DNA from: Pelagibacterales bacterium MED-G40
GTDB lineage: Bacteria; Pseudomonadota; Alphaproteobacteria; Pelagibacterales; Pelagibacteraceae
Assembly: GCA_002457515.1 (NCBI GenBank)
Contig: NTJN01000001.1
Coordinates: forward strand, 186,001-250,000
Reading direction: 5' to 3'
Length of the DNA stretch: 64,000 nt
Shown: positions 1 to 64,000 of the stretch, piece after piece
Layout of the letters: the number at the start of each line of letters is the position of its first letter
Numbering within the stretch: position 1 is the stretch's first letter
Made by a program: the position numbers and the translations under genes
The notes under the pieces: generated by a model
What the model saw: only the letters and a program-made list of their open reading frames with translations
What the model was told of the DNA's origin: nothing
The model's database searches: none

Positions 1-1248
1 TCAAGATTTAAACCCGAAAGAGGAAAAGATAAACGAGGTATTACAGGAGTGTCATCAGAAAAAATTAAAAAAATTGGTGAAAAAATTACCTCTACACCAA
101 AAATTTTCAATGCCCATCCAACTTTAAAAAAGATACTTGAAAATAAGAAGAAGATGTTTCAAACTGGCAAAGGTTTTGATTGGTCAACAGCAGAACATCT
201 AGCATTTGCGACTTTGTTAGATGAGGGTTATCCAGTGAGGCTTTCCGGACAGGACTCTGCAAGAGGAACTTTTAGTCAACGTCATTCTGTATTGAAAGAT
301 CAATTAAATGGAAGTAAATACATTCCACTAAACAATATTTCAAAAAATCAAAAAAGATTTGAAGTAATAGATAGTTTGCTATCTGAAATGGCTGTTCTTG
401 GTTTTGAATATGGTTATGCTCTATCAGAACCAACCACTCTTGTAATTTGGGAGGCACAATTTGGAGATTTTGCTAACGGTGCCCAGGTAATTATAGATCA
501 ATTTATTGCTTCAGCTGAAAGAAAATGGGCAAGAGCCAATGGTCTCGTAATGTTGTTACCACATGGTTATGAAGGACAAGGACCTGAGCATTCATCAGCC
601 AGACTAGAAAGATTTTTGCAATTATGTGCCCAGGAAAATATTCAAGTTGTAAATTGTACAACTCCAGCCAATTATTTTCATGCTTTGCGAAGACAAATTC
701 ATAGAGATTTTAGAAAACCTTTGATCATTATGACTCCAAAATCCTTATTAAGAAATAAAATGTGCACCTCAAACATTGAGGACTTTACTAAAAAAAATAC
801 TTTTCATAGAGTTCTCATTGATCACGCAGACTTACAAAAAAATAATTTAATCGAACTTGCAAAAGATAAAAAAATAAAAAAAGTAGTAATTTGTTCTGGA
901 AAAATTTATTTTGATCTTCTTCAAGCGAGAGAAAAAAATAAAAATAAAAATGTATTTATTATAAGAATCGAACAATTATATCCATTTCCCGTAAAAACAC
1001 TTGCCAAAATATTAAAAAGATTTAGAAAGAAAACTGAATTTTTTTGGTGTCAAGAAGAACCTAAAAATATGGGTGCGTGGAATACTGTAAGAAACTATAT
1101 CCAGTGGAGTTTAAACTATATAAAAGCGGAGAATAAAGAAATAAAATACATTGGCAGAAAGCCTGCGGCGTCCCCAGCTAGTGGATATCTAAAAAAACAT
1201 CTTGCAGAGCAAAATGAAATATTAGAAAAGGTAGTAGGAAAGTTTTAA
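1..1248 (+). CDS. sucA: 2-oxoglutarate dehydrogenase E1, C-terminal part (cut by window edge)
   Basis: Thiamine-diphosphate E1 component of the 2-oxoglutarate dehydrogenase complex, which decarboxylates 2-oxoglutarate and passes the succinyl group to the lipoyl arm of SucB. The frame is open from base 1, so the N-terminus and most of the ThDP-binding part lie outside. The visible 415 codons carry family segments such as LVIWEAQFGDFANGAQVIID, LLPHGYEGQGPEHSSARLER and the C-terminal WCQEEPKNMGAW. An in-frame GTG at 49 is internal and not the start. It ends 3 nt before sucB and is clearly the first gene seen of sucA-sucB-lpdA. Recognition is by family sequence and gene order. Confidence 0.96.
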   Translation, partial: SRFKPERGKDKRGITGVSSEKIKKIGEKITSTPKIFNAHPTLKKILENKKKMFQTGKGFDWSTAEHLAFATLLDEGYPVRLSGQDSARGTFSQRHSVLKDQLNGSKYIPLNNISKNQKRFEVIDSLLSEMAVLGFEYGYALSEPTTLVIWEAQFGDFANGAQVIIDQFIASAERKWARANGLVMLLPHGYEGQGPEHSSARLERFLQLCAQENIQVVNCTTPANYFHALRRQIHRDFRKPLIIMTPKSLLRNKMCTSNIEDFTKKNTFHRVLIDHADLQKNNLIELAKDKKIKKVVICSGKIYFDLLQAREKNKNKNVFIIRIEQLYPFPVKTLAKILKRFRKKTEFFWCQEEPKNMGAWNTVRNYIQWSLNYIKAENKEIKYIGRKPAASPASGYLKKHLAEQNEILEKVVGKF

Positions 1249-1251
1249 TTC

Positions 1252-2610
1252 ATGTCTCAAAAAATATTAGTTCCAACTTTAGGCGAGTCAGTAACCGAGG
1301 CGACAGTATCAAAGTGGTTAAAAAATCAAGGAGATCAAGTAACTTCTGATGAGCCTCTTGTCGAATTGGAGACGGACAAAGTAAATGTTGAAGTTCCTTC
1401 ACCATCTGATGGAACTTTGCAAAATATAACAGTTAAAGAAGGTCAAACAGTTAATGTGGGTTCGGTGCTAGGAACTATTGGTTCTAAAATCAAATCCGCA
1501 GAAAAAGAAGTAAAAGAAGAAAAAAAATATACTCCTCCAGTAAAAAAACAAGAAAAAATAGAAAAAGCTACAAAACCATTAAATGAAAAAAAACAAGTAA
1601 TTTCTGAGCCTCTTACTTTAGAAAAAGAAGATGTATCATATACAGAAGAGCAACCACTTATTTTAGAAGAGCAAAATATTGATCAAGCAGAAGAGCCACT
1701 AATACTCAATAGTTTACCAGAAAAGAAAAAAATAAAAGAAACTAAAAAAGTTGAAAAAACATTTTCTCCTGCAGCAAGAAAATTAGCTGCAGAAACAAAT
1801 GTCAACCTAGATGATATCGAAGGTTCTGGAAGAAATGGAATTATTTTAAAAGAAGATTTGTTAGGACTCATGGGTACTCAACCAGAGCCAACTAAAAGAA
1901 GATTAGCTTATGGACCTGAAGAAAGAATAAAAATGACTAGATTAAGATTAACGATTGCAAAAAGACTTAAAGATGCTCAGGACAGCGCAGCCATGTTAAC
2001 AACTTTTAATGAGGTTAATATGCAAGAAGTCATCCAAATGAGAAATAACTACAAAGATGAATTTCAAAAAAAATATTCAACCAAGTTAGGATTTATGTCT
2101 TTTTTTGTAAAAGCATGTGTTATTGGACTCAAAAATTATCCTGTAATTAACGCTGAAATTCAAGGCGATGAAACAGTTTATAAAAATTACTATAATATTA
2201 GTATAGCTGTTGGAACAGATAGAGGACTTGTTGTTCCAGTTTTAAGAAATACTGACCAAATGTCTTTCGCAGATATTGAGAAAAATATTTCCTTATTAAG
2301 TCAAAAAGCTAGAGATGGAAAAATTAATATTGATGATTTACAAGGCGGAACTTTTACAATTACTAATGGAGGAATATATGGATCTATGTTATCTACACCA
2401 ATATTAAACCCGCCTCAATCTGCAGTTTTGGGTATGCACAATATTATTGAAAGACCAATCGTAGAAAACGGGAGTGTAATTATAAGACCGATGATGTATT
2501 TAGCATTGTCTTATGACCATAGAATAATAGACGGTAAAGAGGCAGTTTCTTTTTTAAAAACTATAAAAGAAAGTTTAGAGCAACCGAAAAGATTATTTTT
2601 AAATTTATAA
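1252..2610 (+). CDS. sucB: 2-oxoglutarate dehydrogenase E2, dihydrolipoyl succinyltransferase
   Basis: Core acyltransferase of the 2-oxoglutarate dehydrogenase complex. It has one N-terminal lipoyl domain (about residues 1-77, lipoyl lysine K43 in ETDKVNVEV), an acidic/lysine-rich linker, a peripheral subunit-binding domain (about 165-205, [11 protein letters not shown]), and the catalytic domain (about 225-452) with the active-site motif YDHRIIDG (H423). Length 452 aa is slightly above the usual ~405-420 because of the linker, which holds three similar short segments ([27 protein letters not shown]). There is a 3-nt gap to sucA and 1 nt to lpdA, so an operon is near certain. There is no clear Shine-Dalgarno sequence. 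Confidence 0.97.
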
Positions 2611-2611
2611 A

Positions 2612-4015
2612 ATGGAAAATAGTTTTGACGTCATTGTTATTGGTGGAGGACCTGGCGGTTATGTTTGCGCAATTAGAGCCGCTCAATTAGGTTTAAAAAC
2701 TGCATGCATCGAGTCTAGAGGTGCTTTAGGCGGCACTTGTTTGAACGTTGGCTGCATACCCTCAAAGAGCTTATTAAATCTTTCTGATAATTATAAAAAA
2801 GCAAAACAAGAATTCAATGATCAAGGTATAGAAATTTCTGATATCAAACTTAATATCGATAAGATGATGGTTAATAAAAATAAATCAATTCAAGTTTTAA
2901 CCAAAGGTGTTGAATTCTTGTTTAAAAAAAATAAAGTCACGTATTTAAAAGGCAAAGGAGTAATTTTTTCTAAAAACGATGTTATGGTTTATGAAAATGG
3001 AAAAAAGAATTCTTACAAAGGAAAAAATATTATAATTGCTACTGGATCCAGCCCTGCCTCACTTCCGGGGGTAGAAATAGACGAAAAAAACATAATTTCA
3101 TCTACTGGCGCCCTGTCTCTGTCCAAAGTTCCAAAAACTCTAGTAATTGTTGGGGGAGGTTATATAGGCTTAGAAATGGGTTCAGTTTGGTCAAGACTAG
3201 GGTCCAAAGTTACTGTAGTCGAGTTCTTAGATCATATAATTCCTGGAATGGATAGAGAAATTTCAAACGAATTTCAAAAAATTTTAAAAAAACAAGGAAT
3301 TAATTTTAAATTAAATTGTAAAGTTACTGGTGTTTCTAGTAATTCTAATAAAGCAACCATCGAACTCATTGATAATAAAACCTCTGAAAAAACGAAGCTG
3401 GATTGTGACAAGGTTTTGGTCTCTGTAGGCAGAAAACCCTACACCGAGGGATTAAACTTAAACAAAATTGGAATTAAAAAAGATGAAAAAGGAAGAATAG
3501 AAATTAATGATAAATTTCAAACCTCAATTAAAAATATATATGCAATAGGAGATGTTATCAAAGGACCAATGCTGGCACATAAAGCTGAGGAGGAAGGCAT
3601 AGCTGTAGCTGAAATTTTAGCAGGTCAAGCAGGGCATGTTAATTATAATGTTATTCCTGGAGTGATATATACTTCCCCGGAGGTAGCAGCAGTTGGAAAA
3701 ACCGAAGAAGAACTAAAAAAAGAAAAAATACATTACAAAATTGGCAAGTTTCCTTTTTTGGCTAATTCAAGAGCTAAAGTAAATAATGAAACAGATGGAT
3801 TTGTAAAAATTTTAGCTGACGCTAGAACTGACAAGGTTTTAGGCGTTCACATTATTGGACCTCATAGCGGAGACATGATAGCTGAAATGGCCTTGGGCAT
3901 GGAGTTTGGAGCAAGCGCCGAGGATATAGCTAGAACTTGCCACGCGCACCCAACTCATACTGAAGCAATTAAAGAAGCTGCGTTATCTGTTGATAAAAGA
4001 CCAATTCATTTTTAA
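2612..4015 (+). CDS. lpdA: dihydrolipoamide dehydrogenase (E3)
   Basis: FAD-dependent E3 that reoxidises dihydrolipoyl groups and reduces NAD+. It has an N-terminal FAD-binding GGGPGG (residues 11-16), the redox disulfide in GGTCLNVGCIPSK (C43/C48), an NAD-binding GGGYIGLEMG, an FAD-closing AIGDV segment, and the C-terminal HAHPTHTE base motif. Length 467 aa is normal. It lies 1 nt after sucB. The pyruvate dehydrogenase genes at 42807-46774 have no E3 gene beside them, so this enzyme may serve both complexes and possibly the glycine cleavage system; that sharing is inference from context. Confidence 0.97.
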   Translation: MENSFDVIVIGGGPGGYVCAIRAAQLGLKTACIESRGALGGTCLNVGCIPSKSLLNLSDNYKKAKQEFNDQGIEISDIKLNIDKMMVNKNKSIQVLTKGVEFLFKKNKVTYLKGKGVIFSKNDVMVYENGKKNSYKGKNIIIATGSSPASLPGVEIDEKNIISSTGALSLSKVPKTLVIVGGGYIGLEMGSVWSRLGSKVTVVEFLDHIIPGMDREISNEFQKILKKQGINFKLNCKVTGVSSNSNKATIELIDNKTSEKTKLDCDKVLVSVGRKPYTEGLNLNKIGIKKDEKGRIEINDKFQTSIKNIYAIGDVIKGPMLAHKAEEEGIAVAEILAGQAGHVNYNVIPGVIYTSPEVAAVGKTEEELKKEKIHYKIGKFPFLANSRAKVNNETDGFVKILADARTDKVLGVHIIGPHSGDMIAEMALGMEFGASAEDIARTCHAHPTHTEAIKEAALSVDKRPIHF

Positions 4016-4043
4016 TAATTAAATTTTTAATTAGTATCTAAAA

Positions 4044-5999
4044 ATGCACATTCCTGTTTTAATTCCTAGGATATTTAATTACCCATTAACATATCGCTCT
4101 GAGAATGAAACTCTTTTAAAAGAAGGAGATTTCGTAATAGTACCTTTTGGAAAAAGTAAAGAGATTGGTGTTATTTGGGACAAAGTTCAACCCACGCCTA
4201 AAAATGTAAAAATTAGAAGCATTGAAAAAAAATTGGAAAAAATTTCAATTAACAAGAATCTTATAAACTTTATTAACTGGTTTTCAATGTACAATCTAGT
4301 TTCTAAAGGAATGGTTTTAAAAATGTGTATAGGAAATAAAAGCAACCTTCTTAAGATTGAAAAGAAAACAAGTATAGAGACAATAAAAGAAAAAAAAAAA
4401 TTTTTTTTAAACAAAGAGCAAAATAAATGTTTAAAAAATCTTCAAGGTTATGGTAGTAATTTTAATGTATCGGTGCTTCAAGGTATAACTGGATCTGGAA
4501 AGACATTAGTTTATTTTGAGAGAATAAAAGAAATCTTAAATAAAAAAAAACAAGTATTGATAATGTTGCCTGAAATTTTTTTAACCAAACAATTTCAACA
4601 AAGGTTTATAGATTTTTTTGGATTTAATCCATCAATTTGGCATTCAAAAATAACTGTTAAAAATAAAAGAAAAATTTGGCAGGGGATATTAAACAATAAA
4701 ATAAAACTAGTCATTGGAGCAAGGTCATCACTATTTTTACCTTTTAAGAAGTTAGGTTTGATAATTGTAGATGAAGAACATGATCCCTCTTACAAACAAG
4801 GAGAGGGACTTATTTATAACGCGAGAGATATGGCTATTTCAAGAGCATCTATTGAGAACGTTCCAATACATCTCGTTTCATCAATTCCATCTTTAGAAAC
4901 ATTTAACAATATAAAAAATAAAAAATATAATTTAACTAAAATCTTAAAAAGATATAGCGATTTTCCCTTACCCGATACAGAGGTAATAAATTTAAACCAT
5001 TCATCTTTAAAAAAAAATCAGTTTATAGCACTTGAAACTTTAGAGCTCGTTAAAAAATATTTGAATAAAGGCGAACAAGTTTTATTTTTTTTAAATCGCA
5101 GAGGTTATGCTCCGTTTTTAATTTGTAAAAAATGTGGCTTTAAACATATTTGTCCTCACTGCTCAATATATTTGACCTATCATAAAGTTATTAAAAAATT
5201 GGTTTGTCACTATTGCGGTTTTAAAACTAAAAGAGAGGTAAAATGCAAAATTCAAAAAAATTGTGATTTTCAAATGTATGGACCAGGTGTTGAAAAAATA
5301 TATGATGAATTAAAAGAAGTTTTTCCTAATAAAGTATCCAAAATAATTTCTAGTGATTTTTTATTAAAAAAATCAGAAAGCGAAAATATTTTGAAAAAAA
5401 TTGAAAAAAATGAAATAAATATTCTTATTGGAACACAATTAATTTCAAAAGGTTTTAATTTCCCCAAATTAAATTGTATTGTTGTTGTAGATGCAGATTT
5501 CTCTGGCATGGGATATGACTTACGAACTACAGAAAAAAATATACAGCTTTACAATCAATTAAGTGGTAGAGCAGGAAGATTTTCAAATAAATCCTTAGTT
5601 GTTTACCAGACCTATTTTCCATTAAATGAAACTTTAAAAGATCTGATATCTAATGATCCAGATAAATTTTTAAAAAATGAACTCTTAATGAGAAAAAAAA
5701 ATAATCTTCCTCCGTTTTCAAGATTAATAGCCCTGATTGTATCTTCAAAATCAAATGATAATAGTTTTAGAGGAGCGCAAGAAATAAAAAAAAAACTTTT
5801 AAATATTAAGGAGATTAAAGTTTTAGGTCCAATAGCTTCTCCAGTTTTTAAAATTAGACAATATTATAGAACTAGGCTTTTGTTAAAAACCAAAAGTGAA
5901 GCATTGATACAAAAGAAACTAGCATTATTTTTTAAGAATCTTCAAATTTCGAAAAAAATTAAACTTACAGTTGATGTTGACCCAATAAATTTTACTTAA
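4044..5999 (+). CDS. priA: primosomal replication-restart helicase PriA
   Basis: Superfamily 2 DNA helicase that reloads the replisome at stalled forks. It has an N-terminal 3'-end-binding-like domain (residues 1-100), Walker A GITGSGKT (near residue 150), Walker B VDEEHDPSYKQ, and a zinc-binding cluster of paired cysteines (CKKCGFKHICPHC, CHYCG, then a final Cys pair) followed by motifs V/VI (GTQLISKGFNFP, QLSGRAGR). At 651 aa it is shorter than E. coli PriA (732 aa), but all named motifs are present, so it looks compact rather than broken. It starts 28 nt after lpdA and precedes the F1-ATPase operon. Confidence 0.95.
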   Translation: MHIPVLIPRIFNYPLTYRSENETLLKEGDFVIVPFGKSKEIGVIWDKVQPTPKNVKIRSIEKKLEKISINKNLINFINWFSMYNLVSKGMVLKMCIGNKSNLLKIEKKTSIETIKEKKKFFLNKEQNKCLKNLQGYGSNFNVSVLQGITGSGKTLVYFERIKEILNKKKQVLIMLPEIFLTKQFQQRFIDFFGFNPSIWHSKITVKNKRKIWQGILNNKIKLVIGARSSLFLPFKKLGLIIVDEEHDPSYKQGEGLIYNARDMAISRASIENVPIHLVSSIPSLETFNNIKNKKYNLTKILKRYSDFPLPDTEVINLNHSSLKKNQFIALETLELVKKYLNKGEQVLFFLNRRGYAPFLICKKCGFKHICPHCSIYLTYHKVIKKLVCHYCGFKTKREVKCKIQKNCDFQMYGPGVEKIYDELKEVFPNKVSKIISSDFLLKKSESENILKKIEKNEINILIGTQLISKGFNFPKLNCIVVVDADFSGMGYDLRTTEKNIQLYNQLSGRAGRFSNKSLVVYQTYFPLNETLKDLISNDPDKFLKNELLMRKKNNLPPFSRLIALIVSSKSNDNSFRGAQEIKKKLLNIKEIKVLGPIASPVFKIRQYYRTRLLLKTKSEALIQKKLALFFKNLQISKKIKLTVDVDPINFT

Positions 6000-6088
6000 T
6001 TCAATTATTCTGTCATCTTGAAGAGTATATTCTCATATGATACGAAACTTCATAAAATTCTTTAAAATAATCACTAATAGGTAAAAAA

Positions 6089-6646
6089 TTGAGTTCAAAT
6101 AAATCTTTTTCAACAGAAACATCGGAGAGATATGCTCTAGCTCTATTTGAGCTTTCTAGAGAAAATTCAGAGTTAGAAATTGTTGAAAAAAATGTAAGTG
6201 ATTTTTTAGAATTATATAGATCGAGTAAAGATCTAGAAAATTTTGTAAAAAATCCCACTCAACTTCATGCTAATCAAATAAGAGTTATTAAAGAAATTTC
6301 AAAAATTATGAAATTTTCTCAAACACTAGAAAAATTTTTATCAATTTTGGTTGTAAAGAGAAGAATTTTTTATATTAAAGAAATTTTTTTGAGATTTTTA
6401 ATATTAAGTTCAAAAAAAAGAGGAGAGCTAACTGCTACATTAACCTCTTCAAAAAAACTTACGTCTGAGGAAATAAGCAGTTTAAATAATGAACTATCTC
6501 ATACGATTGGTTCTAAAATCATTTTTAATAATATGGTTGATGAGAGTCTTTTAGGAGGTCTTAAAGTACAGATAGGAAGTCTCATGATTGACACTTCTAT
6601 AAAAAACAAATTGAAAAAAATTGAAAAATTAATGTTGGAGTCATAA
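6089..6646 (+). CDS. atpH: F1Fo ATP synthase delta subunit
   Basis: Stalk subunit joining F1 to the peripheral b/b' stalk. The 185-aa protein begins at a TTG codon (6089), giving [20 protein letters not shown], which matches the OSCP/delta N-terminal pattern of a short tail followed by RYAxALFE. No ATG fits the family start. The C-terminus has the conserved [20 protein letters not shown]. It is the first gene of the F1 operon and is followed 1 nt later by atpA. The 89 nt upstream probably hold the operon promoter, but no convincing -35/-10 pair was found. Confidence 0.95.
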
Positions 6647-6647
6647 T

Positions 6648-8177
6648 ATGTCAATTAATCCATCTGAAATAACAAAAATTTTAAAAGAACAAATTAAAAA
6701 TTTTGGTGATAAGGCAGAAGTTACAGAAGTAGGAAAAGTTTTGACTGTTGGAGATGGTATTGCTCGAATATACGGTCTTGATAATGTGCAAGCAGGAGAG
6801 ATGGTAGAATTTGATGATGGTTCAAAAGGAATGGCGCTAAATTTGGAGAGCGATAATGTTGGAGTGGTTATATTCGGTGACGACAGAAGAATAAAAGAAG
6901 GCGATACAGTAAAAAGAACAGGGTCTATTGTTGACGTTCCTGTTGGAAAAGATTTATTAGGAAGAGTTGTTGATGGATTAGGAAATCCTATTGATGGAAA
7001 AGGTAATTTAAACGAAAAAGCTCAAAGAAAAAGAGTAGAAGTTAAAGCCCCAGGAATTATTCCTAGACAGTCTGTAAGTGAACCAATGCAAACGGGTTTA
7101 AAAGCAATTGATAGTTTAATTCCTGTAGGTAGAGGGCAAAGAGAGTTGATAATTGGTGATCGACAGACAGGAAAGACAGCTGTAGCAATTGACACAATAA
7201 TTAATCAAAAAGAAATTAACGAGTCTAGTGACGAGAAAAAAAAGTTGTATTGTGTTTATGTAGCTATAGGTCAAAAGAGATCAACAGTTGCACAAATTGT
7301 TAAAACTTTAGAAGACGCAGGAGCCATGAAATATACAACTATAGTTTCTGCAACAGCTTCAGACTCTGCTCCATTACAATTTTTAGCACCTTATACTGGC
7401 TGTACAATTGGAGAATACTTTCGAGATAATGGAATGCACGCTTTAATAATTTACGATGATTTATCTAAACAAGCTGTAGCTTATAGACAGATGTCGCTTT
7501 TATTAAGAAGACCTCCAGGTAGAGAAGCTTATCCCGGTGATGTTTTTTATTTACATAGCAGATTATTAGAAAGAGCTGCAAAACTTAGTGACGCTAATGG
7601 CGGCGGTTCACTTACCGCTTTACCGATCATTGAAACTCAAGCAGGTGATGTTTCTGCTTACATTCCTACGAACGTAATTTCTATTACTGATGGACAAATT
7701 TTCCTTGAAACTGAATTATTTAACCAAGGAATTAGACCAGCCGTTAATGTTGGTCTTTCAGTTTCTAGAGTAGGATCAGCCGCTCAAACTAAAGCGATGA
7801 AGAAAGTGGCAGGATCGATTAAGCTAGAATTAGCTCAGTATAGAGAAATGGCAGCATTTGCCCAGTTTGGATCTGATTTAGACGCTTCTACACAAAAACT
7901 TTTAAATAGAGGTTCTAAACTAACTGAAATTTTGAAACAAAACCAATACTCACCATTAAAAGTTGCAGAACAAGTAATCGCAGTGTTCTCAGGAGTTAGA
8001 GGTTTTTTAGACGATGTAGATTTAAATAAGATTAAATCATTCGAAGCAGGTCTTATAGAGAAAATAAAAAGTGACAAGCCGGAACTGATAGAGAAAATTC
8101 AGTCAACTGGAAAGTTAGAAGAGGATACAGAGAATGCTTTGATGCAAACAATAGAAGAATATAAAAAAAGTTTATAA
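6648..8177 (+). CDS. atpA: F1Fo ATP synthase alpha subunit
   Basis: Non-catalytic nucleotide-binding subunit of F1. The 509-aa length is standard. It shows the beta-barrel N-terminal domain ([21 protein letters not shown]), the P-loop GDRQTGKT (around residue 170), and family segments such as [11 protein letters not shown]-like [15 protein letters not shown] and [20 protein letters not shown], with the helical C-terminal domain. It is tightly packed between atpH (1 nt) and atpG (3 nt). Membrane-peripheral, facing the cytoplasm. Fo genes are not in the window, as is usual in alphaproteobacteria, where the F1 and Fo operons are separate. Confidence 0.98.
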
Positions 8178-8180
8178 ATT

Positions 8181-10481
<2,301 letters not shown>

Positions 10482-10482
<1 letters not shown>

Positions 10483-10874
10483 TGTCAGAAAATTTTAATT
10501 TAGAAATCATTAGTCCAGACGAAATGGTTTTGAAATCTGAAGCGGATGAAGTAAGTATACCTTCATTTGAAGGTCAAATGACAATTCTTAAAGATCATAT
10601 AGCCTTGATTACGTATTTAAGACCAGGTTTTATACAAGTTTCCACCGATGGTAAAAAAGAAGTTTTTTTTGTAGAGGAAGGCATAGTAGAATTTTCAAAA
10701 AATAATCTTCTTATACTTTCATCTACAGTTATAAATATAAAAAATTTAACTGGTGCAATAAAAGAGAGTATTATAAAGGAGTCTACGACTAAATTAAACT
10801 CAAACGAAATTAACGATAAAGAAAGATATATTCTAGCCTACAAAATAGAGTCACTCAAAGAGATTGCTCAGTAA
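10482..10874 (+). CDS. atpC: F1Fo ATP synthase epsilon subunit
   Basis: Small central-stalk subunit that couples rotation and can inhibit ATP hydrolysis. 130 aa: an N-terminal beta-sandwich (FNLEIISPDEMVLKSEADEV, SFEGQMTILKDHIALITYLRPG) and a short C-terminal helical part, typical of alphaproteobacteria. Its start overlaps the atpD stop by 1 nt. Its 3' end overlaps the convergent rppH gene by 20 nt, so there is no room for a separate terminator between them. Confidence 0.95.
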
Positions 10875-11334
10875 TTCTTTTTAGTTCAATAAGTAATTTT
10901 TCATAGATGTGTTTTTTGAAATCTACAATTACATCTGGCAAATCTTCTATATTTAACCATTTCCATTCTATAAATTCGGGTTTTTGAGTATTTAAATCTA
11001 TTTCACTTTCATCACCTAAAAATTTTGTTATAAACCATTTCTGTTTTTGCCCCCGAAATTTCCCTTTCCAAATTATCCCAATAAGATTCTTTGGTAAATC
11101 ATATTCAAGCCAATAATCTAATTCTTTCAATACTTTGATATTTTTTATACTAGTTTCTTCTAGGAGCTCTCTTTTCATTGCAGCAAATAAAGTCTCTCCA
11201 TCATCAACACCTCCTTGTGGCATTTGCCACTTATCTACAGGATTGTCTTTTCTTTTTCCGACAAAAACCATGTTATCTGAGTTCAACACAACAACTCCAA
11301 CCCCAATTCTTAAAGGTAATGGATTTTTTTGCAT
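10855..11334 (-). CDS. rppH: RNA pyrophosphohydrolase (Nudix)
   Basis: Nudix hydrolase that removes pyrophosphate from 5'-triphosphorylated mRNA and so starts 5'-dependent decay. The 159-aa protein opens with LPLRIGVGVVVLNSDNMVFV and has the Nudix box GGVDDGETLFAAMKRELLEE, plus the RppH-type WQMPQGG just before it. It lies 2 nt after ctpA and is last of a nine-gene minus-strand run. It could be called a dinucleoside polyphosphate hydrolase (older NudH name); sequence type and the ctpA-rppH-atpC neighbourhood favour RppH. Confidence 0.93.
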   Translation of the reverse strand: MQKNPLPLRIGVGVVVLNSDNMVFVGKRKDNPVDKWQMPQGGVDDGETLFAAMKRELLEETSIKNIKVLKELDYWLEYDLPKNLIGIIWKGKFRGQKQKWFITKFLGDESEIDLNTQKPEFIEWKWLNIEDLPDVIVDFKKHIYEKLLIELKRITEQSL

Positions 11335-11336
11335 AT

Positions 11337-12479
11337 TTAAGATTTCAATAGGTTAATAGCATAGTTTAATTGATTATCTGTTTCGCTATTAATTTTAAAA
11401 CTATCTCCTTTTTCTTCAACAATAATGTCAGGAGTTACACCTACTTCTGAGATAGATTTTCCTGAAGGTAAGTAATATTTTGAAATAGTTAACCTCATTC
11501 CACCTCCATTTTTAAGAGGGATTATTGATTGAACTGAACCTTTTCCATATGTATTTTCTCCTAAAATAATTGCTCTTTTATGATCTTTCAATGCCCCAGC
11601 AAAAATTTCAGACGCCGAAGCTGAGCCACTATTAGTAATTACTATTATAGGTTTTCCATTTATTGCGTCTCCTTTGCGTGCAAAAAACTTTCGAGTTTCA
11701 GATATTCTTCTTCCTTTAGTTGAAACTATTTCACCATCATTTAAAAATAAATCAGTAATATTAACTGCCTGACTTAAGAGACCCCCAGGATTATTTCTAA
11801 GGTCAAAGATATATCCAATCGGTGAATTAGACTTTTTCTCAAAATCTTTAATAATCTTGAAAAATTGTTTATCACTTTTCTCATTAAAAGATTTTAATTG
11901 AATATATCCAATATTTTTTCTCTCTCCAAGAATTTTAGAGTCAACTGAAGAAACTTCTATAATTTTTCTTTTTATATTAAATTCTAAAGCTTTTCTTTTA
12001 CCTTTTCTTCTAATTGTTAATTTTATATTTGTGTTAACCGGTCCTCTCATTAACTTCACTGCTTCCATTAAAGACTTGCCCTGGACCTGCTCATCATCAA
12101 TTCTAACTATATAATCACCAGCTTTAACGCCCGCTCTGTCTGCGGGAGTATCTGGTATAGGAGCAATAACTTTTACTACTCCTGCTTCCATTCCAATTTC
12201 AATTCCAAGTCCACCAAATTCTCCTCTTGTATCGGTTTGCATGCTTTTAAATAATTCTGGACTCATATAAGAAGAATAAGGATCTAATGATTGAAGGACA
12301 CCGTTAATTGCTGAGTCCATAATTTCTGCCTGGTCAACTTCATCAATATATTCATCTTGAACCTTTTCAAGGACTTCACCGAACAAATCAATTTTTTCAT
12401 ATAAGAGATTGTTAGTGTTTGAATACGAATTATTAAATATAAATAAAAACGTTAAAGTAAAAAAAATTAGTTTTTTCAT
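11337..12479 (-). CDS. ctpA: C-terminal processing peptidase (S41)
   Basis: Periplasmic serine protease of family S41 that trims or degrades proteins from the C-terminus. It has an N-terminal signal peptide (MKKLIFFTLTFLFIFNNSYS), a PDZ domain (about residues 85-165, GIEIGMEAGVVKVIAPIPDT), and the catalytic Ser in NSGSASASEIFAGAL with the Lys in ENTYGKGSVQ. 380 aa; shorter than the ~440 aa of many alphaproteobacterial CtpA, with a reduced C-terminal tail. The start ATG overlaps the rsfS stop (ATGA). Confidence 0.94.
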   Translation of the reverse strand: MKKLIFFTLTFLFIFNNSYSNTNNLLYEKIDLFGEVLEKVQDEYIDEVDQAEIMDSAINGVLQSLDPYSSYMSPELFKSMQTDTRGEFGGLGIEIGMEAGVVKVIAPIPDTPADRAGVKAGDYIVRIDDEQVQGKSLMEAVKLMRGPVNTNIKLTIRRKGKRKALEFNIKRKIIEVSSVDSKILGERKNIGYIQLKSFNEKSDKQFFKIIKDFEKKSNSPIGYIFDLRNNPGGLLSQAVNITDLFLNDGEIVSTKGRRISETRKFFARKGDAINGKPIIVITNSGSASASEIFAGALKDHKRAIILGENTYGKGSVQSIIPLKNGGGMRLTISKYYLPSGKSISEVGVTPDIIVEEKGDSFKINSETDNQLNYAINLLKS

Positions 12480-12823
12480 ATTATTGCCTTTTCTTTAGGA
12501 ATAGGCTCTGACCACATTCTCTCAAGGTCATAAAACTTTCTTTTTTCAGGGTGAAAAATATGAACTATAATATCAATAGCATCTACTAATTTCCAGTGTT
12601 CACTTTCTTTTCCCTCAATTCGACAATTCTCAATTCCAAATTTTTTCAACTCATATACTAAAATTTCCGATAAAGACTGCAAATGTCTAGACGAAGTACC
12701 TGAAGCAACAATCATGTAATCTGCTACAAATGATTTTTTTTTTAAATCAATTGATATTATATTTTTGGCCTTATTGTCGTTTAACGTTTTTTCAATGATA
12801 ACTTTTATTTTGTCAATTTTCAT
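12476..12823 (-). CDS. rsfS: ribosomal silencing factor RsfS
   Basis: RsfS/YbeB/Iojap protein, which binds L14 on the 50S subunit and blocks subunit joining under starvation. The 115-aa product has the family core DLKKKSFVADYMIVASGTSSRH and the terminal IDIIVHIFHPEKRKFYDLERMW. The ATG at 12823 is chosen over the TTG at 12826, because it forms a TGATG junction with the nadD stop. The nadD-rsfS pairing is near-universal and supports both calls. Confidence 0.94.
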   Translation of the reverse strand: MKIDKIKVIIEKTLNDNKAKNIISIDLKKKSFVADYMIVASGTSSRHLQSLSEILVYELKKFGIENCRIEGKESEHWKLVDAIDIIVHIFHPEKRKFYDLERMWSEPIPKEKAII

Positions 12824-13368
12824 CAAGATACTAACTTTAAATAATTTTTTCTCAATTTTGAAGAAGAAATATCTATTTTTTTACTTTTTATAAATATTAC
12901 ATTTTTGTTACTAAGATATCTTGATATAATTGATCTTTTAGCCCTATTTTCGAATTTATTTCTCGGATATACAACCAAAGTTGTGATTTTTATAATTTTT
13001 TTCCAAGATTTCCACTTATGAAAATTTATTAGATTATCAGAACCAATAATTAAAAAAAATTTCGAGTTTTTATTTTTTTTTATTAAATACATAATATTAT
13101 TTATTGTTCTTGAAGATTTAATTTGATTGTCTAAAAATTTAACAATAATTTTTCTTTCATTTTTCACTAAATTTTTACTTAATTTCATTCTTTTTATAAG
13201 ACTAAAGTGTGTCCTTTTTTTAAATGGGTTTTTTTTTGCAACTAGCCAAAATAGTTTATTTAATTTTATCTTTTTTATTACTTGTTGTGCTATTATCAGA
13301 TGGCCTTTGTGTGGAGGATCAAAGCTGCCTCCAAAAATACCAATATTTTTTTCTTTAGATAAAGCCAT
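12823..13368 (-). CDS. nadD: nicotinate-nucleotide adenylyltransferase
   Basis: Makes deamido-NAD+ from nicotinate mononucleotide and ATP in NAD synthesis. The nucleotidyltransferase motif GIFGGSFDPPHKGHLIIAQ is at the N-terminus, and the C-terminal ISSSKLRKN corresponds to the ISSTxIR signature. At 181 aa it is short and very lysine-rich. It lies 5 nt after proA, and its stop overlaps the rsfS start. Cytoplasmic. Confidence 0.93.
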   Translation of the reverse strand: MALSKEKNIGIFGGSFDPPHKGHLIIAQQVIKKIKLNKLFWLVAKKNPFKKRTHFSLIKRMKLSKNLVKNERKIIVKFLDNQIKSSRTINNIMYLIKKNKNSKFFLIIGSDNLINFHKWKSWKKIIKITTLVVYPRNKFENRAKRSIISRYLSNKNVIFIKSKKIDISSSKLRKNYLKLVS

Positions 13369-13373
13369 TTAAA

Positions 13374-14615
13374 CTATGATCTCACCGAGTCTTTTCCAAC
13401 AACAATATATTTGTATGAAGTTAGTTGATTAACTCCAACAGGACCCCTAGGCGGAAGTTTATTTGTTGAAATTCCAACCTCACCTCCAAAACCAAATTCA
13501 CCTCCATCTGCAAATTGTGTTGAGGCGTTATGCATTGCTATTGCACTATTTACCTTATTTAAAAAAAAGTTTGCTGTTTTATAGTTTCTTGAAATAATAC
13601 TATCAGTGTGCATAGTGCCATATTTTGAAATATGATCTAAAGCCTCTTGAACGTTACTTACAGATTTTATCGAAACTTTAGGTGATAAATATTCTGTTTT
13701 CCAATCAATTTTTTTAGCTAATTTTAATTTATTTTTAAATAGCCTATTTATTTTATTATCAACCAATACCTCACAACCAGAAGAAATTAATTTTTTAATT
13801 ATTGGCACCCCATGAGACTTTAAACACTTAGAGTGAATTAATAAGGTTTCTAATGCACCGCAAATACTTGTCCTTCTCATTTTAGCATTTATCACAATTT
13901 TTTTTGCGGCATTTAAATTTGCATCTTTATCAACATAAATATGACATAGGCCCTCTAAATGCCCAATCACTTGCACCTTAGAAAATTTTTGTACTTTTTT
14001 GACTAAATCTTTTCCTCCTCTAGGTATTATTACATCAATAAAATTAGTCATCGAAGACAATAAATAATTTACAATTTTTCTATCTTTCCTTTCAATAAAT
14101 TGGACACAATTTTTATTTAACCTATTTTTCTGCAATGATTTTCTAAAAAGATTTGCTAAAACTTTATTAGTTTCGAATGCATCTGACCCCCCTCTTAGGA
14201 TAGAGCAGTTTCCTGATTTAAGGCAAAGTGCTGCAACATCAGCCGTAACATTTGGGCGACTCTCGTAAATGATACCTATTATTCCAATTGGAGTGGTTAC
14301 CTTTTTGATACTAAGACCATTGGGCCTTTTCCATTGTTCTAAAATTTTATTCAATGGACTTTTGAATTTTTCTATTTGTTTTATCGATTTTCTGATTTCT
14401 TCAATCTTTTTATCATCAAGAATTAATCGATCTAATAATTTTTTCTTTTTTGATTTATTTATGTCCCTCTTATTTGCGGAGAGAATTTTACTTCTCTCTT
14501 TAAAAAGTGACCTACTAAAATCTCTGAGAACCAAATTAATTTTTTTTTGATCAGCAATATTTAAATTTTTTTGTGCTTCTTTTGCTTTTTTACCTATATC
14601 TTTTAAATATTTCAT
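13374..14615 (-). CDS. proA: glutamate-5-semialdehyde dehydrogenase
   Basis: Second enzyme of proline synthesis, reducing glutamyl-5-phosphate with NADPH. The 413-aa protein has IYESRPNVTADVAALCLKSG, the catalytic Cys in MRRTSICGALETLL, and the C-terminal FGFGGEVGISTNKLPPRGPV. It lies 2 nt downstream of proB on the same strand, so the labile glutamyl phosphate can be passed on by co-expressed partners. Normal length, no missing residues noted. Confidence 0.96.
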   Translation of the reverse strand: MKYLKDIGKKAKEAQKNLNIADQKKINLVLRDFSRSLFKERSKILSANKRDINKSKKKKLLDRLILDDKKIEEIRKSIKQIEKFKSPLNKILEQWKRPNGLSIKKVTTPIGIIGIIYESRPNVTADVAALCLKSGNCSILRGGSDAFETNKVLANLFRKSLQKNRLNKNCVQFIERKDRKIVNYLLSSMTNFIDVIIPRGGKDLVKKVQKFSKVQVIGHLEGLCHIYVDKDANLNAAKKIVINAKMRRTSICGALETLLIHSKCLKSHGVPIIKKLISSGCEVLVDNKINRLFKNKLKLAKKIDWKTEYLSPKVSIKSVSNVQEALDHISKYGTMHTDSIISRNYKTANFFLNKVNSAIAMHNASTQFADGGEFGFGGEVGISTNKLPPRGPVGVNQLTSYKYIVVGKDSVRS

Positions 14616-14617
14616 AA

Positions 14618-16715
<2,098 letters not shown>

Positions 16716-16719
16716 TAAT

Positions 16720-16974
16720 TTAATTGGGAACTACAGAAACAAAAGTTCTATTTAATTTAGATTTTTTGAACTTTACTTTACCTTTTACTAATGAAAAAAT
16801 TGAATGATCTTTACCCATACCAACATTTTCACCTGGGTGTATTTTGGTACCTCTTTGTCTAACAATTATATTTCCTGGTATTACATTTTGGCTTCCATAC
16901 CTTTTAACGCCTAGACGTCTTCCCTTACTATCTCGTCCATTTCGCGATGATCCACCAGCTTTTTTTGTTGCCAT
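16720..16974 (-). CDS. rpmA: 50S ribosomal protein L27
   Basis: Ribosomal protein near the peptidyl-transferase centre. The 84-aa sequence starts [20 protein letters not shown] with the typical flexible N-terminal tail, and contains [20 protein letters not shown]. No N-terminal cleavage extension of the Firmicutes type is seen. It lies 9 nt after rplU. Confidence 0.97.
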
Positions 16975-16983
16975 TGAAATTAC

Positions 16984-17418
16984 CTATTTTTTTATAACTT
17001 TTTTAACTTTAACTTTTTTATCTTCAATTTTATCTTTTTCAATTTTTTGTGTAGGTTTAGTCAACTTTTTTTCAATTTTTGCTTCGGCAATTATTTTGCC
17101 TCCACCCGATAAAATTTTTGTTATCTGTACTTTTGAATGAGTTTGTCTATGACCATTTTTTTTTCTAGAATGTTTTCTTCTTCTTTTATGGAAAACTAAA
17201 ATTGTTCTATCTTTAATATTATCAAGTAACTTCGCCTCAACAATAGCTCCATTAATATTTGGGTTACCAATTTCTGTATTTTTACTATCATTTAAAAGTA
17301 GCACATTTTTAAATTGAATGGTTTTTCCTTTTTCAATATTTAATTTTTCAACTTTTAAGATCTGGCTAGGAGAAACTTTATATTGCTTCCCACCTGTTTC
17401 TATAATCGCAAAAGACAT
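16984..17418 (-). CDS. rplU: 50S ribosomal protein L21 with basic C-terminal tail
   Basis: Large-subunit protein L21. The core (residues 1-104) has MSFAIIETGGKQYKVSPSQI, HKRRRKHSRKKNGHRQTHSK and the ITKI strand. The protein then continues for about 40 residues of alternating Lys and Glu (AKIEKKLTKPTQKIEKDKIE and beyond), giving 144 aa against ~103 in E. coli. Extended L21 tails are known in alphaproteobacteria, so this is a lineage feature rather than a fusion. It is first gene of the long minus-strand operon, with a good promoter at 17445-17472. Confidence 0.95.
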   Translation of the reverse strand: MSFAIIETGGKQYKVSPSQILKVEKLNIEKGKTIQFKNVLLLNDSKNTEIGNPNINGAIVEAKLLDNIKDRTILVFHKRRRKHSRKKNGHRQTHSKVQITKILSGGGKIIAEAKIEKKLTKPTQKIEKDKIEDKKVKVKKVIKK

Positions 17419-17444
17419 AAATTGTGTTCCTTTAATTTTAAGGC

Positions 17445-17472
17445 AATATAACTTGAAAGATTTTCAAGTCAA
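17445..17472 (-). promoter_or_regulatory. sigma70-type promoter of the rplU operon
   Basis: On the minus strand TTGACT (17472-17467), a 16-nt spacer and TATATT (17450-17445) precede the rplU ATG (17418) by 26 nt. The pair matches consensus at 5 of 6 and 5 of 6 positions. It is the only good promoter pair seen upstream of this nine-gene run, which goes down to rppH. Confidence 0.6.
17452..17468. promoter_or_regulatory. perfect inverted repeat in the spacer of the rplU promoter
   Basis: CTTGAAAGATTTTCAAG is a 7+3+7 perfect inverted repeat lying almost exactly between the -35 and -10 boxes of the rplU promoter. A protein bound there would compete with RNA polymerase. It is upstream of the expected transcript start, so it should act as a DNA site and not as an RNA hairpin. 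No regulator is known to me for this sequence. Confidence 0.4.
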
Positions 17473-17482
17473 GATTAATGAT

Positions 17483-18244
17483 CTAAAATTGATCTTTTAA
17501 ACTACGTAGTTTTTCAAAAATCTGTTCATCACTTGAATTATTCATATTAAGAATGTTTTTTATAGATGAATTATCACATCTAAGAAATATATTAGTTTTT
17601 ACTTCTTCTTCTAAAGTTGTTGGGATGGTTGGCATTTTGTTATCATTTCTTTCTTTAACCCAATCTAACTTTTTAATAAGAAATTGATTATTTTCATCAA
17701 ATTTCAAACAAAAATCTAAATTTTGTTTTGTATATTCGTGACCACAATATATTTTGGTATCTCCAGGTAAACTTTTAATTTTATTTATAGATAAAAACAT
17801 TTCTTTAATTGTTCCTTCAAAAACTCTTCCACAGCCTAATGAAAAAAGCGTATCACCTGTAAAAATAGTTTTCTCATCTTCTGAATAAAAGGCTATATGA
17901 CCTTTAGTGTGTCCTGGTACTGTGATTATTTTAAAATTAACTTTCCCAAATTTAAAAATTTCTCCCTCATCTAATAGAATGTCTATTCCAGGTATTCTAT
18001 TTCCATCAGCTTTTGATCCAACTATTTTTGATTTATAATTCTTTTTTAATTCAATATTTCCAGCCACATGATCACTATGATGATGAGTATTTAGAATATA
18101 GTCAAGTTTTCCGTATTTTCTTTTTATAATTTTATTAACTTCGTCAAAATCTGAAGGGTCAACTATACCTACTAAATTACTTGTTTTGTCATTAATTAAA
18201 TAACTGTAGTTATCACTCAAACATGGAATAATATCTATAATCAT
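17483..18244 (-). CDS. gloB: hydroxyacylglutathione hydrolase (glyoxalase II)
   Basis: Metallo-beta-lactamase-fold hydrolase that releases D-lactate and glutathione from S-lactoylglutathione. The binuclear metal motif THHHSDHVAG is at about residues 54-63, followed by TVPGHTKGHIAFY, FTGDTLFSLGCGR and IYCGHEYTKQNL, which mark glyoxalase II within the superfamily. 253 aa, normal. It lies 2 nt after metW, so it is probably cotranscribed with metX-metW. Confidence 0.94.
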   Translation of the reverse strand: MIIDIIPCLSDNYSYLINDKTSNLVGIVDPSDFDEVNKIIKRKYGKLDYILNTHHHSDHVAGNIELKKNYKSKIVGSKADGNRIPGIDILLDEGEIFKFGKVNFKIITVPGHTKGHIAFYSEDEKTIFTGDTLFSLGCGRVFEGTIKEMFLSINKIKSLPGDTKIYCGHEYTKQNLDFCLKFDENNQFLIKKLDWVKERNDNKMPTIPTTLEEEVKTNIFLRCDNSSIKNILNMNNSSDEQIFEKLRSLKDQF

Positions 18245-18246
18245 CT

Positions 18247-18840
18247 TCAGCTAATTAAAAAAATTCCTACTTCTGAGAATAAGTTTTTATATTCTAGATT
18301 TGACAAATTTATTTTTGAAATTTTACTTTTATTAATACCTAATATTTTTTCTAATTTTATCTTTTTGTTTATACAAAAATGAAAAAAATCTTTTATGGAA
18401 CACATATGCAAATTAGGTGTATTATACCAATTGTATGGCAAAGATTTTGTTATTGGCATTTTTCCAAACAATAATAAATTTGTTCTCACCTTCCAGTATC
18501 CAAAATTTGGAATAGAAACTATTGAAGCCTTACCTATTCTTAATAAATGACTCAAAACATTTTCTGGATTATAAAAAGCCTGAAGAGTTTGACTTAAAAC
18601 TACATAATCAAAAGATTTATCTGGGAATTGGTCAAGTTCAGTCTCTGCGTTTCCCTCAATTACAGACAATCCTTTACTAATACAGATTTTAACTTTTTCT
18701 TCCTCAATTTCTAAACCTCGAACATCAATCTTTTTCTCTTTAGATAAAAATTCCATTAAAGTTCCATCTCCACATCCAACATCAAGAACTCTTGAATTTT
18801 TTGGTAATAAGTCAGCTATAATTTTAAATTCTCTTTTCAT
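18247..18840 (-). CDS. metW: methionine biosynthesis protein MetW
   Basis: Class I methyltransferase-like partner of homoserine acetyltransferase. The SAM-binding motif VLDVGCGDGTLMEFL is near the N-terminus, and the family segments FDYVVLSQTLQAFYNPENVL and FPN-like SIPNFGYWKVRTNLL are present. ATG 18840 is preferred because it places the MKREF start at the usual distance from motif I (197 aa). A further ATG at 18867 is possible. With either start the gene overlaps metX (17 or 44 nt). MetW is thought to form a complex with MetX in proteobacteria; its catalytic role is unsettled. Confidence 0.9.
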   Translation of the reverse strand: MKREFKIIADLLPKNSRVLDVGCGDGTLMEFLSKEKKIDVRGLEIEEEKVKICISKGLSVIEGNAETELDQFPDKSFDYVVLSQTLQAFYNPENVLSHLLRIGKASIVSIPNFGYWKVRTNLLLFGKMPITKSLPYNWYNTPNLHMCSIKDFFHFCINKKIKLEKILGINKSKISKINLSNLEYKNLFSEVGIFLIS

Positions 18841-19963
18841 TTTTAAATTTTGTATGCATTGAGTCAATGAAACCTTTTATGGTTTTCAAAAATTCAGGCT
18901 CATTTACCAAAAATGAGTCATGTCCTTTATCTGTTTTAATTTCAGCAAATGATACATCTCCACCTGAGGCGTTAAGAGCTATAACAATATCTTTATTTTC
19001 TTTTGTTGTATAAAGCCAGTCTGATGAGAAAGAAATTACTAAAAACTTAGTTTTTTGACTTTTGAAAGCTTCAACAAGACCACCTTTAAACTGTTTTGAT
19101 AAGTCAAAATAGTCCATGGCTCTTGTGATATATAGGATAGAGTTAGCATCAAATCTTTCAACAAATGTATAACCCTGATGCCTTAGGTAACTTTCAACTT
19201 GAAAATCAGCATTAAAGCTAAACTCGAAATCAGCTTTTTCTTGAAGTTTTCTTCCAAATTTTTCTTGCATGCCTTTTTCTGATAAATAACTTATATGACC
19301 AACCATTCTAGCTACTGCTAGACCATTTTTTGGTTGAATATTTTTTTTTAAGTATCTTCCTTTGTCCCAAATTGGATCCGCCATGATGGCTTGTCTTGCA
19401 AGTTCATTTAAAGCAATATTTTGTGCACTATGACTTGAACTACAAGCGATCGGAATTGCTGAATAAGCTCTATTGGGAAAAGTTGCACAGAATTGAAGAG
19501 ATTGCATTCCTCCCATTGATCCACCAGTAGCGCAAAGAAGTTTCTCTATTCCTAAATGATCCAAAAGTGTTTCTTGAGCTTTTACTATATCTCGTATTGT
19601 TATAACTGGAAAATTTAATCCATAAGGTTCATTAGTATTCTTATCTATTTCTTTGGGACCCCATGAACCCATACACCCACCAATAACGTTTGCACAGATT
19701 ACAAAATACTTATTAGTATCTATCGCTTTACCTGGCCCAACAGCCGATACCCACCAACCTTCTTTTTTGGTGATTGGATTAATTTCACTAACAAACTGAT
19801 CTCCAGTGAGAGCATGAAAAACTAAAATAGCATTGTCTTTCGATTTATTTAACTCTCCATAGGTTTCATAAGCTAAAGGAAAATTTTGGATTGTTTGACC
19901 ACAATCTAGTTTTAATGGTTTAGAGACGTTTATTCGTTTTATATTTTCAGTTTTATAGTTCAT
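18824..19963 (-). CDS. metX: homoserine O-acetyltransferase
   Basis: Alpha/beta-hydrolase-fold enzyme that activates homoserine with acetyl-CoA (or succinyl-CoA in some relatives) for methionine synthesis. It has the nucleophile elbow ATGGSMGGMQSLQF, the Asp in FSSDWLYTT and the His in KGHDSFLVNE. The start is set at ATG 19963 (MNYKTENIKRINVSKPL). The frame stays open to a TTG at 19993, but that would lie inside the terminator hairpin. No Shine-Dalgarno sequence precedes the ATG; a run of nine T ends 2 nt before it. A SAM-II riboswitch controls it. Confidence 0.95.
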   Translation of the reverse strand: MNYKTENIKRINVSKPLKLDCGQTIQNFPLAYETYGELNKSKDNAILVFHALTGDQFVSEINPITKKEGWWVSAVGPGKAIDTNKYFVICANVIGGCMGSWGPKEIDKNTNEPYGLNFPVITIRDIVKAQETLLDHLGIEKLLCATGGSMGGMQSLQFCATFPNRAYSAIPIACSSSHSAQNIALNELARQAIMADPIWDKGRYLKKNIQPKNGLAVARMVGHISYLSEKGMQEKFGRKLQEKADFEFSFNADFQVESYLRHQGYTFVERFDANSILYITRAMDYFDLSKQFKGGLVEAFKSQKTKFLVISFSSDWLYTTKENKDIVIALNASGGDVSFAEIKTDKGHDSFLVNEPEFLKTIKGFIDSMHTKFKNEKRI

Positions 19964-19965
19964 AT

Positions 19966-19991
19966 AAAAAAAAAGCCCAGCTAAACTGGGC
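19966..19991 (-). terminator. intrinsic terminator of the metX riboswitch
   Basis: On the minus strand GCCCAG (19991-19986), a UUUAG loop and CUGGGC (19980-19975) form a 6-bp G/C-rich stem followed by nine U (19974-19966). The U-tract stops 2 nt before the metX start codon. The 5' arm and loop overlap the antiterminator pairing at 19980-20006. Confidence 0.85.
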
Positions 19992-20006
19992 AAAACCCTA
20001 TTTAGC
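19980..20006 (-). promoter_or_regulatory. candidate antiterminator pairing of the metX leader
   Basis: The 3' end of the SAM-II aptamer, GCUAAAUAGGG (20006-19996), can pair with CCCAGUUUAGC (19990-19980) across a UUUUG loop: nine Watson-Crick pairs, one G-U and one A-A mismatch. This pairing excludes both the ligand-bound aptamer and the terminator stem. That arrangement would give an OFF switch working at transcription. The pairings are read directly; the switching mechanism is inference. Confidence 0.65.
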
Positions 20007-20049
20007 TACATTTGTTCCCACGCCTGCAATTCGGTTAAATTGGCGCTTT
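19996..20049 (-). ncRNA. SAM-II riboswitch aptamer upstream of metX
   Basis: The minus-strand sequence from 20049 to 19996 follows the SAM-II consensus: a P1 stem with GCGCC (20046-20042) and GGCGU (20024-20020), the loop with AUUUAACCG and AUUGC, then a conserved 3' segment GUAGCUAAAUAGGG that closes the pseudoknot. It resembles closely the metX SAM-II element from marine metagenomes used for the crystal structure. S-adenosylmethionine binding would lower metX-metW expression. Placement before metX matches the family's known targets. Confidence 0.93.
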
Positions 20050-20052
20050 GTA

Positions 20053-20081
20053 TATGTACTAAATAGACACAAACTTGTCAA
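20053..20081 (-). promoter_or_regulatory. promoter of the metX leader
   Basis: A perfect TTGACA (20081-20076) is followed by a 17-nt spacer and TACATA (20058-20053) on the minus strand. A start about 7 nt further on would fall at the first bases of the SAM-II aptamer. The -10 box is weak, so confidence is moderate. Confidence 0.5.
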
Positions 20082-20147
20082 TTTTTTATAAGAATTAATT
20101 GAAATATGGAAATAAAGCTACTTTTTATATATTAAATAAATAAATTT

Positions 20148-21230
20148 ATGAAATTACCTAAACCTACAAATATTAAGACTAAGAAATACTCAAGTGATAT
20201 GAGCTTTTTAAAAAAAAAATTAATAAAGGTCAAATTATCAGCTAATGAGTCTGCTTTAGGACCAAGCCCTAAGGCATTAAAAGAATACCAAAGAGTATTA
20301 AAAAATCTTAAAAGATATCCGGACACACAAGGTCTTTTGTTAAAGAAAACCCTAGCTGAAAATTTTAAAATAAATTCAAAACAAATTCTTTTAGGTGCTG
20401 GTTCTGATCAAATATTTGAATTAATTTGTAGACTTTTTTTAAAAAAAAATGATGAGGTAATAGTTTCTCAATTCAGTTTTATAATTTATAGAATGTATAG
20501 CATGATGAATGCAGCAAAAGTAAAATATGCTAAAGAAAAAAATTATAATACTTCAGTTGATAGCATATTATCTTGTGTAACAAAAAAAACTAAAATCGTA
20601 TTTATTGCTAATCCAAATAATCCTACCGGTACGTTTATTCCAAAAAAAGAATTACTCAGACTTAGAAAAAAACTTAGAAGTAATATTTTATTAGTAATAG
20701 ATGATGCTTACTTTGAATATGTAAACGAAAATTCATTTTCATCTGGTTTACAGTTGTTTTTAAATTATAAAAATGTGATTATTACCAGAACTTTTTCTAA
20801 ACTATATGGATTAGCTAGTTTAAGAGTCGGTTGGGCTTATGGACCAAAAAACATAATACACAATTTAGAGAAAATAAGACCGCCCTTTAATATTAATACT
20901 CCAGCAATTTTTGCAAGTACTGCCAGTATTAAAGATAAGAAATGGGCAAAAAAGGAAATAAAACACATAGATAAATGGAAAAAAATTTTCTTTAAAGTAT
21001 TTAAAGATCTTAAAATTGAGACTAATGAAACAAACGCTAATTTCTTTCTATTGAATTTTAATAGAAAAAAAATTACATCTGATAATGCATTTAAAGCTTT
21101 ATTAAACTCAGGAATTTTATTAAGAAGAATGAATATTTATAATATTAAAAACTCTCTTAGGGTTACAATAGGGAATACAATCGAGAACAAAAAATTTATT
21201 TCTAAAATTAAAAAGCTTTGCAATGTTTAA
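20148..21230 (+). CDS. hisC: histidinol-phosphate aminotransferase
   Basis: PLP-dependent fold-type I aminotransferase. Motifs: LSANESALGPSPKAL near the N-terminus (the LxxNENPxGPS pattern), AGSDQIFELICR, IANPNNPTGTFIP, IDDAYFEYV, and the PLP lysine in TRTFSKLYGLASLRVGWAYG. 360 aa, normal. It overlaps tyrA by 8 nt, and together with that gene may act in both histidine and aromatic amino-acid synthesis, since HisC-like enzymes can use aromatic substrates. It is divergent from the riboswitch-controlled metX; the 98-nt gap holds the metX promoter. Confidence 0.92.
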   Translation: MKLPKPTNIKTKKYSSDMSFLKKKLIKVKLSANESALGPSPKALKEYQRVLKNLKRYPDTQGLLLKKTLAENFKINSKQILLGAGSDQIFELICRLFLKKNDEVIVSQFSFIIYRMYSMMNAAKVKYAKEKNYNTSVDSILSCVTKKTKIVFIANPNNPTGTFIPKKELLRLRKKLRSNILLVIDDAYFEYVNENSFSSGLQLFLNYKNVIITRTFSKLYGLASLRVGWAYGPKNIIHNLEKIRPPFNINTPAIFASTASIKDKKWAKKEIKHIDKWKKIFFKVFKDLKIETNETNANFFLLNFNRKKITSDNAFKALLNSGILLRRMNIYNIKNSLRVTIGNTIENKKFISKIKKLCNV

Positions 21231-22128
21231 TCGTATATCAATTATCGGGTGTGGTTTAATAGGCTCATCAATTTTAAGAGCAATTAATGAAAAAAAAATT
21301 GCAAACGAGGTTAATGTTTTCGATAAATCGAAAGAGGTGCTTTCATTTATAAAACAAGAAAATCTTTGTAAAAATATTTTTAATGATATTACAAAATGCA
21401 TTCAAGATTCTGATTTAATTATTATTTCTGCTCCATTAAGTAGCTATAAAGAGATAATTTTGTCTATGAAAAGTAACTTAAAAAAAAATGCAATATTAAC
21501 TGATACCGGATCAGTAAAAAAAGAGGTTAATAAAATTATAAAAAATCTAAATTTGAAAGATATTGTTTGGGTAAGTTCACACCCGATTGCAGGCACAGAA
21601 GAAAGTGGCCCAAAGTCGGGTTTTTCAAAACTTTTTGAAAATAGATGGTGTATCATTTCTACTGAAGAAGAGAGTAAAGAAGATGAAATTAAAAAATTAA
21701 AAAAATTCTGGGAGTCGTTAGGAAGCAAAGTCAAGATTATGTCAATGGAAGAACATGACTATATTTTATCTTTAACTAGTCATTTACCTCACGCTATAGC
21801 TTATAATTTAGTAAGAACTGCAATTGGCAATGATAGCAAATTTAGAAATGATATTATTCAATACAGCGCAGGAGGCTTAAGAGACTTTACAAGAATTGCT
21901 TCTTCAAATCCAATAATGTGGAGGGATATTTTTATTGATAATAGTGAAAATATTTTAAAGGTTCTTAATAAGTTTTCAGATAGCCTTGAAGAACTTAAAA
22001 AAGCAATATCTTCAAAAAATCCAGAGGGATTAAACAAAATATTTTCTTCAACAAAAGAAATTAGAAAAGAGATTGTGAAGGCGGGTCAAGATACTGCCAA
22101 ACCTGATTTTGGTAGAAAGAAAAACTAA
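21223..22128 (+). CDS. tyrA: prephenate/arogenate dehydrogenase
   Basis: NAD(P)-dependent dehydrogenase of tyrosine synthesis. It has the Rossmann motif GCGLIGSSILRAI at the N-terminus, DTGSVKKEV, the substrate motif SSHPIAGTEESGPKSGF, LTSHLPHAIAYNLV, and a C-terminal helical dimerisation domain (GGLRDFTRIASSNPIMWRDI). 301 aa. No fused chorismate mutase or ACT domain. Alphaproteobacterial enzymes of this type are often called TyrC (cyclohexadienyl dehydrogenase); substrate preference cannot be read from sequence. Its 3' end overlaps plsC by 4 nt in convergent orientation. Confidence 0.92.
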   Translation: MFNRISIIGCGLIGSSILRAINEKKIANEVNVFDKSKEVLSFIKQENLCKNIFNDITKCIQDSDLIIISAPLSSYKEIILSMKSNLKKNAILTDTGSVKKEVNKIIKNLNLKDIVWVSSHPIAGTEESGPKSGFSKLFENRWCIISTEEESKEDEIKKLKKFWESLGSKVKIMSMEEHDYILSLTSHLPHAIAYNLVRTAIGNDSKFRNDIIQYSAGGLRDFTRIASSNPIMWRDIFIDNSENILKVLNKFSDSLEELKKAISSKNPEGLNKIFSSTKEIRKEIVKAGQDTAKPDFGRKKN

Positions 22129-22832
22129 TTTAATCTATCTATTTCAGAATAAATATTATTTTCTAGTTTTTTAATAAAATCATTTTTATCTTTTCCAGGC
22201 TCAATAGGTTCCAAGAAAGATATTTTAATATCGTAATTATATTTTAAAAAACTATTTTTTGGCCATACTTTTCCAGTATTTAAAGCTACAGGAACGCAAG
22301 GTAAATTTAATGCTTCGTAAATTCTCCCCGCACCCTTTTTGAAAGGCAGTCTGTCACCAAATTTAACTCTTGTTCCTTGAGGAAAAATTAATAAAGGTCT
22401 TTTACTAATTTCAATAATATTCTTAATTTTATCGAAAAAATTTAAATTGTCTTTTGTTGTTGTATCCCTAACAATATCAATTGAACCAATTTTTTTTAAA
22501 TACCAACCGAATAAGGGAATTTTAAGAAGTTCTTTTTTAAGAATAAAAATAGGATACTGTAAAGGAGCTTGGAGTATAAATGTTTCAAGCAAAGATTGAT
22601 GTGCACTTGCAACAAAAAATCTCTCATTTTTTTTTAAATTTTCAATTCCAGAAAAAGAAACCTTAACTCCTAAGATAAATCTTAATAAAAAAATAATTAT
22701 ATGAGCCAATATCTTTCCACAGATTAACGTAGCTTTACTTGGTAAAATTAATGCTGGTATAGCTAATATAAAAACCAGTATCAAAGTTACATAAAATAAT
22801 ATGGTAAATAAGAACGATCTTATAAAATGCAT
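22125..22832 (-). CDS. plsC: 1-acyl-sn-glycerol-3-phosphate acyltransferase
   Basis: Membrane-bound acyltransferase that makes phosphatidic acid from lysophosphatidic acid. It has N-terminal hydrophobic segments (residues 5-30 and 38-55), the acyltransferase motif AHQSLLET (the HX4E form common in alphaproteobacteria instead of HX4D), then LFPQGTRVKFGD and a VPVALNTG motif. 235 aa. Its start shares one base with the lysA stop, so it is last in the argH-lipoprotein-lysA-plsC run. Confidence 0.9.
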   Translation of the reverse strand: MHFIRSFLFTILFYVTLILVFILAIPALILPSKATLICGKILAHIIIFLLRFILGVKVSFSGIENLKKNERFFVASAHQSLLETFILQAPLQYPIFILKKELLKIPLFGWYLKKIGSIDIVRDTTTKDNLNFFDKIKNIIEISKRPLLIFPQGTRVKFGDRLPFKKGAGRIYEALNLPCVPVALNTGKVWPKNSFLKYNYDIKISFLEPIEPGKDKNDFIKKLENNIYSEIDRLN

Positions 22833-24061
22833 TATTGATTGAGTAAACTTTTTATATCCTGTTTTTTTCTAATAACTCTTGTTTTAGTTTTATTTATAAT
22901 TATCTCAGCTATTAAAGGTTTTGTATTATAGTTAGAAGACAAAGAAGAACCGTAAGCTCCAACATCAGCAATTGCAACGTAATCAGATTGATTTAGACTT
23001 TGGTATTTATTATATTTAACAAATTTACAAGTCGTTTCACATATTGGACCAACAAATTCTAAAGGACCTTTATTTTTTTTACCATTCTTAATCACTGGAA
23101 TTATATTATGAACGGCGTCATATAGTGCTGTTCTCATAAAATCATTCATACCAGCATTTAGTATTGCGAATGTTTTATTTGAACCTTTTTTTAAATATTG
23201 AACTTTAGTTACCAAAATAGCCGAGTCACCTACGATTGTCCGACCTGGCTCGAAAATAATATTACAATTGTATTTTTTTTTAAACTTTTCTACTAAAATT
23301 GAATAATTTTTTAGATTTATTTTCTTATCGTCTTTTTTATAAGTAATACCAAATCCACCTCCAAGATCTACAAACTTGAAGTTAATTGCTGTTCTTTTAA
23401 TAATCTCCTCCAAAACTTTTAAAGTTTTTTTAAAGGGATTCTCACTCAATATTTGACTACCAATATGTACACTTATTGCATTAAGTCTTAAATTTTTTAA
23501 CCTCTTAACATTTAGACAAAATGAAATTAAATTTGATTTTGAAAGACCAAATTTATCTTCAGCTTTACCTGTGGAAATTTTTTTATGCGTAGGAGCGTTA
23601 ATATCTGGATTTAGTCTGATGCCAATAGCAATCTTTTTTTTTAATTTACCAGCAATTTTATCAATTAATATAGCTTCATTTTCCGATTCTACATTTATCA
23701 ATAAAATATTTTTTTTTATCGCTAATTTAATTTCATCCTCTGTTTTACCCACACCAGAGAAAACAATTTTATTAGGCTTTATACCAGATTTAATAGCTTT
23801 AAGTAATTCTCCTCCTGAAACAACATCTGCGCCTGATCCCATTTTTTTTAAAATTTTTAAAATTTGAATATTTGAATTTGCTTTTACTGAAAAACAAATT
23901 AGTGGATTAGATCTTTTGAAATTATTTGAAAATGATTTATAATTTTCAATAATACTTTTTTCTGAATACAGATAAAAGGGAGAGCTAAATTTTGATGCAA
24001 GTCTTTTTACAGAGACATTCTCTACAAATAGATTATTATTTTTATATCTTATATAAGACAT
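22832..24061 (-). CDS. lysA: diaminopimelate decarboxylase
   Basis: PLP enzyme of fold type III that makes lysine from meso-diaminopimelate. The PLP lysine is in ICFSVKANSNIQIL, with HIGSQI, DLGGGFGITY, FEPGRTIVGDSA and the substrate-contacting GPICETTCKF. 409 aa, standard. It lies 2 nt after the small lipoprotein gene and 1 nt overlapping plsC. Cytoplasmic. Confidence 0.96.
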   Translation of the reverse strand: MSYIRYKNNNLFVENVSVKRLASKFSSPFYLYSEKSIIENYKSFSNNFKRSNPLICFSVKANSNIQILKILKKMGSGADVVSGGELLKAIKSGIKPNKIVFSGVGKTEDEIKLAIKKNILLINVESENEAILIDKIAGKLKKKIAIGIRLNPDINAPTHKKISTGKAEDKFGLSKSNLISFCLNVKRLKNLRLNAISVHIGSQILSENPFKKTLKVLEEIIKRTAINFKFVDLGGGFGITYKKDDKKINLKNYSILVEKFKKKYNCNIIFEPGRTIVGDSAILVTKVQYLKKGSNKTFAILNAGMNDFMRTALYDAVHNIIPVIKNGKKNKGPLEFVGPICETTCKFVKYNKYQSLNQSDYVAIADVGAYGSSLSSNYNTKPLIAEIIINKTKTRVIRKKQDIKSLLNQ

Positions 24062-24063
24062 AT

Positions 24064-24174
24064 TTAAATAATTTTTACAAAACTATTAATTGATCCTTGG
24101 TATTGCGGGTCTGATTTCTTCCCACAGGATCCCAATATAAATATTAAAATCACAAAAGTAACAACATATTTCAT
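24064..24174 (-). CDS. small lipoprotein of the argH-lysA locus (LptM/LPAM_2-like)
   Basis: A 36-aa product: a short hydrophobic signal (MKYVVTFVILIFIL) ending in the lipobox LGSC, then a polar tail GKKSDPQYQGS. Its ATG overlaps the argH stop (ATGA) and its TAA is 2 nt before lysA. Short lipoproteins at exactly this place are widespread in alphaproteobacteria, and related ones (LptM) help mature the LPS transporter LptDE in E. coli. Function here is inferred from position and lipobox. Confidence 0.85.
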   Translation of the reverse strand: MKYVVTFVILIFILGSCGKKSDPQYQGSINSFVKII

Positions 24175-25559
24175 TTAAGTTCCTTTTTGTATTTTCTTAT
24201 CATATTTTTTATATTTCTTTCAGATGTTCCACCATAAGAATTTTTTGAATTCATGGAGTTTTTTACATTAAAAATTTTTAAAACATTATTATTCAAATTT
24301 TTATGAAACTTTTTAATTTCATTTAATGTCAATTCATCTAAATTTTTCTTATTTTTTTCTGCATAATTAACTATTTTTGATGAGATTTTGTAAGCCTCTC
24401 TAAAAGAAAGTTTTTTATCTTTCACTAGGTAGTCAGCAAAATCAGTTGCTGTTGTATATCCAGTTTTTGCCATATCAGACATTCTATTTTTGTTTGGATT
24501 TACATTTTTAATTAACTCATTACTCATAGTTAGTGTATCTTTTAACGTATCAAAACCATCAAATACTAATGCTTTGTCATCTTGTAAATCTTTAAAATAT
24601 GAAATTGGAAGTCCCTTCATTATTGTTAAAATAGAATTTAATTTTCCATAATTAATTCCAGTTCTGCCTCTTATAAGTTCTGCGGGGTCAGGGTTTTTTT
24701 TTTGTGGCATGATAGATGAGCCTGTTAGCATTTTATCATTGAAGCTAATTAATTGGTAAGCATCAGAATTTAATATTATAAAATCCTCGGCCATTCTTGA
24801 TAAATGCATTGCACATACAGCGCAAACATAAAGAAAGTCTATTGCAAAATCTCTATCCGAAACTGTGTCGATTGAGTTATTAGTAGGCTTTTTAAAACCC
24901 AACTTCTTAGAAGTAAAATTTCTATCTATGTTGAAAGATGTACCAGATAGAGCTGCCGCTCCAAGTGGGGACTCATCAATTAATTCTAGATTATTTTTAA
25001 ATCTTTGCTTATCTCTTTTGAACATTTCATAATAAGCTAAGAGATAATGGGCAAAAGAAACTGGTTGTGCGTTTTTTAAATGAGTAAAGCCTGGCATCAC
25101 AGTACTCACATTTTTATCTGCTTTGACTATTATATTTTTCATTAAATAGTCTAATTCTTTAATTAAAATTAAAGATGAATCTTTTACCCAAAGTTTAAAA
25201 TCTGTAACTACCTGATCATTTCTTGATCTGGCAGTATGCATATAACCTGCTGAGTCACCGATTATTTCATATAATTTTTTTTCGATATTTAAATGGATGT
25301 CCTCAAATTTTTCTTCGAATATAAATTTACCTTTTCTTATTTGTCCTTTAATTTTGTCCAATCCTTTAAGTATTTTTTTTCCCTCTTTAGCGGGAATAAT
25401 TTTTTTTTTAATAAGCATCTGTGTATGAATTTTTGAGGCAAATATATCCTGTTCGTAGAGTCTTTTATCTACGTTAATAGAAGCCCCAATTCTTTGAAAT
25501 GATTTAGAAGTTGAGCTTTTGAATCTGCCTGACCAAACTGTCTTATTTTTATTTGTCAT
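24171..25559 (-). CDS. argH: argininosuccinate lyase
   Basis: Last step of arginine synthesis, releasing fumarate. The aspartase/fumarase superfamily signature GSSIMPQKKNPDPAELIRGR is present, with YMHTARSRNDQV, PGFTHLKNAQPVSFAHYLLA and SPLGAAALSGTSF. 462 aa, normal. It begins with NKTVWSGRFKS, as is typical. First gene of a minus-strand run of four; ~105 nt separate it from the divergent esterase gene. Confidence 0.96.
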   Translation of the reverse strand: MTNKNKTVWSGRFKSSTSKSFQRIGASINVDKRLYEQDIFASKIHTQMLIKKKIIPAKEGKKILKGLDKIKGQIRKGKFIFEEKFEDIHLNIEKKLYEIIGDSAGYMHTARSRNDQVVTDFKLWVKDSSLILIKELDYLMKNIIVKADKNVSTVMPGFTHLKNAQPVSFAHYLLAYYEMFKRDKQRFKNNLELIDESPLGAAALSGTSFNIDRNFTSKKLGFKKPTNNSIDTVSDRDFAIDFLYVCAVCAMHLSRMAEDFIILNSDAYQLISFNDKMLTGSSIMPQKKNPDPAELIRGRTGINYGKLNSILTIMKGLPISYFKDLQDDKALVFDGFDTLKDTLTMSNELIKNVNPNKNRMSDMAKTGYTTATDFADYLVKDKKLSFREAYKISSKIVNYAEKNKKNLDELTLNEIKKFHKNLNNNVLKIFNVKNSMNSKNSYGGTSERNIKNMIRKYKKELK

Positions 25560-25665
25560 AAACTATGTTATTTTTAACTTAAATTAATATGCAAATTAGT
25601 AAATCTTTTAATTTTCATGATGTTGAACTAAACGGTAAAAAAGGCAATATCATGATCCTATATTT

Positions 25666-26319
25666 ATGAGCTACTCTTTAAAAAGTATTGTTATTGATCC
25701 AATTTCTAAAGAAAAACCAGAAAGTGCAATAATACTTTGTCATGGATATGGAGGAGATGGTCAAGACATATCTATATTAGCGAATTATTGGAAAAATTAT
25801 TTACCTAAAACTATTTTTATATGCCCAGACGCACCAGAAAAATGCAGTATAAGTCCGAGTGGCTTTCAATGGTTTGAATTAGGAAATCATTCAGAAGACC
25901 AGATATTAGCAAAATCCTTAGTTGCTGAAGCTAAACTTAATAAACTAATTGATGAAGTTAAAGAAAGAAATAATATTAGTGCAAATAAAATAGCTTTAGC
26001 AGGATTCAGTCAAGGATGTATGATTGCTTTACAAACTGGCATTAAAAGGAAAGATAAAATTAATTGTATTTTAGGATACTCAGGCAGAATTATAAGCCCT
26101 GATTATTTGGGCAAGAATATTACCTCAAGACCAAATATTATGTTAATGCATGGCGATAAAGATATGGTAGTGCCTATTACATCTTTGTTAGAAGCTAAGG
26201 ATTTTTTTAACAGAAATAATTATATAATAGAAACAAAAATTTTTAAAAATTGTGAACATCGTATACCTACTGAAGGTTCAAGCGTTGGTTTAGAGTTTAT
26301 TAAAAAAAATTTATATTAA
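25666..26319 (+). CDS. carboxylesterase/phospholipase-type alpha/beta hydrolase
   Basis: Belongs to the Abhydrolase_2 group (carboxylesterase/lysophospholipase, YpfH-like). It has ILCHGYGGDGQD (oxyanion HG), the nucleophile elbow LAGFSQGCMIALQTG, the acid in MLMHGDKDMVVP and the His in NCEHRIP. 217 aa with no signal peptide, so cytoplasmic. Substrate unknown. The next gene (HNH) lies 65 nt downstream on the same strand. Confidence 0.85.
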   Translation: MSYSLKSIVIDPISKEKPESAIILCHGYGGDGQDISILANYWKNYLPKTIFICPDAPEKCSISPSGFQWFELGNHSEDQILAKSLVAEAKLNKLIDEVKERNNISANKIALAGFSQGCMIALQTGIKRKDKINCILGYSGRIISPDYLGKNITSRPNIMLMHGDKDMVVPITSLLEAKDFFNRNNYIIETKIFKNCEHRIPTEGSSVGLEFIKKNLY

Positions 26320-26384
26320 TATTTAATTTAACTGTATCAATTTTATATCTTGATATAACCGTTTTATTCAGATAACTTTTTATT

Positions 26385-26954
26385 ATGATTATTTCTGCAG
26401 ATCAAAAAGTGCCTTTAGAAAAGTGTCCAGCGTTAGTATTGAATGCTGATTTTAGACCCTTAAGCTACTACCCGTTATCTTTGTGGTGCTGGCAGGATGC
26501 AGTTAAATCGGTTTTTCTTGATAGGGTAAGTATCGTTTCTAATTACAAACGTAAAATAAGAAGCCCATCATTTGAGATGTCATTACCAAGCGTGATTGCT
26601 TTAAAAAGTTTTATAAAACCGTCTGAAAATCCTAACTTTACGAGATTTAATGTTTTTTTAAGAGATAAATTTACGTGTCAATATTGTGGAGCAAAAAGAG
26701 ATTTAACATTTGACCACCTTTTACCAAAATCTAAAGGTGGCTTAACAGATTGGGAAAATGTTGTAACAGCTTGCTCTACATGTAATGTAAAAAAAGGAGG
26801 TAAACTTTTCGGTGATTGTGATTTAAAATTATTTAATAAGCCTTATAGACCTACTGTTGACGATCTTCACAAAAATGGTAAAAACTTCCCACCAAATTTT
26901 CTTCACGAAAGTTGGATGGATTATTTGTATTGGGATATTGAATTAGAACCTTAA
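26385..26954 (+). CDS. HNH endonuclease domain protein
   Basis: 189 aa with a typical alphaproteobacterial N-terminal part (CPALVLNADFRPLSYYPLSL) and an HNH domain in the second half: CQYCG and CSTCN zinc pairs around LTFDHLLPKSKGGLTDWENV. This family occurs alone in many bacterial genomes, without a methylase or specificity subunit. Its biological role is not established. It abuts coq7 end to end (convergent). Confidence 0.88.
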   Translation: MIISADQKVPLEKCPALVLNADFRPLSYYPLSLWCWQDAVKSVFLDRVSIVSNYKRKIRSPSFEMSLPSVIALKSFIKPSENPNFTRFNVFLRDKFTCQYCGAKRDLTFDHLLPKSKGGLTDWENVVTACSTCNVKKGGKLFGDCDLKLFNKPYRPTVDDLHKNGKNFPPNFLHESWMDYLYWDIELEP

Positions 26955-27488
26955 TTAAATCTTTTCAGACACAACAATTGCTATTCTTGATGAAGTCTTG
27001 ATAACCTTATCTAACAAACCGTACAATCCTTTTTTGGTTGCACCCTGATCATAAGCTATGTCTTTGTGGTGTAATTCATCTTCTCTAAACTTTATAATCT
27101 TTTTTTTAAGATCCTTTTCATCTTCTTTTAATTTATAAGTTTGATTCTTATAATGTTCATCAATTACTTCCTCAACAGATGCAGTGCACAACATTGCCGC
27201 CTTTTTACCTAACATTGCTGTTCCAAAACCAAGGGAAACTCCTAACAAGTCCCAAAGAGGAAGTAACTTAGTTGGTTTAATATTTCTTTTTTGTATTTCT
27301 TTTTCAAAGTAATCAAAGTGTTCAAACTCGTGCTCCTTCATTTCTTCAATTTTTCTTTTAAGCTCCTCGTCTTGTTTGAAAGTTTTTAAAGCAAGTAGTT
27401 GACCTTCATAAATTTTTATTGCCCCGCGCTCGCCAGCGTGATCCACTCTAATAATTTCTTCTAAAGTTTTTTTATTTGTTTTGTCCAT
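26955..27488 (-). CDS. coq7: demethoxyubiquinone hydroxylase
   Basis: Di-iron monooxygenase of ubiquinone synthesis, membrane-associated. The iron-ligand motifs are visible: RVDHAGERGAIKIYEGQL, EMKEHEFEHFDYF, SVEEVIDEHY and FREDELHHKD (Glu and ExxH pairs). 177 aa. Its start overlaps the dsbB 3' end by 17 nt. It is likely to be needed for the aerobic respiratory chain that feeds the ATP synthase seen in this window. Confidence 0.94.
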   Translation of the reverse strand: MDKTNKKTLEEIIRVDHAGERGAIKIYEGQLLALKTFKQDEELKRKIEEMKEHEFEHFDYFEKEIQKRNIKPTKLLPLWDLLGVSLGFGTAMLGKKAAMLCTASVEEVIDEHYKNQTYKLKEDEKDLKKKIIKFREDELHHKDIAYDQGATKKGLYGLLDKVIKTSSRIAIVVSEKI

Positions 27489-27954
27489 AATTTCTAATTA
27501 CTTTAAACATAATACCACTTAATAAGATCGATATAACTGTATTTATTGTAGCAAGCGAAAAACCAAGAAACCTAAAAGTTACGTCCTTACAGCTCACAGC
27601 TGAGCTATTTTCAAGTTGCTTTAGTAGATTTTCTTTGGATAAATTTTCATTAGATTCACCCAAATCACATACTAAAGACTCACTAAAAAAACCTTGTTCA
27701 ATTCCTACGTGGTAAAAAGAGACTACTGTACCAAAAATAAAAAATAACATCAAAATTCCAGCAATCACTCTTTTGTATTTATTAATTACGAACATTAAAG
27801 AAACAAGAATTACTGCTGAAAAATACGGAATTCTTTCTATCAGGCAAAGGTTACAAGGTTTATGCCCTAATATGTATTGAATATAATAAGCAATCGCTAA
27901 TGAGACTACACTAAAAGATAAAATACTTTTTAAAATAAACTTATTATTTAACAT
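27472..27954 (-). CDS. dsbB: disulfide bond formation protein DsbB-type
   Basis: Four-helix membrane protein that passes electrons from DsbA to quinone. ATG 27954 is chosen (160 aa), as it makes a TGATG junction with the upstream stop; the frame itself is open further. The redox motif GHKPCNLCLIERIPY follows the first membrane helix, and the second periplasmic loop has two more cysteines (SLVCDLG, SAVSCKDV). It neighbours coq7, a ubiquinone enzyme, in alphaproteobacteria often enough to support the call. Confidence 0.9.
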   Translation of the reverse strand: MLNNKFILKSILSFSVVSLAIAYYIQYILGHKPCNLCLIERIPYFSAVILVSLMFVINKYKRVIAGILMLFFIFGTVVSFYHVGIEQGFFSESLVCDLGESNENLSKENLLKQLENSSAVSCKDVTFRFLGFSLATINTVISILLSGIMFKVIRNYGQNK

Positions 27955-28553
27955 CAGGTGAAAATTATGTATAGGACGACAGCTAAAATTACAATAAAGA
28001 TTCCAGTTAAAGTAAACCATAACGCACCTCTTTTCTCTATAAAGTCACCGAATTTTTTACCAAAAAGAAATGTTAAATATGAAACAAGGAAAAATCTAAG
28101 TCCTCTAGTAAATAAACAAATGAGGAAGAATACTGGAATGTTATAAGCAATAACTCCACTTGTTATAGTGAAGACTTTAAATGGAAGAGGAGTGAATCCA
28201 GCTAAAAACATAATACCAAGCCAGGCTAAAAAACCTCCTTTTGTAGACATCTTATCTTGCATTTCAAAAACTTTTTCTTCATATCCATAAAATTCTATTA
28301 TGACCATAGAGACATCTAAAAAGAAAACCCCTAAAATATATCCAAAAAGCCCACCTAATACAGAACCAGTTGTGGCGATTATAAATATCTTAATATAGTC
28401 CTCTCTTTTTGCCACGACCATTGGAATTATCATTAAGTCAGGAGGAACTGGAAAAAAAAAACTCTCTATAAATGCTACAAATCCCAACAAAGGTTTAGAC
28501 AATTTATGTCTAGCAAGCTCAACACATCTATCGTATAATTTTTTAAAAATCAT
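27954..28553 (-). CDS. YqaA/DedA-family membrane protein
   Basis: VTT/SNARE-associated-type inner-membrane protein, 199 aa from ATG 28553. It has FIESFFFPVPPDLMIIPMVV near the N-terminus, GSVLGGLFGYILG, and FLAGFTPLPFKVFTITSG, then two C-terminal membrane helices. DedA proteins are linked to lipid-carrier transport and membrane homeostasis; the substrate of YqaA is unknown. The frame extends to an ATG at 28583, but starting at 28553 avoids overlap with the divergent small gene. Confidence 0.85.
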   Translation of the reverse strand: MIFKKLYDRCVELARHKLSKPLLGFVAFIESFFFPVPPDLMIIPMVVAKREDYIKIFIIATTGSVLGGLFGYILGVFFLDVSMVIIEFYGYEEKVFEMQDKMSTKGGFLAWLGIMFLAGFTPLPFKVFTITSGVIAYNIPVFFLICLFTRGLRFFLVSYLTFLFGKKFGDFIEKRGALWFTLTGIFIVILAVVLYIIFT

Positions 28554-28581
28554 GAATTTAAAATGCACAATCCTTAGGTAC

Positions 28582-28737
28582 ATGGCAAGTTTAATTTTAT
28601 CTACAGTAGCTATCTATTCAATCGTTCTAGTTGCAGGAATGTTTGGTGCAGATTACGGTTTTTCGCCAGAAGGCATCTTTATAATTTGGATTTTAATGGC
28701 TATCTTGATAAATCAAAGTGTAACGTGGAAAAAATAA
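28582..28737 (+). CDS. small two-helix membrane protein
   Basis: A 51-aa product with two hydrophobic stretches (SLILSTVAIYSIVLVAGMFG and GIFIIWILMAILI) and a short basic C-terminus. An AGG four bases upstream of ATG 28582 is a possible ribosome-binding site; an earlier in-frame ATG at 28552 would overlap the divergent gene start. The TAA is followed at once by the ATG of the next gene, so the two are probably translationally coupled. I do not recognise a family. Confidence 0.55.
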   Translation: MASLILSTVAIYSIVLVAGMFGADYGFSPEGIFIIWILMAILINQSVTWKK

Positions 28738-29787
28738 ATGTCTAAACCATATAATTTAAAAACAATTAAAATTTACAATAATTTAAGTAAAACACCATCT
28801 TTAGAAAATAAAGAATTTGAAGCTTTTAACACTGAGGCTATTCATGAAACTTTATCAAAAAATTCTAATGAAACCATATCTATTTGGTTTAAATTGCAGC
28901 AAACATGGTGCAATAATGCTTACAGCACCTTTAAAGATTATGATACTTATTTAATTCTAGTTTTCTTAGTTAATCAAATTTTTCAAAAATATGCCGACCG
29001 ATTTCAATATCTTTCTTATGAAGAATTTTATTCTAAAAAAGAATTAAATATTGAAAAGATCAACTTATCTGAGATTTCAAAATATCTAAATATTCCTAAG
29101 GAAACAATAAGAAGAAAAGTAAATTTTTTACAAGATCAAAATATTATATTTAGAAAAGGAAAATCAATTTTTTTCAGTAATGCAATTAACCAATTACAAA
29201 GGCCTGCTAATTCTAAAAGCGTAATGGCTATTTTTTTAGAAAAAACTAGTAAAATCCTTGCAAAAGAATCTTGGTTTGGAAGATCATATAATAAAGAAGA
29301 AATCGAAGCATTTATTGATAAGTATTTTACAATTTGTTGGCAACATTGGTTTAGGTTACAAATCCCATACTTAATCAGACACCGAGAGTTCTTTGGTGAT
29401 TTAGAGGTATGGAATATTTGGGGCTCAATTGGTATTGCTCAATTTATAGATTATTCAAGAAAAGTTAAAGATAGAGTTATTGAGGATCCTAGAACTTATG
29501 CAGATTTATATTTAGATCTTTTAAGGCATGTTCCAAAAAACGGAATAAATGCTTCTTCAATTTCTGAAATTTCAAAGATTCCAAGAGCAACAGTAATTAG
29601 AAAATTAAAATATCTCTTAAAACAAAAATTGGTAGTAAAAAATAAAAAGCTTGAATACATGCTTCTACCATCTCCAAAAAACATAAAATCTTTTGAACTA
29701 AACTATATGCAAAACCAAAAAAATAAGTCTGTTTTTGTGTCAACAATTTTTGACCTAATGAAAAACTCCTCATTTAAAATTGTATAA
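28738..29787 (+). CDS. unrecognised protein with two similar winged-helix segments
   Basis: 349 aa, no signal peptide. Residues 106-147 and 268-309 each look like a helix-turn-helix with a wing and resemble each other: NLSEISKYLNIPKETIRRKV and SISEISKIPRATVIRKLKYL, each followed by a short hydrophobic, basic hairpin. The region between them is helical and rich in Trp and Phe (WFGRSYNKEE, WQHWFRLQIPYLIRH). This suggests a DNA-binding regulator that arose by internal duplication. I cannot assign a named family. It starts straight after the small membrane protein and 15 nt before the transporter gene. Confidence 0.7.
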   Translation: MSKPYNLKTIKIYNNLSKTPSLENKEFEAFNTEAIHETLSKNSNETISIWFKLQQTWCNNAYSTFKDYDTYLILVFLVNQIFQKYADRFQYLSYEEFYSKKELNIEKINLSEISKYLNIPKETIRRKVNFLQDQNIIFRKGKSIFFSNAINQLQRPANSKSVMAIFLEKTSKILAKESWFGRSYNKEEIEAFIDKYFTICWQHWFRLQIPYLIRHREFFGDLEVWNIWGSIGIAQFIDYSRKVKDRVIEDPRTYADLYLDLLRHVPKNGINASSISEISKIPRATVIRKLKYLLKQKLVVKNKKLEYMLLPSPKNIKSFELNYMQNQKNKSVFVSTIFDLMKNSSFKIV

Positions 29788-29802
29788 AAAATGCACAAAT
29801 AA

Positions 29803-30648
29803 ATGGAAATAGCAAAATCAATAGCCCCGGTATGTTTAGCAATAATAATGTTCGGTTTAGGACTTGGATTGACTATTGCAGATTTCATAAGAGTAATAAA
29901 AATTCCAAAAAACTTTTTTGTTGGTTTTTTATGTCAGGTTATCGTACTGCCAATTATCGCTTTCTTACTAATTCAAATTATTTCACTTCCTATTGAATTA
30001 GCTATGGGCGTAATGATAATTGCAGCAGCTCCAGGAGGGGTTACTTCTAATATTTTAACTAAATTTGCAAATGGTGATGTCGCATTATCTGTGAGTTTAA
30101 CGGCTATTGTAAGTTTGCTTTCTATTTTCACAGTTCCATTAATAGTCTTCAACTCTGCTGAATTTTTGGGTGTAGAAATTACAAATCAAATATCAATGCT
30201 AAATATAGCAATTAAAATGTTTTTTGTTGTTACTGTCCCAGTTATACTTGGAATGACAGTCAGAAGTTTAATGACTGATTTTATAGTATCTAAAACTTTG
30301 CTTATCCAAAGAATCTCGGTAATTTTATTTTTAATTGTATTTATTGCAATTTGGGTAGAAGAATGGGATCGAATAGTAAGCTTTATTACGAGAGCAGGTT
30401 TAGTTACTTTCATTTTAAATATGACAATGATCTTTGTTGGTTATTTTGTTGCTAAATTCTTTATTTCAGGCGTTGCGCAAAGAAAGTGTATTTCTCTAGA
30501 GTGCGGCTTACAAAACGGTACTTTGGCAGTAGTCGTAACTACCCAACTATTTAATGATATTGTATTTATGGTTCCAACAGCAGCATATGCTTTAATAATG
30601 TTTACAACATCTATATTTTTTGTTCTCATAGTAAGAAAAATCAATTAG
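29803..30648 (+). CDS. bile acid:sodium symporter family (BASS) transporter
   Basis: Integral membrane protein of 281 aa with about nine or ten hydrophobic segments. The family hallmark lies in LAMGVMIIAAAPGGVTSNIL and VALSVSLTAIVSLLSIFTVP, and the second half has ISLECGLQNGTLAVVV. BASS members carry sodium together with organic anions such as bile acids, pyruvate or pantoate; the substrate here is unknown. It follows the winged-helix protein gene closely, so that protein may regulate it. It ends 14 nt before tRNA-Leu. Confidence 0.88.
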   Translation: MEIAKSIAPVCLAIIMFGLGLGLTIADFIRVIKIPKNFFVGFLCQVIVLPIIAFLLIQIISLPIELAMGVMIIAAAPGGVTSNILTKFANGDVALSVSLTAIVSLLSIFTVPLIVFNSAEFLGVEITNQISMLNIAIKMFFVVTVPVILGMTVRSLMTDFIVSKTLLIQRISVILFLIVFIAIWVEEWDRIVSFITRAGLVTFILNMTMIFVGYFVAKFFISGVAQRKCISLECGLQNGTLAVVVTTQLFNDIVFMVPTAAYALIMFTTSIFFVLIVRKIN

Positions 30649-30662
30649 ATTATTTAAAAAAA

Positions 30663-30749
30663 GGGCGAATGGTGGAACTGGTAGACGCGCCGGACTCAAA
30701 ATCCGGTGGTAGCAATACCTTGAGAGTTCGAGTCTCTCTTCGCCCACCA
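30663..30749 (+). tRNA. tRNA-Leu (anticodon CAA)
   Basis: The 7-bp acceptor stem GGGCGAA/TTCGCCC, D-arm with GG, anticodon stem CCGGA/TCCGG with loop CTCAAAA (anticodon CAA, codon UUG), a long class II variable arm, T-arm GTTCGAG, discriminator A and encoded CCA are all read directly. It lies 14 nt after the BASS transporter gene and only 5 nt before the acyl-CoA synthetase start. Confidence 0.97.
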
Positions 30750-30754
30750 AATTT

Positions 30755-32431
30755 ATGAATATAAATAAATTAAACAGTTTAGTTGAACTTTATTTTAAAA
30801 AAGTAGATGAAATTGATGGTAAAAAACCTTTTTTAAAATGGTTAAAACAAAGTAAACCAACTTACAACTGGGAAGACATAACTGAAAAAATTTTTAAACT
30901 TAGTGCAAAAATTAAATCTTTAATTAATGAAGGTGACAGATGTTTGATTCTTTCTGAAAATAGACCTTATTGGTTAATGGCTGATATTTCTATTATGAAT
31001 GCTGGTGGAATTTCTGTTCCTATTTTTACTACTTATTCAGCTAATGATTATAGGTATATTTTAAATGACTGCAAACCGTCTTTGATAATTGTTTCAAATC
31101 AAGATCAATTTAAAAAAATTAAAAAATTTATAAACAATGATGTTAAAAAAATTATATCTTTTGAAAAAATAGAAGCAGACAGTTTATTAATAGAAGATAT
31201 TTTAAATGAAAATATCAGTGAAAAAGTAATTAATAAAAATCTAAAAAGAAATATGCCCGCTTGCATTATCTACACTTCTGGCACTTCTGGAAATCCTAAA
31301 GGAGTAGTCTTAAGTCATGGAGGTATTTTATCTAATTGTGAAGGTGCTGTAGAATTATTAGAGCCTTTGGTAAATAAAAAAAATCCTGTGTTTCTTACCT
31401 GGTTACCTTTATCTCATTCTTATGAACATACTGTTCAATTTATTCAAATTATTGTCGGTGCAAAAGTTTTTTATGCAGAAAGCTTGGAAAAATTAATTTC
31501 TAATATGGGCTCAGCCAAACCTACAATCATGACTGCTGTGCCAAGATTCTATCAAAACCTTTTTACAAAAATAAATATAAATTTTGAAAAACAAACTGGA
31601 TTTAAAAAGAAGCTAATTAACCAAACATTAAACTTAGGAAAAAAAATACTTAAAAAAGAAAGATTAAATTTAAGAGAAAAAATAATGAATTTTTTATGTG
31701 ATAAATTAGTAAGAAATAAAATTAGAAGTCAATTTGGTGGCAATCTTCAAGCCTTCGTTTCAGGTGGTGGGGCGCTAGATCAAAATATAGGCGAATTTTT
31801 GAATGCTGTAGGTTTGCCCACTCTTCAAGGTTATGGTCTTACTGAGGCATCTCCAGTAGTTAGTTGTAATTTACCAAATTTAGTAAAAGTTGAAACCGTT
31901 GGCCCACCATTTAGGACAAATAAAGTCAAAATATCTGACGATGGCGAAATTCTAATTAGGGGCGAAAATGTTATGTTGGGATATTGGAACTTAAAAGAGG
32001 ATACTGAAAAAGTTATAAAAGATGGCTGGTTATATACAGGTGATATAGGTGAATTAGATAAAAATAATTATTTAAAAATTACTGATAGAAAAAAAGATAT
32101 TATTGTAAATTTAGGCGGTGATAATATTTCACCGAGTAAAATTGAAAATATTCTATGTTTAAATGAAAACATTAAACAATCTTTGGTTTACGGCGATAAA
32201 AAAAACTATTTAGTTGCATTAATTGTAACAGAAAAAGAAATTAACAACGAACAAATTAAAGAAATATTAGAAAATATAAATAAAAACTTAACTTTGGTAG
32301 AAAAAATTAAAAAATTTGTATTAATTAATGAAGAATTTACAATTAATAATGGAATGTTAACACCAACTTTAAAGTTAAAAAGAAAAGAAATAATTAAAAA
32401 TTATAAACAACAATTAGAAAATCTTTATTAA
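30755..32431 (+). CDS. long-chain fatty acid-CoA ligase type AMP-binding enzyme
   Basis: 558-aa member of the acyl-adenylate family, activating fatty acids with ATP and CoA. It has the AMP motif IIYTSGTSGNPKGVVLSHGG, TWLPLSHSYEH, the GYGLTEASPVVS motif, and the hinge DGWLYTGDIGELDKNNYLKI followed by TDRKKDIIVNLGGDNISPSK, which resembles long-chain enzymes of the FAA/AasC kind. No membrane segment. It starts 5 nt after tRNA-Leu, so it may be transcribed with it and freed by tRNA processing. Confidence 0.9.
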   Translation: MNINKLNSLVELYFKKVDEIDGKKPFLKWLKQSKPTYNWEDITEKIFKLSAKIKSLINEGDRCLILSENRPYWLMADISIMNAGGISVPIFTTYSANDYRYILNDCKPSLIIVSNQDQFKKIKKFINNDVKKIISFEKIEADSLLIEDILNENISEKVINKNLKRNMPACIIYTSGTSGNPKGVVLSHGGILSNCEGAVELLEPLVNKKNPVFLTWLPLSHSYEHTVQFIQIIVGAKVFYAESLEKLISNMGSAKPTIMTAVPRFYQNLFTKININFEKQTGFKKKLINQTLNLGKKILKKERLNLREKIMNFLCDKLVRNKIRSQFGGNLQAFVSGGGALDQNIGEFLNAVGLPTLQGYGLTEASPVVSCNLPNLVKVETVGPPFRTNKVKISDDGEILIRGENVMLGYWNLKEDTEKVIKDGWLYTGDIGELDKNNYLKITDRKKDIIVNLGGDNISPSKIENILCLNENIKQSLVYGDKKNYLVALIVTEKEINNEQIKEILENINKNLTLVEKIKKFVLINEEFTINNGMLTPTLKLKRKEIIKNYKQQLENLY

Positions 32432-32563
32432 AATATAAATAAATTCTTTATTTAATTGCTTAAATAAACATTGGTATTGCTAACTTATTTAAAATTTTAC
32501 AAAAAAATTAAAAATTAGATTAAATTTTTAATTTTGAATCAAAAATTAGAAATCATTTAATAA

Positions 32564-32591
32564 TTGACATGAATCTTAAATTAATTAAAGT
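32564..32591 (+). promoter_or_regulatory. candidate promoter of the polybasic mini-gene
   Basis: A perfect TTGACA (32564-32569), 16-nt spacer and TAAAGT (32586-32591) lie 52 nt before the ATG at 32643. The rest of the 211-nt gap after the acyl-CoA synthetase is very AT-rich, and I see nothing else in it except a weak AAATAAA/TTTATTT inverted repeat near 32440 that might end the upstream transcript. Confidence 0.4.
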
Positions 32592-32642
32592 TTACATTAA
32601 CAAACGAATCATAAAGATTTGTTTATAAAATGGGAGATAAAG

Positions 32643-32711
32643 ATGGCTAAACGTAGAAAAAAAGCTAAGAAAAAGAAAAAAGCTAAAAAAAGAAGAAGAA
32701 GAAGAAGATAG
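32643..32711 (+). CDS. 22-residue polybasic peptide
   Basis: A 22-codon frame (ATG to TAG) whose product is Met, three Ala, ten Lys and eight Arg: it opens MAKRRKKAKK, continues with Lys/Ala and ends in six Arg. A good ribosome-binding site (GGGAG, eight bases upstream) precedes the ATG, and a strong terminator follows 14 nt after the stop, so it looks like a free-standing gene. The six final AGA codons form a trinucleotide run. It might bind RNA or DNA, as ribosomal mini-proteins or histone H1-like tails do. I do not recognise a described family, and no function is claimed. Confidence 0.7.
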   Translation: MAKRRKKAKKKKKAKKRRRRRR

Positions 32712-32724
32712 TTTTTTTAAAGCA

Positions 32725-32765
32725 AACGCCCTTTTTAATTTATAATTTAAAAAGGGCGTTTTTTT
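32725..32765 (+). terminator. bidirectional intrinsic terminator
   Basis: AACGCCCTTTTTAA (32725-32738) pairs perfectly with TTAAAAAGGGCGTT (32747-32760) around an 8-nt loop and runs into T residues to 32765. On the other strand the same stem is followed by a shorter T-run interrupted by GC, so it can also end the carD transcript. It is the strongest terminator in the window along with 39161-39190. Confidence 0.9.
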
Positions 32766-33447
32766 ATACGTCTGCTAAGTTTTGATTTCTTCCTAAAGCT
32801 TTATCCATTTTTCTTTGAACGTCTTCTGGCTTAATTTTTAATACAGCTTCAAACTCAGATTTCAACCTTTCATAAGCTTTTTCAAAGAGTTGTCTTTCGC
32901 TATAAGACTGATCTGCGATGATATCTGAATTTTTGTTTAAATCTTTTACTACCTCAGCCAAATCGTAAATCTTCCCAGAATTTATTTTTTGGTCATATTC
33001 TTGCGCTCTTCTACTCCACATGGTTCTTTTAATCTTTGGCTTAGTTTTTAGAATAGAAACACATTTATTAATTTGATTTATCGTTGCTATAGGTCTTAAA
33101 TTAGATTGTTGGTTAATGGGTACAGTTAAAGTCAGTTTCTCTTTTTCGATTAAAATTTTATAAAATTGAATGTCAATTTGGCCTATTTTAGCTTTTTCAA
33201 CAGATAAAATCTTACCAACCCCGTGTTTTGGATAAACAACATAATCTTTAATATTGTACTGCCTTTTCTCAGTGGGTTGTTTTTTTACTTTTTTTATCTC
33301 AATTTTTTCTTCATCTGAAAAATTACCTGTTTTTTTCTCAACTAATTCAGGTTTGCCCTTTTTTTTTAATTCCTTAACTATGCTTTTTTTAATCTTAAGC
33401 TTTTTTGGTTTTTTGTCTTTTTTATTTTTTTTACGTTTTTTTTTCAT
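32764..33447 (-). CDS. CarD family transcription regulator
   Basis: RNA-polymerase-binding regulator that stabilises open promoter complexes in relatives. The CarD/RID Tudor-like domain (YNIKDYVVYPKHGVGKILSV) is followed by a helical DNA-binding domain (TMWSRRAQEYDQKINSGKI, SYSERQLFEKAYERL). The start is set at ATG 33447 (227 aa), 4 nt after the ferredoxin stop; the frame runs on to an ATG at 33486 that would overlap it. The first ~55 residues are an unusual Lys-rich tail (KKKRKKNKKDKKPKKLKIKK). Confidence 0.9.
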   Translation of the reverse strand: MKKKRKKNKKDKKPKKLKIKKSIVKELKKKGKPELVEKKTGNFSDEEKIEIKKVKKQPTEKRQYNIKDYVVYPKHGVGKILSVEKAKIGQIDIQFYKILIEKEKLTLTVPINQQSNLRPIATINQINKCVSILKTKPKIKRTMWSRRAQEYDQKINSGKIYDLAEVVKDLNKNSDIIADQSYSERQLFEKAYERLKSEFEAVLKIKPEDVQRKMDKALGRNQNLADV

Positions 33448-33451
33448 AAAT

Positions 33452-33793
33452 TTACTTACCAGGTTTTTCCGAAAAATGTTTTTCATGTTTATTTTTTACA
33501 TTTTTAAACTCTTCCGCCTCAGGGAGAGGATCTTGTATTTTAGTAATTCTGGGCCATATTGCAGAATATTTTTTATTTAGCAATAGCCATTTTTCCTTAT
33601 CTTTTTCATTATAATCATAATCAGAAACTATTGCGTTAACTGGGCACTCAGGTTCACAAACTCCACAATCAATACACTCGTTCGGATTAATAACTAGCAT
33701 ATTTTCACCTTCGTAAAAACAATCAACTGGACAAACTTCTACACAAGTAGTGTGTTTACATTTAATACATTCATCCTTTACGATATATGTCAA
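33452..33793 (-). CDS. fdxA: 7Fe (3Fe-4S/4Fe-4S) ferredoxin
   Basis: FdxA-type ferredoxin, 113 aa. The N-terminal cysteines in [20 protein letters not shown] and the second set in [16 protein letters not shown] give the usual 3Fe-4S plus 4Fe-4S pattern. The C-terminal ~50 residues are the long tail of this alphaproteobacterial type. Its start overlaps the stop of the TerB-like gene by 4 nt; it is 4 nt upstream of carD. The fdxA-carD pairing is common in alphaproteobacteria. Confidence 0.94.
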
Positions 33794-34191
33794 ATTTTCT
33801 TCCTTTCCAAAGTTATACTCATCTTAATTTCTCCGCTAAGCTTATCAGAAAAATAAATTAAACCACAAATTCTTCTCATAAGATTTGATTCATACTCATC
33901 ACTAATATCATTAGAAATGATTATTTTCCAAAGTTCTTTTATAACTCTTGCCTTGAAATCTTGAGAACTCTTTTTAATAATATTGGTAAAGTCTAGTAAT
34001 TGGTTAGAATTATTCTCTAAATTTTCAGCCTCTTTAAGAATTTGCTCTACGATTTCTCCTTTTCCAGCGAAAGATTTTATAAAAAGCAAAATTATATTTT
34101 TTTCTTTATCACTATAGTGTTCATCAATTTTAGCAGCATGAACTAATAATGCAGCTATACCGGTTAATTGTTTTTTGTCTAGTTTACTCAT
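33790..34191 (-). CDS. TerB-like protein
   Basis: 133-aa all-helical protein matching the TerB/tellurite-resistance-B-like fold: [20 protein letters not shown] with acidic residues at the possible metal site, and a second repeat [20 protein letters not shown]. The ATG 34191 is chosen because it overlaps the helicase stop (TGATG); a GTG at 34194 is in frame. The role is unknown. There are no other Ter genes here, so no link to tellurite is suggested. Confidence 0.82.
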
Positions 34192-36656
34192 CACTTAATA
34201 TTTAAGGATAAAAGTTTCTCAAACGGGCTTGTAATTTTCTTATTTTTTGAAATCTTTTTATCTTTATTCCTATCACCATAAAAAATATATGTATCTTTAT
34301 CTTTATCTTTTTTATAATTCATTAAATCCATTAATTTATAAAAGTTTTCTTTTGAACAACCTAATAAATTCATCATATCTGAAGTTATTGTAAATTTACG
34401 ATTTTTAGTCTTATCTAGAATGCTTATAAATAATTTTTCTAAAATATCAACTCTTACAAAGAAATCTTTAAAACTTTCAAAACCACATAATAGAAGAAAA
34501 TTTTTGTTATAATTTTCATTAACTAAAAAGTTTAAACCTGATTTGGGTATTTGATTTTTAGGCGAGAGATTATAAAACAATTTCCATAAATTTACTCTCA
34601 AACTGACAGCTTTTGGTTTTAACATTTTTGGTAAATAAATATGATATCTCCCTAATTTAACACCCATACCCCAAAGTTTTTTTCTTTCATCTTTTGAAAC
34701 TAAACTAATTATATTTTCTATTTTATTTCTTTTCATTACACCATTATTTTCGTAAATTTGAAAAACTAGAGCTCTTAAATATTGGTTTGTGATCTTAATT
34801 TTTGTCAAATTTAGAAGATCACCTAATTCTTCATTTATATAATTTGACATCCAATCCTTTAAAAAAATATTTAAATCGTCCTTTGAATTTTTTGGTAAAG
34901 CATCATCAGCTATAATTTCAATTTCTGGATTTAAATAATTCTCCCCTTTTTTTATTCTAGCTATAGGGTTTCCATTCCAGTAAATTTTATGATCCTCTTG
35001 TAAAATAATTTTTTTATCTTTGACTATTTTATTTACCCTCTCCATTAATTCTTTGTGAATTCCTCTTCTTGCAGCTTTTTTAATAGACTTAATGTCTGTG
35101 TCGAGAGTACTAGAAGTAAACTCTACAACAAATTTTAATCCTTTGAGCTCACCGATATCTTGACCATCTATTAAAACTTTGTTTTCTTCACTTACTTCAG
35201 TTTTTAAAACAAGATCTTGTTTAAGTCCTTTGGATAAAATACTAATTTTTTTATCGATAAAACTCCTTGTAAGTTCCTGGTGAAGTTTGTCGGATAAATT
35301 ATCTTCTATATTTTTAGTAAATTGGACCCAATAATCTGAATTTTCTACCCAGTTTTTTTTATTTGCTACATATGACCAGGTTCTAACATTTGATATTCGA
35401 TTAGCTAAAACATCTATATTACCATGTTTTTTCTCTAAACCTTTTAGTTGCTCTTTCATATACTCATTGGGTATTCTTTTTTTTCTTGTAGATAAAAATT
35501 TAAAAACTGTATCTACAACATTGATGTGTTGACCATATGCTTTTTTTTCAAAGTCAGGAATTTGACAACATTCCCACAAAAGTTCTAAATTTTGAGAGTA
35601 TAAAGAATTATTTTCTCCTTTTTTCAAAAGATGTCTAAGTACGCTTTCGTCAACAGAGTCATTAATTCTAATTAAATTTTTATTAGTTGGCTTCAACTCT
35701 AATGAAGCAATAAGATTTTCTTGACTTTTAAAGTCTAATTTAGAATTACGCCAATAAAGCATTTTTGTTTCAGGCAAATGATGATTTTCTATTTTTTCAA
35801 TTTCATCTGAATTTAAACTTTCACAATCTCCAGTAGTTCCAAAATTACCATCATTTTTGTATCTACCAGCTCTTCCTGCTATTTGAGAAATTTCAACTAT
35901 ACTTAATCTTCTGGTTTTTTTTCCGTCAAATTTTTTAAGATTAGAAAAATAAATCTCATTAATGTCCATATTTAAGCCCATACCGATTGCATCAGTTGCA
36001 ACTAAATAACCAACATCACCTGACTGATAAAGTTCTACTTGTGAGTTTCTTGTCTTAGGACTTAATGACCCCATTATAACAGCCGCTCCTCCTTTCTGTC
36101 TTCTAACTAGTTCTGCCAGGGCGTAAACTTCTTCAATTGAAAAAGCAATTATAGCGGCCTTACCATCAAGCCTTGATATTTTTTTGTAACCAGAATAAGT
36201 AAGTTTTGAGAAGCGTTCTTGTCTAACAAATTCAACATTTTTAACCAGATCCTCAATTATTTTTTTCATAACTTGCGAACCTAAAAACATTGTTATTTTT
36301 TCTCCCCTTAGATTAAGGAGTCTGTCTGTAAAAACATGTCCCCTTTCTCTATCCGCACACATCTGAATTTCATCTATAGCGATAAAATCAACTATTTTAT
36401 CTTTTGGCATCGACTCAACTGTACAAATAAAATAATCAGCAGAACCTGGAACAATTTTTTCTTCTCCTGTAATTAGGGCAACTTTTTCTTTACCAACTTT
36501 TTTCACACACTTATCGTAGACTTCTCTAGCGAGAAGTCTCAAGGGAAGGCCAAATATTCCACTCTCGTATTGGAGCATTTTTTCAATAGCCAAATATGTT
36601 TTACCAGTATTAGTGGGCCCTAATAGCGCTACTATTTTTTTTGAGGATATATCCAT
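34191..36656 (-). CDS. Suv3-like DEAD/DEAH RNA helicase
   Basis: 821-aa superfamily 2 helicase resembling the mitochondrial Suv3/SUPV3L1 RNA helicase. Motifs: ALLGPTNTGKTYLAIEKML (Walker A), FIAIDEIQMCADRERGHVF (Walker B), LGSQVM, ATDAIGMGLNMDI and SQIAGRAGRYKNDG. A long C-terminal half (about 330-821) matches the alphaproteobacterial form. Suv3 partners with polynucleotide phosphorylase in mitochondria; a role in RNA turnover here is inference. It is first gene of the run helicase-TerB-fdxA-carD, which is tightly overlapped. Confidence 0.88.
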   Translation of the reverse strand: MDISSKKIVALLGPTNTGKTYLAIEKMLQYESGIFGLPLRLLAREVYDKCVKKVGKEKVALITGEEKIVPGSADYFICTVESMPKDKIVDFIAIDEIQMCADRERGHVFTDRLLNLRGEKITMFLGSQVMKKIIEDLVKNVEFVRQERFSKLTYSGYKKISRLDGKAAIIAFSIEEVYALAELVRRQKGGAAVIMGSLSPKTRNSQVELYQSGDVGYLVATDAIGMGLNMDINEIYFSNLKKFDGKKTRRLSIVEISQIAGRAGRYKNDGNFGTTGDCESLNSDEIEKIENHHLPETKMLYWRNSKLDFKSQENLIASLELKPTNKNLIRINDSVDESVLRHLLKKGENNSLYSQNLELLWECCQIPDFEKKAYGQHINVVDTVFKFLSTRKKRIPNEYMKEQLKGLEKKHGNIDVLANRISNVRTWSYVANKKNWVENSDYWVQFTKNIEDNLSDKLHQELTRSFIDKKISILSKGLKQDLVLKTEVSEENKVLIDGQDIGELKGLKFVVEFTSSTLDTDIKSIKKAARRGIHKELMERVNKIVKDKKIILQEDHKIYWNGNPIARIKKGENYLNPEIEIIADDALPKNSKDDLNIFLKDWMSNYINEELGDLLNLTKIKITNQYLRALVFQIYENNGVMKRNKIENIISLVSKDERKKLWGMGVKLGRYHIYLPKMLKPKAVSLRVNLWKLFYNLSPKNQIPKSGLNFLVNENYNKNFLLLCGFESFKDFFVRVDILEKLFISILDKTKNRKFTITSDMMNLLGCSKENFYKLMDLMNYKKDKDKDTYIFYGDRNKDKKISKNKKITSPFEKLLSLNIK

Positions 36657-36774
36657 TTTTGTGTCAGATATTTCTTTTTATACTATATATAGATCAGCAT
36701 TGAGAACAAAATAAGATTAAAACATGACCGAATCAATTTGTCAAATGTTCTGATTAAAATTTTCAAAATTTGAA

Positions 36775-36804
36775 TTGACTTAAAACCCTCACTCCCCGTA
36801 TATA
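36775..36804 (+). promoter_or_regulatory. promoter of the aminotransferase gene
   Basis: TTGACT (36775-36780), an 18-nt spacer and TATATA (36799-36804) stand 26 nt before the ATG at 36831. A divergent minus-strand candidate for the helicase gene, TTGTTC-N16-TATAGT, lies near 36680-36710. The 174-nt gap between the two genes shows nothing else clear. Confidence 0.5.
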
Positions 36805-36830
36805 AATAATTACTTTTATTAGAAGTTATA

Positions 36831-38066
36831 ATGAGAAATATAATAAAGAAAAAAGTAATCAGTCTAAAACCATCAGCTACTTTAGCAATTAACGAAAGAT
36901 GCAAGGAACTTATTGCTCAAGGCAAGAAAATATATAGATTTGGATTTGGACAATCCCCATTTCCAGTTCCAGAAAAAATCGTAGAAGTTTTAAAAAAGAA
37001 TGCACATAGAAAAGATTACTTGTCGATACAAGGTTTACCTGAACTTAGACAAGCTATAGCTACTCATCTGAATAAAAAAACTAAAAACACTTTTTCTAAA
37101 GAAAATGTATTAGTAACGCCCGGGTCAAAAGAAGCAATGTATTTGATGCATGTTGTTTTCGATGGAGAAATTATTTTACCCTCATCTAGCTGGGTTTCTT
37201 ATGCACCTCAAGCAGAACTTGCTAATAATAAAACTCATTGGCTTCAAACATCTTATGAAAATAATTGGTTCCCAACAGCACAGGCATTAGAAAAAAAAAT
37301 AAAATCTATTAAGAGCAATAAAATTCTTTTAATATTAAATTCTCCTAATAATCCTTCAGGAACTATCTGTAATAATTTCAAAGAGTTAGCACAAGTTGCT
37401 AGAGAAAATAAAATCATTATTTTGTCTGATGAAATTTATACAGATATAACTTTTAATAATAGATATGAGTCAATTTCAACTTATTACCCTGAAGGAACAT
37501 TAATTAGCGGAGGATTAAGTAAGTGGTGTGGCGCTGGTGGATGGAGGTTGGGTTTTCTTGCTGCTCCGAGCGAGTTACATGATTTCTTAATAAACGTAAA
37601 AGCAGTCGCCAGCGAGACTTACTCGACTGTTAATACTCCGGTTCAGTACGCCGCTGTTGAAGCTTATAATGGAGACTATGAGGATTATAAATTTAAAGTT
37701 AGAAATATATTAAATTCAGTGGGTCAATATGTATATAAAAAACTCAAATCCAATAAAATTTTTATGAATCCTCCTCAAGGTGGACTTTATGTTATGCCTG
37801 AATTTATGAATTCAAAATTTAAATCATCTGCAGAGTTATGTGATGTTATTTTAAAAGATACTGGTGTTGCAATGTTGCCAGGTTCAGATTTTGGATTTAA
37901 AAAAGATAAAATGGTTACAAGATTGAGTTTTACAGATTTTGATGGAAAAAAATTTTTAGAGGGCATTAATACCCATAATCAACTAGAAGATGAAGTTATT
38001 GAAAAATACGCACCAAATGTTGTAAAAGGTATAGAGGAGCTGTCAAAATGGTCCAAGAATTTGTAG
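36831..38066 (+). CDS. class I/II aminotransferase
   Basis: PLP-dependent fold-type I aminotransferase, 411 aa. Motifs: RFGFGQSPFPVPEKI, TPGSKEAMYLMHVVF, NSPNNPSGTI, LSDEIYTDI, the PLP lysine in SGGLSKWCGAGGWRLGF, and the substrate Arg in VTRLSFTDFDG. It is in the broad aspartate/alanine aminotransferase group, but I cannot assign the substrate. It lies 65 nt before a TAXI-type binding protein gene on the same strand, so it may process the imported compound; that is inference only. Confidence 0.85.
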   Translation: MRNIIKKKVISLKPSATLAINERCKELIAQGKKIYRFGFGQSPFPVPEKIVEVLKKNAHRKDYLSIQGLPELRQAIATHLNKKTKNTFSKENVLVTPGSKEAMYLMHVVFDGEIILPSSSWVSYAPQAELANNKTHWLQTSYENNWFPTAQALEKKIKSIKSNKILLILNSPNNPSGTICNNFKELAQVARENKIIILSDEIYTDITFNNRYESISTYYPEGTLISGGLSKWCGAGGWRLGFLAAPSELHDFLINVKAVASETYSTVNTPVQYAAVEAYNGDYEDYKFKVRNILNSVGQYVYKKLKSNKIFMNPPQGGLYVMPEFMNSKFKSSAELCDVILKDTGVAMLPGSDFGFKKDKMVTRLSFTDFDGKKFLEGINTHNQLEDEVIEKYAPNVVKGIEELSKWSKNL

Positions 38067-38073
38067 TTTTCTC

Positions 38074-38102
38074 TTTACGCAAGTCTTACAAAATAGTTAA
38101 AT
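38074..38102 (+). promoter_or_regulatory. candidate promoter of the TAXI binding-protein gene
   Basis: TTTACG (38074-38079), 17-nt spacer and TTAAAT (38097-38102) precede the ATG at 38132 by 29 nt. A GAGGGG Shine-Dalgarno sequence (within ACGAGGGGTATAA) lies just before the ATG and is the strongest in the window, fitting an abundantly made periplasmic protein. Confidence 0.4.
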
Positions 38103-38131
38103 CTTAAATTATAAACAAACGAGGGGTATAA

Positions 38132-39136
38132 ATGAAAAAAATAATATCAACGATATCTGCAATTTTAGTAACTTTGGCTTTTTCAAGCCCTATTACTTCA
38201 GTTGCAAACTCAGCTGAGTTCTTCACTATTGGAACAGGCGGTCCTACTGGAGTTTATTTCCAAACTGGTAACGCAATTTGTAAGATGTTACATAAATCAG
38301 CGATAAGTGCTGAACATGGAAGAAAAAAAGGAACAGCTAAAGGATACAGATGTACTGCTCCTTCTACTGGTGGTTCAAACTATAACATTGGGCAAATCAA
38401 AGATGGTGAATTTCAATTTGGTGTAGCACAGTCAGACTGGCAGTTTCACGCAGTGAATGGTTCTAGTAAATGGGAAGGAAAACAGTTCAGTAATTTAAGA
38501 GCTGTATTTTCTGTACACAATGAACCTTTCCAAATTTGGGCTAGCAAAAAATCTAAAATTAAAGATTTTAAAGGCTTAAAAGGAAAAACAGTAAACATCG
38601 GTAATCCAGGTTCTGGTCAAAGAGGAACAATGGAAGAGCTAATGAAAGCTATGGGAGTTGACAATAGTTACTTCAAAACAACTACTGAGTTAACTTCATC
38701 TGAGCAAGTTAAAGCTCTTTGCGACGGAAAAATAGATGCATTCGGATATTCAGTTGGATTTCCAAATGGCGCTATGGAGCAAGCAGCAACTTGTAAAGCA
38801 AAAGCTAGCCCAATTAATTTAACTGGTGCGCCAGTTCAAGGTTTAATTGACGGAGCTGACTATTATGCTAAAGCTGTAATTCCATCAGGGACTTACTCAA
38901 ATCAGAAAAAAGATGCTACAACTTTTGGTGTTAAAGCAACAGTTGTTACAAGTGCAGATGTTTCTGAAGAGCTTGTATACTTAGTTACAAAAGCAGTAAT
39001 GGAAAACTTTGATGATTTCAGAGCTCAACATCCTGCTTTCGGACCTCTGGAAAAGAAAAATATGATAGCTGATGGTTTATCAGCTCCATTACATCCAGGT
39101 GCTATTAAGTATTATAAAGAAGCTGGATTAATGTAA
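38132..39136 (+). CDS. TAXI family TRAP transporter substrate-binding protein
   Basis: Periplasmic solute receptor, 334 aa. It has a signal peptide (MKKIISTISAILVTLAFSSP, cut near SVANSA-EF) and then the TAXI-type start FTIGTGGPTGVYFQTGNAIC, with later segments VNIGNPGSGQRGTMEELM and PLHPGAIKYYKEAG. Substrate unknown; TAXI systems are often guessed to carry dicarboxylates or amino acids. The gene is followed by a strong terminator before its permease gene, which suggests the receptor is made in excess. Confidence 0.93.
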   Translation: MKKIISTISAILVTLAFSSPITSVANSAEFFTIGTGGPTGVYFQTGNAICKMLHKSAISAEHGRKKGTAKGYRCTAPSTGGSNYNIGQIKDGEFQFGVAQSDWQFHAVNGSSKWEGKQFSNLRAVFSVHNEPFQIWASKKSKIKDFKGLKGKTVNIGNPGSGQRGTMEELMKAMGVDNSYFKTTTELTSSEQVKALCDGKIDAFGYSVGFPNGAMEQAATCKAKASPINLTGAPVQGLIDGADYYAKAVIPSGTYSNQKKDATTFGVKATVVTSADVSEELVYLVTKAVMENFDDFRAQHPAFGPLEKKNMIADGLSAPLHPGAIKYYKEAGLM

Positions 39137-39160
39137 TTCAACTTTCTATTTTAACTAAAA

Positions 39161-39190
39161 AAGGCCCAATAATTTTTGGGCCTTTTTTTT
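39161..39190 (+). terminator. intrinsic terminator between the TAXI receptor and permease genes
   Basis: AGGCCCAA (39161-39168) pairs with TTGGGCCT (39176-39183) around a short T-rich loop, followed by a run of T to 39190. It stands 24 nt after the receptor stop and 23 nt before the permease ATG, so only read-through transcription reaches the permease unless it has its own start. Confidence 0.9.
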
Positions 39191-39212
39191 AGAATAATGT
39201 ATTCTACTTAAA

Positions 39213-41540
39213 ATGAATCAAACTATTCAAAGTAAGATTAAAGACAGAATTCAAGAAGATATTTCTCCAACTCGCAATCTATCTGGTTTACATTTAAAAA
39301 TAATTTTTAGTATAGCAATTCTTTGGACCTTATTTCAACTTTGGTATGCATCTCCATTTCCATTTTGGTTTAATTTTGGAATGTTTAAAGGTTTACCTGC
39401 AAGGGCAATACACTTGGGTTTTGCTTTAACCTTAACTTTTTTAATTTTTCCGATCACTAGAGGAAAAAAAATTTCAATTTTTGATATTCTCATTAGTATT
39501 ATTGCTGCATTTTGCTGTTTATACATATATTTCTTTTATGACGATCTCGTTAATAGAGGTGGAATACTTTTAATAAAAGAAATATTCGGATTTAAAGTTC
39601 CAGTAGAACTTATTATAGGCACCATTGGTATTATAATATTATTAGAAGCCACAAGACGAGCTATAGGATTACCTTTAGTTATAATTGCTATTTGCTTTCT
39701 ATTATTTTCATATTTTGGGAAATACGCACCTGATATTATTTCTCATGGAGGTCTTTCTATAAAAAGATTAGTCGGATTTCAATGGTTTGATCAAGAAGCA
39801 ATATTTGGGATACCAATTGGTGTTTCTGTAGATTTTATTTTCTTATTTGTACTTTTTGGAGCATTACTAGAAACTGCTGGAGGGGGGAAATATTTTTTAG
39901 ATTTAGCATTTGCTATGGTTGGTAAAATGAGAGGAGGACCTGCTAAAGCTGCAATCCTAGGATCTGGAATGACAGGAATGATCTCAGGTTCATCAATCGC
40001 TAACACAGTTACAACAGGAACTTTTACAATTCCAATCATGAAAAAAACTGGTTTTTCACAAGAGAAAGCAGGAGCCATTGAAGTTTCATCTTCAGTAAAT
40101 GGGCAAATAATGCCCCCAGTTATGGGAGCTGCAGCATTTGTAATGGCAAGCTTCATAGGTGTTACTTATTTTGAAGTGGTAAAGCATGCCTTTTTGCCTG
40201 CTGTAATTTCATATATCGCACTGTTTTATATATCTCATCTTGAAGCACTTAAATTAGGTCTCAAGGGCATGGATGATGCTGATGTCCCTCATTTAAAGAA
40301 AACTTTTTTATCCGGCCTTCATTTTTTAATACCTATTTTTGTTTTAATTTTTCTACTTGTTTACATGAGATACACTGCAGGTTTTTCTATTTTTTATGCA
40401 ACTATTTCTTTAATCCTAGTGAATTTGATTAATCGTGTTATTAAAAACTCAGATTTTAAAATTGGCCTGATTGAGTGGTGGAACCAAACTATTATAGGTC
40501 TGCAAAAAGGTGCAATCAATATGGTAGGAGTTGGAATTGCAATTGCGACAGCAGGCATAATAGTTGGAGCAGTTGGTTCTACAGGATTAAGCACTAATTT
40601 AATTATAGTTATTGAGACAATAGCCAGAGACAATGTAATTATATTAATTTTATTAACTATTCTGCTTTGTTTACTTCTAGGTATGGGTCTTCCAACCACT
40701 GCAAATTATGTTGTAGTTGCCTCACTTATGGCTACCGTCCTAGTGGATGTTGGAAACGCTTCAGGGTACATCTTCCCCTTAATAGCTGTTCACTTATTTG
40801 TGTTTTATTTTGGTCTTATGGCCGACGTTACACCACCAGTTGGCTTAGCATCTTATGCTGCTGCTGCAATTTCTGGAGGCGATCCTTTAAAAACTGGGCT
40901 TCAAGCGATTTGGTACAGTCTAAGGACTGGTATTCTACCAATAGTATTTTTATTTAATCATGAACTTTTACTAATCGGTGTAGATAATTTATGGCAAGCT
41001 TTAATGGTAATAATCACCTCTCTAATTGGAATTTTGATTTTTACTTCTGCAACTCAACAATGGTTTATTAATAAATTAAGATGGTATGAAATTGTAGCCT
41101 TCTTAATTATTTCACTATCATTTTTAGCTCCAGATTATGTATTAAGTAAATTTTATCCCAAGTATAATGATCAAAAACTTACTGCCAAGAATATTCAAAG
41201 TTTAACATTAGACCCATCTAAAGAAGTTCACATTAAAGTTACAAGATTATCAGAGTATGGAGAAAGATATAAATTGTTTGTCATAGATAAAGGAAAATTT
41301 GAAAATAAATATAATCTAAAAGAGTTTGGGGTAACTGTTTTTGAGGAAAATAACCAACTTAAAGTAGATAAATTAAATTGGAAAGGGGAAGCTAAAAAAT
41401 CTGGAATACAAATAGGGGATATTATAAGCAATTTTAAAATTGAAAATCCAGAGCGTCCTAATAAAGCTATCGTCTATCCATTTGCTTCTTTTTTATTAAT
41501 TATTTTTGGATATTTAAATTACAGAAGAAAGAAGAATTAA
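39213..41540 (+). CDS. TRAP transporter fused permease (DctQM, DUF3394 tail)
   Basis: 775-aa membrane protein joining the small (4-helix) and large (12-helix) TRAP permease subunits, as TAXI systems do. Typical segments: GSGMTGMISGSSIANTVTTG, VNGQIMPPVMGAAAFVMA, LLLGMGLPTTANYVVVA, and ADVTPPVGLASYAAAAISGG. After the last main helix comes a soluble tail of about 100 residues ending in a PDZ-like DKLNWKGEAKKSGIQIGDII and then a final membrane helix; this fits the DUF3394 extension of TRAP permeases. It overlaps the convergent thioesterase by 4 nt. Confidence 0.93.
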   Translation: MNQTIQSKIKDRIQEDISPTRNLSGLHLKIIFSIAILWTLFQLWYASPFPFWFNFGMFKGLPARAIHLGFALTLTFLIFPITRGKKISIFDILISIIAAFCCLYIYFFYDDLVNRGGILLIKEIFGFKVPVELIIGTIGIIILLEATRRAIGLPLVIIAICFLLFSYFGKYAPDIISHGGLSIKRLVGFQWFDQEAIFGIPIGVSVDFIFLFVLFGALLETAGGGKYFLDLAFAMVGKMRGGPAKAAILGSGMTGMISGSSIANTVTTGTFTIPIMKKTGFSQEKAGAIEVSSSVNGQIMPPVMGAAAFVMASFIGVTYFEVVKHAFLPAVISYIALFYISHLEALKLGLKGMDDADVPHLKKTFLSGLHFLIPIFVLIFLLVYMRYTAGFSIFYATISLILVNLINRVIKNSDFKIGLIEWWNQTIIGLQKGAINMVGVGIAIATAGIIVGAVGSTGLSTNLIIVIETIARDNVIILILLTILLCLLLGMGLPTTANYVVVASLMATVLVDVGNASGYIFPLIAVHLFVFYFGLMADVTPPVGLASYAAAAISGGDPLKTGLQAIWYSLRTGILPIVFLFNHELLLIGVDNLWQALMVIITSLIGILIFTSATQQWFINKLRWYEIVAFLIISLSFLAPDYVLSKFYPKYNDQKLTAKNIQSLTLDPSKEVHIKVTRLSEYGERYKLFVIDKGKFENKYNLKEFGVTVFEENNQLKVDKLNWKGEAKKSGIQIGDIISNFKIENPERPNKAIVYPFASFLLIIFGYLNYRRKKN

Positions 41541-41917
41541 GATTTTAAAATTTTCCAAATACCTGAAGCTGTAGCAACTATATTTTCTGAACTACTTATT
41601 TTACTAGTTATAAATACTAGAGTATTTGTTTTTCTTTGTATTTTGACTTTCGTTAAAAGTTTCTGGCCCAAACTAGCTGCTCTTATAAATTTCATTTCCA
41701 AAGAAATGGTTACACATCTTTTGTTTCCTGACACTTGATGAGCCGCATTACCCATTCCTGTATCTGCAACAAACATAAGAAATCCACCATGAGCCATTTT
41801 TGCTGTATTAAGATGTATTTCTTTCACTTCACAATGATACTCGTAATTTGAGTCATCCAATTTTTTGCCTATCAAACCTCCAACGTGTGCAGAGTATCCT
41901 GATTTAGTTTCGTCCAT
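41537..41917 (-). CDS. PaaI-type hotdog thioesterase
   Basis: 126-aa hotdog-fold protein of the PaaI/4HBT group. The conserved segment HLNTAKMAHGGFLMFVADTG has the HGG motif and the acid residue; CVTISLEMKFIRAASLGQKL follows. ATG 41917 is chosen since AAAGGA stands three bases upstream; ATG 41932 is possible. Acyl-CoA substrate unknown. It overlaps the DMT transporter gene by 14 nt on the same strand. Confidence 0.85.
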   Translation of the reverse strand: MDETKSGYSAHVGGLIGKKLDDSNYEYHCEVKEIHLNTAKMAHGGFLMFVADTGMGNAAHQVSGNKRCVTISLEMKFIRAASLGQKLLTKVKIQRKTNTLVFITSKISSSENIVATASGIWKILKS

Positions 41918-42806
41918 ATTTCCTTTTATCATACATTGGTGCCAGTTGTGAAAAAATAACAGCTGATAAGATTATAATTATTCCAAAGATTTTATATTCA
42001 TTAAGGAACTGATCTAAAATAAACCAAGCTGCTATCGATGCAAAAACTCCCTCTAATGAAAATATTATTGCAGCCGGTGCTGGCGATAAGTGTTGAAGAG
42101 CAATTATTTGAAGTAAAAATGCAAACCCACTAGATAAAATACCCGCATAAAGTAGTTCACCTGCTTCTAAAGATAAAAGTTTGAAAGAAATTAATTCTAT
42201 TGAAGCCGCCGGTATAGCTGAAAGTATTGCTGCGATTAAACATTGGAAAGCTGCTATAGTTATTGGGTAATTAAATATTTTTAAAAATTTTGATACATAA
42301 ACAATATGAAGTGCCCAAAAAAAAGCTCCTACGACAACTAAAGAATCTCCAAGTCTTACTCTATAATTATCCAATTCACTTAAGAACAATCCTCCTAGTA
42401 AACACATCATAACGGCTGGCCAAACAGATTTATGTATGCTTTTTGAAAAAAGAAAGTAAGCAAGCACTGGCACTATAACTACATATAAAACGGTAAATAC
42501 TGCCGAGTTAGCTACATCAGTATATAATAAAGAAATTTGTTGAAATATATTTCCTCCTGCTAAAAAGAAACCTAATAAAAACATATTTGCTAGAATAATT
42601 TTAAAATTTGATTTTATTTTTACTATTTTTTTAAATTCAAAAATAAAAAAAAATGGTAATAAAGCAAAAAAACCCAAAAGCAATCTCGCAGCTGAAAAAG
42701 TCCAAGGACCTATGTAATCCATTCCAGTATCTTGGGCAATAAAAGCTGTACCCCATAGAAAAGAACATGAAACAGCACAAATTAATGAAAGTGTTCCTTT
42801 GTTCAT
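41904..42806 (-). CDS. DMT superfamily (EamA) transporter
   Basis: 300-aa integral membrane protein with ten predicted helices in two EamA repeats: first repeat GTLSLICAVSCSFLWGTAFI to about 140, second from VVVGAFFWALHIVYVS, with ISLEGVFASIAAWFIL matching the repeat-2 glutamate helix (FSLEG). Exporters of amino acids or metabolites are common in this group; the substrate here is unknown. Directly follows aceF. Confidence 0.88.
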   Translation of the reverse strand: MNKGTLSLICAVSCSFLWGTAFIAQDTGMDYIGPWTFSAARLLLGFFALLPFFFIFEFKKIVKIKSNFKIILANMFLLGFFLAGGNIFQQISLLYTDVANSAVFTVLYVVIVPVLAYFLFSKSIHKSVWPAVMMCLLGGLFLSELDNYRVRLGDSLVVVGAFFWALHIVYVSKFLKIFNYPITIAAFQCLIAAILSAIPAASIELISFKLLSLEAGELLYAGILSSGFAFLLQIIALQHLSPAPAAIIFSLEGVFASIAAWFILDQFLNEYKIFGIIIILSAVIFSQLAPMYDKRKYGRN

Positions 42807-43721
42807 TTAAACTGCCAATTTGAAAGCAAAGTCTTTACCCAAACTTTCTCCTAGATGAACGCAAAATCTAGCACCTTCAGCACCATCAATTAATCTATGA
42901 TCATAGGACAACGATATTGGAAGCATCTTTCTTATAATGAATTTACCATCAACTCTTTTTATTTTTTCAAAAGCTTTTCCTACACCAAGAATTGAAATTT
43001 CAGGCGGGTTAATAATTGGGGTAAAAAAGTTTCCTCCAATACCTCCTAAGCTTGAAATTGTCATTGATCCTCCAAAAAATTCTTTTTTTTTTATTTTCAA
43101 TTCTCTACATAATTTACTTACTCTTTTTAACTCCTCATAAATTTCTCTAAGACTCAATTGATCAACATTTCTTATTTTTGGCACCATTAAACCATGAGGT
43201 GTGTCCACAGCAAAACCAATATGAAAATATTTTTTAAAGATTATTTTGTTATTTTGGCTATCAAGAGATGCATTAAAATTAGGATACTTTTTTAGTGCAT
43301 TAACTACTGCTCTTGTTACAAAAGCAAGGGGACTAATTTTAATTTTTTCACCTGTGTAATGGTCTATTAAAGATGTTCGGAACTGTTCCATTTCTGTTAT
43401 ATCAATTTCATCATGTTGAGTTACATGAGGAATTTCTGTCCAAGATTTAACAAGTTGTGGACCAGATAATTTTTTAACTCTTGGTAGATCTTTAACCTCT
43501 ACTAAACCAAAAGCTTCGTGTGGATATTCCTCTATATCGATTTTTTTTTCAATTTTACCTTTATTTACAGAAACTTGGGATTTAACAAAATTTTTAATAT
43601 CTTCTTCAGTTACCCTTCCAGACCTTTGAGTTCCAGAAACCTCATTAATATTTGTACCTAGTTCTCTCGCGAATTTTCTCACTTTAGGACTGGCAGATTT
43701 AACTTTTTTAGATTTTGACAT
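42807..43721 (-). CDS. aceF: pyruvate dehydrogenase E2 without lipoyl domain
   Basis: 304-aa acyltransferase. It starts directly with the peripheral subunit-binding domain (residues 8-47, ASPKVRKFARELGTNINEV, RSGRVTEEDI) and continues with the catalytic domain: SWTEIPHVTQHDEIDITEME, VDTPHGLMVPKIRNVDQLSL, and LSYDHRLIDGAEGARF with the active-site His near 275. There is no N-terminal lipoyl domain, although E2 proteins of this kind usually carry one to three (430 aa or more). The lipoyl domain is found on the E1 protein encoded 2 nt upstream instead. Confidence 0.93.
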   Translation of the reverse strand: MSKSKKVKSASPKVRKFARELGTNINEVSGTQRSGRVTEEDIKNFVKSQVSVNKGKIEKKIDIEEYPHEAFGLVEVKDLPRVKKLSGPQLVKSWTEIPHVTQHDEIDITEMEQFRTSLIDHYTGEKIKISPLAFVTRAVVNALKKYPNFNASLDSQNNKIIFKKYFHIGFAVDTPHGLMVPKIRNVDQLSLREIYEELKRVSKLCRELKIKKKEFFGGSMTISSLGGIGGNFFTPIINPPEISILGVGKAFEKIKRVDGKFIIRKMLPISLSYDHRLIDGAEGARFCVHLGESLGKDFAFKLAV

Positions 43722-43723
43722 TA

Positions 43724-46700
43724 TTAAAGTTTTGTTGGAAATAATTTTTCTTGATCAATATTATATTTTTTTATTGCATTTTTTGCGTCTGTAGAAGCAA
43801 TTAACTGTTCATTCGCTAAAGCGCTCAATGTATAAGCAACTATATGTTCCTTATCTACCTCAAAAAATTTTCTTAAATTTTTTCTAGTATCACTTCTTCC
43901 ATATCCATCTGTTCCTAAAGCATAAAATTGTTTATCAGTATAAGGTCTTATTTGGTCAGAGAAGGATCTAGTGTAGTCAGAAGCCGCAACTATAGGACCA
44001 TCTCTTTTTTCAAAACACTTTTGAACATAGGATTTTTTTCTTTTTTCATTAGGATTTAAAAGATTCCATCTCTCAGTTTCCATGCCATCTTTTCGTAATT
44101 CATTAAAACTAGTTACACTCCAAACGTCGGAATCAATATTGTAATCTTTTGATAAAATTTTTGCAGCAGCGATAATTTCTCTTAAAATTGTTCCTGAACC
44201 CAATAATTGGACTTTTGTTTTCCCCTTATTATTATTTTCTTGAAATAAATATATTCCTTTGATTATGCCCTCATCGCATCCTTTTGGTTTTTCTGGATGA
44301 GGATAATTTTCATTCATAGCTGTGATGTAATAAAAAATATTTTCCTTTTTTTCATGCATTCTTCTAATTCCATCTCTTAGTATTATTCCCATCTCGTAAG
44401 TAAATGTTGGATCATAACTAACACAATTAGGAATATTAGAAGCTAACAAATGACTATGACCATCCTGGTGTTGCAACCCTTCTCCAGCTAAAGTTGTTCG
44501 ACCAGCCGTAGCTCCAATTAAAAACCCTCTAGCTTGAGAATCTCCTGCAGCCCACGCTAAATCTCCAACTCGTTGAAAACCAAACATAGAATAGAAAATA
44601 TAAATTGGAATCATTTCTAAATCATGATTTGTATAAGATGTTCCAGCTGCAATCCAAGATGACATAGCACCTGACTCAGTTATTCCTTCCTCCAACACTT
44701 GACCGCTTTTATCTTCTCTGTAAGAACTTAGTTGCTCCGAATCCACTGGCTCATATTTTTGTCCTTCGTGAGCATATATTCCAATTTTTTGAAAAAAACC
44801 CTCCATACCAAAAGTTCTTGCCTCATCAGGAATGATTGGAACTAATCTTGGTGAAAAATTTTTGTCTCTAAGAAGAGCAGTGAGCATTCGAACAAGCGCC
44901 ATAGTTGTTGACATTTCTTTATCACCTGTGGACTTCATAAAAGGCTCAAAAATATCTTTAGGAGGTGTTTTTATTGCTTTAGCAAAAGATGATCTTTCTG
45001 GAATAAAACCACCAAGTTTTAATCTTTTATCTTTTAAATATTTTATTTCCTCAGAATTTTCATGTGGTTTAAAATATTCAATATTTTTTACTTGTTTGTC
45101 GGTTAGCGGAACACCGAATCTATCTCTGTAGTACAGCAAATCTTTTTCATCAAGTTTTTTTTGTTGATGGGTAGTGTTCATACTTTCCCCAGATTTACCC
45201 ATACCATAACCTTTAATAGTTTTTGCCAAAATAACTGTTGGAGAGCCTTTATGCTGCATTGCTGTGTGATATGCCGCATAAACCTTATGAGGATCATGTC
45301 CTCCTCTATTTAATTTCCAAATATCTTTATCGGTCATTGCAGATACTAATTCTTTTAATTCAGGATATTTTCCAAAAAATTTATCTCTAACATACGATCC
45401 ACCTTTTGCTTTAAAAGCTTGATATTCTCCATCTACACACTCGTTCATTCTTTTTACTAGTAAACCAGTTTTATCTTTGGTTAATAATTGATCCCAATAC
45501 GAACCCCAAATCACCTTAATTACATTCCAGCCTGTACCTCTAAAACTTCCTTCAAGTTCTTGAATAATTTTCCCATTTCCTCTTACGGGTCCATCAAGTC
45601 TTTGAAGATTACAATTAATTACAAAAATTAAATTATCAAGTTTTTCTCTTGCAGCTAATCCAATTGCACCAAGTGATTCAGGTTCATCCATTTCACCATC
45701 CCCTAGGAAGACCCAAATTTTTCTACCTTCATCTTTTACCAATCCTCTATTAATCAAATATTTTAGGAATCGCGCCTGATAAATTGCCATGATTGGCCCA
45801 AGACCCATAGAGACGGTTGGGAATTGCCAGAAGTTAGGCATTAACCATGGATGAGGATATGAAGACAATCCACCCGCAGAAACTTCTTGTCTAAAACCGT
45901 CTAACTGTTTTGCTGTTAGTCTTCCTTCTAAAAATGCTCGAGCATACATCCCTGGAGCTGAGTGTCCTTGAAAATAAATCAAGTCTCCTCCAAATTTATT
46001 ATTTTTTGCTCTCCAAAAGTGATTCATTCCAACATCGTAAAGAGTAGCTGCTGAAGCAAAAGTTCCGATGTGACCACCAAGTTCAGAACTTTTTTTATTA
46101 GCCTTTACAACCATAGCAGCTGCATTCCATCTAATGTAAGCTCTTATTTTTTTTTCAATATTTTGGTCTCCAGGTGATTTTATTTCAGATTCTGGCGGTA
46201 TAGTATTTATATAAGGAGTAGTTCTAGTGTCTGGTAAAACCAAACCTGATTTATAAGCTTGATTTATAACTTTATTTAATAAATAACTTGCTCTTGAGGG
46301 GCCATCATTTTCTATTACAGAATTAAGAGAATCAATCCACTCATTGGTTTCTTCAGGGTCTATATCGTCTTTAGAAGCTGGTGCTGCAAATACTTTTTTA
46401 ACCTCCTTGATCGATTCCCCATCCTGTTTAATGACATTTTCAGTTTGTAAATTTCCATTAGTTTTCTGTTCATCTGTTTTTTCTGGCAACTTTTCAGTTT
46501 TGATTTCTTCTTTGGTTTCTGTTTCAGAATCTATCGCTTTGGCGCTGTCCATTGTTGCCAACAGGCTGCCTTGAGAAACTTTATCACCCACTTTAACTTT
46601 TACTTCTTTAATTTTTCCAGTTTCTGGAGAAGGAACTTCTACACTTGATTTGTCACTCTCTATGGTAACTATTGGATCATTTTTTTTTATTTGATCACCT

Positions 46701-46774
46701 GGTTTTATGAGTATTTCAATAACCTCTACGTTTTTAAAGTCGCCTATATCTGGTACAGAAATGTTTTGAGCCAT
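43724..46774 (-). CDS. aceE: pyruvate dehydrogenase E1 with N-terminal lipoyl domain
   Basis: 1016-aa homodimeric-type E1. Residues 1-78 are a lipoyl domain (ISVPDIGDFKNVEVIEILIK, lipoyl lysine K42 in IESDKSSVEVPSP). An acidic, Thr/Lys-rich linker follows to about 140. The E1 body (about 145-1016) has the ThDP motif LGDGEMDEPES, the FFQKIGIYAHEGQKYEP segment, and ITESGAMSSW. E. coli AceE is 887 aa and has no lipoyl domain. So the swinging arm is carried by E1 here. The frame is continuous; the linker shows no stop or shift. Confidence 0.95.
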   Translation of the reverse strand: MAQNISVPDIGDFKNVEVIEILIKPGDQIKKNDPIVTIESDKSSVEVPSPETGKIKEVKVKVGDKVSQGSLLATMDSAKAIDSETETKEEIKTEKLPEKTDEQKTNGNLQTENVIKQDGESIKEVKKVFAAPASKDDIDPEETNEWIDSLNSVIENDGPSRASYLLNKVINQAYKSGLVLPDTRTTPYINTIPPESEIKSPGDQNIEKKIRAYIRWNAAAMVVKANKKSSELGGHIGTFASAATLYDVGMNHFWRAKNNKFGGDLIYFQGHSAPGMYARAFLEGRLTAKQLDGFRQEVSAGGLSSYPHPWLMPNFWQFPTVSMGLGPIMAIYQARFLKYLINRGLVKDEGRKIWVFLGDGEMDEPESLGAIGLAAREKLDNLIFVINCNLQRLDGPVRGNGKIIQELEGSFRGTGWNVIKVIWGSYWDQLLTKDKTGLLVKRMNECVDGEYQAFKAKGGSYVRDKFFGKYPELKELVSAMTDKDIWKLNRGGHDPHKVYAAYHTAMQHKGSPTVILAKTIKGYGMGKSGESMNTTHQQKKLDEKDLLYYRDRFGVPLTDKQVKNIEYFKPHENSEEIKYLKDKRLKLGGFIPERSSFAKAIKTPPKDIFEPFMKSTGDKEMSTTMALVRMLTALLRDKNFSPRLVPIIPDEARTFGMEGFFQKIGIYAHEGQKYEPVDSEQLSSYREDKSGQVLEEGITESGAMSSWIAAGTSYTNHDLEMIPIYIFYSMFGFQRVGDLAWAAGDSQARGFLIGATAGRTTLAGEGLQHQDGHSHLLASNIPNCVSYDPTFTYEMGIILRDGIRRMHEKKENIFYYITAMNENYPHPEKPKGCDEGIIKGIYLFQENNNKGKTKVQLLGSGTILREIIAAAKILSKDYNIDSDVWSVTSFNELRKDGMETERWNLLNPNEKRKKSYVQKCFEKRDGPIVAASDYTRSFSDQIRPYTDKQFYALGTDGYGRSDTRKNLRKFFEVDKEHIVAYTLSALANEQLIASTDAKNAIKKYNIDQEKLFPTKL

Positions 46775-46782
46775 ATAATTAT

Positions 46783-46811
46783 ATTATAAACAGGATTGGA
46801 ACTTATTTAAA
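46783..46811 (-). promoter_or_regulatory. candidate promoter of aceE
   Basis: On the minus strand TTTAAA (46811-46806), 17-nt spacer and TATAAT (46788-46783, perfect) end only 8 nt before the ATG. A start at the usual distance would give an almost leaderless mRNA. Confidence 0.4.
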
Positions 46812-46817
46812 ATTGAA

Positions 46818-46846
46818 TTGACAATAAATAAAAAAATAACTGTTAA
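46818..46846 (+). promoter_or_regulatory. weak candidate promoter toward the acetoacetyl-CoA synthetase gene
   Basis: A perfect TTGACA (46818-46823) is followed after 17 nt by TGTTAA (46841-46846), and after 20 nt by TAAAAT. If used, it would make a leader of about 180 nt that includes the GC-richer island at 46880-46920. Confidence 0.3.
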
Positions 46847-46879
46847 AATTAACATTTTTGCCACATTTTAATCTTTTTT

Positions 46880-46920
46880 GAGCCTACTTGGGTATGGAGA
46901 ATAGAGCGGTGAAGTGGATA
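46880..46920 (+). other. GC-richer island in the leader before 47035
   Basis: 41 nt with 20 G/C (49%, mostly purine on the plus strand) stand in a surrounding AT-rich gap of 260 nt between aceE and the acetoacetyl-CoA synthetase gene. CCTACTT (46883-46889) can pair with AAGTGG (46912-46917) with one bulged base. No ORF and no known RNA family was recognised. It may be part of a structured leader or a binding site. Confidence 0.35.
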
Positions 46921-47034
46921 ATAAACATTTTTTTTAAAAGGAAAAAAATAAAGTCTAACGAGGCTTTAATAACACAAAAATTTTTACTCAAAAAATATCT
47001 GTTAAGATAACTCTATAAAAGTTAAGTTATTAAT

Positions 47035-48963
47035 ATGAATAAACTTTTGTGGAAACCCTCTGAAGAAAAAATAAAGGGATCGTTATTAGAAAAGTTTGTA
47101 AACAGTTTAAATATTGAAAAAGATAGAAATTTTAATAATCTGTGGAGATGGAGCAATAAAGAACCAGAAAAGTTTTGGTCAAAACTTTGGGATTTTAGTG
47201 AAATAGTCGGACATAAAGGTGAAAAAATATTAAAAAAAGATAAAACTTTTAATAAGAATACTTTTTTTCCTGATTCAAAAATAAACTATGCTGAAAATTT
47301 GCTTAAGAAAAAAAATAATGAACTTGCTATTAATTTTTTATCAGAAAATGGATTTGAAGAGAGCATAACTTGGCAACAACTTTACGATAAAGTTTGTAAA
47401 TTATCATATTTTTTTAAAAAAATTGGGATAAAAAAAAATGATAGAGTAGCTGCATACGTGCCAAATAAAATTGAGACAGTTATAAGCTTTCTTGCAAGTT
47501 CTAAAAATGGATCAATCTGGTCTTCTTGTTCACCAGATTTTGGGGTTGAAGGAGTTATAGATAGGTTTTTGCAAATTGAACCAAGAATTCTAATAACTTG
47601 CGATTATTACTACTACAATGGAAAAAAAATAAATATCTTACAAAAAGTAGATGAAATTTTAAAAAAAATTCCTTCAATAGAGAAAGTCTTAGTTTTTTCT
47701 TACGATAAGAAAGAAAAAATAAATAAGAAAAATTATTATAATTTTGATGAGATATTAAAAGAATCAAAATTAGATGAAATCTTTGAGAAATACGAGTTTA
47801 ATCATCCTATTTATATTTTATATTCTAGTGGAACGACTGGTAAACCTAAATGTATTACTCATGGAGCTGGAAATGTTTTAATAGAACATAATAAAGAATT
47901 TATGCTTCATTGTGACATTAGAGAAAGTAAAGTATTTTATTATACAACTACAGGATGGATGATGTGGAATTGGCTGATTGGAGCCTTAGGAACAAAGTCA
48001 TCAATTTACTTATTTGACGGTTCACCTACTTATCCAAAAATAGATGTTTTACTGAACTACTGTCAAAATAAAAAATTTAATCTATTTGGAGTTAGTGCAA
48101 AATATATTGATTATTTAAAAAACGAAAAATTTAATTGTAAAAATATAGATCTAAGCTCTTTAAAAATTATTACTTCAACAGGATCTCCTTTGTCTAAAGA
48201 AAGCTTTAATTATGTTTATTCTAATATTAAAAAAGATATACATTTAGCATCAATCGCAGGAGGCACCGACTTAGTTGGTTGCTTAGTTTTAGGAAATTTA
48301 TACTCAAGTGTTTATGAGGGCGAAATACAAGGACCAAGTCTCGGAATTGACGTTGATGTCTTTGATGAGTCCGGTAAAAGTGTGGACATTGGCATAAAAG
48401 GAGAATTAGTTGTAAAAAAACCATTTCCTACAATGCCAATTAAATTTTGGGATGACAAAGACGGAATTAAATACCAAAAAGCATATTTTTCTAAATTTAG
48501 TAATATTTGGCACCATGCAGATTTTACAGCTAAAACTAAAAATAACGGGTTTATTGTTTATGGCAGATCTGATGCAACTCTTAATCCTGGTGGAGTAAGA
48601 ATCGGGACATCAGAAATTTATCAACAAGTTGAGAATATTGAATTTATTACAGAGGGGTTGGTAGTTGGTCAGGAATTTAAAGACGATGTAAGAATTATTC
48701 TTTTTATCACGACTAAAAATAATGAAGACATAAATGAAGATAAAATTAGAATAATAAAAGAAAAAATAAAAAAAAATTGTTCACCTAAACATGTACCGGC
48801 TTTTATTATAAAAGTTCCAGAAATTCCAAGGACTAAAAGTGGAAAGATTGTAGAACTAGCAGTTCGAAAGATTATTAATGGTGAAAAACTTGACAACAAA
48901 GAAGCTATAGCAAATCCCAATAGCTTAGACTTTTTTAAAAACTTATCTGAACTTAAATCTTAA
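47035..48963 (+). CDS. acetoacetyl-CoA synthetase
   Basis: 642-aa AMP-forming ligase of the acetoacetate-CoA ligase type. N-terminal LLWKPSEEKIKGSLLEKFVN and FNNLWRWSNKEPEKFWSKLW are typical; AMP motif ILYSSGTTGKPKCITHGAG, GWMMWNWLIGAL, GGTDLVGCLVLGN, and the C-terminal GRSDATLNPGGVRIG and PRTKSGKIVE with the catalytic Lys. Activates acetoacetate so that the facing thiolase gene product could cleave acetoacetyl-CoA to acetyl-CoA. Gene end-to-end with the thiolase. Confidence 0.9.
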   Translation: MNKLLWKPSEEKIKGSLLEKFVNSLNIEKDRNFNNLWRWSNKEPEKFWSKLWDFSEIVGHKGEKILKKDKTFNKNTFFPDSKINYAENLLKKKNNELAINFLSENGFEESITWQQLYDKVCKLSYFFKKIGIKKNDRVAAYVPNKIETVISFLASSKNGSIWSSCSPDFGVEGVIDRFLQIEPRILITCDYYYYNGKKINILQKVDEILKKIPSIEKVLVFSYDKKEKINKKNYYNFDEILKESKLDEIFEKYEFNHPIYILYSSGTTGKPKCITHGAGNVLIEHNKEFMLHCDIRESKVFYYTTTGWMMWNWLIGALGTKSSIYLFDGSPTYPKIDVLLNYCQNKKFNLFGVSAKYIDYLKNEKFNCKNIDLSSLKIITSTGSPLSKESFNYVYSNIKKDIHLASIAGGTDLVGCLVLGNLYSSVYEGEIQGPSLGIDVDVFDESGKSVDIGIKGELVVKKPFPTMPIKFWDDKDGIKYQKAYFSKFSNIWHHADFTAKTKNNGFIVYGRSDATLNPGGVRIGTSEIYQQVENIEFITEGLVVGQEFKDDVRIILFITTKNNEDINEDKIRIIKEKIKKNCSPKHVPAFIIKVPEIPRTKSGKIVELAVRKIINGEKLDNKEAIANPNSLDFFKNLSELKS

Positions 48964-50145
48964 TTACCTTTCAACGCACATAGCAATGCCCATGCCACCA
49001 CCAATACATAAAGTGGCCAAGCCTTTTTTTACATCTCTTTTTATCATTTCATGAATTAGAGTAACTAAAACTCTTGTTCCTGATGCACCTATAGGATGTC
49101 CCAAAGCAATTGCTCCTCCATTAACATTAACTTTCTCCTCTGGGATTGAAAGGGTTTTTAAAACAGCTAAACTTTGTGCTGCAAAAGCTTCATTAGCTTC
49201 AATTAAATCTAAATCCTTTACAGACCAACCAGCTAAATCAAGTGCTTTTTTTGATGAGGGTATTGGACCAGTACCCATTAACGCGGGATCAACACCGCAA
49301 CTTGCCCAAGACTTTATTTTAACCAATTTTTCCAAACCTCTTTTATTAGCCTCTGTTTCATCCATTAAAACTATAGCAGCGGCCCCATCATTTATTCCCG
49401 AGGAATTTCCAGCAGTTACAGTTCCGTCTTTTTTAAATGCTGATTTTAAACGTTTGAGGGATTCTAAATTTGTACCTTCTCTTGGGTGTTCATCTTTTGC
49501 GAAGCTTATTTCAGATTCTTTCGATTTAATTTTAAAAGCAGTTATTTCATCATTAAATTTATTTTTCTCTTGTGCCTTTAAAGCTTTAGTTTGTGAGTTA
49601 AAAGCAAATTTGTCCTGTTCATCTCTTGTTATTTGAAACTTTGTTGCAACATTTTCAGCAGTAACACCCATATGATAGCCATTAAAAGCATCCCAAAGAC
49701 CGTCCTTAATCATAGTATCTATAAGCTCAGTATTTCCTAATTTTTTTCCATTTCTTATAAAAACAGCGTGAGGAGAAGTAGACATACTTTCTTGCCCCCC
49801 AGCTATAACGATTTTAGAGTCCTTTGAATTAATACTTTGAAAACCTGAAGCTATTGATCTTAACCCGGAACCACAGACCTGGTTCACAACGTAAGCGGGC
49901 TTTTCTTTTGGTAAACCACATTTTATTGCTGCCTGTCTAGCAGGATTTTGCCCAGCTCCACCTGTTAAGACTTGACCCATGATAACTTCGTCAATTTCTT
50001 CATTCTTTAGTTTAGAATTTTTAATAACATCAGAGATTACCGAAGCACCTAGTTCATGCCCGGGTACACTTTTAAGAGAGCCACCCAAAGAACCGATAGC
50101 CGTTCTTTTGGCAGATGTTATTACTACTGTATTTTTTTCTGACAT
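48964..50145 (-). CDS. acetyl-CoA acetyltransferase (thiolase)
   Basis: 393-aa thiolase II family enzyme. Active-site Cys in YVVNQVCGSGLRSIASGF (near residue 90), the His in GGAIALGHPIGASGTRVLV, and the second Cys in ATLCIGGGMGIAM. Comparable to PhaA/AtoB. It can condense two acetyl-CoA or cleave acetoacetyl-CoA. No PHB synthase or reductase is seen in the window, so cleavage of acetoacetyl-CoA made by the convergent neighbour is the simplest reading (inference). Confidence 0.93.
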   Translation of the reverse strand: MSEKNTVVITSAKRTAIGSLGGSLKSVPGHELGASVISDVIKNSKLKNEEIDEVIMGQVLTGGAGQNPARQAAIKCGLPKEKPAYVVNQVCGSGLRSIASGFQSINSKDSKIVIAGGQESMSTSPHAVFIRNGKKLGNTELIDTMIKDGLWDAFNGYHMGVTAENVATKFQITRDEQDKFAFNSQTKALKAQEKNKFNDEITAFKIKSKESEISFAKDEHPREGTNLESLKRLKSAFKKDGTVTAGNSSGINDGAAAIVLMDETEANKRGLEKLVKIKSWASCGVDPALMGTGPIPSSKKALDLAGWSVKDLDLIEANEAFAAQSLAVLKTLSIPEEKVNVNGGAIALGHPIGASGTRVLVTLIHEMIKRDVKKGLATLCIGGGMGIAMCVER

Positions 50146-50209
50146 GTTATTTATATTACAGATTTATAACCTTTATTTACAGGCTTTTTTTTGATAATTG
50201 ATTAGTTAT

Positions 50210-50286
50210 GCGCCTGTAGCTCAACTGGATAGAGCGCTTGGCTACGGACCAGGAGGTTCTGGGTTCAACTCCTAGCAGGCGCACCA
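50210..50286 (+). tRNA. tRNA-Arg (anticodon ACG)
   Basis: Acceptor stem GCGCCTG/CAGGCGC, D-arm AGCTC..GAGC, anticodon stem CTTGG/CCAGG with loop CTACGGA (anticodon ACG, to be edited to ICG for CGU/CGC/CGA), T-arm with GGTTCAACTCC and encoded CCA. 77 nt. It lies between the divergent thiolase gene and a tiny membrane ORF. Confidence 0.97.
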
Positions 50287-50324
50287 TTGATTTTAATGCA
50301 TTTAAAATATAAGTAATTAAGAAG

Positions 50325-50420
50325 ATGAAATTTTTAGCTAATCTATCACTCACAAAATCAATTATTGTTTTTTTTATAATTGTCTTTATTATTTTGATGA
50401 TTTTAACCTGGGCTTTATGA
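50325..50420 (+). CDS. tiny single-helix membrane ORF
   Basis: 31 codons, with a short polar start (MKFLANLSLTKS) followed by a strongly hydrophobic stretch (IIVFFIIVFIILMILTW). AAGAAG is placed directly before the ATG, a weak ribosome-binding site. Its stop overlaps the uppP 3' end by 6 nt in convergent orientation. Could be a real small membrane protein, or a chance frame in AT-rich DNA. No family recognised. Confidence 0.4.
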   Translation: MKFLANLSLTKSIIVFFIIVFIILMILTWAL

Positions 50421-51173
50421 GTAAGCGATAAATAGAATAAGCACTCCTAAGAGTATTCTGTATCCCACAAAAATATTAAGATTAAAATTTTTGATATATT
50501 TTAAAAAATATTTAATAGTTAAATATGAAGTAATAAAAGATAAAAAAATAGCTAGTAAATTTATTAAGGAAAAATTTATATTTTTAGAAACAAAAATATT
50601 TTGTAAACCATATATGCTCACAGCTGCTAAAATAGGTATTGATAATAAAAATGAAATTTTTGCAGATTCAACTCTTTCAAATTTAAGTGTCCTGGCTGCT
50701 GTGATAGCTATCCCAGAACGACTAACACCCGGTATTAGTGATAGCACTTGTAAAAAACCTACATATAAAGCTGATTTAAAACCAAAGTCTTTGTTAATCT
50801 TTTTCCTATTTTCAAATTTGTCACTGATATAAAGTAAAATACCAAAAACAATAGTTGTCCAACCTATTACCTTCATATTTCTTAATTGATCAATTAAATT
50901 ATATTTAACTAAAAGATAACCAGTTATTATAAGTGGAATAGAGGAAATAAAAATTTTTAAAAACAACTCTTTATTCTGAAAAAAATTTAAAATTTCTGTT
51001 CTAAAATAAAGAATGATTGCAAAAAAAGATCCGATATGAAGACTGACATCTATAGAGAGATTTTGATTAGAGTAATTAAAATATTTAGATATTATAATTA
51101 AATGCGATGAAGAGCTTACGGGTAAAAATTCTGTAATTCCTTGTACAATTGACAGAATAAATATTTCAATCAT
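50415..51173 (-). CDS. uppP: undecaprenyl-diphosphatase
   Basis: Integral membrane phosphatase (UppP/BacA) recycling the lipid carrier of peptidoglycan synthesis. 252 aa. Conserved motifs GITEFLPVSSSSHLII (near residue 11) and PGVSRSGIAITAAR (near residue 165) are both present, with seven or eight membrane helices. Slightly shorter than the usual ~270 aa. Confidence 0.95.
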   Translation of the reverse strand: MIEIFILSIVQGITEFLPVSSSSHLIIISKYFNYSNQNLSIDVSLHIGSFFAIILYFRTEILNFFQNKELFLKIFISSIPLIITGYLLVKYNLIDQLRNMKVIGWTTIVFGILLYISDKFENRKKINKDFGFKSALYVGFLQVLSLIPGVSRSGIAITAARTLKFERVESAKISFLLSIPILAAVSIYGLQNIFVSKNINFSLINLLAIFLSFITSYLTIKYFLKYIKNFNLNIFVGYRILLGVLILFIAYS

Positions 51174-51222
51174 TTCATATATACTTATATTTTAAGATTG
51201 TTTTTTTATAGGCAAGCCAAAG

Positions 51223-51239
51223 TGCATAGCAGCTATGCA
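51223..51239. promoter_or_regulatory. palindrome 1 upstream of gltD
   Basis: TGCATAGCAGCTATGCA is a perfect 8+1+8 inverted repeat in the 159-nt gap between uppP and gltD, about 100 nt before the gltD start. It looks like a binding site for a dimeric regulator. It does not match the NtrC consensus TGCACC-N5-GGTGCA closely, though the outer TGCA is shared. Confidence 0.5.
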
Positions 51240-51277
51240 TAAAATAAAGCTCATTTTACTGTATTTTTGAAAAAAAG

Positions 51278-51294
51278 GGTAATAGTTTATTACC
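51278..51294. promoter_or_regulatory. palindrome 2 upstream of gltD
   Basis: GGTAATAGTTTATTACC is a perfect 7+3+7 inverted repeat just upstream of the candidate gltD -35 box. Its position suits an activator site or an RNA hairpin of a longer transcript. No named regulator recognised. Confidence 0.45.
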
Positions 51295-51299
51295 TATTT

Positions 51300-51329
51300 T
51301 TGCTTTAATTTTTAATTTTTTTATATACT
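51300..51329 (+). promoter_or_regulatory. candidate promoter of gltD
   Basis: TTGCTT (51300-51305), 18-nt spacer and TATACT (51324-51329). The -10 box is good, the -35 poor, as expected for an activated promoter. It ends 4 nt before ATG 51333 and 9 nt before ATG 51339, so the mRNA would begin at or near the start codon. Confidence 0.4.
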
Positions 51330-51338
51330 TTAATGATT

Positions 51339-52787
51339 ATGGCAAAAGAAAAAATGTTAAAATTTACCAATATTGTACAGGAAACACCTGATAAGCGTGA
51401 AACTGATAGACGTAGAGGTGATTTTCACGAAATTTATAAAGAATATATTAATGCTAAAGCACAAGAGCAATCTAGCAGATGTTCGCAATGCGGAGTTCCC
51501 TTTTGTCAAGTCCATTGCCCCCTTCATAATAATATTCCTGATTGGTTAAAATTAACTGCTGAAGGTAGGTTAAAGGAAGCTTACGAACTCTCTCAAAATA
51601 CAAATAATATGCCCGAGGTTTGTGGAAGAATTTGCCCTCAAGATAGATTATGCGAGGGCAATTGTGTAATTGAACAGTCAGGTCACGGGACTGTTACAAT
51701 AGGTTCAGTAGAAAAGTATATTACCGAAACAGCATGGAAAGAAGGCTGGATCAAACCAATAAAAATTAAAAACGAAAAGAGGCAATCAATAGGTATAATT
51801 GGTGCAGGACCAGCGGGGTTAGCTTGTGCAGAGGAATTAAGAAAGTCTGGTTTTAAAGTTACAATATATGACAGGTATGATCGTCCAGGAGGATTGCTAA
51901 TTTATGGTATACCTAATTTTAAATTGGAAAAGCATGTAGTAGAAAGAAGAACTAAACTTTTAAAAGACTCTGGCATTATATTTAAACAAAATTTTGAAGT
52001 AGGGAATAATTCTAGTTTAAAACAACTTAAGGAAAAACACGACGCTATTTTAATTGCAACAGGAGTTTATAAACCTCGTGAGATTGATTTACCCGGGAAT
52101 AATCTAGGAAATATTTTTCCTGCGATGGATTTTTTAACTGCATCAAATCGAAAAGGTCTTGGAGATAATGTAAAAATGTTTGATGACGGAACTTTAAATG
52201 CCGAGGGTAAAGATGTAATAGTTATAGGAGGCGGTGACACTGCAATGGATTGTGTTAGAACCGCAGTTAGACAAAAAGCAAAATCAGTAAAATGCTTATA
52301 CAGAAGAGACAAAGAAAACATGCCTGGCTCAGCTCGAGAAGTAAATAATGCTGAAGAAGAAGGTGTGAAGTTCATATGGCTTTCTAGTCCGAAGGAGTTT
52401 CTTGGCAATTCTTTTGTAGAATCAGTAAATATTGATAAAATGATCCTAGGAAAGCCAGATGCCTCAGGTAGAAAAAAACCTGAAATACAAAAAGGTTCAG
52501 AATTTAAAATTAAGACCGATTTAGTTATTAAAGCATTAGGATTTGATCCTGAAGATATACCGAAACTTTTTGGTGAATACGATTTGCAAGTTTCAAAATG
52601 GGGAACTATTCGAATAGATCTTAAGACTATGCAAACAAATATTAATGGAGTATTTGCAGCCGGGGATATTGTAAGAGGTGCTTCTCTAGTTGTTTGGGCA
52701 ATAAGAGATGGAAGAGATGCAGCAAAACAAATAGAAATTTTTTTGAAAGATAAAGAGAAACTTAATCAAATTGAGAAAGTAGCTTAA
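51339..52787 (+). CDS. gltD: glutamate synthase small subunit
   Basis: FAD-NADPH subunit that feeds electrons to GltB. N-terminal cysteines in CSQCGVPFCQVHCPLHNNIP and CGRICPQDRLCEGNC ligate 4Fe-4S clusters; GIIGAGPAGLACAEEL binds FAD and VIGGGDTAMDCVRTAVR binds NADPH. 482 aa from ATG 51339 (MAKEKMLKFTN); an ATG at 51333 would add two residues. It lies 3 nt upstream of gltB, in the order gltD-gltB. Ammonia assimilation with glutamine synthetase, which is not in the window. Confidence 0.93.
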   Translation: MAKEKMLKFTNIVQETPDKRETDRRRGDFHEIYKEYINAKAQEQSSRCSQCGVPFCQVHCPLHNNIPDWLKLTAEGRLKEAYELSQNTNNMPEVCGRICPQDRLCEGNCVIEQSGHGTVTIGSVEKYITETAWKEGWIKPIKIKNEKRQSIGIIGAGPAGLACAEELRKSGFKVTIYDRYDRPGGLLIYGIPNFKLEKHVVERRTKLLKDSGIIFKQNFEVGNNSSLKQLKEKHDAILIATGVYKPREIDLPGNNLGNIFPAMDFLTASNRKGLGDNVKMFDDGTLNAEGKDVIVIGGGDTAMDCVRTAVRQKAKSVKCLYRRDKENMPGSAREVNNAEEEGVKFIWLSSPKEFLGNSFVESVNIDKMILGKPDASGRKKPEIQKGSEFKIKTDLVIKALGFDPEDIPKLFGEYDLQVSKWGTIRIDLKTMQTNINGVFAAGDIVRGASLVVWAIRDGRDAAKQIEIFLKDKEKLNQIEKVA

Positions 52788-52790
52788 ATT

Positions 52791-55700
52791 ATGAAAAGAT
52801 ACTTAAAAAATAAAAACTTTTTAATAAAAAATTTAGCTTACGACCCATCTACAGAGCACGATGCGTGTGGTGTTGGGCTTATCGCTTCAACCGATGGAAA
52901 AAAATCAAGAAAAATAGTTGAGTATGGAATTCAGGCATTAAAAGCAGTTTGGCATAGAGGGGCAGTAGATGCAGATGGTAAATCTGGTGATGGCGCTGGA
53001 ATAAAATTAGAGATTTCGCCAGATTTTTTTAAAGAAAAAATATTGTCCACGGGTCATTCACATGATGAAAAAACTAGAGTTTGTGTAGGTATGATTTTTT
53101 TACCAAGAAATGATTATGCAAATCAAGAAAAGTGCAGATCAATAACAGAGACTGTTTTGCTTGAGGAAAACTATTATATTTATGGTTGGAGGCAAGTCCC
53201 AGTTAACCCCAAAGTTTTAGGTGAGAAAGCAGAAATGAGCAGGCCTGAGATTACCCAAGTTTTATTTAGAAAAAACGAGCATTTAGAGACAGACGATCTT
53301 GAAAGAGATCTTTTTGTTGTAAGAAAAAAAATAGAAAAATTAGCCCGAGATTCTCAACTAAAAGAATTTTATATTTGCTCTTTAAGTTCAAGATCTATCG
53401 TCTACAAAGGAATGTTTTTAGCAGAGTCTTTAGAAGACTTTTATCCAGATCTAAAAGATAAAAATTTTAAATCAAGATTTGCAATTTTTCACCAAAGATA
53501 CTCCACTAATACTTTTCCTAGTTGGGACCTGGCTCAACCTTTTAGATCTTTAGCACACAACGGGGAAATTAATACAATTAAAGGAAATATTAATTGGATG
53601 AAAATTCACGAACAAGACATGTCTAGTTCTCTTTTTAAAAATGTTAATGACTTAAAACCTGTGATTAGAAGTTCATCCGACTCCGGAGCTCTTGACAATG
53701 TTTTTGAACTGTTAACTCATTCTGGGAAACTGGCACCACTAATTAAACTTATGATGATACCAGATGCTTGGTCCAAAAGGAGCAAAACTGTTCCAAAAAA
53801 TCATCAACAACTCTTCAATTTTTTAAATAGCAGTATTGAACCTTGGGATGGACCTGCAGCAATTTGTGCGACTGATGCAAAATGGGTTATAGCAGCTACA
53901 GACAGAAATGGATTGAGGCCTCTTAGATATACCGTAACTTCTGACAATTTAGTTTTTGCGGGTTCAGAAACAGGAATGATAGAAATTCCTGAAGAAAAAA
54001 TAATTTCTAAAGGTAGATTAGGTCCAGGGCAAATCATAGCTATAGAACTTAAAAAAGGTAAATTTTTTAAAGATGAACAATTAAAAAATTACATTTCTAA
54101 AGAGTATAAAAAATTCAATAAACAGATTGTTGATTTAGATAAAAAAGTTTCAAGCACCAAAGAAGCGCCCAGTTTCGTGAGAGATGAATTAAGAAGAAGA
54201 CAATATCTTTCGGGTTTTAGCATTGAAGATTTAGAGCTTATTCTTCATCCAATGGTTGAAGACAGTAAAGAGACCACTGGTTCGATGGGAGATGATACTC
54301 CTGTTGCAGTTTTGTCGAGTCATTTCAGACCGGTTGCCCATTATTTTAGACAAAACTTTAGCCAAGTTACAAATCCTCCTATCGACTCTTTAAGAGAAAA
54401 TAAAGTGATGAGTTTAAAAACCAGATTTGGAAATTTAGGAAATATTCTTGATTTTGATAATTTAACCGAGGACAATATCTATGTTTTAGACAGTCCTATT
54501 TTATCTAATTCACAATTTAAGAAATTTAAAAAATTATTTCAAAAAAATATAAAAATTTTGAACTGTACTTTTAATGTAAATTCTTCATTAAAAGACAGAA
54601 TAGAAGCTATAAGATCTGAAGCTGAGGTAGCAGTCCGAGAAGGGAGCAAAACTCTAATTCTGAGCGATATTAAAGTTTCTAAAGATAGTGCAAACATTCC
54701 AATGATTTTAGCTGTTGGCGCTGTTCATTCACATTTGGTTAAACTTGGGTTAAGAGGCTATTGCTCTATAAATGTTGAAACTTCGGAAACTCTAGACACA
54801 CATTCTTTTGCAGTTTTAATTGGTGTTGGTGCTACGACAATTAACCCTTACTTGGCCATTGACAGTATATATCAAAGATTTGAAAGAAAACTTTTTGGTA
54901 AACTAGATTTTGATACTTGTGTGAAAAGATTTAAAAAATCAATTGAAAATGGACTGTTAAAAATAATGTCTAAAATGGGAATTTCAGTCATTAGTTCTTA
55001 TAGAGGGGGCTGTAATTTTGAGGCCGTTGGTTTAAGTAGAGCTATTGTTTCTGACTATTTTCCTGGCATGGTATCACGTATTTCAGGCATAGGAATTACT
55101 GGTTTTGAAGAAAAAATTAAAAAACTTCATCAAAAAGCTTATGAAAAAAATGTTTTTGTTTTACCAATTGGAGGGATCTATAAATATAGAAAGCTAGGCG
55201 AGGAACACCAATTTCAAGGGAATTTAATCCACGTTTTACAAACTGCAGTTGGAAATAAGTCTTACGAGACTTACAAAAAGTATTCAAAAGGAATGCATAA
55301 TTTACCACCAATAAATTTAAGAGATCTATTGGAATTTAAGAAAGAGAGAAGTTCACTTGATGTAAATGAAGTTGAAAAGGTTGAGGAGTTAACTAAAAGA
55401 TTTGGTAGTGGAAGCATGTCACATGGAGCATTATCAGAGGAAGCCCATGAAACGTTAGCTATTGGAATGAACAGAATAAAAGGCGCGTCCTGTAGCGGTG
55501 AAGGCGGAGAAGACTCAAAAAGATTTAAAAAATTAGAAAATGGTGACACTGCGAATTCTAGAGTTAAACAAGTTGCATCTGCAAGATTTGGAGTAACTGT
55601 AGACTATTTAAATAATTGTAATGAAATAGAAATTAAAATTGCACAAGGTGCGAAGCCTGGAGAGGGAGGTCAGTTACCTGGTTTTAAAGTTACAAAAGAT

Positions 55701-57287
55701 ATTGCAAGATTAAGACATTCGACTCCTGGTGTTACATTAATTTCCCCACCACCACATCATGACATTTATTCAATAGAGGATTTAGCACAACTAATTTACG
55801 ATTTAAAACAAATCAATCCAAAAGCTAGAGTGGGTGTAAAATTAGTTGCTGCGACTGGTATTGGGACTATTGCAGCAGGGGTTGCTAAAGCTAAAGCAGA
55901 TATAATATTAATTTCTGGTCACTCTGGTGGAACTGGTGCCAGTCCTCAAACTAGTATTAAGTATGCCGGTGTTCCATGGGAGATGGGCCTAACAGAAGCC
56001 AATCAAATTTTGACACTTAATAATCTGAGACACAAAGTAACACTAAGAGTTGATGGCGGCCTAAAGACAGGTAGAGATATAGTAATGGCAGCAATGATGG
56101 GAGCAGAGGAGTTTGGTATGGGCACTTCCTCATTAATAGCTATGGGCTGTATTATGGTTCGTCAGTGTCATTCTAATACATGTCCAGTAGGTGTTTGTAC
56201 CCAAGATGAAAAATTAAGGAAAAAATTTACTGGCTCACCCGAAAAAGTTGTGAATTTTTTTCAATTTGTAGCTCAAGAAGTTAGAGAAATACTTGCTGAA
56301 TTAGGATTTAAAAATTTGAGCGAGGTAATTGGTAGAACAGATTTACTTACTCAAATTAGTAGAGGCTCACCAAATTTAGATGATTTAGATTTAAATCCTT
56401 TACTAGTACAAGCTGATCCAGGAACTAATAAAAGATATTGTGAGCATAAAATAATTAATAAAGTTCCGGATACACTAGATGAAAAAATTTGGTTAGATAT
56501 AAAAGATAAGTTTTCCGGCGATAAAAAAATTTCATTAAGTTACAACTCAAAAAACACTTATAGAGCTATAGGAACTAGATTATCTCATTATATATATAAG
56601 AAATTTGGCAAGGATAAATTAGATGATGACATTATTGAAATCAGATTAAATGGTTCAGCAGGTCAATCGCTAGGAGCTTTTCTATCAAAAGGTATTAAAA
56701 TTTTAGTTGAAGGAGACTCCAATGATTATGTTGGCAAAGGTTTATCAGGAGGCAAAATAGTAATTAGGCCTCCAAAAAACTCTAATTTAATTTCAAAAAA
56801 AAATGTTATAATTGGAAACACAGTACTTTATGGAGCTACCAAAGGAAAAATTTTTGCTAGGGGTCAGGCTGGTGAACGTTTTGCAGTAAGAAATTCAGGA
56901 GGGATAGCTGTTGTAGAGGGTTGCGGGTCAAACGGTTGTGAGTACATGACAGGCGGAACAGTTGCAATATTAGGTGACGTAAGTGATAATTTTGCTGCTG
57001 GAATGACTGGCGGAATGGCTTTTGTTTACGACCCAGAAAATAAATTCAAAAATTTTGTAAATAATGAGTCAGTTGTTTATCAGACTCCCGAAAGTCTGTA
57101 TTGGATTGATCAACTTAAAAAGCTAATAGAAGAGTATTATGAAGAAACTAGCTCCGAAACTGCTGGAACAATACTTAATAATTTTTCATTAGAAATTAAA
57201 AAATTTAAACAAGTTTGCCCTATAGAGATGCTTGATAAGTTAGAAAATCCAATTACATTAAAAACAAGTAAATCTAAATCAGCTTAA
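52791..57287 (+). CDS. gltB: glutamate synthase large subunit
   Basis: 1498-aa ferredoxin/NADPH-type glutamate synthase. The glutaminase nucleophile is Cys26 in TEHDACGVGLIAS, so a 25-residue propeptide must be removed. Then come the class II glutaminase domain (HNGEINTIKGN), a central domain, the FMN-binding barrel (SGEGGEDSKRFKK, LISGHSGGTGASPQTSI, LRVDGGLKTGRDI), the 3Fe-4S cysteines in QCHSNTCPVGVCTQ, and the C-terminal beta-helix domain rich in glycine (GNTVLYGATKGKIFARGQAG). Its stop overlaps the next start by one base (TAATG). Confidence 0.97.
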   Translation: MKRYLKNKNFLIKNLAYDPSTEHDACGVGLIASTDGKKSRKIVEYGIQALKAVWHRGAVDADGKSGDGAGIKLEISPDFFKEKILSTGHSHDEKTRVCVGMIFLPRNDYANQEKCRSITETVLLEENYYIYGWRQVPVNPKVLGEKAEMSRPEITQVLFRKNEHLETDDLERDLFVVRKKIEKLARDSQLKEFYICSLSSRSIVYKGMFLAESLEDFYPDLKDKNFKSRFAIFHQRYSTNTFPSWDLAQPFRSLAHNGEINTIKGNINWMKIHEQDMSSSLFKNVNDLKPVIRSSSDSGALDNVFELLTHSGKLAPLIKLMMIPDAWSKRSKTVPKNHQQLFNFLNSSIEPWDGPAAICATDAKWVIAATDRNGLRPLRYTVTSDNLVFAGSETGMIEIPEEKIISKGRLGPGQIIAIELKKGKFFKDEQLKNYISKEYKKFNKQIVDLDKKVSSTKEAPSFVRDELRRRQYLSGFSIEDLELILHPMVEDSKETTGSMGDDTPVAVLSSHFRPVAHYFRQNFSQVTNPPIDSLRENKVMSLKTRFGNLGNILDFDNLTEDNIYVLDSPILSNSQFKKFKKLFQKNIKILNCTFNVNSSLKDRIEAIRSEAEVAVREGSKTLILSDIKVSKDSANIPMILAVGAVHSHLVKLGLRGYCSINVETSETLDTHSFAVLIGVGATTINPYLAIDSIYQRFERKLFGKLDFDTCVKRFKKSIENGLLKIMSKMGISVISSYRGGCNFEAVGLSRAIVSDYFPGMVSRISGIGITGFEEKIKKLHQKAYEKNVFVLPIGGIYKYRKLGEEHQFQGNLIHVLQTAVGNKSYETYKKYSKGMHNLPPINLRDLLEFKKERSSLDVNEVEKVEELTKRFGSGSMSHGALSEEAHETLAIGMNRIKGASCSGEGGEDSKRFKKLENGDTANSRVKQVASARFGVTVDYLNNCNEIEIKIAQGAKPGEGGQLPGFKVTKDIARLRHSTPGVTLISPPPHHDIYSIEDLAQLIYDLKQINPKARVGVKLVAATGIGTIAAGVAKAKADIILISGHSGGTGASPQTSIKYAGVPWEMGLTEANQILTLNNLRHKVTLRVDGGLKTGRDIVMAAMMGAEEFGMGTSSLIAMGCIMVRQCHSNTCPVGVCTQDEKLRKKFTGSPEKVVNFFQFVAQEVREILAELGFKNLSEVIGRTDLLTQISRGSPNLDDLDLNPLLVQADPGTNKRYCEHKIINKVPDTLDEKIWLDIKDKFSGDKKISLSYNSKNTYRAIGTRLSHYIYKKFGKDKLDDDIIEIRLNGSAGQSLGAFLSKGIKILVEGDSNDYVGKGLSGGKIVIRPPKNSNLISKKNVIIGNTVLYGATKGKIFARGQAGERFAVRNSGGIAVVEGCGSNGCEYMTGGTVAILGDVSDNFAAGMTGGMAFVYDPENKFKNFVNNESVVYQTPESLYWIDQLKKLIEEYYEETSSETAGTILNNFSLEIKKFKQVCPIEMLDKLENPITLKTSKSKSA

Positions 57288-58150
57288 TGACAAATAAGGA
57301 TAAATTCTTTTTTTTTGGTTTTGGACAGACCGCTAAGTATCTTATTAATAATTTGGCACAATCTAAAAAAAAATTTAGTTTTAATGCTACTAATACAAAA
57401 CGAACAAGCTTTAAAACCTTTGGTAAAAAAAAATTTAAATCTTTTAAGTTCAGAGATAAGTCTTATGACAAAAAATTAATCAATGAATTAATACAAGCTG
57501 ATTATATATTGATTTCAATACCCCCACAAAAAAAGAGAGACGTTGTTCTTAAAAGTTTTGGCAATTTATTAATAAATTCGAAATTTAAAAAACTTATTTA
57601 TTTATCAGCTACAAGTGTTTACGGAAATCATAATGGAAAATGGGTAAATGAGAATTCTAAACTTAAAGGAAGGACTAAATTTGGTTTGGGAAGAAAAATT
57701 GTAGAAAAAGCTTGGTTAAAATTTAGAGACTTAAACAATCTTGATATCAACATACTACGTGTATCTGGTATTTATTCAAAAGAAAATAACGTTCTAAAAA
57801 AAATTTCTAAAACAAATATTTACGTAAAAGAGAAAAAATATTTTTCAAGAATTCGAATAGAAGATTTAGCTCAAATTATTAAAAAAATGTTTTTTTCACA
57901 AAAAAAGTTTATGGTACTCAATGCTTCAGATGATAAACCAGCAACAAATATAGAGGTAGCAAATTTTGCAGCAAAACTTTTAAAAATTAAAAATTTAAAA
58001 CCTGTTCCAATAGCAAAATTTAAAAATAAAATGATAAAAGAATTTTATAAAGACTCAAAAAAAGTAAGTAATAAAAATATGAAAAACAAGTTGCAGATTA
58101 AACTTAGGTTTCCTACATATAAAGAAGGATTAAAAAAATTGTTTAATTAA
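57287..58150 (+). CDS. NAD(P)-dependent epimerase/dehydratase-like (SDR) protein
   Basis: 287-aa atypical extended SDR, similar to YeeZ-type proteins: N-terminal nucleotide motif GFGQTAKYLI, LIYLSATSVYGNHNGKWVNE with the Ser/Tyr region, ILRVSGIYS, and IRIEDLAQII. Very lysine-rich. Substrate unknown. It overlaps the gltB stop by 1 nt and the convergent hydrolase by 21 nt. Confidence 0.8.
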   Translation: MTNKDKFFFFGFGQTAKYLINNLAQSKKKFSFNATNTKRTSFKTFGKKKFKSFKFRDKSYDKKLINELIQADYILISIPPQKKRDVVLKSFGNLLINSKFKKLIYLSATSVYGNHNGKWVNENSKLKGRTKFGLGRKIVEKAWLKFRDLNNLDINILRVSGIYSKENNVLKKISKTNIYVKEKKYFSRIRIEDLAQIIKKMFFSQKKFMVLNASDDKPATNIEVANFAAKLLKIKNLKPVPIAKFKNKMIKEFYKDSKKVSNKNMKNKLQIKLRFPTYKEGLKKLFN

Positions 58151-58891
58151 TTTTTTAAGTTCCTTATTTATTTTTTTGAGATTTATTTTCTTTGACAAAC
58201 TATGATCTCCATTTTTAATAATAAACATTTTTTTCTTTTTATTAGTAAATAATTTTAAGGTCTTTTTAGAAAAAATGATTGGAACGGTTTTATCATTTGT
58301 GCCGTGAAACAAAAGAGCAGGAATTTTTAATTTCATTTTTGAAAAAACTTTATTTTTTCTACCATCAAATATTAACTTTTTTGTAATCGGGTAAGTAGAG
58401 CCATAATCATTTTTTAACTCAAGAACGTTATTTTTTAAAATTTGACTTTTCATTTTTTTAGTGAAATTCTTCCACATTATTCTCTCAGTAAATTCAGGCG
58501 CTGATGCGATTCCAACAAATCCTATTAACTGTTTTTTAAAATATTTTGCTAAATTTAAAGCTATCCAACTACCCATACTAGACCCTATTAAAATAATTTT
58601 TTTATTTTTAGAAACTTTGTTTTTTATTAGATCTTTAGCATCGCTAGTCCATTTAGAAATAGATCCGTTTGTGAACTTTCCACTTGATTTTCCATGTCCA
58701 GAGTATTCGAATCTTAAGAACCCAATTTTTAATTTTTTGGCAAAATATTCAAAATTTAATGGTTTCTCTCCAACCATGTCAGACATGAAACCATGAAAAA
58801 AAATTAAAACTAATCCTTTTTCCTGATTTATTAAAGAATATCTAATTCTTCTATTTTGACTTGTTATATAAAATTTAATTTTTTTTTTCAC
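58130..58891 (-). CDS. alpha/beta hydrolase
   Basis: 253-aa serine hydrolase with FFHGFMSDMVGEKP (oxyanion region), FEYSGHGKSSG, nucleophile elbow LIGSSMGSWIALNLA, acid in LLFHGTNDKTVP and His in NGDHSLSK. No signal peptide. Related to small acyl hydrolases and BAAT-type enzymes; substrate unknown. It stands alone on the minus strand between plus-strand genes. Confidence 0.85.
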   Translation of the reverse strand: MKKKIKFYITSQNRRIRYSLINQEKGLVLIFFHGFMSDMVGEKPLNFEYFAKKLKIGFLRFEYSGHGKSSGKFTNGSISKWTSDAKDLIKNKVSKNKKIILIGSSMGSWIALNLAKYFKKQLIGFVGIASAPEFTERIMWKNFTKKMKSQILKNNVLELKNDYGSTYPITKKLIFDGRKNKVFSKMKLKIPALLFHGTNDKTVPIIFSKKTLKLFTNKKKKMFIIKNGDHSLSKKINLKKINKELKKLIKQFF

Positions 58892-58950
58892 AATTCTAAA
58901 TATATAGATATATTGTAAGTATTCTATAATTTTGAATGTAAACTTATTTA

Positions 58951-59925
58951 ATGAATATTCTACTTACTGGTGGAGCCGGGTACATTGGAAGTCACACATC
59001 TCTTTTGCTTATCGACAAAGGTCATGCGGTTACAATTTTAGATAATTTAATTAGCGGCAATTCTAAATTAATTCCTAATAAGGCTAACTTTTTAAAAACT
59101 GACATATCAGATGAAAAAAAGATTAAAGAGCTTTTAAGAAAAAAAAAATTTGATCTTGTTATGCATTTTGCAGGTTTAGTTAAAGTAGAGGAGTCACTTT
59201 TATACCCAGACAAATATAAACTTAACAACGTAGATAAAGCTAAGACATTTATGAATATTTGTATGGAATGCGGTTTAAATAAAATTATTTTTTCTTCTTC
59301 TGCAGGTGTCTACGGAAACACCTCTATTATGAAAAAAGTTAATGAGAATAGTGAGTTGATGCCTACAAATCCATATTCTAAAACAAAACATGAATTTGAA
59401 AAGTATTTGCTAAATTTGTCAAATGAGAAAAAAATTAAATCCATTATTTTGAGATATTTTAATGTAGCTGGAGCTGATGAAAAAAAGAGATCAGGACTTA
59501 TTGCAAAAAATTCAAATAATTTAATCAAAGCAGTCTGTGAAGTCGCCACAAACAAAAGAGAGAAAATTGTTATTAATGGCAATGACTATGACACTCAAGA
59601 TGGAACCACAGTGAGAGATTTTATTCATGTTACTGATTTAGCAGAAATGCACGCAATAGCTGCTGAGAATATAGGTAAGAAAAATTCAGAAATTTATAAT
59701 TGTGGTTACGGTGAGGGTTATTCAGTTAATCAAGTTGTATTAGAAATGGAAAAAATTCTTAAACACTCTTTAAGTAAAGAAATAGGCAAAAGAAGAAAAG
59801 GAGATATACCTTACTCAGTTGCAGATACTACAAAATTTAAAAAAGAATTTAATTGGAACCCGAAATATAATAGTCTTAATTATATTTTAAAGTCAGCTCT
59901 AGAATGGGAGAAAAGCTTTGAGTAA
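58951..59925 (+). CDS. galE: UDP-glucose 4-epimerase
   Basis: Extended SDR that interconverts UDP-glucose and UDP-galactose. N-terminal LLTGGAGYIGSHTSLLL, VMHFAGLVKVEES, IFSSSAGVYGN, the catalytic YSKTK, ILRYFNVAGAD, and GTTVRDFIHVTDLAEMH. 324 aa. The next gene (glycosyltransferase) starts 1 nt after its stop, so the two probably serve a surface sugar together. Confidence 0.92.
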   Translation: MNILLTGGAGYIGSHTSLLLIDKGHAVTILDNLISGNSKLIPNKANFLKTDISDEKKIKELLRKKKFDLVMHFAGLVKVEESLLYPDKYKLNNVDKAKTFMNICMECGLNKIIFSSSAGVYGNTSIMKKVNENSELMPTNPYSKTKHEFEKYLLNLSNEKKIKSIILRYFNVAGADEKKRSGLIAKNSNNLIKAVCEVATNKREKIVINGNDYDTQDGTTVRDFIHVTDLAEMHAIAAENIGKKNSEIYNCGYGEGYSVNQVVLEMEKILKHSLSKEIGKRRKGDIPYSVADTTKFKKEFNWNPKYNSLNYILKSALEWEKSFE

Positions 59926-59926
59926 A

Positions 59927-61069
59927 ATGAAAATTCTACAAGTTATACCTAAGCTAGGTTATGGTGGTGCAGAAACGGGTTGCTATGACTTAGCTCATTT
60001 TTTATACGAGAAAGATTGTAAATCATTTATTATTACTAGTGGAGGCCATCTACTTAAATATGTAAAAAAAAATAAAGTAAAAATTTTTAAACTTCCAGTG
60101 CATTCAAAAAATATAATATTGATGCTCATTAACACATTAATAATTTCCTTAATAACTATAATTTATAATATAGATATAATTCATGCTAGAAGTAGAGCCC
60201 CAGCTTGGTCATGCTTATGGGCCTGCTTTTTAACAAGAAGAAAATTTGTAACTACATTTCATGGAACTTATAATTTTTCCAATGTTATCAAAAAATTTTA
60301 TAACAGTGTGATGGTCAAATCTAAGTTAATTATTGCTGGCTCTAATTTCATTTTTAATCACATAAACGAAAACTATGAAAAATTTTTAAATTCAAAAAAT
60401 AAATTGATGGTAATTTTTAGAGGAATTAATTTAGAATATTTTAACGAAAAAAATATTGCTGAACATAAAAAAAAAAAATTAATTTCAGATTGGAATTTAG
60501 ACACAGAAAAAAAAACTATACTGTTACCAGGAAGACTTACAAGTTGGAAAGGTCAAGATATTTTAATTGAAGCATTAAACATTCTTATAGAAGATTATAA
60601 TAAGACTAATTTCCAGGCAGTAATACTAGGTCCAGATCAGGGTAGAAAGGTTTATTCTAAAAAACTTTTTAGTTTGGTAGAAAGATATCAACTGAACCAA
60701 AAAGTCAGATTTATATCCCATGTGAAAGATATGCCCGTTGCTTACTCAATAGCCGATATAGTTGTTTCAAGCTCAATTGAACCTGAAGCTTTTGGCAGAG
60801 TAGCTGTTGAAGCTCAAGCTATGAAAAAACCTATAGTTGCGAGTGATATAGGAGGTTCGAAAGAAACTGTTCTTAACGGAAAATCAGGAATATTATATAA
60901 ATCAGGAGATGCAAGAGAATTGGCCAAAGTGCTTAATAAACTTATAGAACTAGATAAAGAAGCATTGTATTCAATGGGAAACGAAGGTAGAAAAAACGTA
61001 ACAAGAAAATTTGATGTTGAAAAAATGTGTCAGACAACTTTTACAGAATATAAAAAATTACTTAAATAG
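59927..61069 (+). CDS. family 4 glycosyltransferase
   Basis: 380-aa GT-B fold transferase. N-terminal ILQVIPKLGYGGAETGCYDL, THFHGT-like TTFHGTYNFSN, and the EX7E motif in EPEAFGRVAVEAQAMKKPIV (acid-base region). Start chosen at ATG 59927; a TTG at 59918 is in frame. Likely adds a sugar to a lipopolysaccharide or similar surface glycan; acceptor unknown. Between galE (1 nt) and thrS (4 nt). Confidence 0.9.
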   Translation: MKILQVIPKLGYGGAETGCYDLAHFLYEKDCKSFIITSGGHLLKYVKKNKVKIFKLPVHSKNIILMLINTLIISLITIIYNIDIIHARSRAPAWSCLWACFLTRRKFVTTFHGTYNFSNVIKKFYNSVMVKSKLIIAGSNFIFNHINENYEKFLNSKNKLMVIFRGINLEYFNEKNIAEHKKKKLISDWNLDTEKKTILLPGRLTSWKGQDILIEALNILIEDYNKTNFQAVILGPDQGRKVYSKKLFSLVERYQLNQKVRFISHVKDMPVAYSIADIVVSSSIEPEAFGRVAVEAQAMKKPIVASDIGGSKETVLNGKSGILYKSGDARELAKVLNKLIELDKEALYSMGNEGRKNVTRKFDVEKMCQTTFTEYKKLLK

Positions 61070-61073
61070 TTAA

Positions 61074-62993
61074 ATGCCTGATATAAAACTTTTAGACGGA
61101 AAAAAAATACCATTCACAAAATCAATAAATGGATTCGAGTTAGCTAAAAAAATTAGCAAAACTCTAGAAAAAGAAGCGTTAATAATGAAGGTGGATGGAG
61201 AATTAAAAGATCTTAGTTACCAAATTAAAAATAACTCCGTAGTTAAAATTGTTACATCAAAAGATAAAGAAGGATTAGAAGTTCTAAGACATGATGCCGC
61301 TCATATAATGGCAATGTCAGTTCAAGAATTATTTCCAGGTACTCAAGTAACTATTGGTCCGGTAATTGAGAATGGTTTTTACTACGACTTTGCAAGAAAA
61401 GAACCATTTACTAGTGACGACTTAGCGAGGATAGAAAAAAAAATGTCCGAAATAATCGAGAGAGACGTAAAAACAAGAAGAGAAGTTTGGGAGAGAGATA
61501 AAGCGATTCAACACTTTAAAAAAATCGGAGAAAAATATAAAGCTGAGATCATTGAAAGTATTCCAACTAATGAAGAACTCTCCGTTTATCACCATGGAGA
61601 CACCTGGCATGATTTATGTAGGGGCCCTCACTTAGCCTCTTCAGGTAAAATTGGAAAAGCTTTTAAACTAACAAAAGTATCTGGAGCATATTGGCGCGGA
61701 GATTCAAAAAAAGAAATGTTACAGAGGATATATGGAACATGCTGGAGTTCAAAAAAAGAACTTGATGATTACCTTAATAGACTAGAAGAAGCTGAAAAAA
61801 GAGATCATAGAAAATTAGGAAAAGAGATGAATCTTTTTCACTTTAGAGAGGAGAGTCCTGGTGCAGTTTTTTGGCATGAAAAAGGATGGATTTTATTTCA
61901 AAGATTGATTGAATACATGAGGTTAAAGCAAAGACTGGCTGGCTATAAAGAGATTAATACTCCTGAAATTCTAGATAAGTCACTATGGGAAAAATCTGGA
62001 CACTGGGAAAAATTTGGAGAAAATATGTACACTTCAGAAACTCCAGACGAAAAAACTTTTGCTATAAAACCTATGAACTGCCCTGGATGTGTTCAAGTTT
62101 TTAATCAAGGACTAAAAAGCTATAGAGACCTACCACTTAAGTTATCTGAATTTGGAAAGGTTCATAGATATGAGGCATCTGGAGCCTTACATGGTTTACT
62201 AAGAGTTAGAGCTTTTACCCAAGACGATGCACACATATTTTGTACCGAAGAACAAATAACAGAAGAGTGTTTAAGTGTTACAAACCTGATACTAGAAATT
62301 TATAAAGATCTGGGTTTCAAGGATGTTTTACTTCAATTTTCTGACCGTCCTGAAAAAAGAGTTGGGGATGATAAAATTTGGGATAAATCTGAAGCAGCTT
62401 TGCTGACAGCAATAAAAAAATCAAAATTAAAGTATGAAATCAATAAAGGTGATGGTGCTTTTTACGGTCCTAAAATAGACTTTGTTCTTCGTGATGCTAT
62501 CGGCAGAGATTGGCAATGTGGAACTTTACAAGTAGACTTAAACTTACCAGGTAGATTAGGAGCAAGTTTTGTGGATAAAGACGGATCAAAAAAAGTTCCA
62601 GTAATGTTACATAGAGCTTTATTCGGATCACTAGAAAGATTTATAGGAATACTTATTGAACACTATGCTGGGAAATTACCTTTGTGGTTATCTCCAGCAC
62701 AAGCTGTAGTATTACCTATCTCTGAAGAGAACAACAATTATGCAAAAAAGTTGTTTGAAGATTTATTTAAAGAAGGTATAAAATGCGAAGTGGATTTAAA
62801 AAATCAAAAAATTAATTACAAAATTAGAGAATATTCCTTATCAAAAGTTCCCATACTTTTAATTTGCGGTAAAAAAGAAGAAGAAAAAAATACAGTTACT
62901 ATTCGAAAACTAGGATCTGAAAAACAAGAAACAGTCAAAAAAGAAAAGCTAATCAATGATCTAGTTATGTTAAATAAATTTCCTTTAAATTAA
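61074..62993 (+). CDS. thrS: threonyl-tRNA synthetase
   Basis: Class II synthetase, 639 aa. N-terminal TGS domain (residues 1-60), editing domain with HDAAHIMAMSVQEL and the metal-binding residues, and the core with zinc ligands (MNCPGCVQVF, Cys; ALFGSLERFIGILIEHYAG, His), RAFTQDDAHIFCTEEQ, ending in the anticodon-binding domain (VVLPISEENNNYAKKLF). Full length. Leads the translation genes infC-rpmI-rplT. Confidence 0.96.
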   Translation: MPDIKLLDGKKIPFTKSINGFELAKKISKTLEKEALIMKVDGELKDLSYQIKNNSVVKIVTSKDKEGLEVLRHDAAHIMAMSVQELFPGTQVTIGPVIENGFYYDFARKEPFTSDDLARIEKKMSEIIERDVKTRREVWERDKAIQHFKKIGEKYKAEIIESIPTNEELSVYHHGDTWHDLCRGPHLASSGKIGKAFKLTKVSGAYWRGDSKKEMLQRIYGTCWSSKKELDDYLNRLEEAEKRDHRKLGKEMNLFHFREESPGAVFWHEKGWILFQRLIEYMRLKQRLAGYKEINTPEILDKSLWEKSGHWEKFGENMYTSETPDEKTFAIKPMNCPGCVQVFNQGLKSYRDLPLKLSEFGKVHRYEASGALHGLLRVRAFTQDDAHIFCTEEQITEECLSVTNLILEIYKDLGFKDVLLQFSDRPEKRVGDDKIWDKSEAALLTAIKKSKLKYEINKGDGAFYGPKIDFVLRDAIGRDWQCGTLQVDLNLPGRLGASFVDKDGSKKVPVMLHRALFGSLERFIGILIEHYAGKLPLWLSPAQAVVLPISEENNNYAKKLFEDLFKEGIKCEVDLKNQKINYKIREYSLSKVPILLICGKKEEEKNTVTIRKLGSEKQETVKKEKLINDLVMLNKFPLN

Positions 62994-63539
62994 GTGTCTA
63001 ATTATAAAAATAATTATTTTCAAAGAAGATCGAAACCTCAAGGACCAAGAGTTAACGAGAAAATACGAGCTTTAGATGTTCAGGTCATCGGAAGTGACGG
63101 TAACAACCTTGGTGTCTTAACTTTAAAGAAAGCCATTGAAATTGCTAAAGATGAAAGTTTAGATTTAATTGAAATTTCACCAAATACAAATCCTCCAGTA
63201 TGTAAAATAATGGATATTGGTAAATATAAATACGATCTACAAAAAAAAGCGAGTTTAGCCAAAAAAAAACAAAAAGTAGTTTCCTTGAAGGAGTTAAAGA
63301 TGAGACCTGGTACTGAGATACATGATTATAATTTCAAACTAAAAAATGCAAAAAAATTTTTAGTTAAAGGAGACAAAGTGAAGTTTACTGTTAAATTTAA
63401 AGGTAGAGAGATGCAACATATTCAATTGGGTAAAGATTTAATGAATAGAATTATTGAAGACACAAAAGAAGTTGGAAAGATAGAAACCCACCCTAAATTT
63501 GAAGGTAGACAAATGATAATGGTGATACAGCCTATTTAA
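62994..63539 (+). CDS. infC: translation initiation factor IF-3
   Basis: IF-3 blocks subunit joining and checks start codons. 181 aa. GTG start directly after the thrS TAA. N-terminal domain GPRVNEKIRALDVQVIGSDG, KIMDIGKYKYD, and the C-terminal domain KELKMRPGTEIHDYNFKL, FKGREMQHIQLG. A rare start codon is a known self-regulation device in infC (AUU in E. coli); GTG here is milder, and any such control is inference. Confidence 0.95.
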   Translation: MSNYKNNYFQRRSKPQGPRVNEKIRALDVQVIGSDGNNLGVLTLKKAIEIAKDESLDLIEISPNTNPPVCKIMDIGKYKYDLQKKASLAKKKQKVVSLKELKMRPGTEIHDYNFKLKNAKKFLVKGDKVKFTVKFKGREMQHIQLGKDLMNRIIEDTKEVGKIETHPKFEGRQMIMVIQPI

Positions 63540-63555
63540 TAAAGATAATATTAAC

Positions 63556-63584
63556 TTGTAAACTTAATTTATTGTTTGTATAAA
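63556..63584 (+). promoter_or_regulatory. promoter of rpmI-rplT
   Basis: TTGTAA (63556-63561), 17-nt spacer and TATAAA (63579-63584) lie in the 56-nt gap after infC. The -10 box ends 11 nt before the rpmI ATG, so the leader would be only a few bases. No L20-binding leader structure of the usual type fits in this space. Confidence 0.5.
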
Positions 63585-63595
63585 ACCGAAGAATT

Positions 63596-63796
63596 ATGCC
63601 AAAATTAAAAACAAAAAGTTCAGCAAAAAAAAGATTTAGATTTACTGCTTCAGGCAAAGTAAAAATGCCCCAAGCGGGAAAGAGACATGGTATGATTAAA
63701 AGGACTAATTCTCAAATAAGAAAACAAAGAGGCACAACGATAATGTCAAAACAAGACTCTAAAATCGTTAAATCGTATATGCCTTACAATTTATAA
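63596..63796 (+). CDS. rpmI: 50S ribosomal protein L35
   Basis: 66 aa, very basic: [20 protein letters not shown], then [20 protein letters not shown], as in the family. 9 nt before rplT. Confidence 0.96.
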
Positions 63797-63805
63797 AGTA
63801 AACAA

Positions 63806-64000
63806 ATGTCTAGAACTAAACGTGGAGTAATTACAAAAGCAAAACATAAAAAAGTTTTAAAGCTTGTTAAAGGACAGTATGGCAGGAGAAAAAATACTAT
63901 TCGTGTCGCAAGGCAGGCTATGGAAAAAGCTATGCAGTATGCCTACAGGGATAGAAGAGCAAAAAAAAGAGATTTCAGGTCATTATGGATACAAAGAATC
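63806..64000 (+). CDS. rplT: 50S ribosomal protein L20 (cut by window edge)
   Basis: The first 65 codons are present: [40 protein letters not shown], then [18 protein letters not shown]. The family is about 117 aa, so about half is missing at the right edge. L20 binds 23S rRNA early in assembly. Confidence 0.96.

Follow-up and report, generated by a model that had tools for sequence, protein, structure and literature searches.

Results

A polybasic micro-gene between an acyl-CoA synthetase gene and carD

The stretch of DNA analysed here, which we call the window, comprises 64,000 nucleotides of a contig from Pelagibacterales bacterium MED-G40. On its forward strand, an open reading frame at 32643..32711, closed by a TAG stop, encodes the 22-residue polybasic protein MAKRRKKAKKKKKAKKRRRRRR. 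Upstream lies a gene for an AMP-binding acyl-CoA synthetase (30755..32431, forward strand), and carD (CarD/RID domain; 32764..33486, reverse strand) is the convergent neighbour that served as our synteny anchor. Ten lysines and eight arginines account for 18 of the 22 residues (82%) and for a net charge of +18; six arginines stand at the C-terminus, and arginine makes up 44% of Lys plus Arg. The micro-gene is the sole ATG-initiated ORF of at least 18 residues with at least 50% Lys/Arg in the 64 kb of the window, and a whole-genome check found it in single copy. Among simulated windows (n = 180; Markov orders 1, 2 and 4), such ORFs arose at 0.03 per window when at least 50% Lys/Arg was required and not at all at 60% or more. 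Because of this absence from the simulated windows, and because it is kept at the carD-adjacent loci of SAR11 described below, the ORF is not a chance ORF. Rfam contains no family matching the locus, two tRNAs being its sole matches in the whole window.

The CarD proteins of SAR11 carry a long lysine-rich N-terminal extension (32764-33486, reverse strand, in the window; L158:1444-2268) and total 240-274 residues, compared with open frames of 165-200 residues for CarD in many other Alphaproteobacteria. Both SAR11 families have this extension opposite the micro-gene.

The micro-gene has its own transcription unit

The elements of this unit lie on the forward strand. The -35 element TTGACA (32564..32569), conserved throughout the order as TTGAC[AT], is followed after a 16-nt spacer by a weak -10-like element, TAAAGT (32586..32591), whose position is inferred and which is poorly conserved in relatives. 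A hairpin, AAACGAATC-ATAAA-GATTTGTTT (32602..32624), which contains CGAATC (32605-32610) and folds better than shuffled sequences, is predicted to form where the mRNA begins. A Shine-Dalgarno sequence, GGGAG (32632..32636), stands 6 nt before the ATG, and a similar purine-rich element precedes all orthologues collected. The unit ends in an intrinsic terminator (32724..32766), a 15-pair stem (32724-32761) with a T-run, situated between the two convergent genes; a hairpin with an ACGCCC or ACGC 5' arm is present 3' of the stop in most relatives. An earlier, sequence-only reading of this DNA had claimed a 22-residue, 82% Lys/Arg peptide with six terminal arginines, transcribed from its own promoter and provided with a ribosome-binding site and a terminator, and the translation and the located elements bear out this description.

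The leader is conserved well beyond the window. In all 109 loci in which both motifs are readable (109/109, spanning the whole order), CGAATC follows TTGAC[AT] by 39-41 nt; given the usual promoter spacing it is predicted to lie at about +4 to +6, and the mRNA would therefore open with a hairpin. All 70 distinct leader regions fold better than their shuffles (median z -4.3), and the whole transcript does so with z = -4.2. In the leaders of g2, g4, g5 and g8 the pairing partner moves along (TCACTTAAA/TTTAAGTGA) and CGAATCA stays unchanged. The palindrome CGAATC-N-GATTYG was considered as a regulon operator and rejected, since its single occurrence in the whole genome assigns it to the micro-gene and not to a regulon. 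Single-sequence folds of g2 and g5 leaders pair forms such as ACTCC...GGAG with the Shine-Dalgarno sequence, which hints at translational control in these lineages, possibly a candidate translational switch that was lost in the short forms. CTCC or CCTC in the leaders of longer orthologues (L148, L153, L143, L150 and L157) can likewise pair with the GGAG of the ribosome-binding site.

The micro-gene is conserved across SAR11

Searching the genus with the 22-residue protein recovered only 40 of 169 genomes, as low-complexity scoring fails on such a query, and conservation was instead assessed by carD synteny and by a DNA pattern. The suggested check, whether SAR11 genomes have this ORF in the interval from the acyl-CoA synthetase gene to carD, gave a positive result: at the carD loci of named SAR11 genomes it occupies the same place and orientation in 74 of 80, and at the remaining six the contig stops 106-138 nt past the carD match, inside the place of the micro-gene. 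In other genera and the sister family, 20 of 21 carD loci hold the ORF; in the sister family, its upstream neighbour is not the acyl-CoA synthetase. The exception is L145, in which the start and the RRRR-TAG end lie in different frames, as the gain or loss of one A in an A-run would produce. This locus (L145:2260-2325, reverse strand), from the sole g9 genome, has its frame break in an A-run near the end, and sequencing error and decay both fit.

Among 344 Pelagibacteraceae genomes, which vary in completeness, no more than 278 were positive for the DNA pattern, a count that represents 297 pattern matches less 19 belonging to another gene and that may itself include a few cases of a different gene. 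The 19 matches left out (L111-L129, sister family) identify another gene without a Lys/Arg-rich ORF; at 1501-1531 they share a gene start that is conserved but different, GGGAGAGAGC(A/G)ATGGCCAAGCA(A/G)CAGAAACG. Nine pattern-negative genomes of the window's genus are explained by assembly gaps, three of them also lacking the acyl-CoA synthetase and six having contigs that end inside its gene. Taking the carD-adjacent loci and the DNA pattern together, we found no verified absence of the micro-gene in the order.

The locus is also a frequent break point in single-cell SAR11 assemblies: contigs often stop at or just before the micro-gene (L038, L054, L057, L068, L076, L089 and L238-L244), several of them in the final 30-330 nt of the acyl-CoA synthetase gene. 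Contig C11 of genome G115 carries the same gene fragment at both ends in opposite orientation and appears chimera-like.

Beyond the order, a comparable ORF beside carD was absent at all 70 alphaproteobacterial carD loci examined, and the DNA pattern gave five chance-like matches, none of them resembling the micro-gene family. A class-wide search with an 80-residue form returned a single unrelated match and overlooked known orthologues, which makes it unusable as evidence of absence. A pelagiphage or viral origin was rejected: of four viral pattern matches, three correspond to longer unrelated proteins and one has no readable ORF of this type, so that no Lys/Arg micro-ORF is among them.

Selection keeps charge and ends, and length varies in a graded series

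The 116 distinct loci, which encode 65 distinct peptides, retain the start, the frame, the stop and a basic composition; a failure of frame, start or stop to be conserved in relatives, which would speak against a protein-coding micro-gene as first proposed, did not occur. Comparison of synonymous with non-synonymous change between nearest-neighbour pairs of 20-25 residues gave 27 single changes at about 300 synonymous sites and 17 at about 1290 non-synonymous sites, a ratio of about 0.15, based on few pairs and on changes that may be common to several neighbours. Sixteen of the 19 residue exchanges were between Lys and Arg. Forms shorter than 60 residues have no acidic residue (Asp or Glu) and almost no hydrophobic one; nearly all Pelagibacteraceae proteins begin with MAKRR, MAKKR or MPKKR, and the three C-terminal residues are Lys or Arg without exception. 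Charge and ends are kept, and exact residue order and length are not. The micro-gene is coding, conserved and single-copy, its transcription unit is conserved too, and purifying selection maintains the positive charge of its product.

Protein length spans 20-91 residues over the whole order, with repeat expansion in the long forms. The window's genus has 20-25 residues, g6 and g7 have 21-23, g3 25-35, g4 31-32, g2 and g8 31-38, and g5 34-58, so that Pelagibacteraceae outside the window's genus cover 21-58 overall. The sister family encodes KAAPKKK-repeat proteins of 76-91 residues, for example MEELKVIFAKARKKAKKKAAPKKRRKAAKKKPAKKKKAAPKRKAKRKAAPKKKKRKAAKKKKAAPKKRKKAAKKKRRKKR, and both g5 and the sister family show low-complexity repeats rich in Lys, Ala and Pro (KAAPKKK, KPAAKK). 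Shorter proteins are more basic (length against Lys/Arg content, rho -0.89) and richer in arginine (length against the Arg share of Lys plus Arg, rho -0.79; means rising from 0.16 in long forms through 0.22 to 0.40 in short ones), both coefficients being uncorrected for shared ancestry. When the carD tree is rooted with the sister family, g1 and g6, which have the shortest forms, join g3 in one supported group, apart from g2, g4, g5 and g8. Shortening of the protein within SAR11 would agree with this tree, but the direction of change stays tentative, as the 70 other alphaproteobacterial carD loci supplied no outgroup that has the micro-gene.

Discussion

Because the micro-protein grades into longer H1-like proteins in related groups, we regard it as probably a reduced polycation with a role in coating DNA or RNA. 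With moderate confidence, we read the locus as a translated, SAR11-wide micro-protein gene, in the window the shortest form of a family whose longer members carry KAAPKKK or KPAKK repeats and resemble the disordered C-terminal tail of histone H1; its product, a very short and acid-free polycation of nearly nothing but Lys and Arg, would most likely sit on the chromosome. From sequence features we infer both that the gene is expressed and that its target would be DNA rather than RNA; the latter is favoured because the long orthologues resemble the H1-type tails of the DNA-binding proteins AlgP, PhaF and Hc2. The 5'-terminal hairpin and strong Shine-Dalgarno sequence would yield a short, stable and much-translated mRNA of high output. 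The protein would be disordered, would bind nucleic-acid phosphate non-specifically through its charge and, most likely, would act on the chromosome beside HU as a counter-ion in the manner of an H1 tail or a protamine. Since HU family members are retained in all 17 genomes tested (two to three copies in 17/17), the micro-protein would supplement HU.

That the micro-protein associates with the ribosome or with RNA, binding rRNA or mRNA and not DNA in a role like that of eL41, bTHX or S22, is a possibility that we take seriously while considering it rather improbable. The size and Lys/Arg content of the window's form are eL41-like, and a strong Shine-Dalgarno sequence and an own promoter would suit a house-keeping protein made in large amounts. 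The genes of small proteins that associate with ribosomes often lie away from ribosomal operons (PMC3353972), and Hc2 too binds RNA, more strongly than Hc1 does (PMC2848022). Against this stand the absence of any ribosomal gene near the micro-gene, the lack of a match to any ribosomal chain in the PDB, and the conservation of residue composition without residue order. A span of 20-91 residues with repeat expansion does not suit a protein seated in a ribosomal pocket, which would not tolerate a fourfold range of length, and an eL41-like role is disfavoured for this reason. Because length varies, and because shorter forms are more basic and Arg-richer, the family appears instead to be a length-tolerant, charge-based nucleic-acid binder. 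The sequence-only reading had offered an RNA or DNA coat, a seat on the ribosome or a counter-ion as functions; binding to nucleic acid is the part that we regard as probable, and the ribosomal part is weakened by the variation in length.

Binding to polyphosphate or another anion is suggested by the H1-like AlgP, which is found at polyphosphate granules (PMC9239181), and we judge it unlikely. PPK1 was present in 6 of 17 and PPK2 in none of 17 genomes tested, and PPK1 is missing from the closed genomes G171, G173, G194, G169, G175, G315 and G177, which hold the micro-gene or its pattern. Polyphosphate binding as the common function was rejected, given that closed genomes devoid of polyphosphate kinase retain the gene.

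Were the product a short RNA, either non-coding or dual-function, with an incidental ORF, this would account for the conserved 5' hairpin, the terminator and the folding of the transcript (z = -4.2), and convergence with carD would allow pairing with the ends of carD mRNA. Coding constraint, the conserved Shine-Dalgarno sequence and ATG, length changes in codon multiples over 20-91 residues and exchanges mostly between Lys and Arg make this reading very improbable, and the RNA structure and the coding signal are both explained if the gene is coding and its 5' UTR structured. Equally hard to sustain is a secreted or toxic cationic peptide serving antimicrobial competition, or a stalling peptide that regulates its own mRNA: the product is very cationic and poly-Lys/Arg nascent chains can slow ribosomes, but it lacks a hydrophobic face and a leader, neither an immunity gene nor an export gene adjoins it, its universal presence at one locus in the order is unlike that of competition genes, and the convergent orientation of the downstream gene excludes a leader-peptide role.

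If the micro-protein is abundant, it would be a core and tryptically invisible component of the nucleoid, or of the ribosome, missed by proteomics and by homology tools, because it is of low complexity, has no family model and lies at a locus where single-cell assemblies break. The order further provides a graded natural series, 20 to 91 residues in length and drawn from a single locus and promoter, in which one can ask how much of an H1-like tail suffices and why Arg replaces Lys as the protein shortens.

A literature search found no description of the micro-gene. Intergenic scans of the SAR11 strain HIMB5 reported at least three sORFs without a known function (PMC6429828), and the micro-gene may be one of these, the main text of that report naming neither a carD neighbour nor a Lys/Arg-rich peptide. 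Neither short nor long forms matched an entry in Pfam, NCBIfam or the PDB, including the Hc1/Hc2 and curated H1-like profiles of Pfam and NCBIfam, such searches serving low-complexity sequence poorly; the micro-gene is filed under no named family, and its suggested working as an H1 tail is a matter of likeness. eL41, at about 25 residues and rich in Lys/Arg, is close to the window's form in size and basic composition, and differs in being of fixed length, archaeal or eukaryotic, and of different sequence from a family of 20-91 residues; the PDB search gave no match at E<=10.

The closest likeness is to the C-terminal domains of AlgP and PhaF, chlamydial Hc2 and Bordetella BpH1, of which AlgP has KPAA repeats and binds DNA (PMC9239181) and Hc2 varies between 165 and 237 residues according to its lysine-rich repeats (PMC2848022). 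The long SAR11 orthologues share with them Lys/Ala/Pro repeats (KAAPKKK), a size that varies with repeat number (here 20-91 residues), a repeat free of acidic residues and likely disorder. AlgP and PhaF, however, possess a separate folded N-terminal domain, whereas the SAR11 protein has 20-91 residues in all, is shorter than Hc2 at 165-237 and, in the window's genus, contains no Pro and little Ala. The window's own peptide, unlike H1 tails, is devoid of Pro and of most Ala. The H1-tail resemblance first noted at this locus, then, is favoured by the KAAPKKK-repeat orthologues of the sister family; the accompanying statement that no sequence match exists is right for the window's 22 residues and does not extend to the longer orthologues.

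For animal sperm proteins, an H1-to-protamine series has been proposed that leads from long Lys-rich to short Arg-rich forms. Protamines and protamine-like sperm proteins are, as here, very short and Arg-rich, and the SAR11 length series resembles the H1-to-protamine series. The SAR11 protein differs in being bacterial and without homology to protamines, in containing at least as much Lys as Arg, and in coexisting with a retained HU, which gives no sign of chromatin replacement. Tentatively, and as a possibility on which we would not yet rely, we suggest that an order-wide, hitherto uncharacterised H1-tail-like family shrank and became Arg-rich in the most abundant open-ocean lineages, giving a protamine-like micro-protein of 20-25 residues that would serve as an encoded counter-ion of DNA. 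If this protamine-like reading is true, SAR11 would offer a bacterial counterpart of the H1-to-protamine series.
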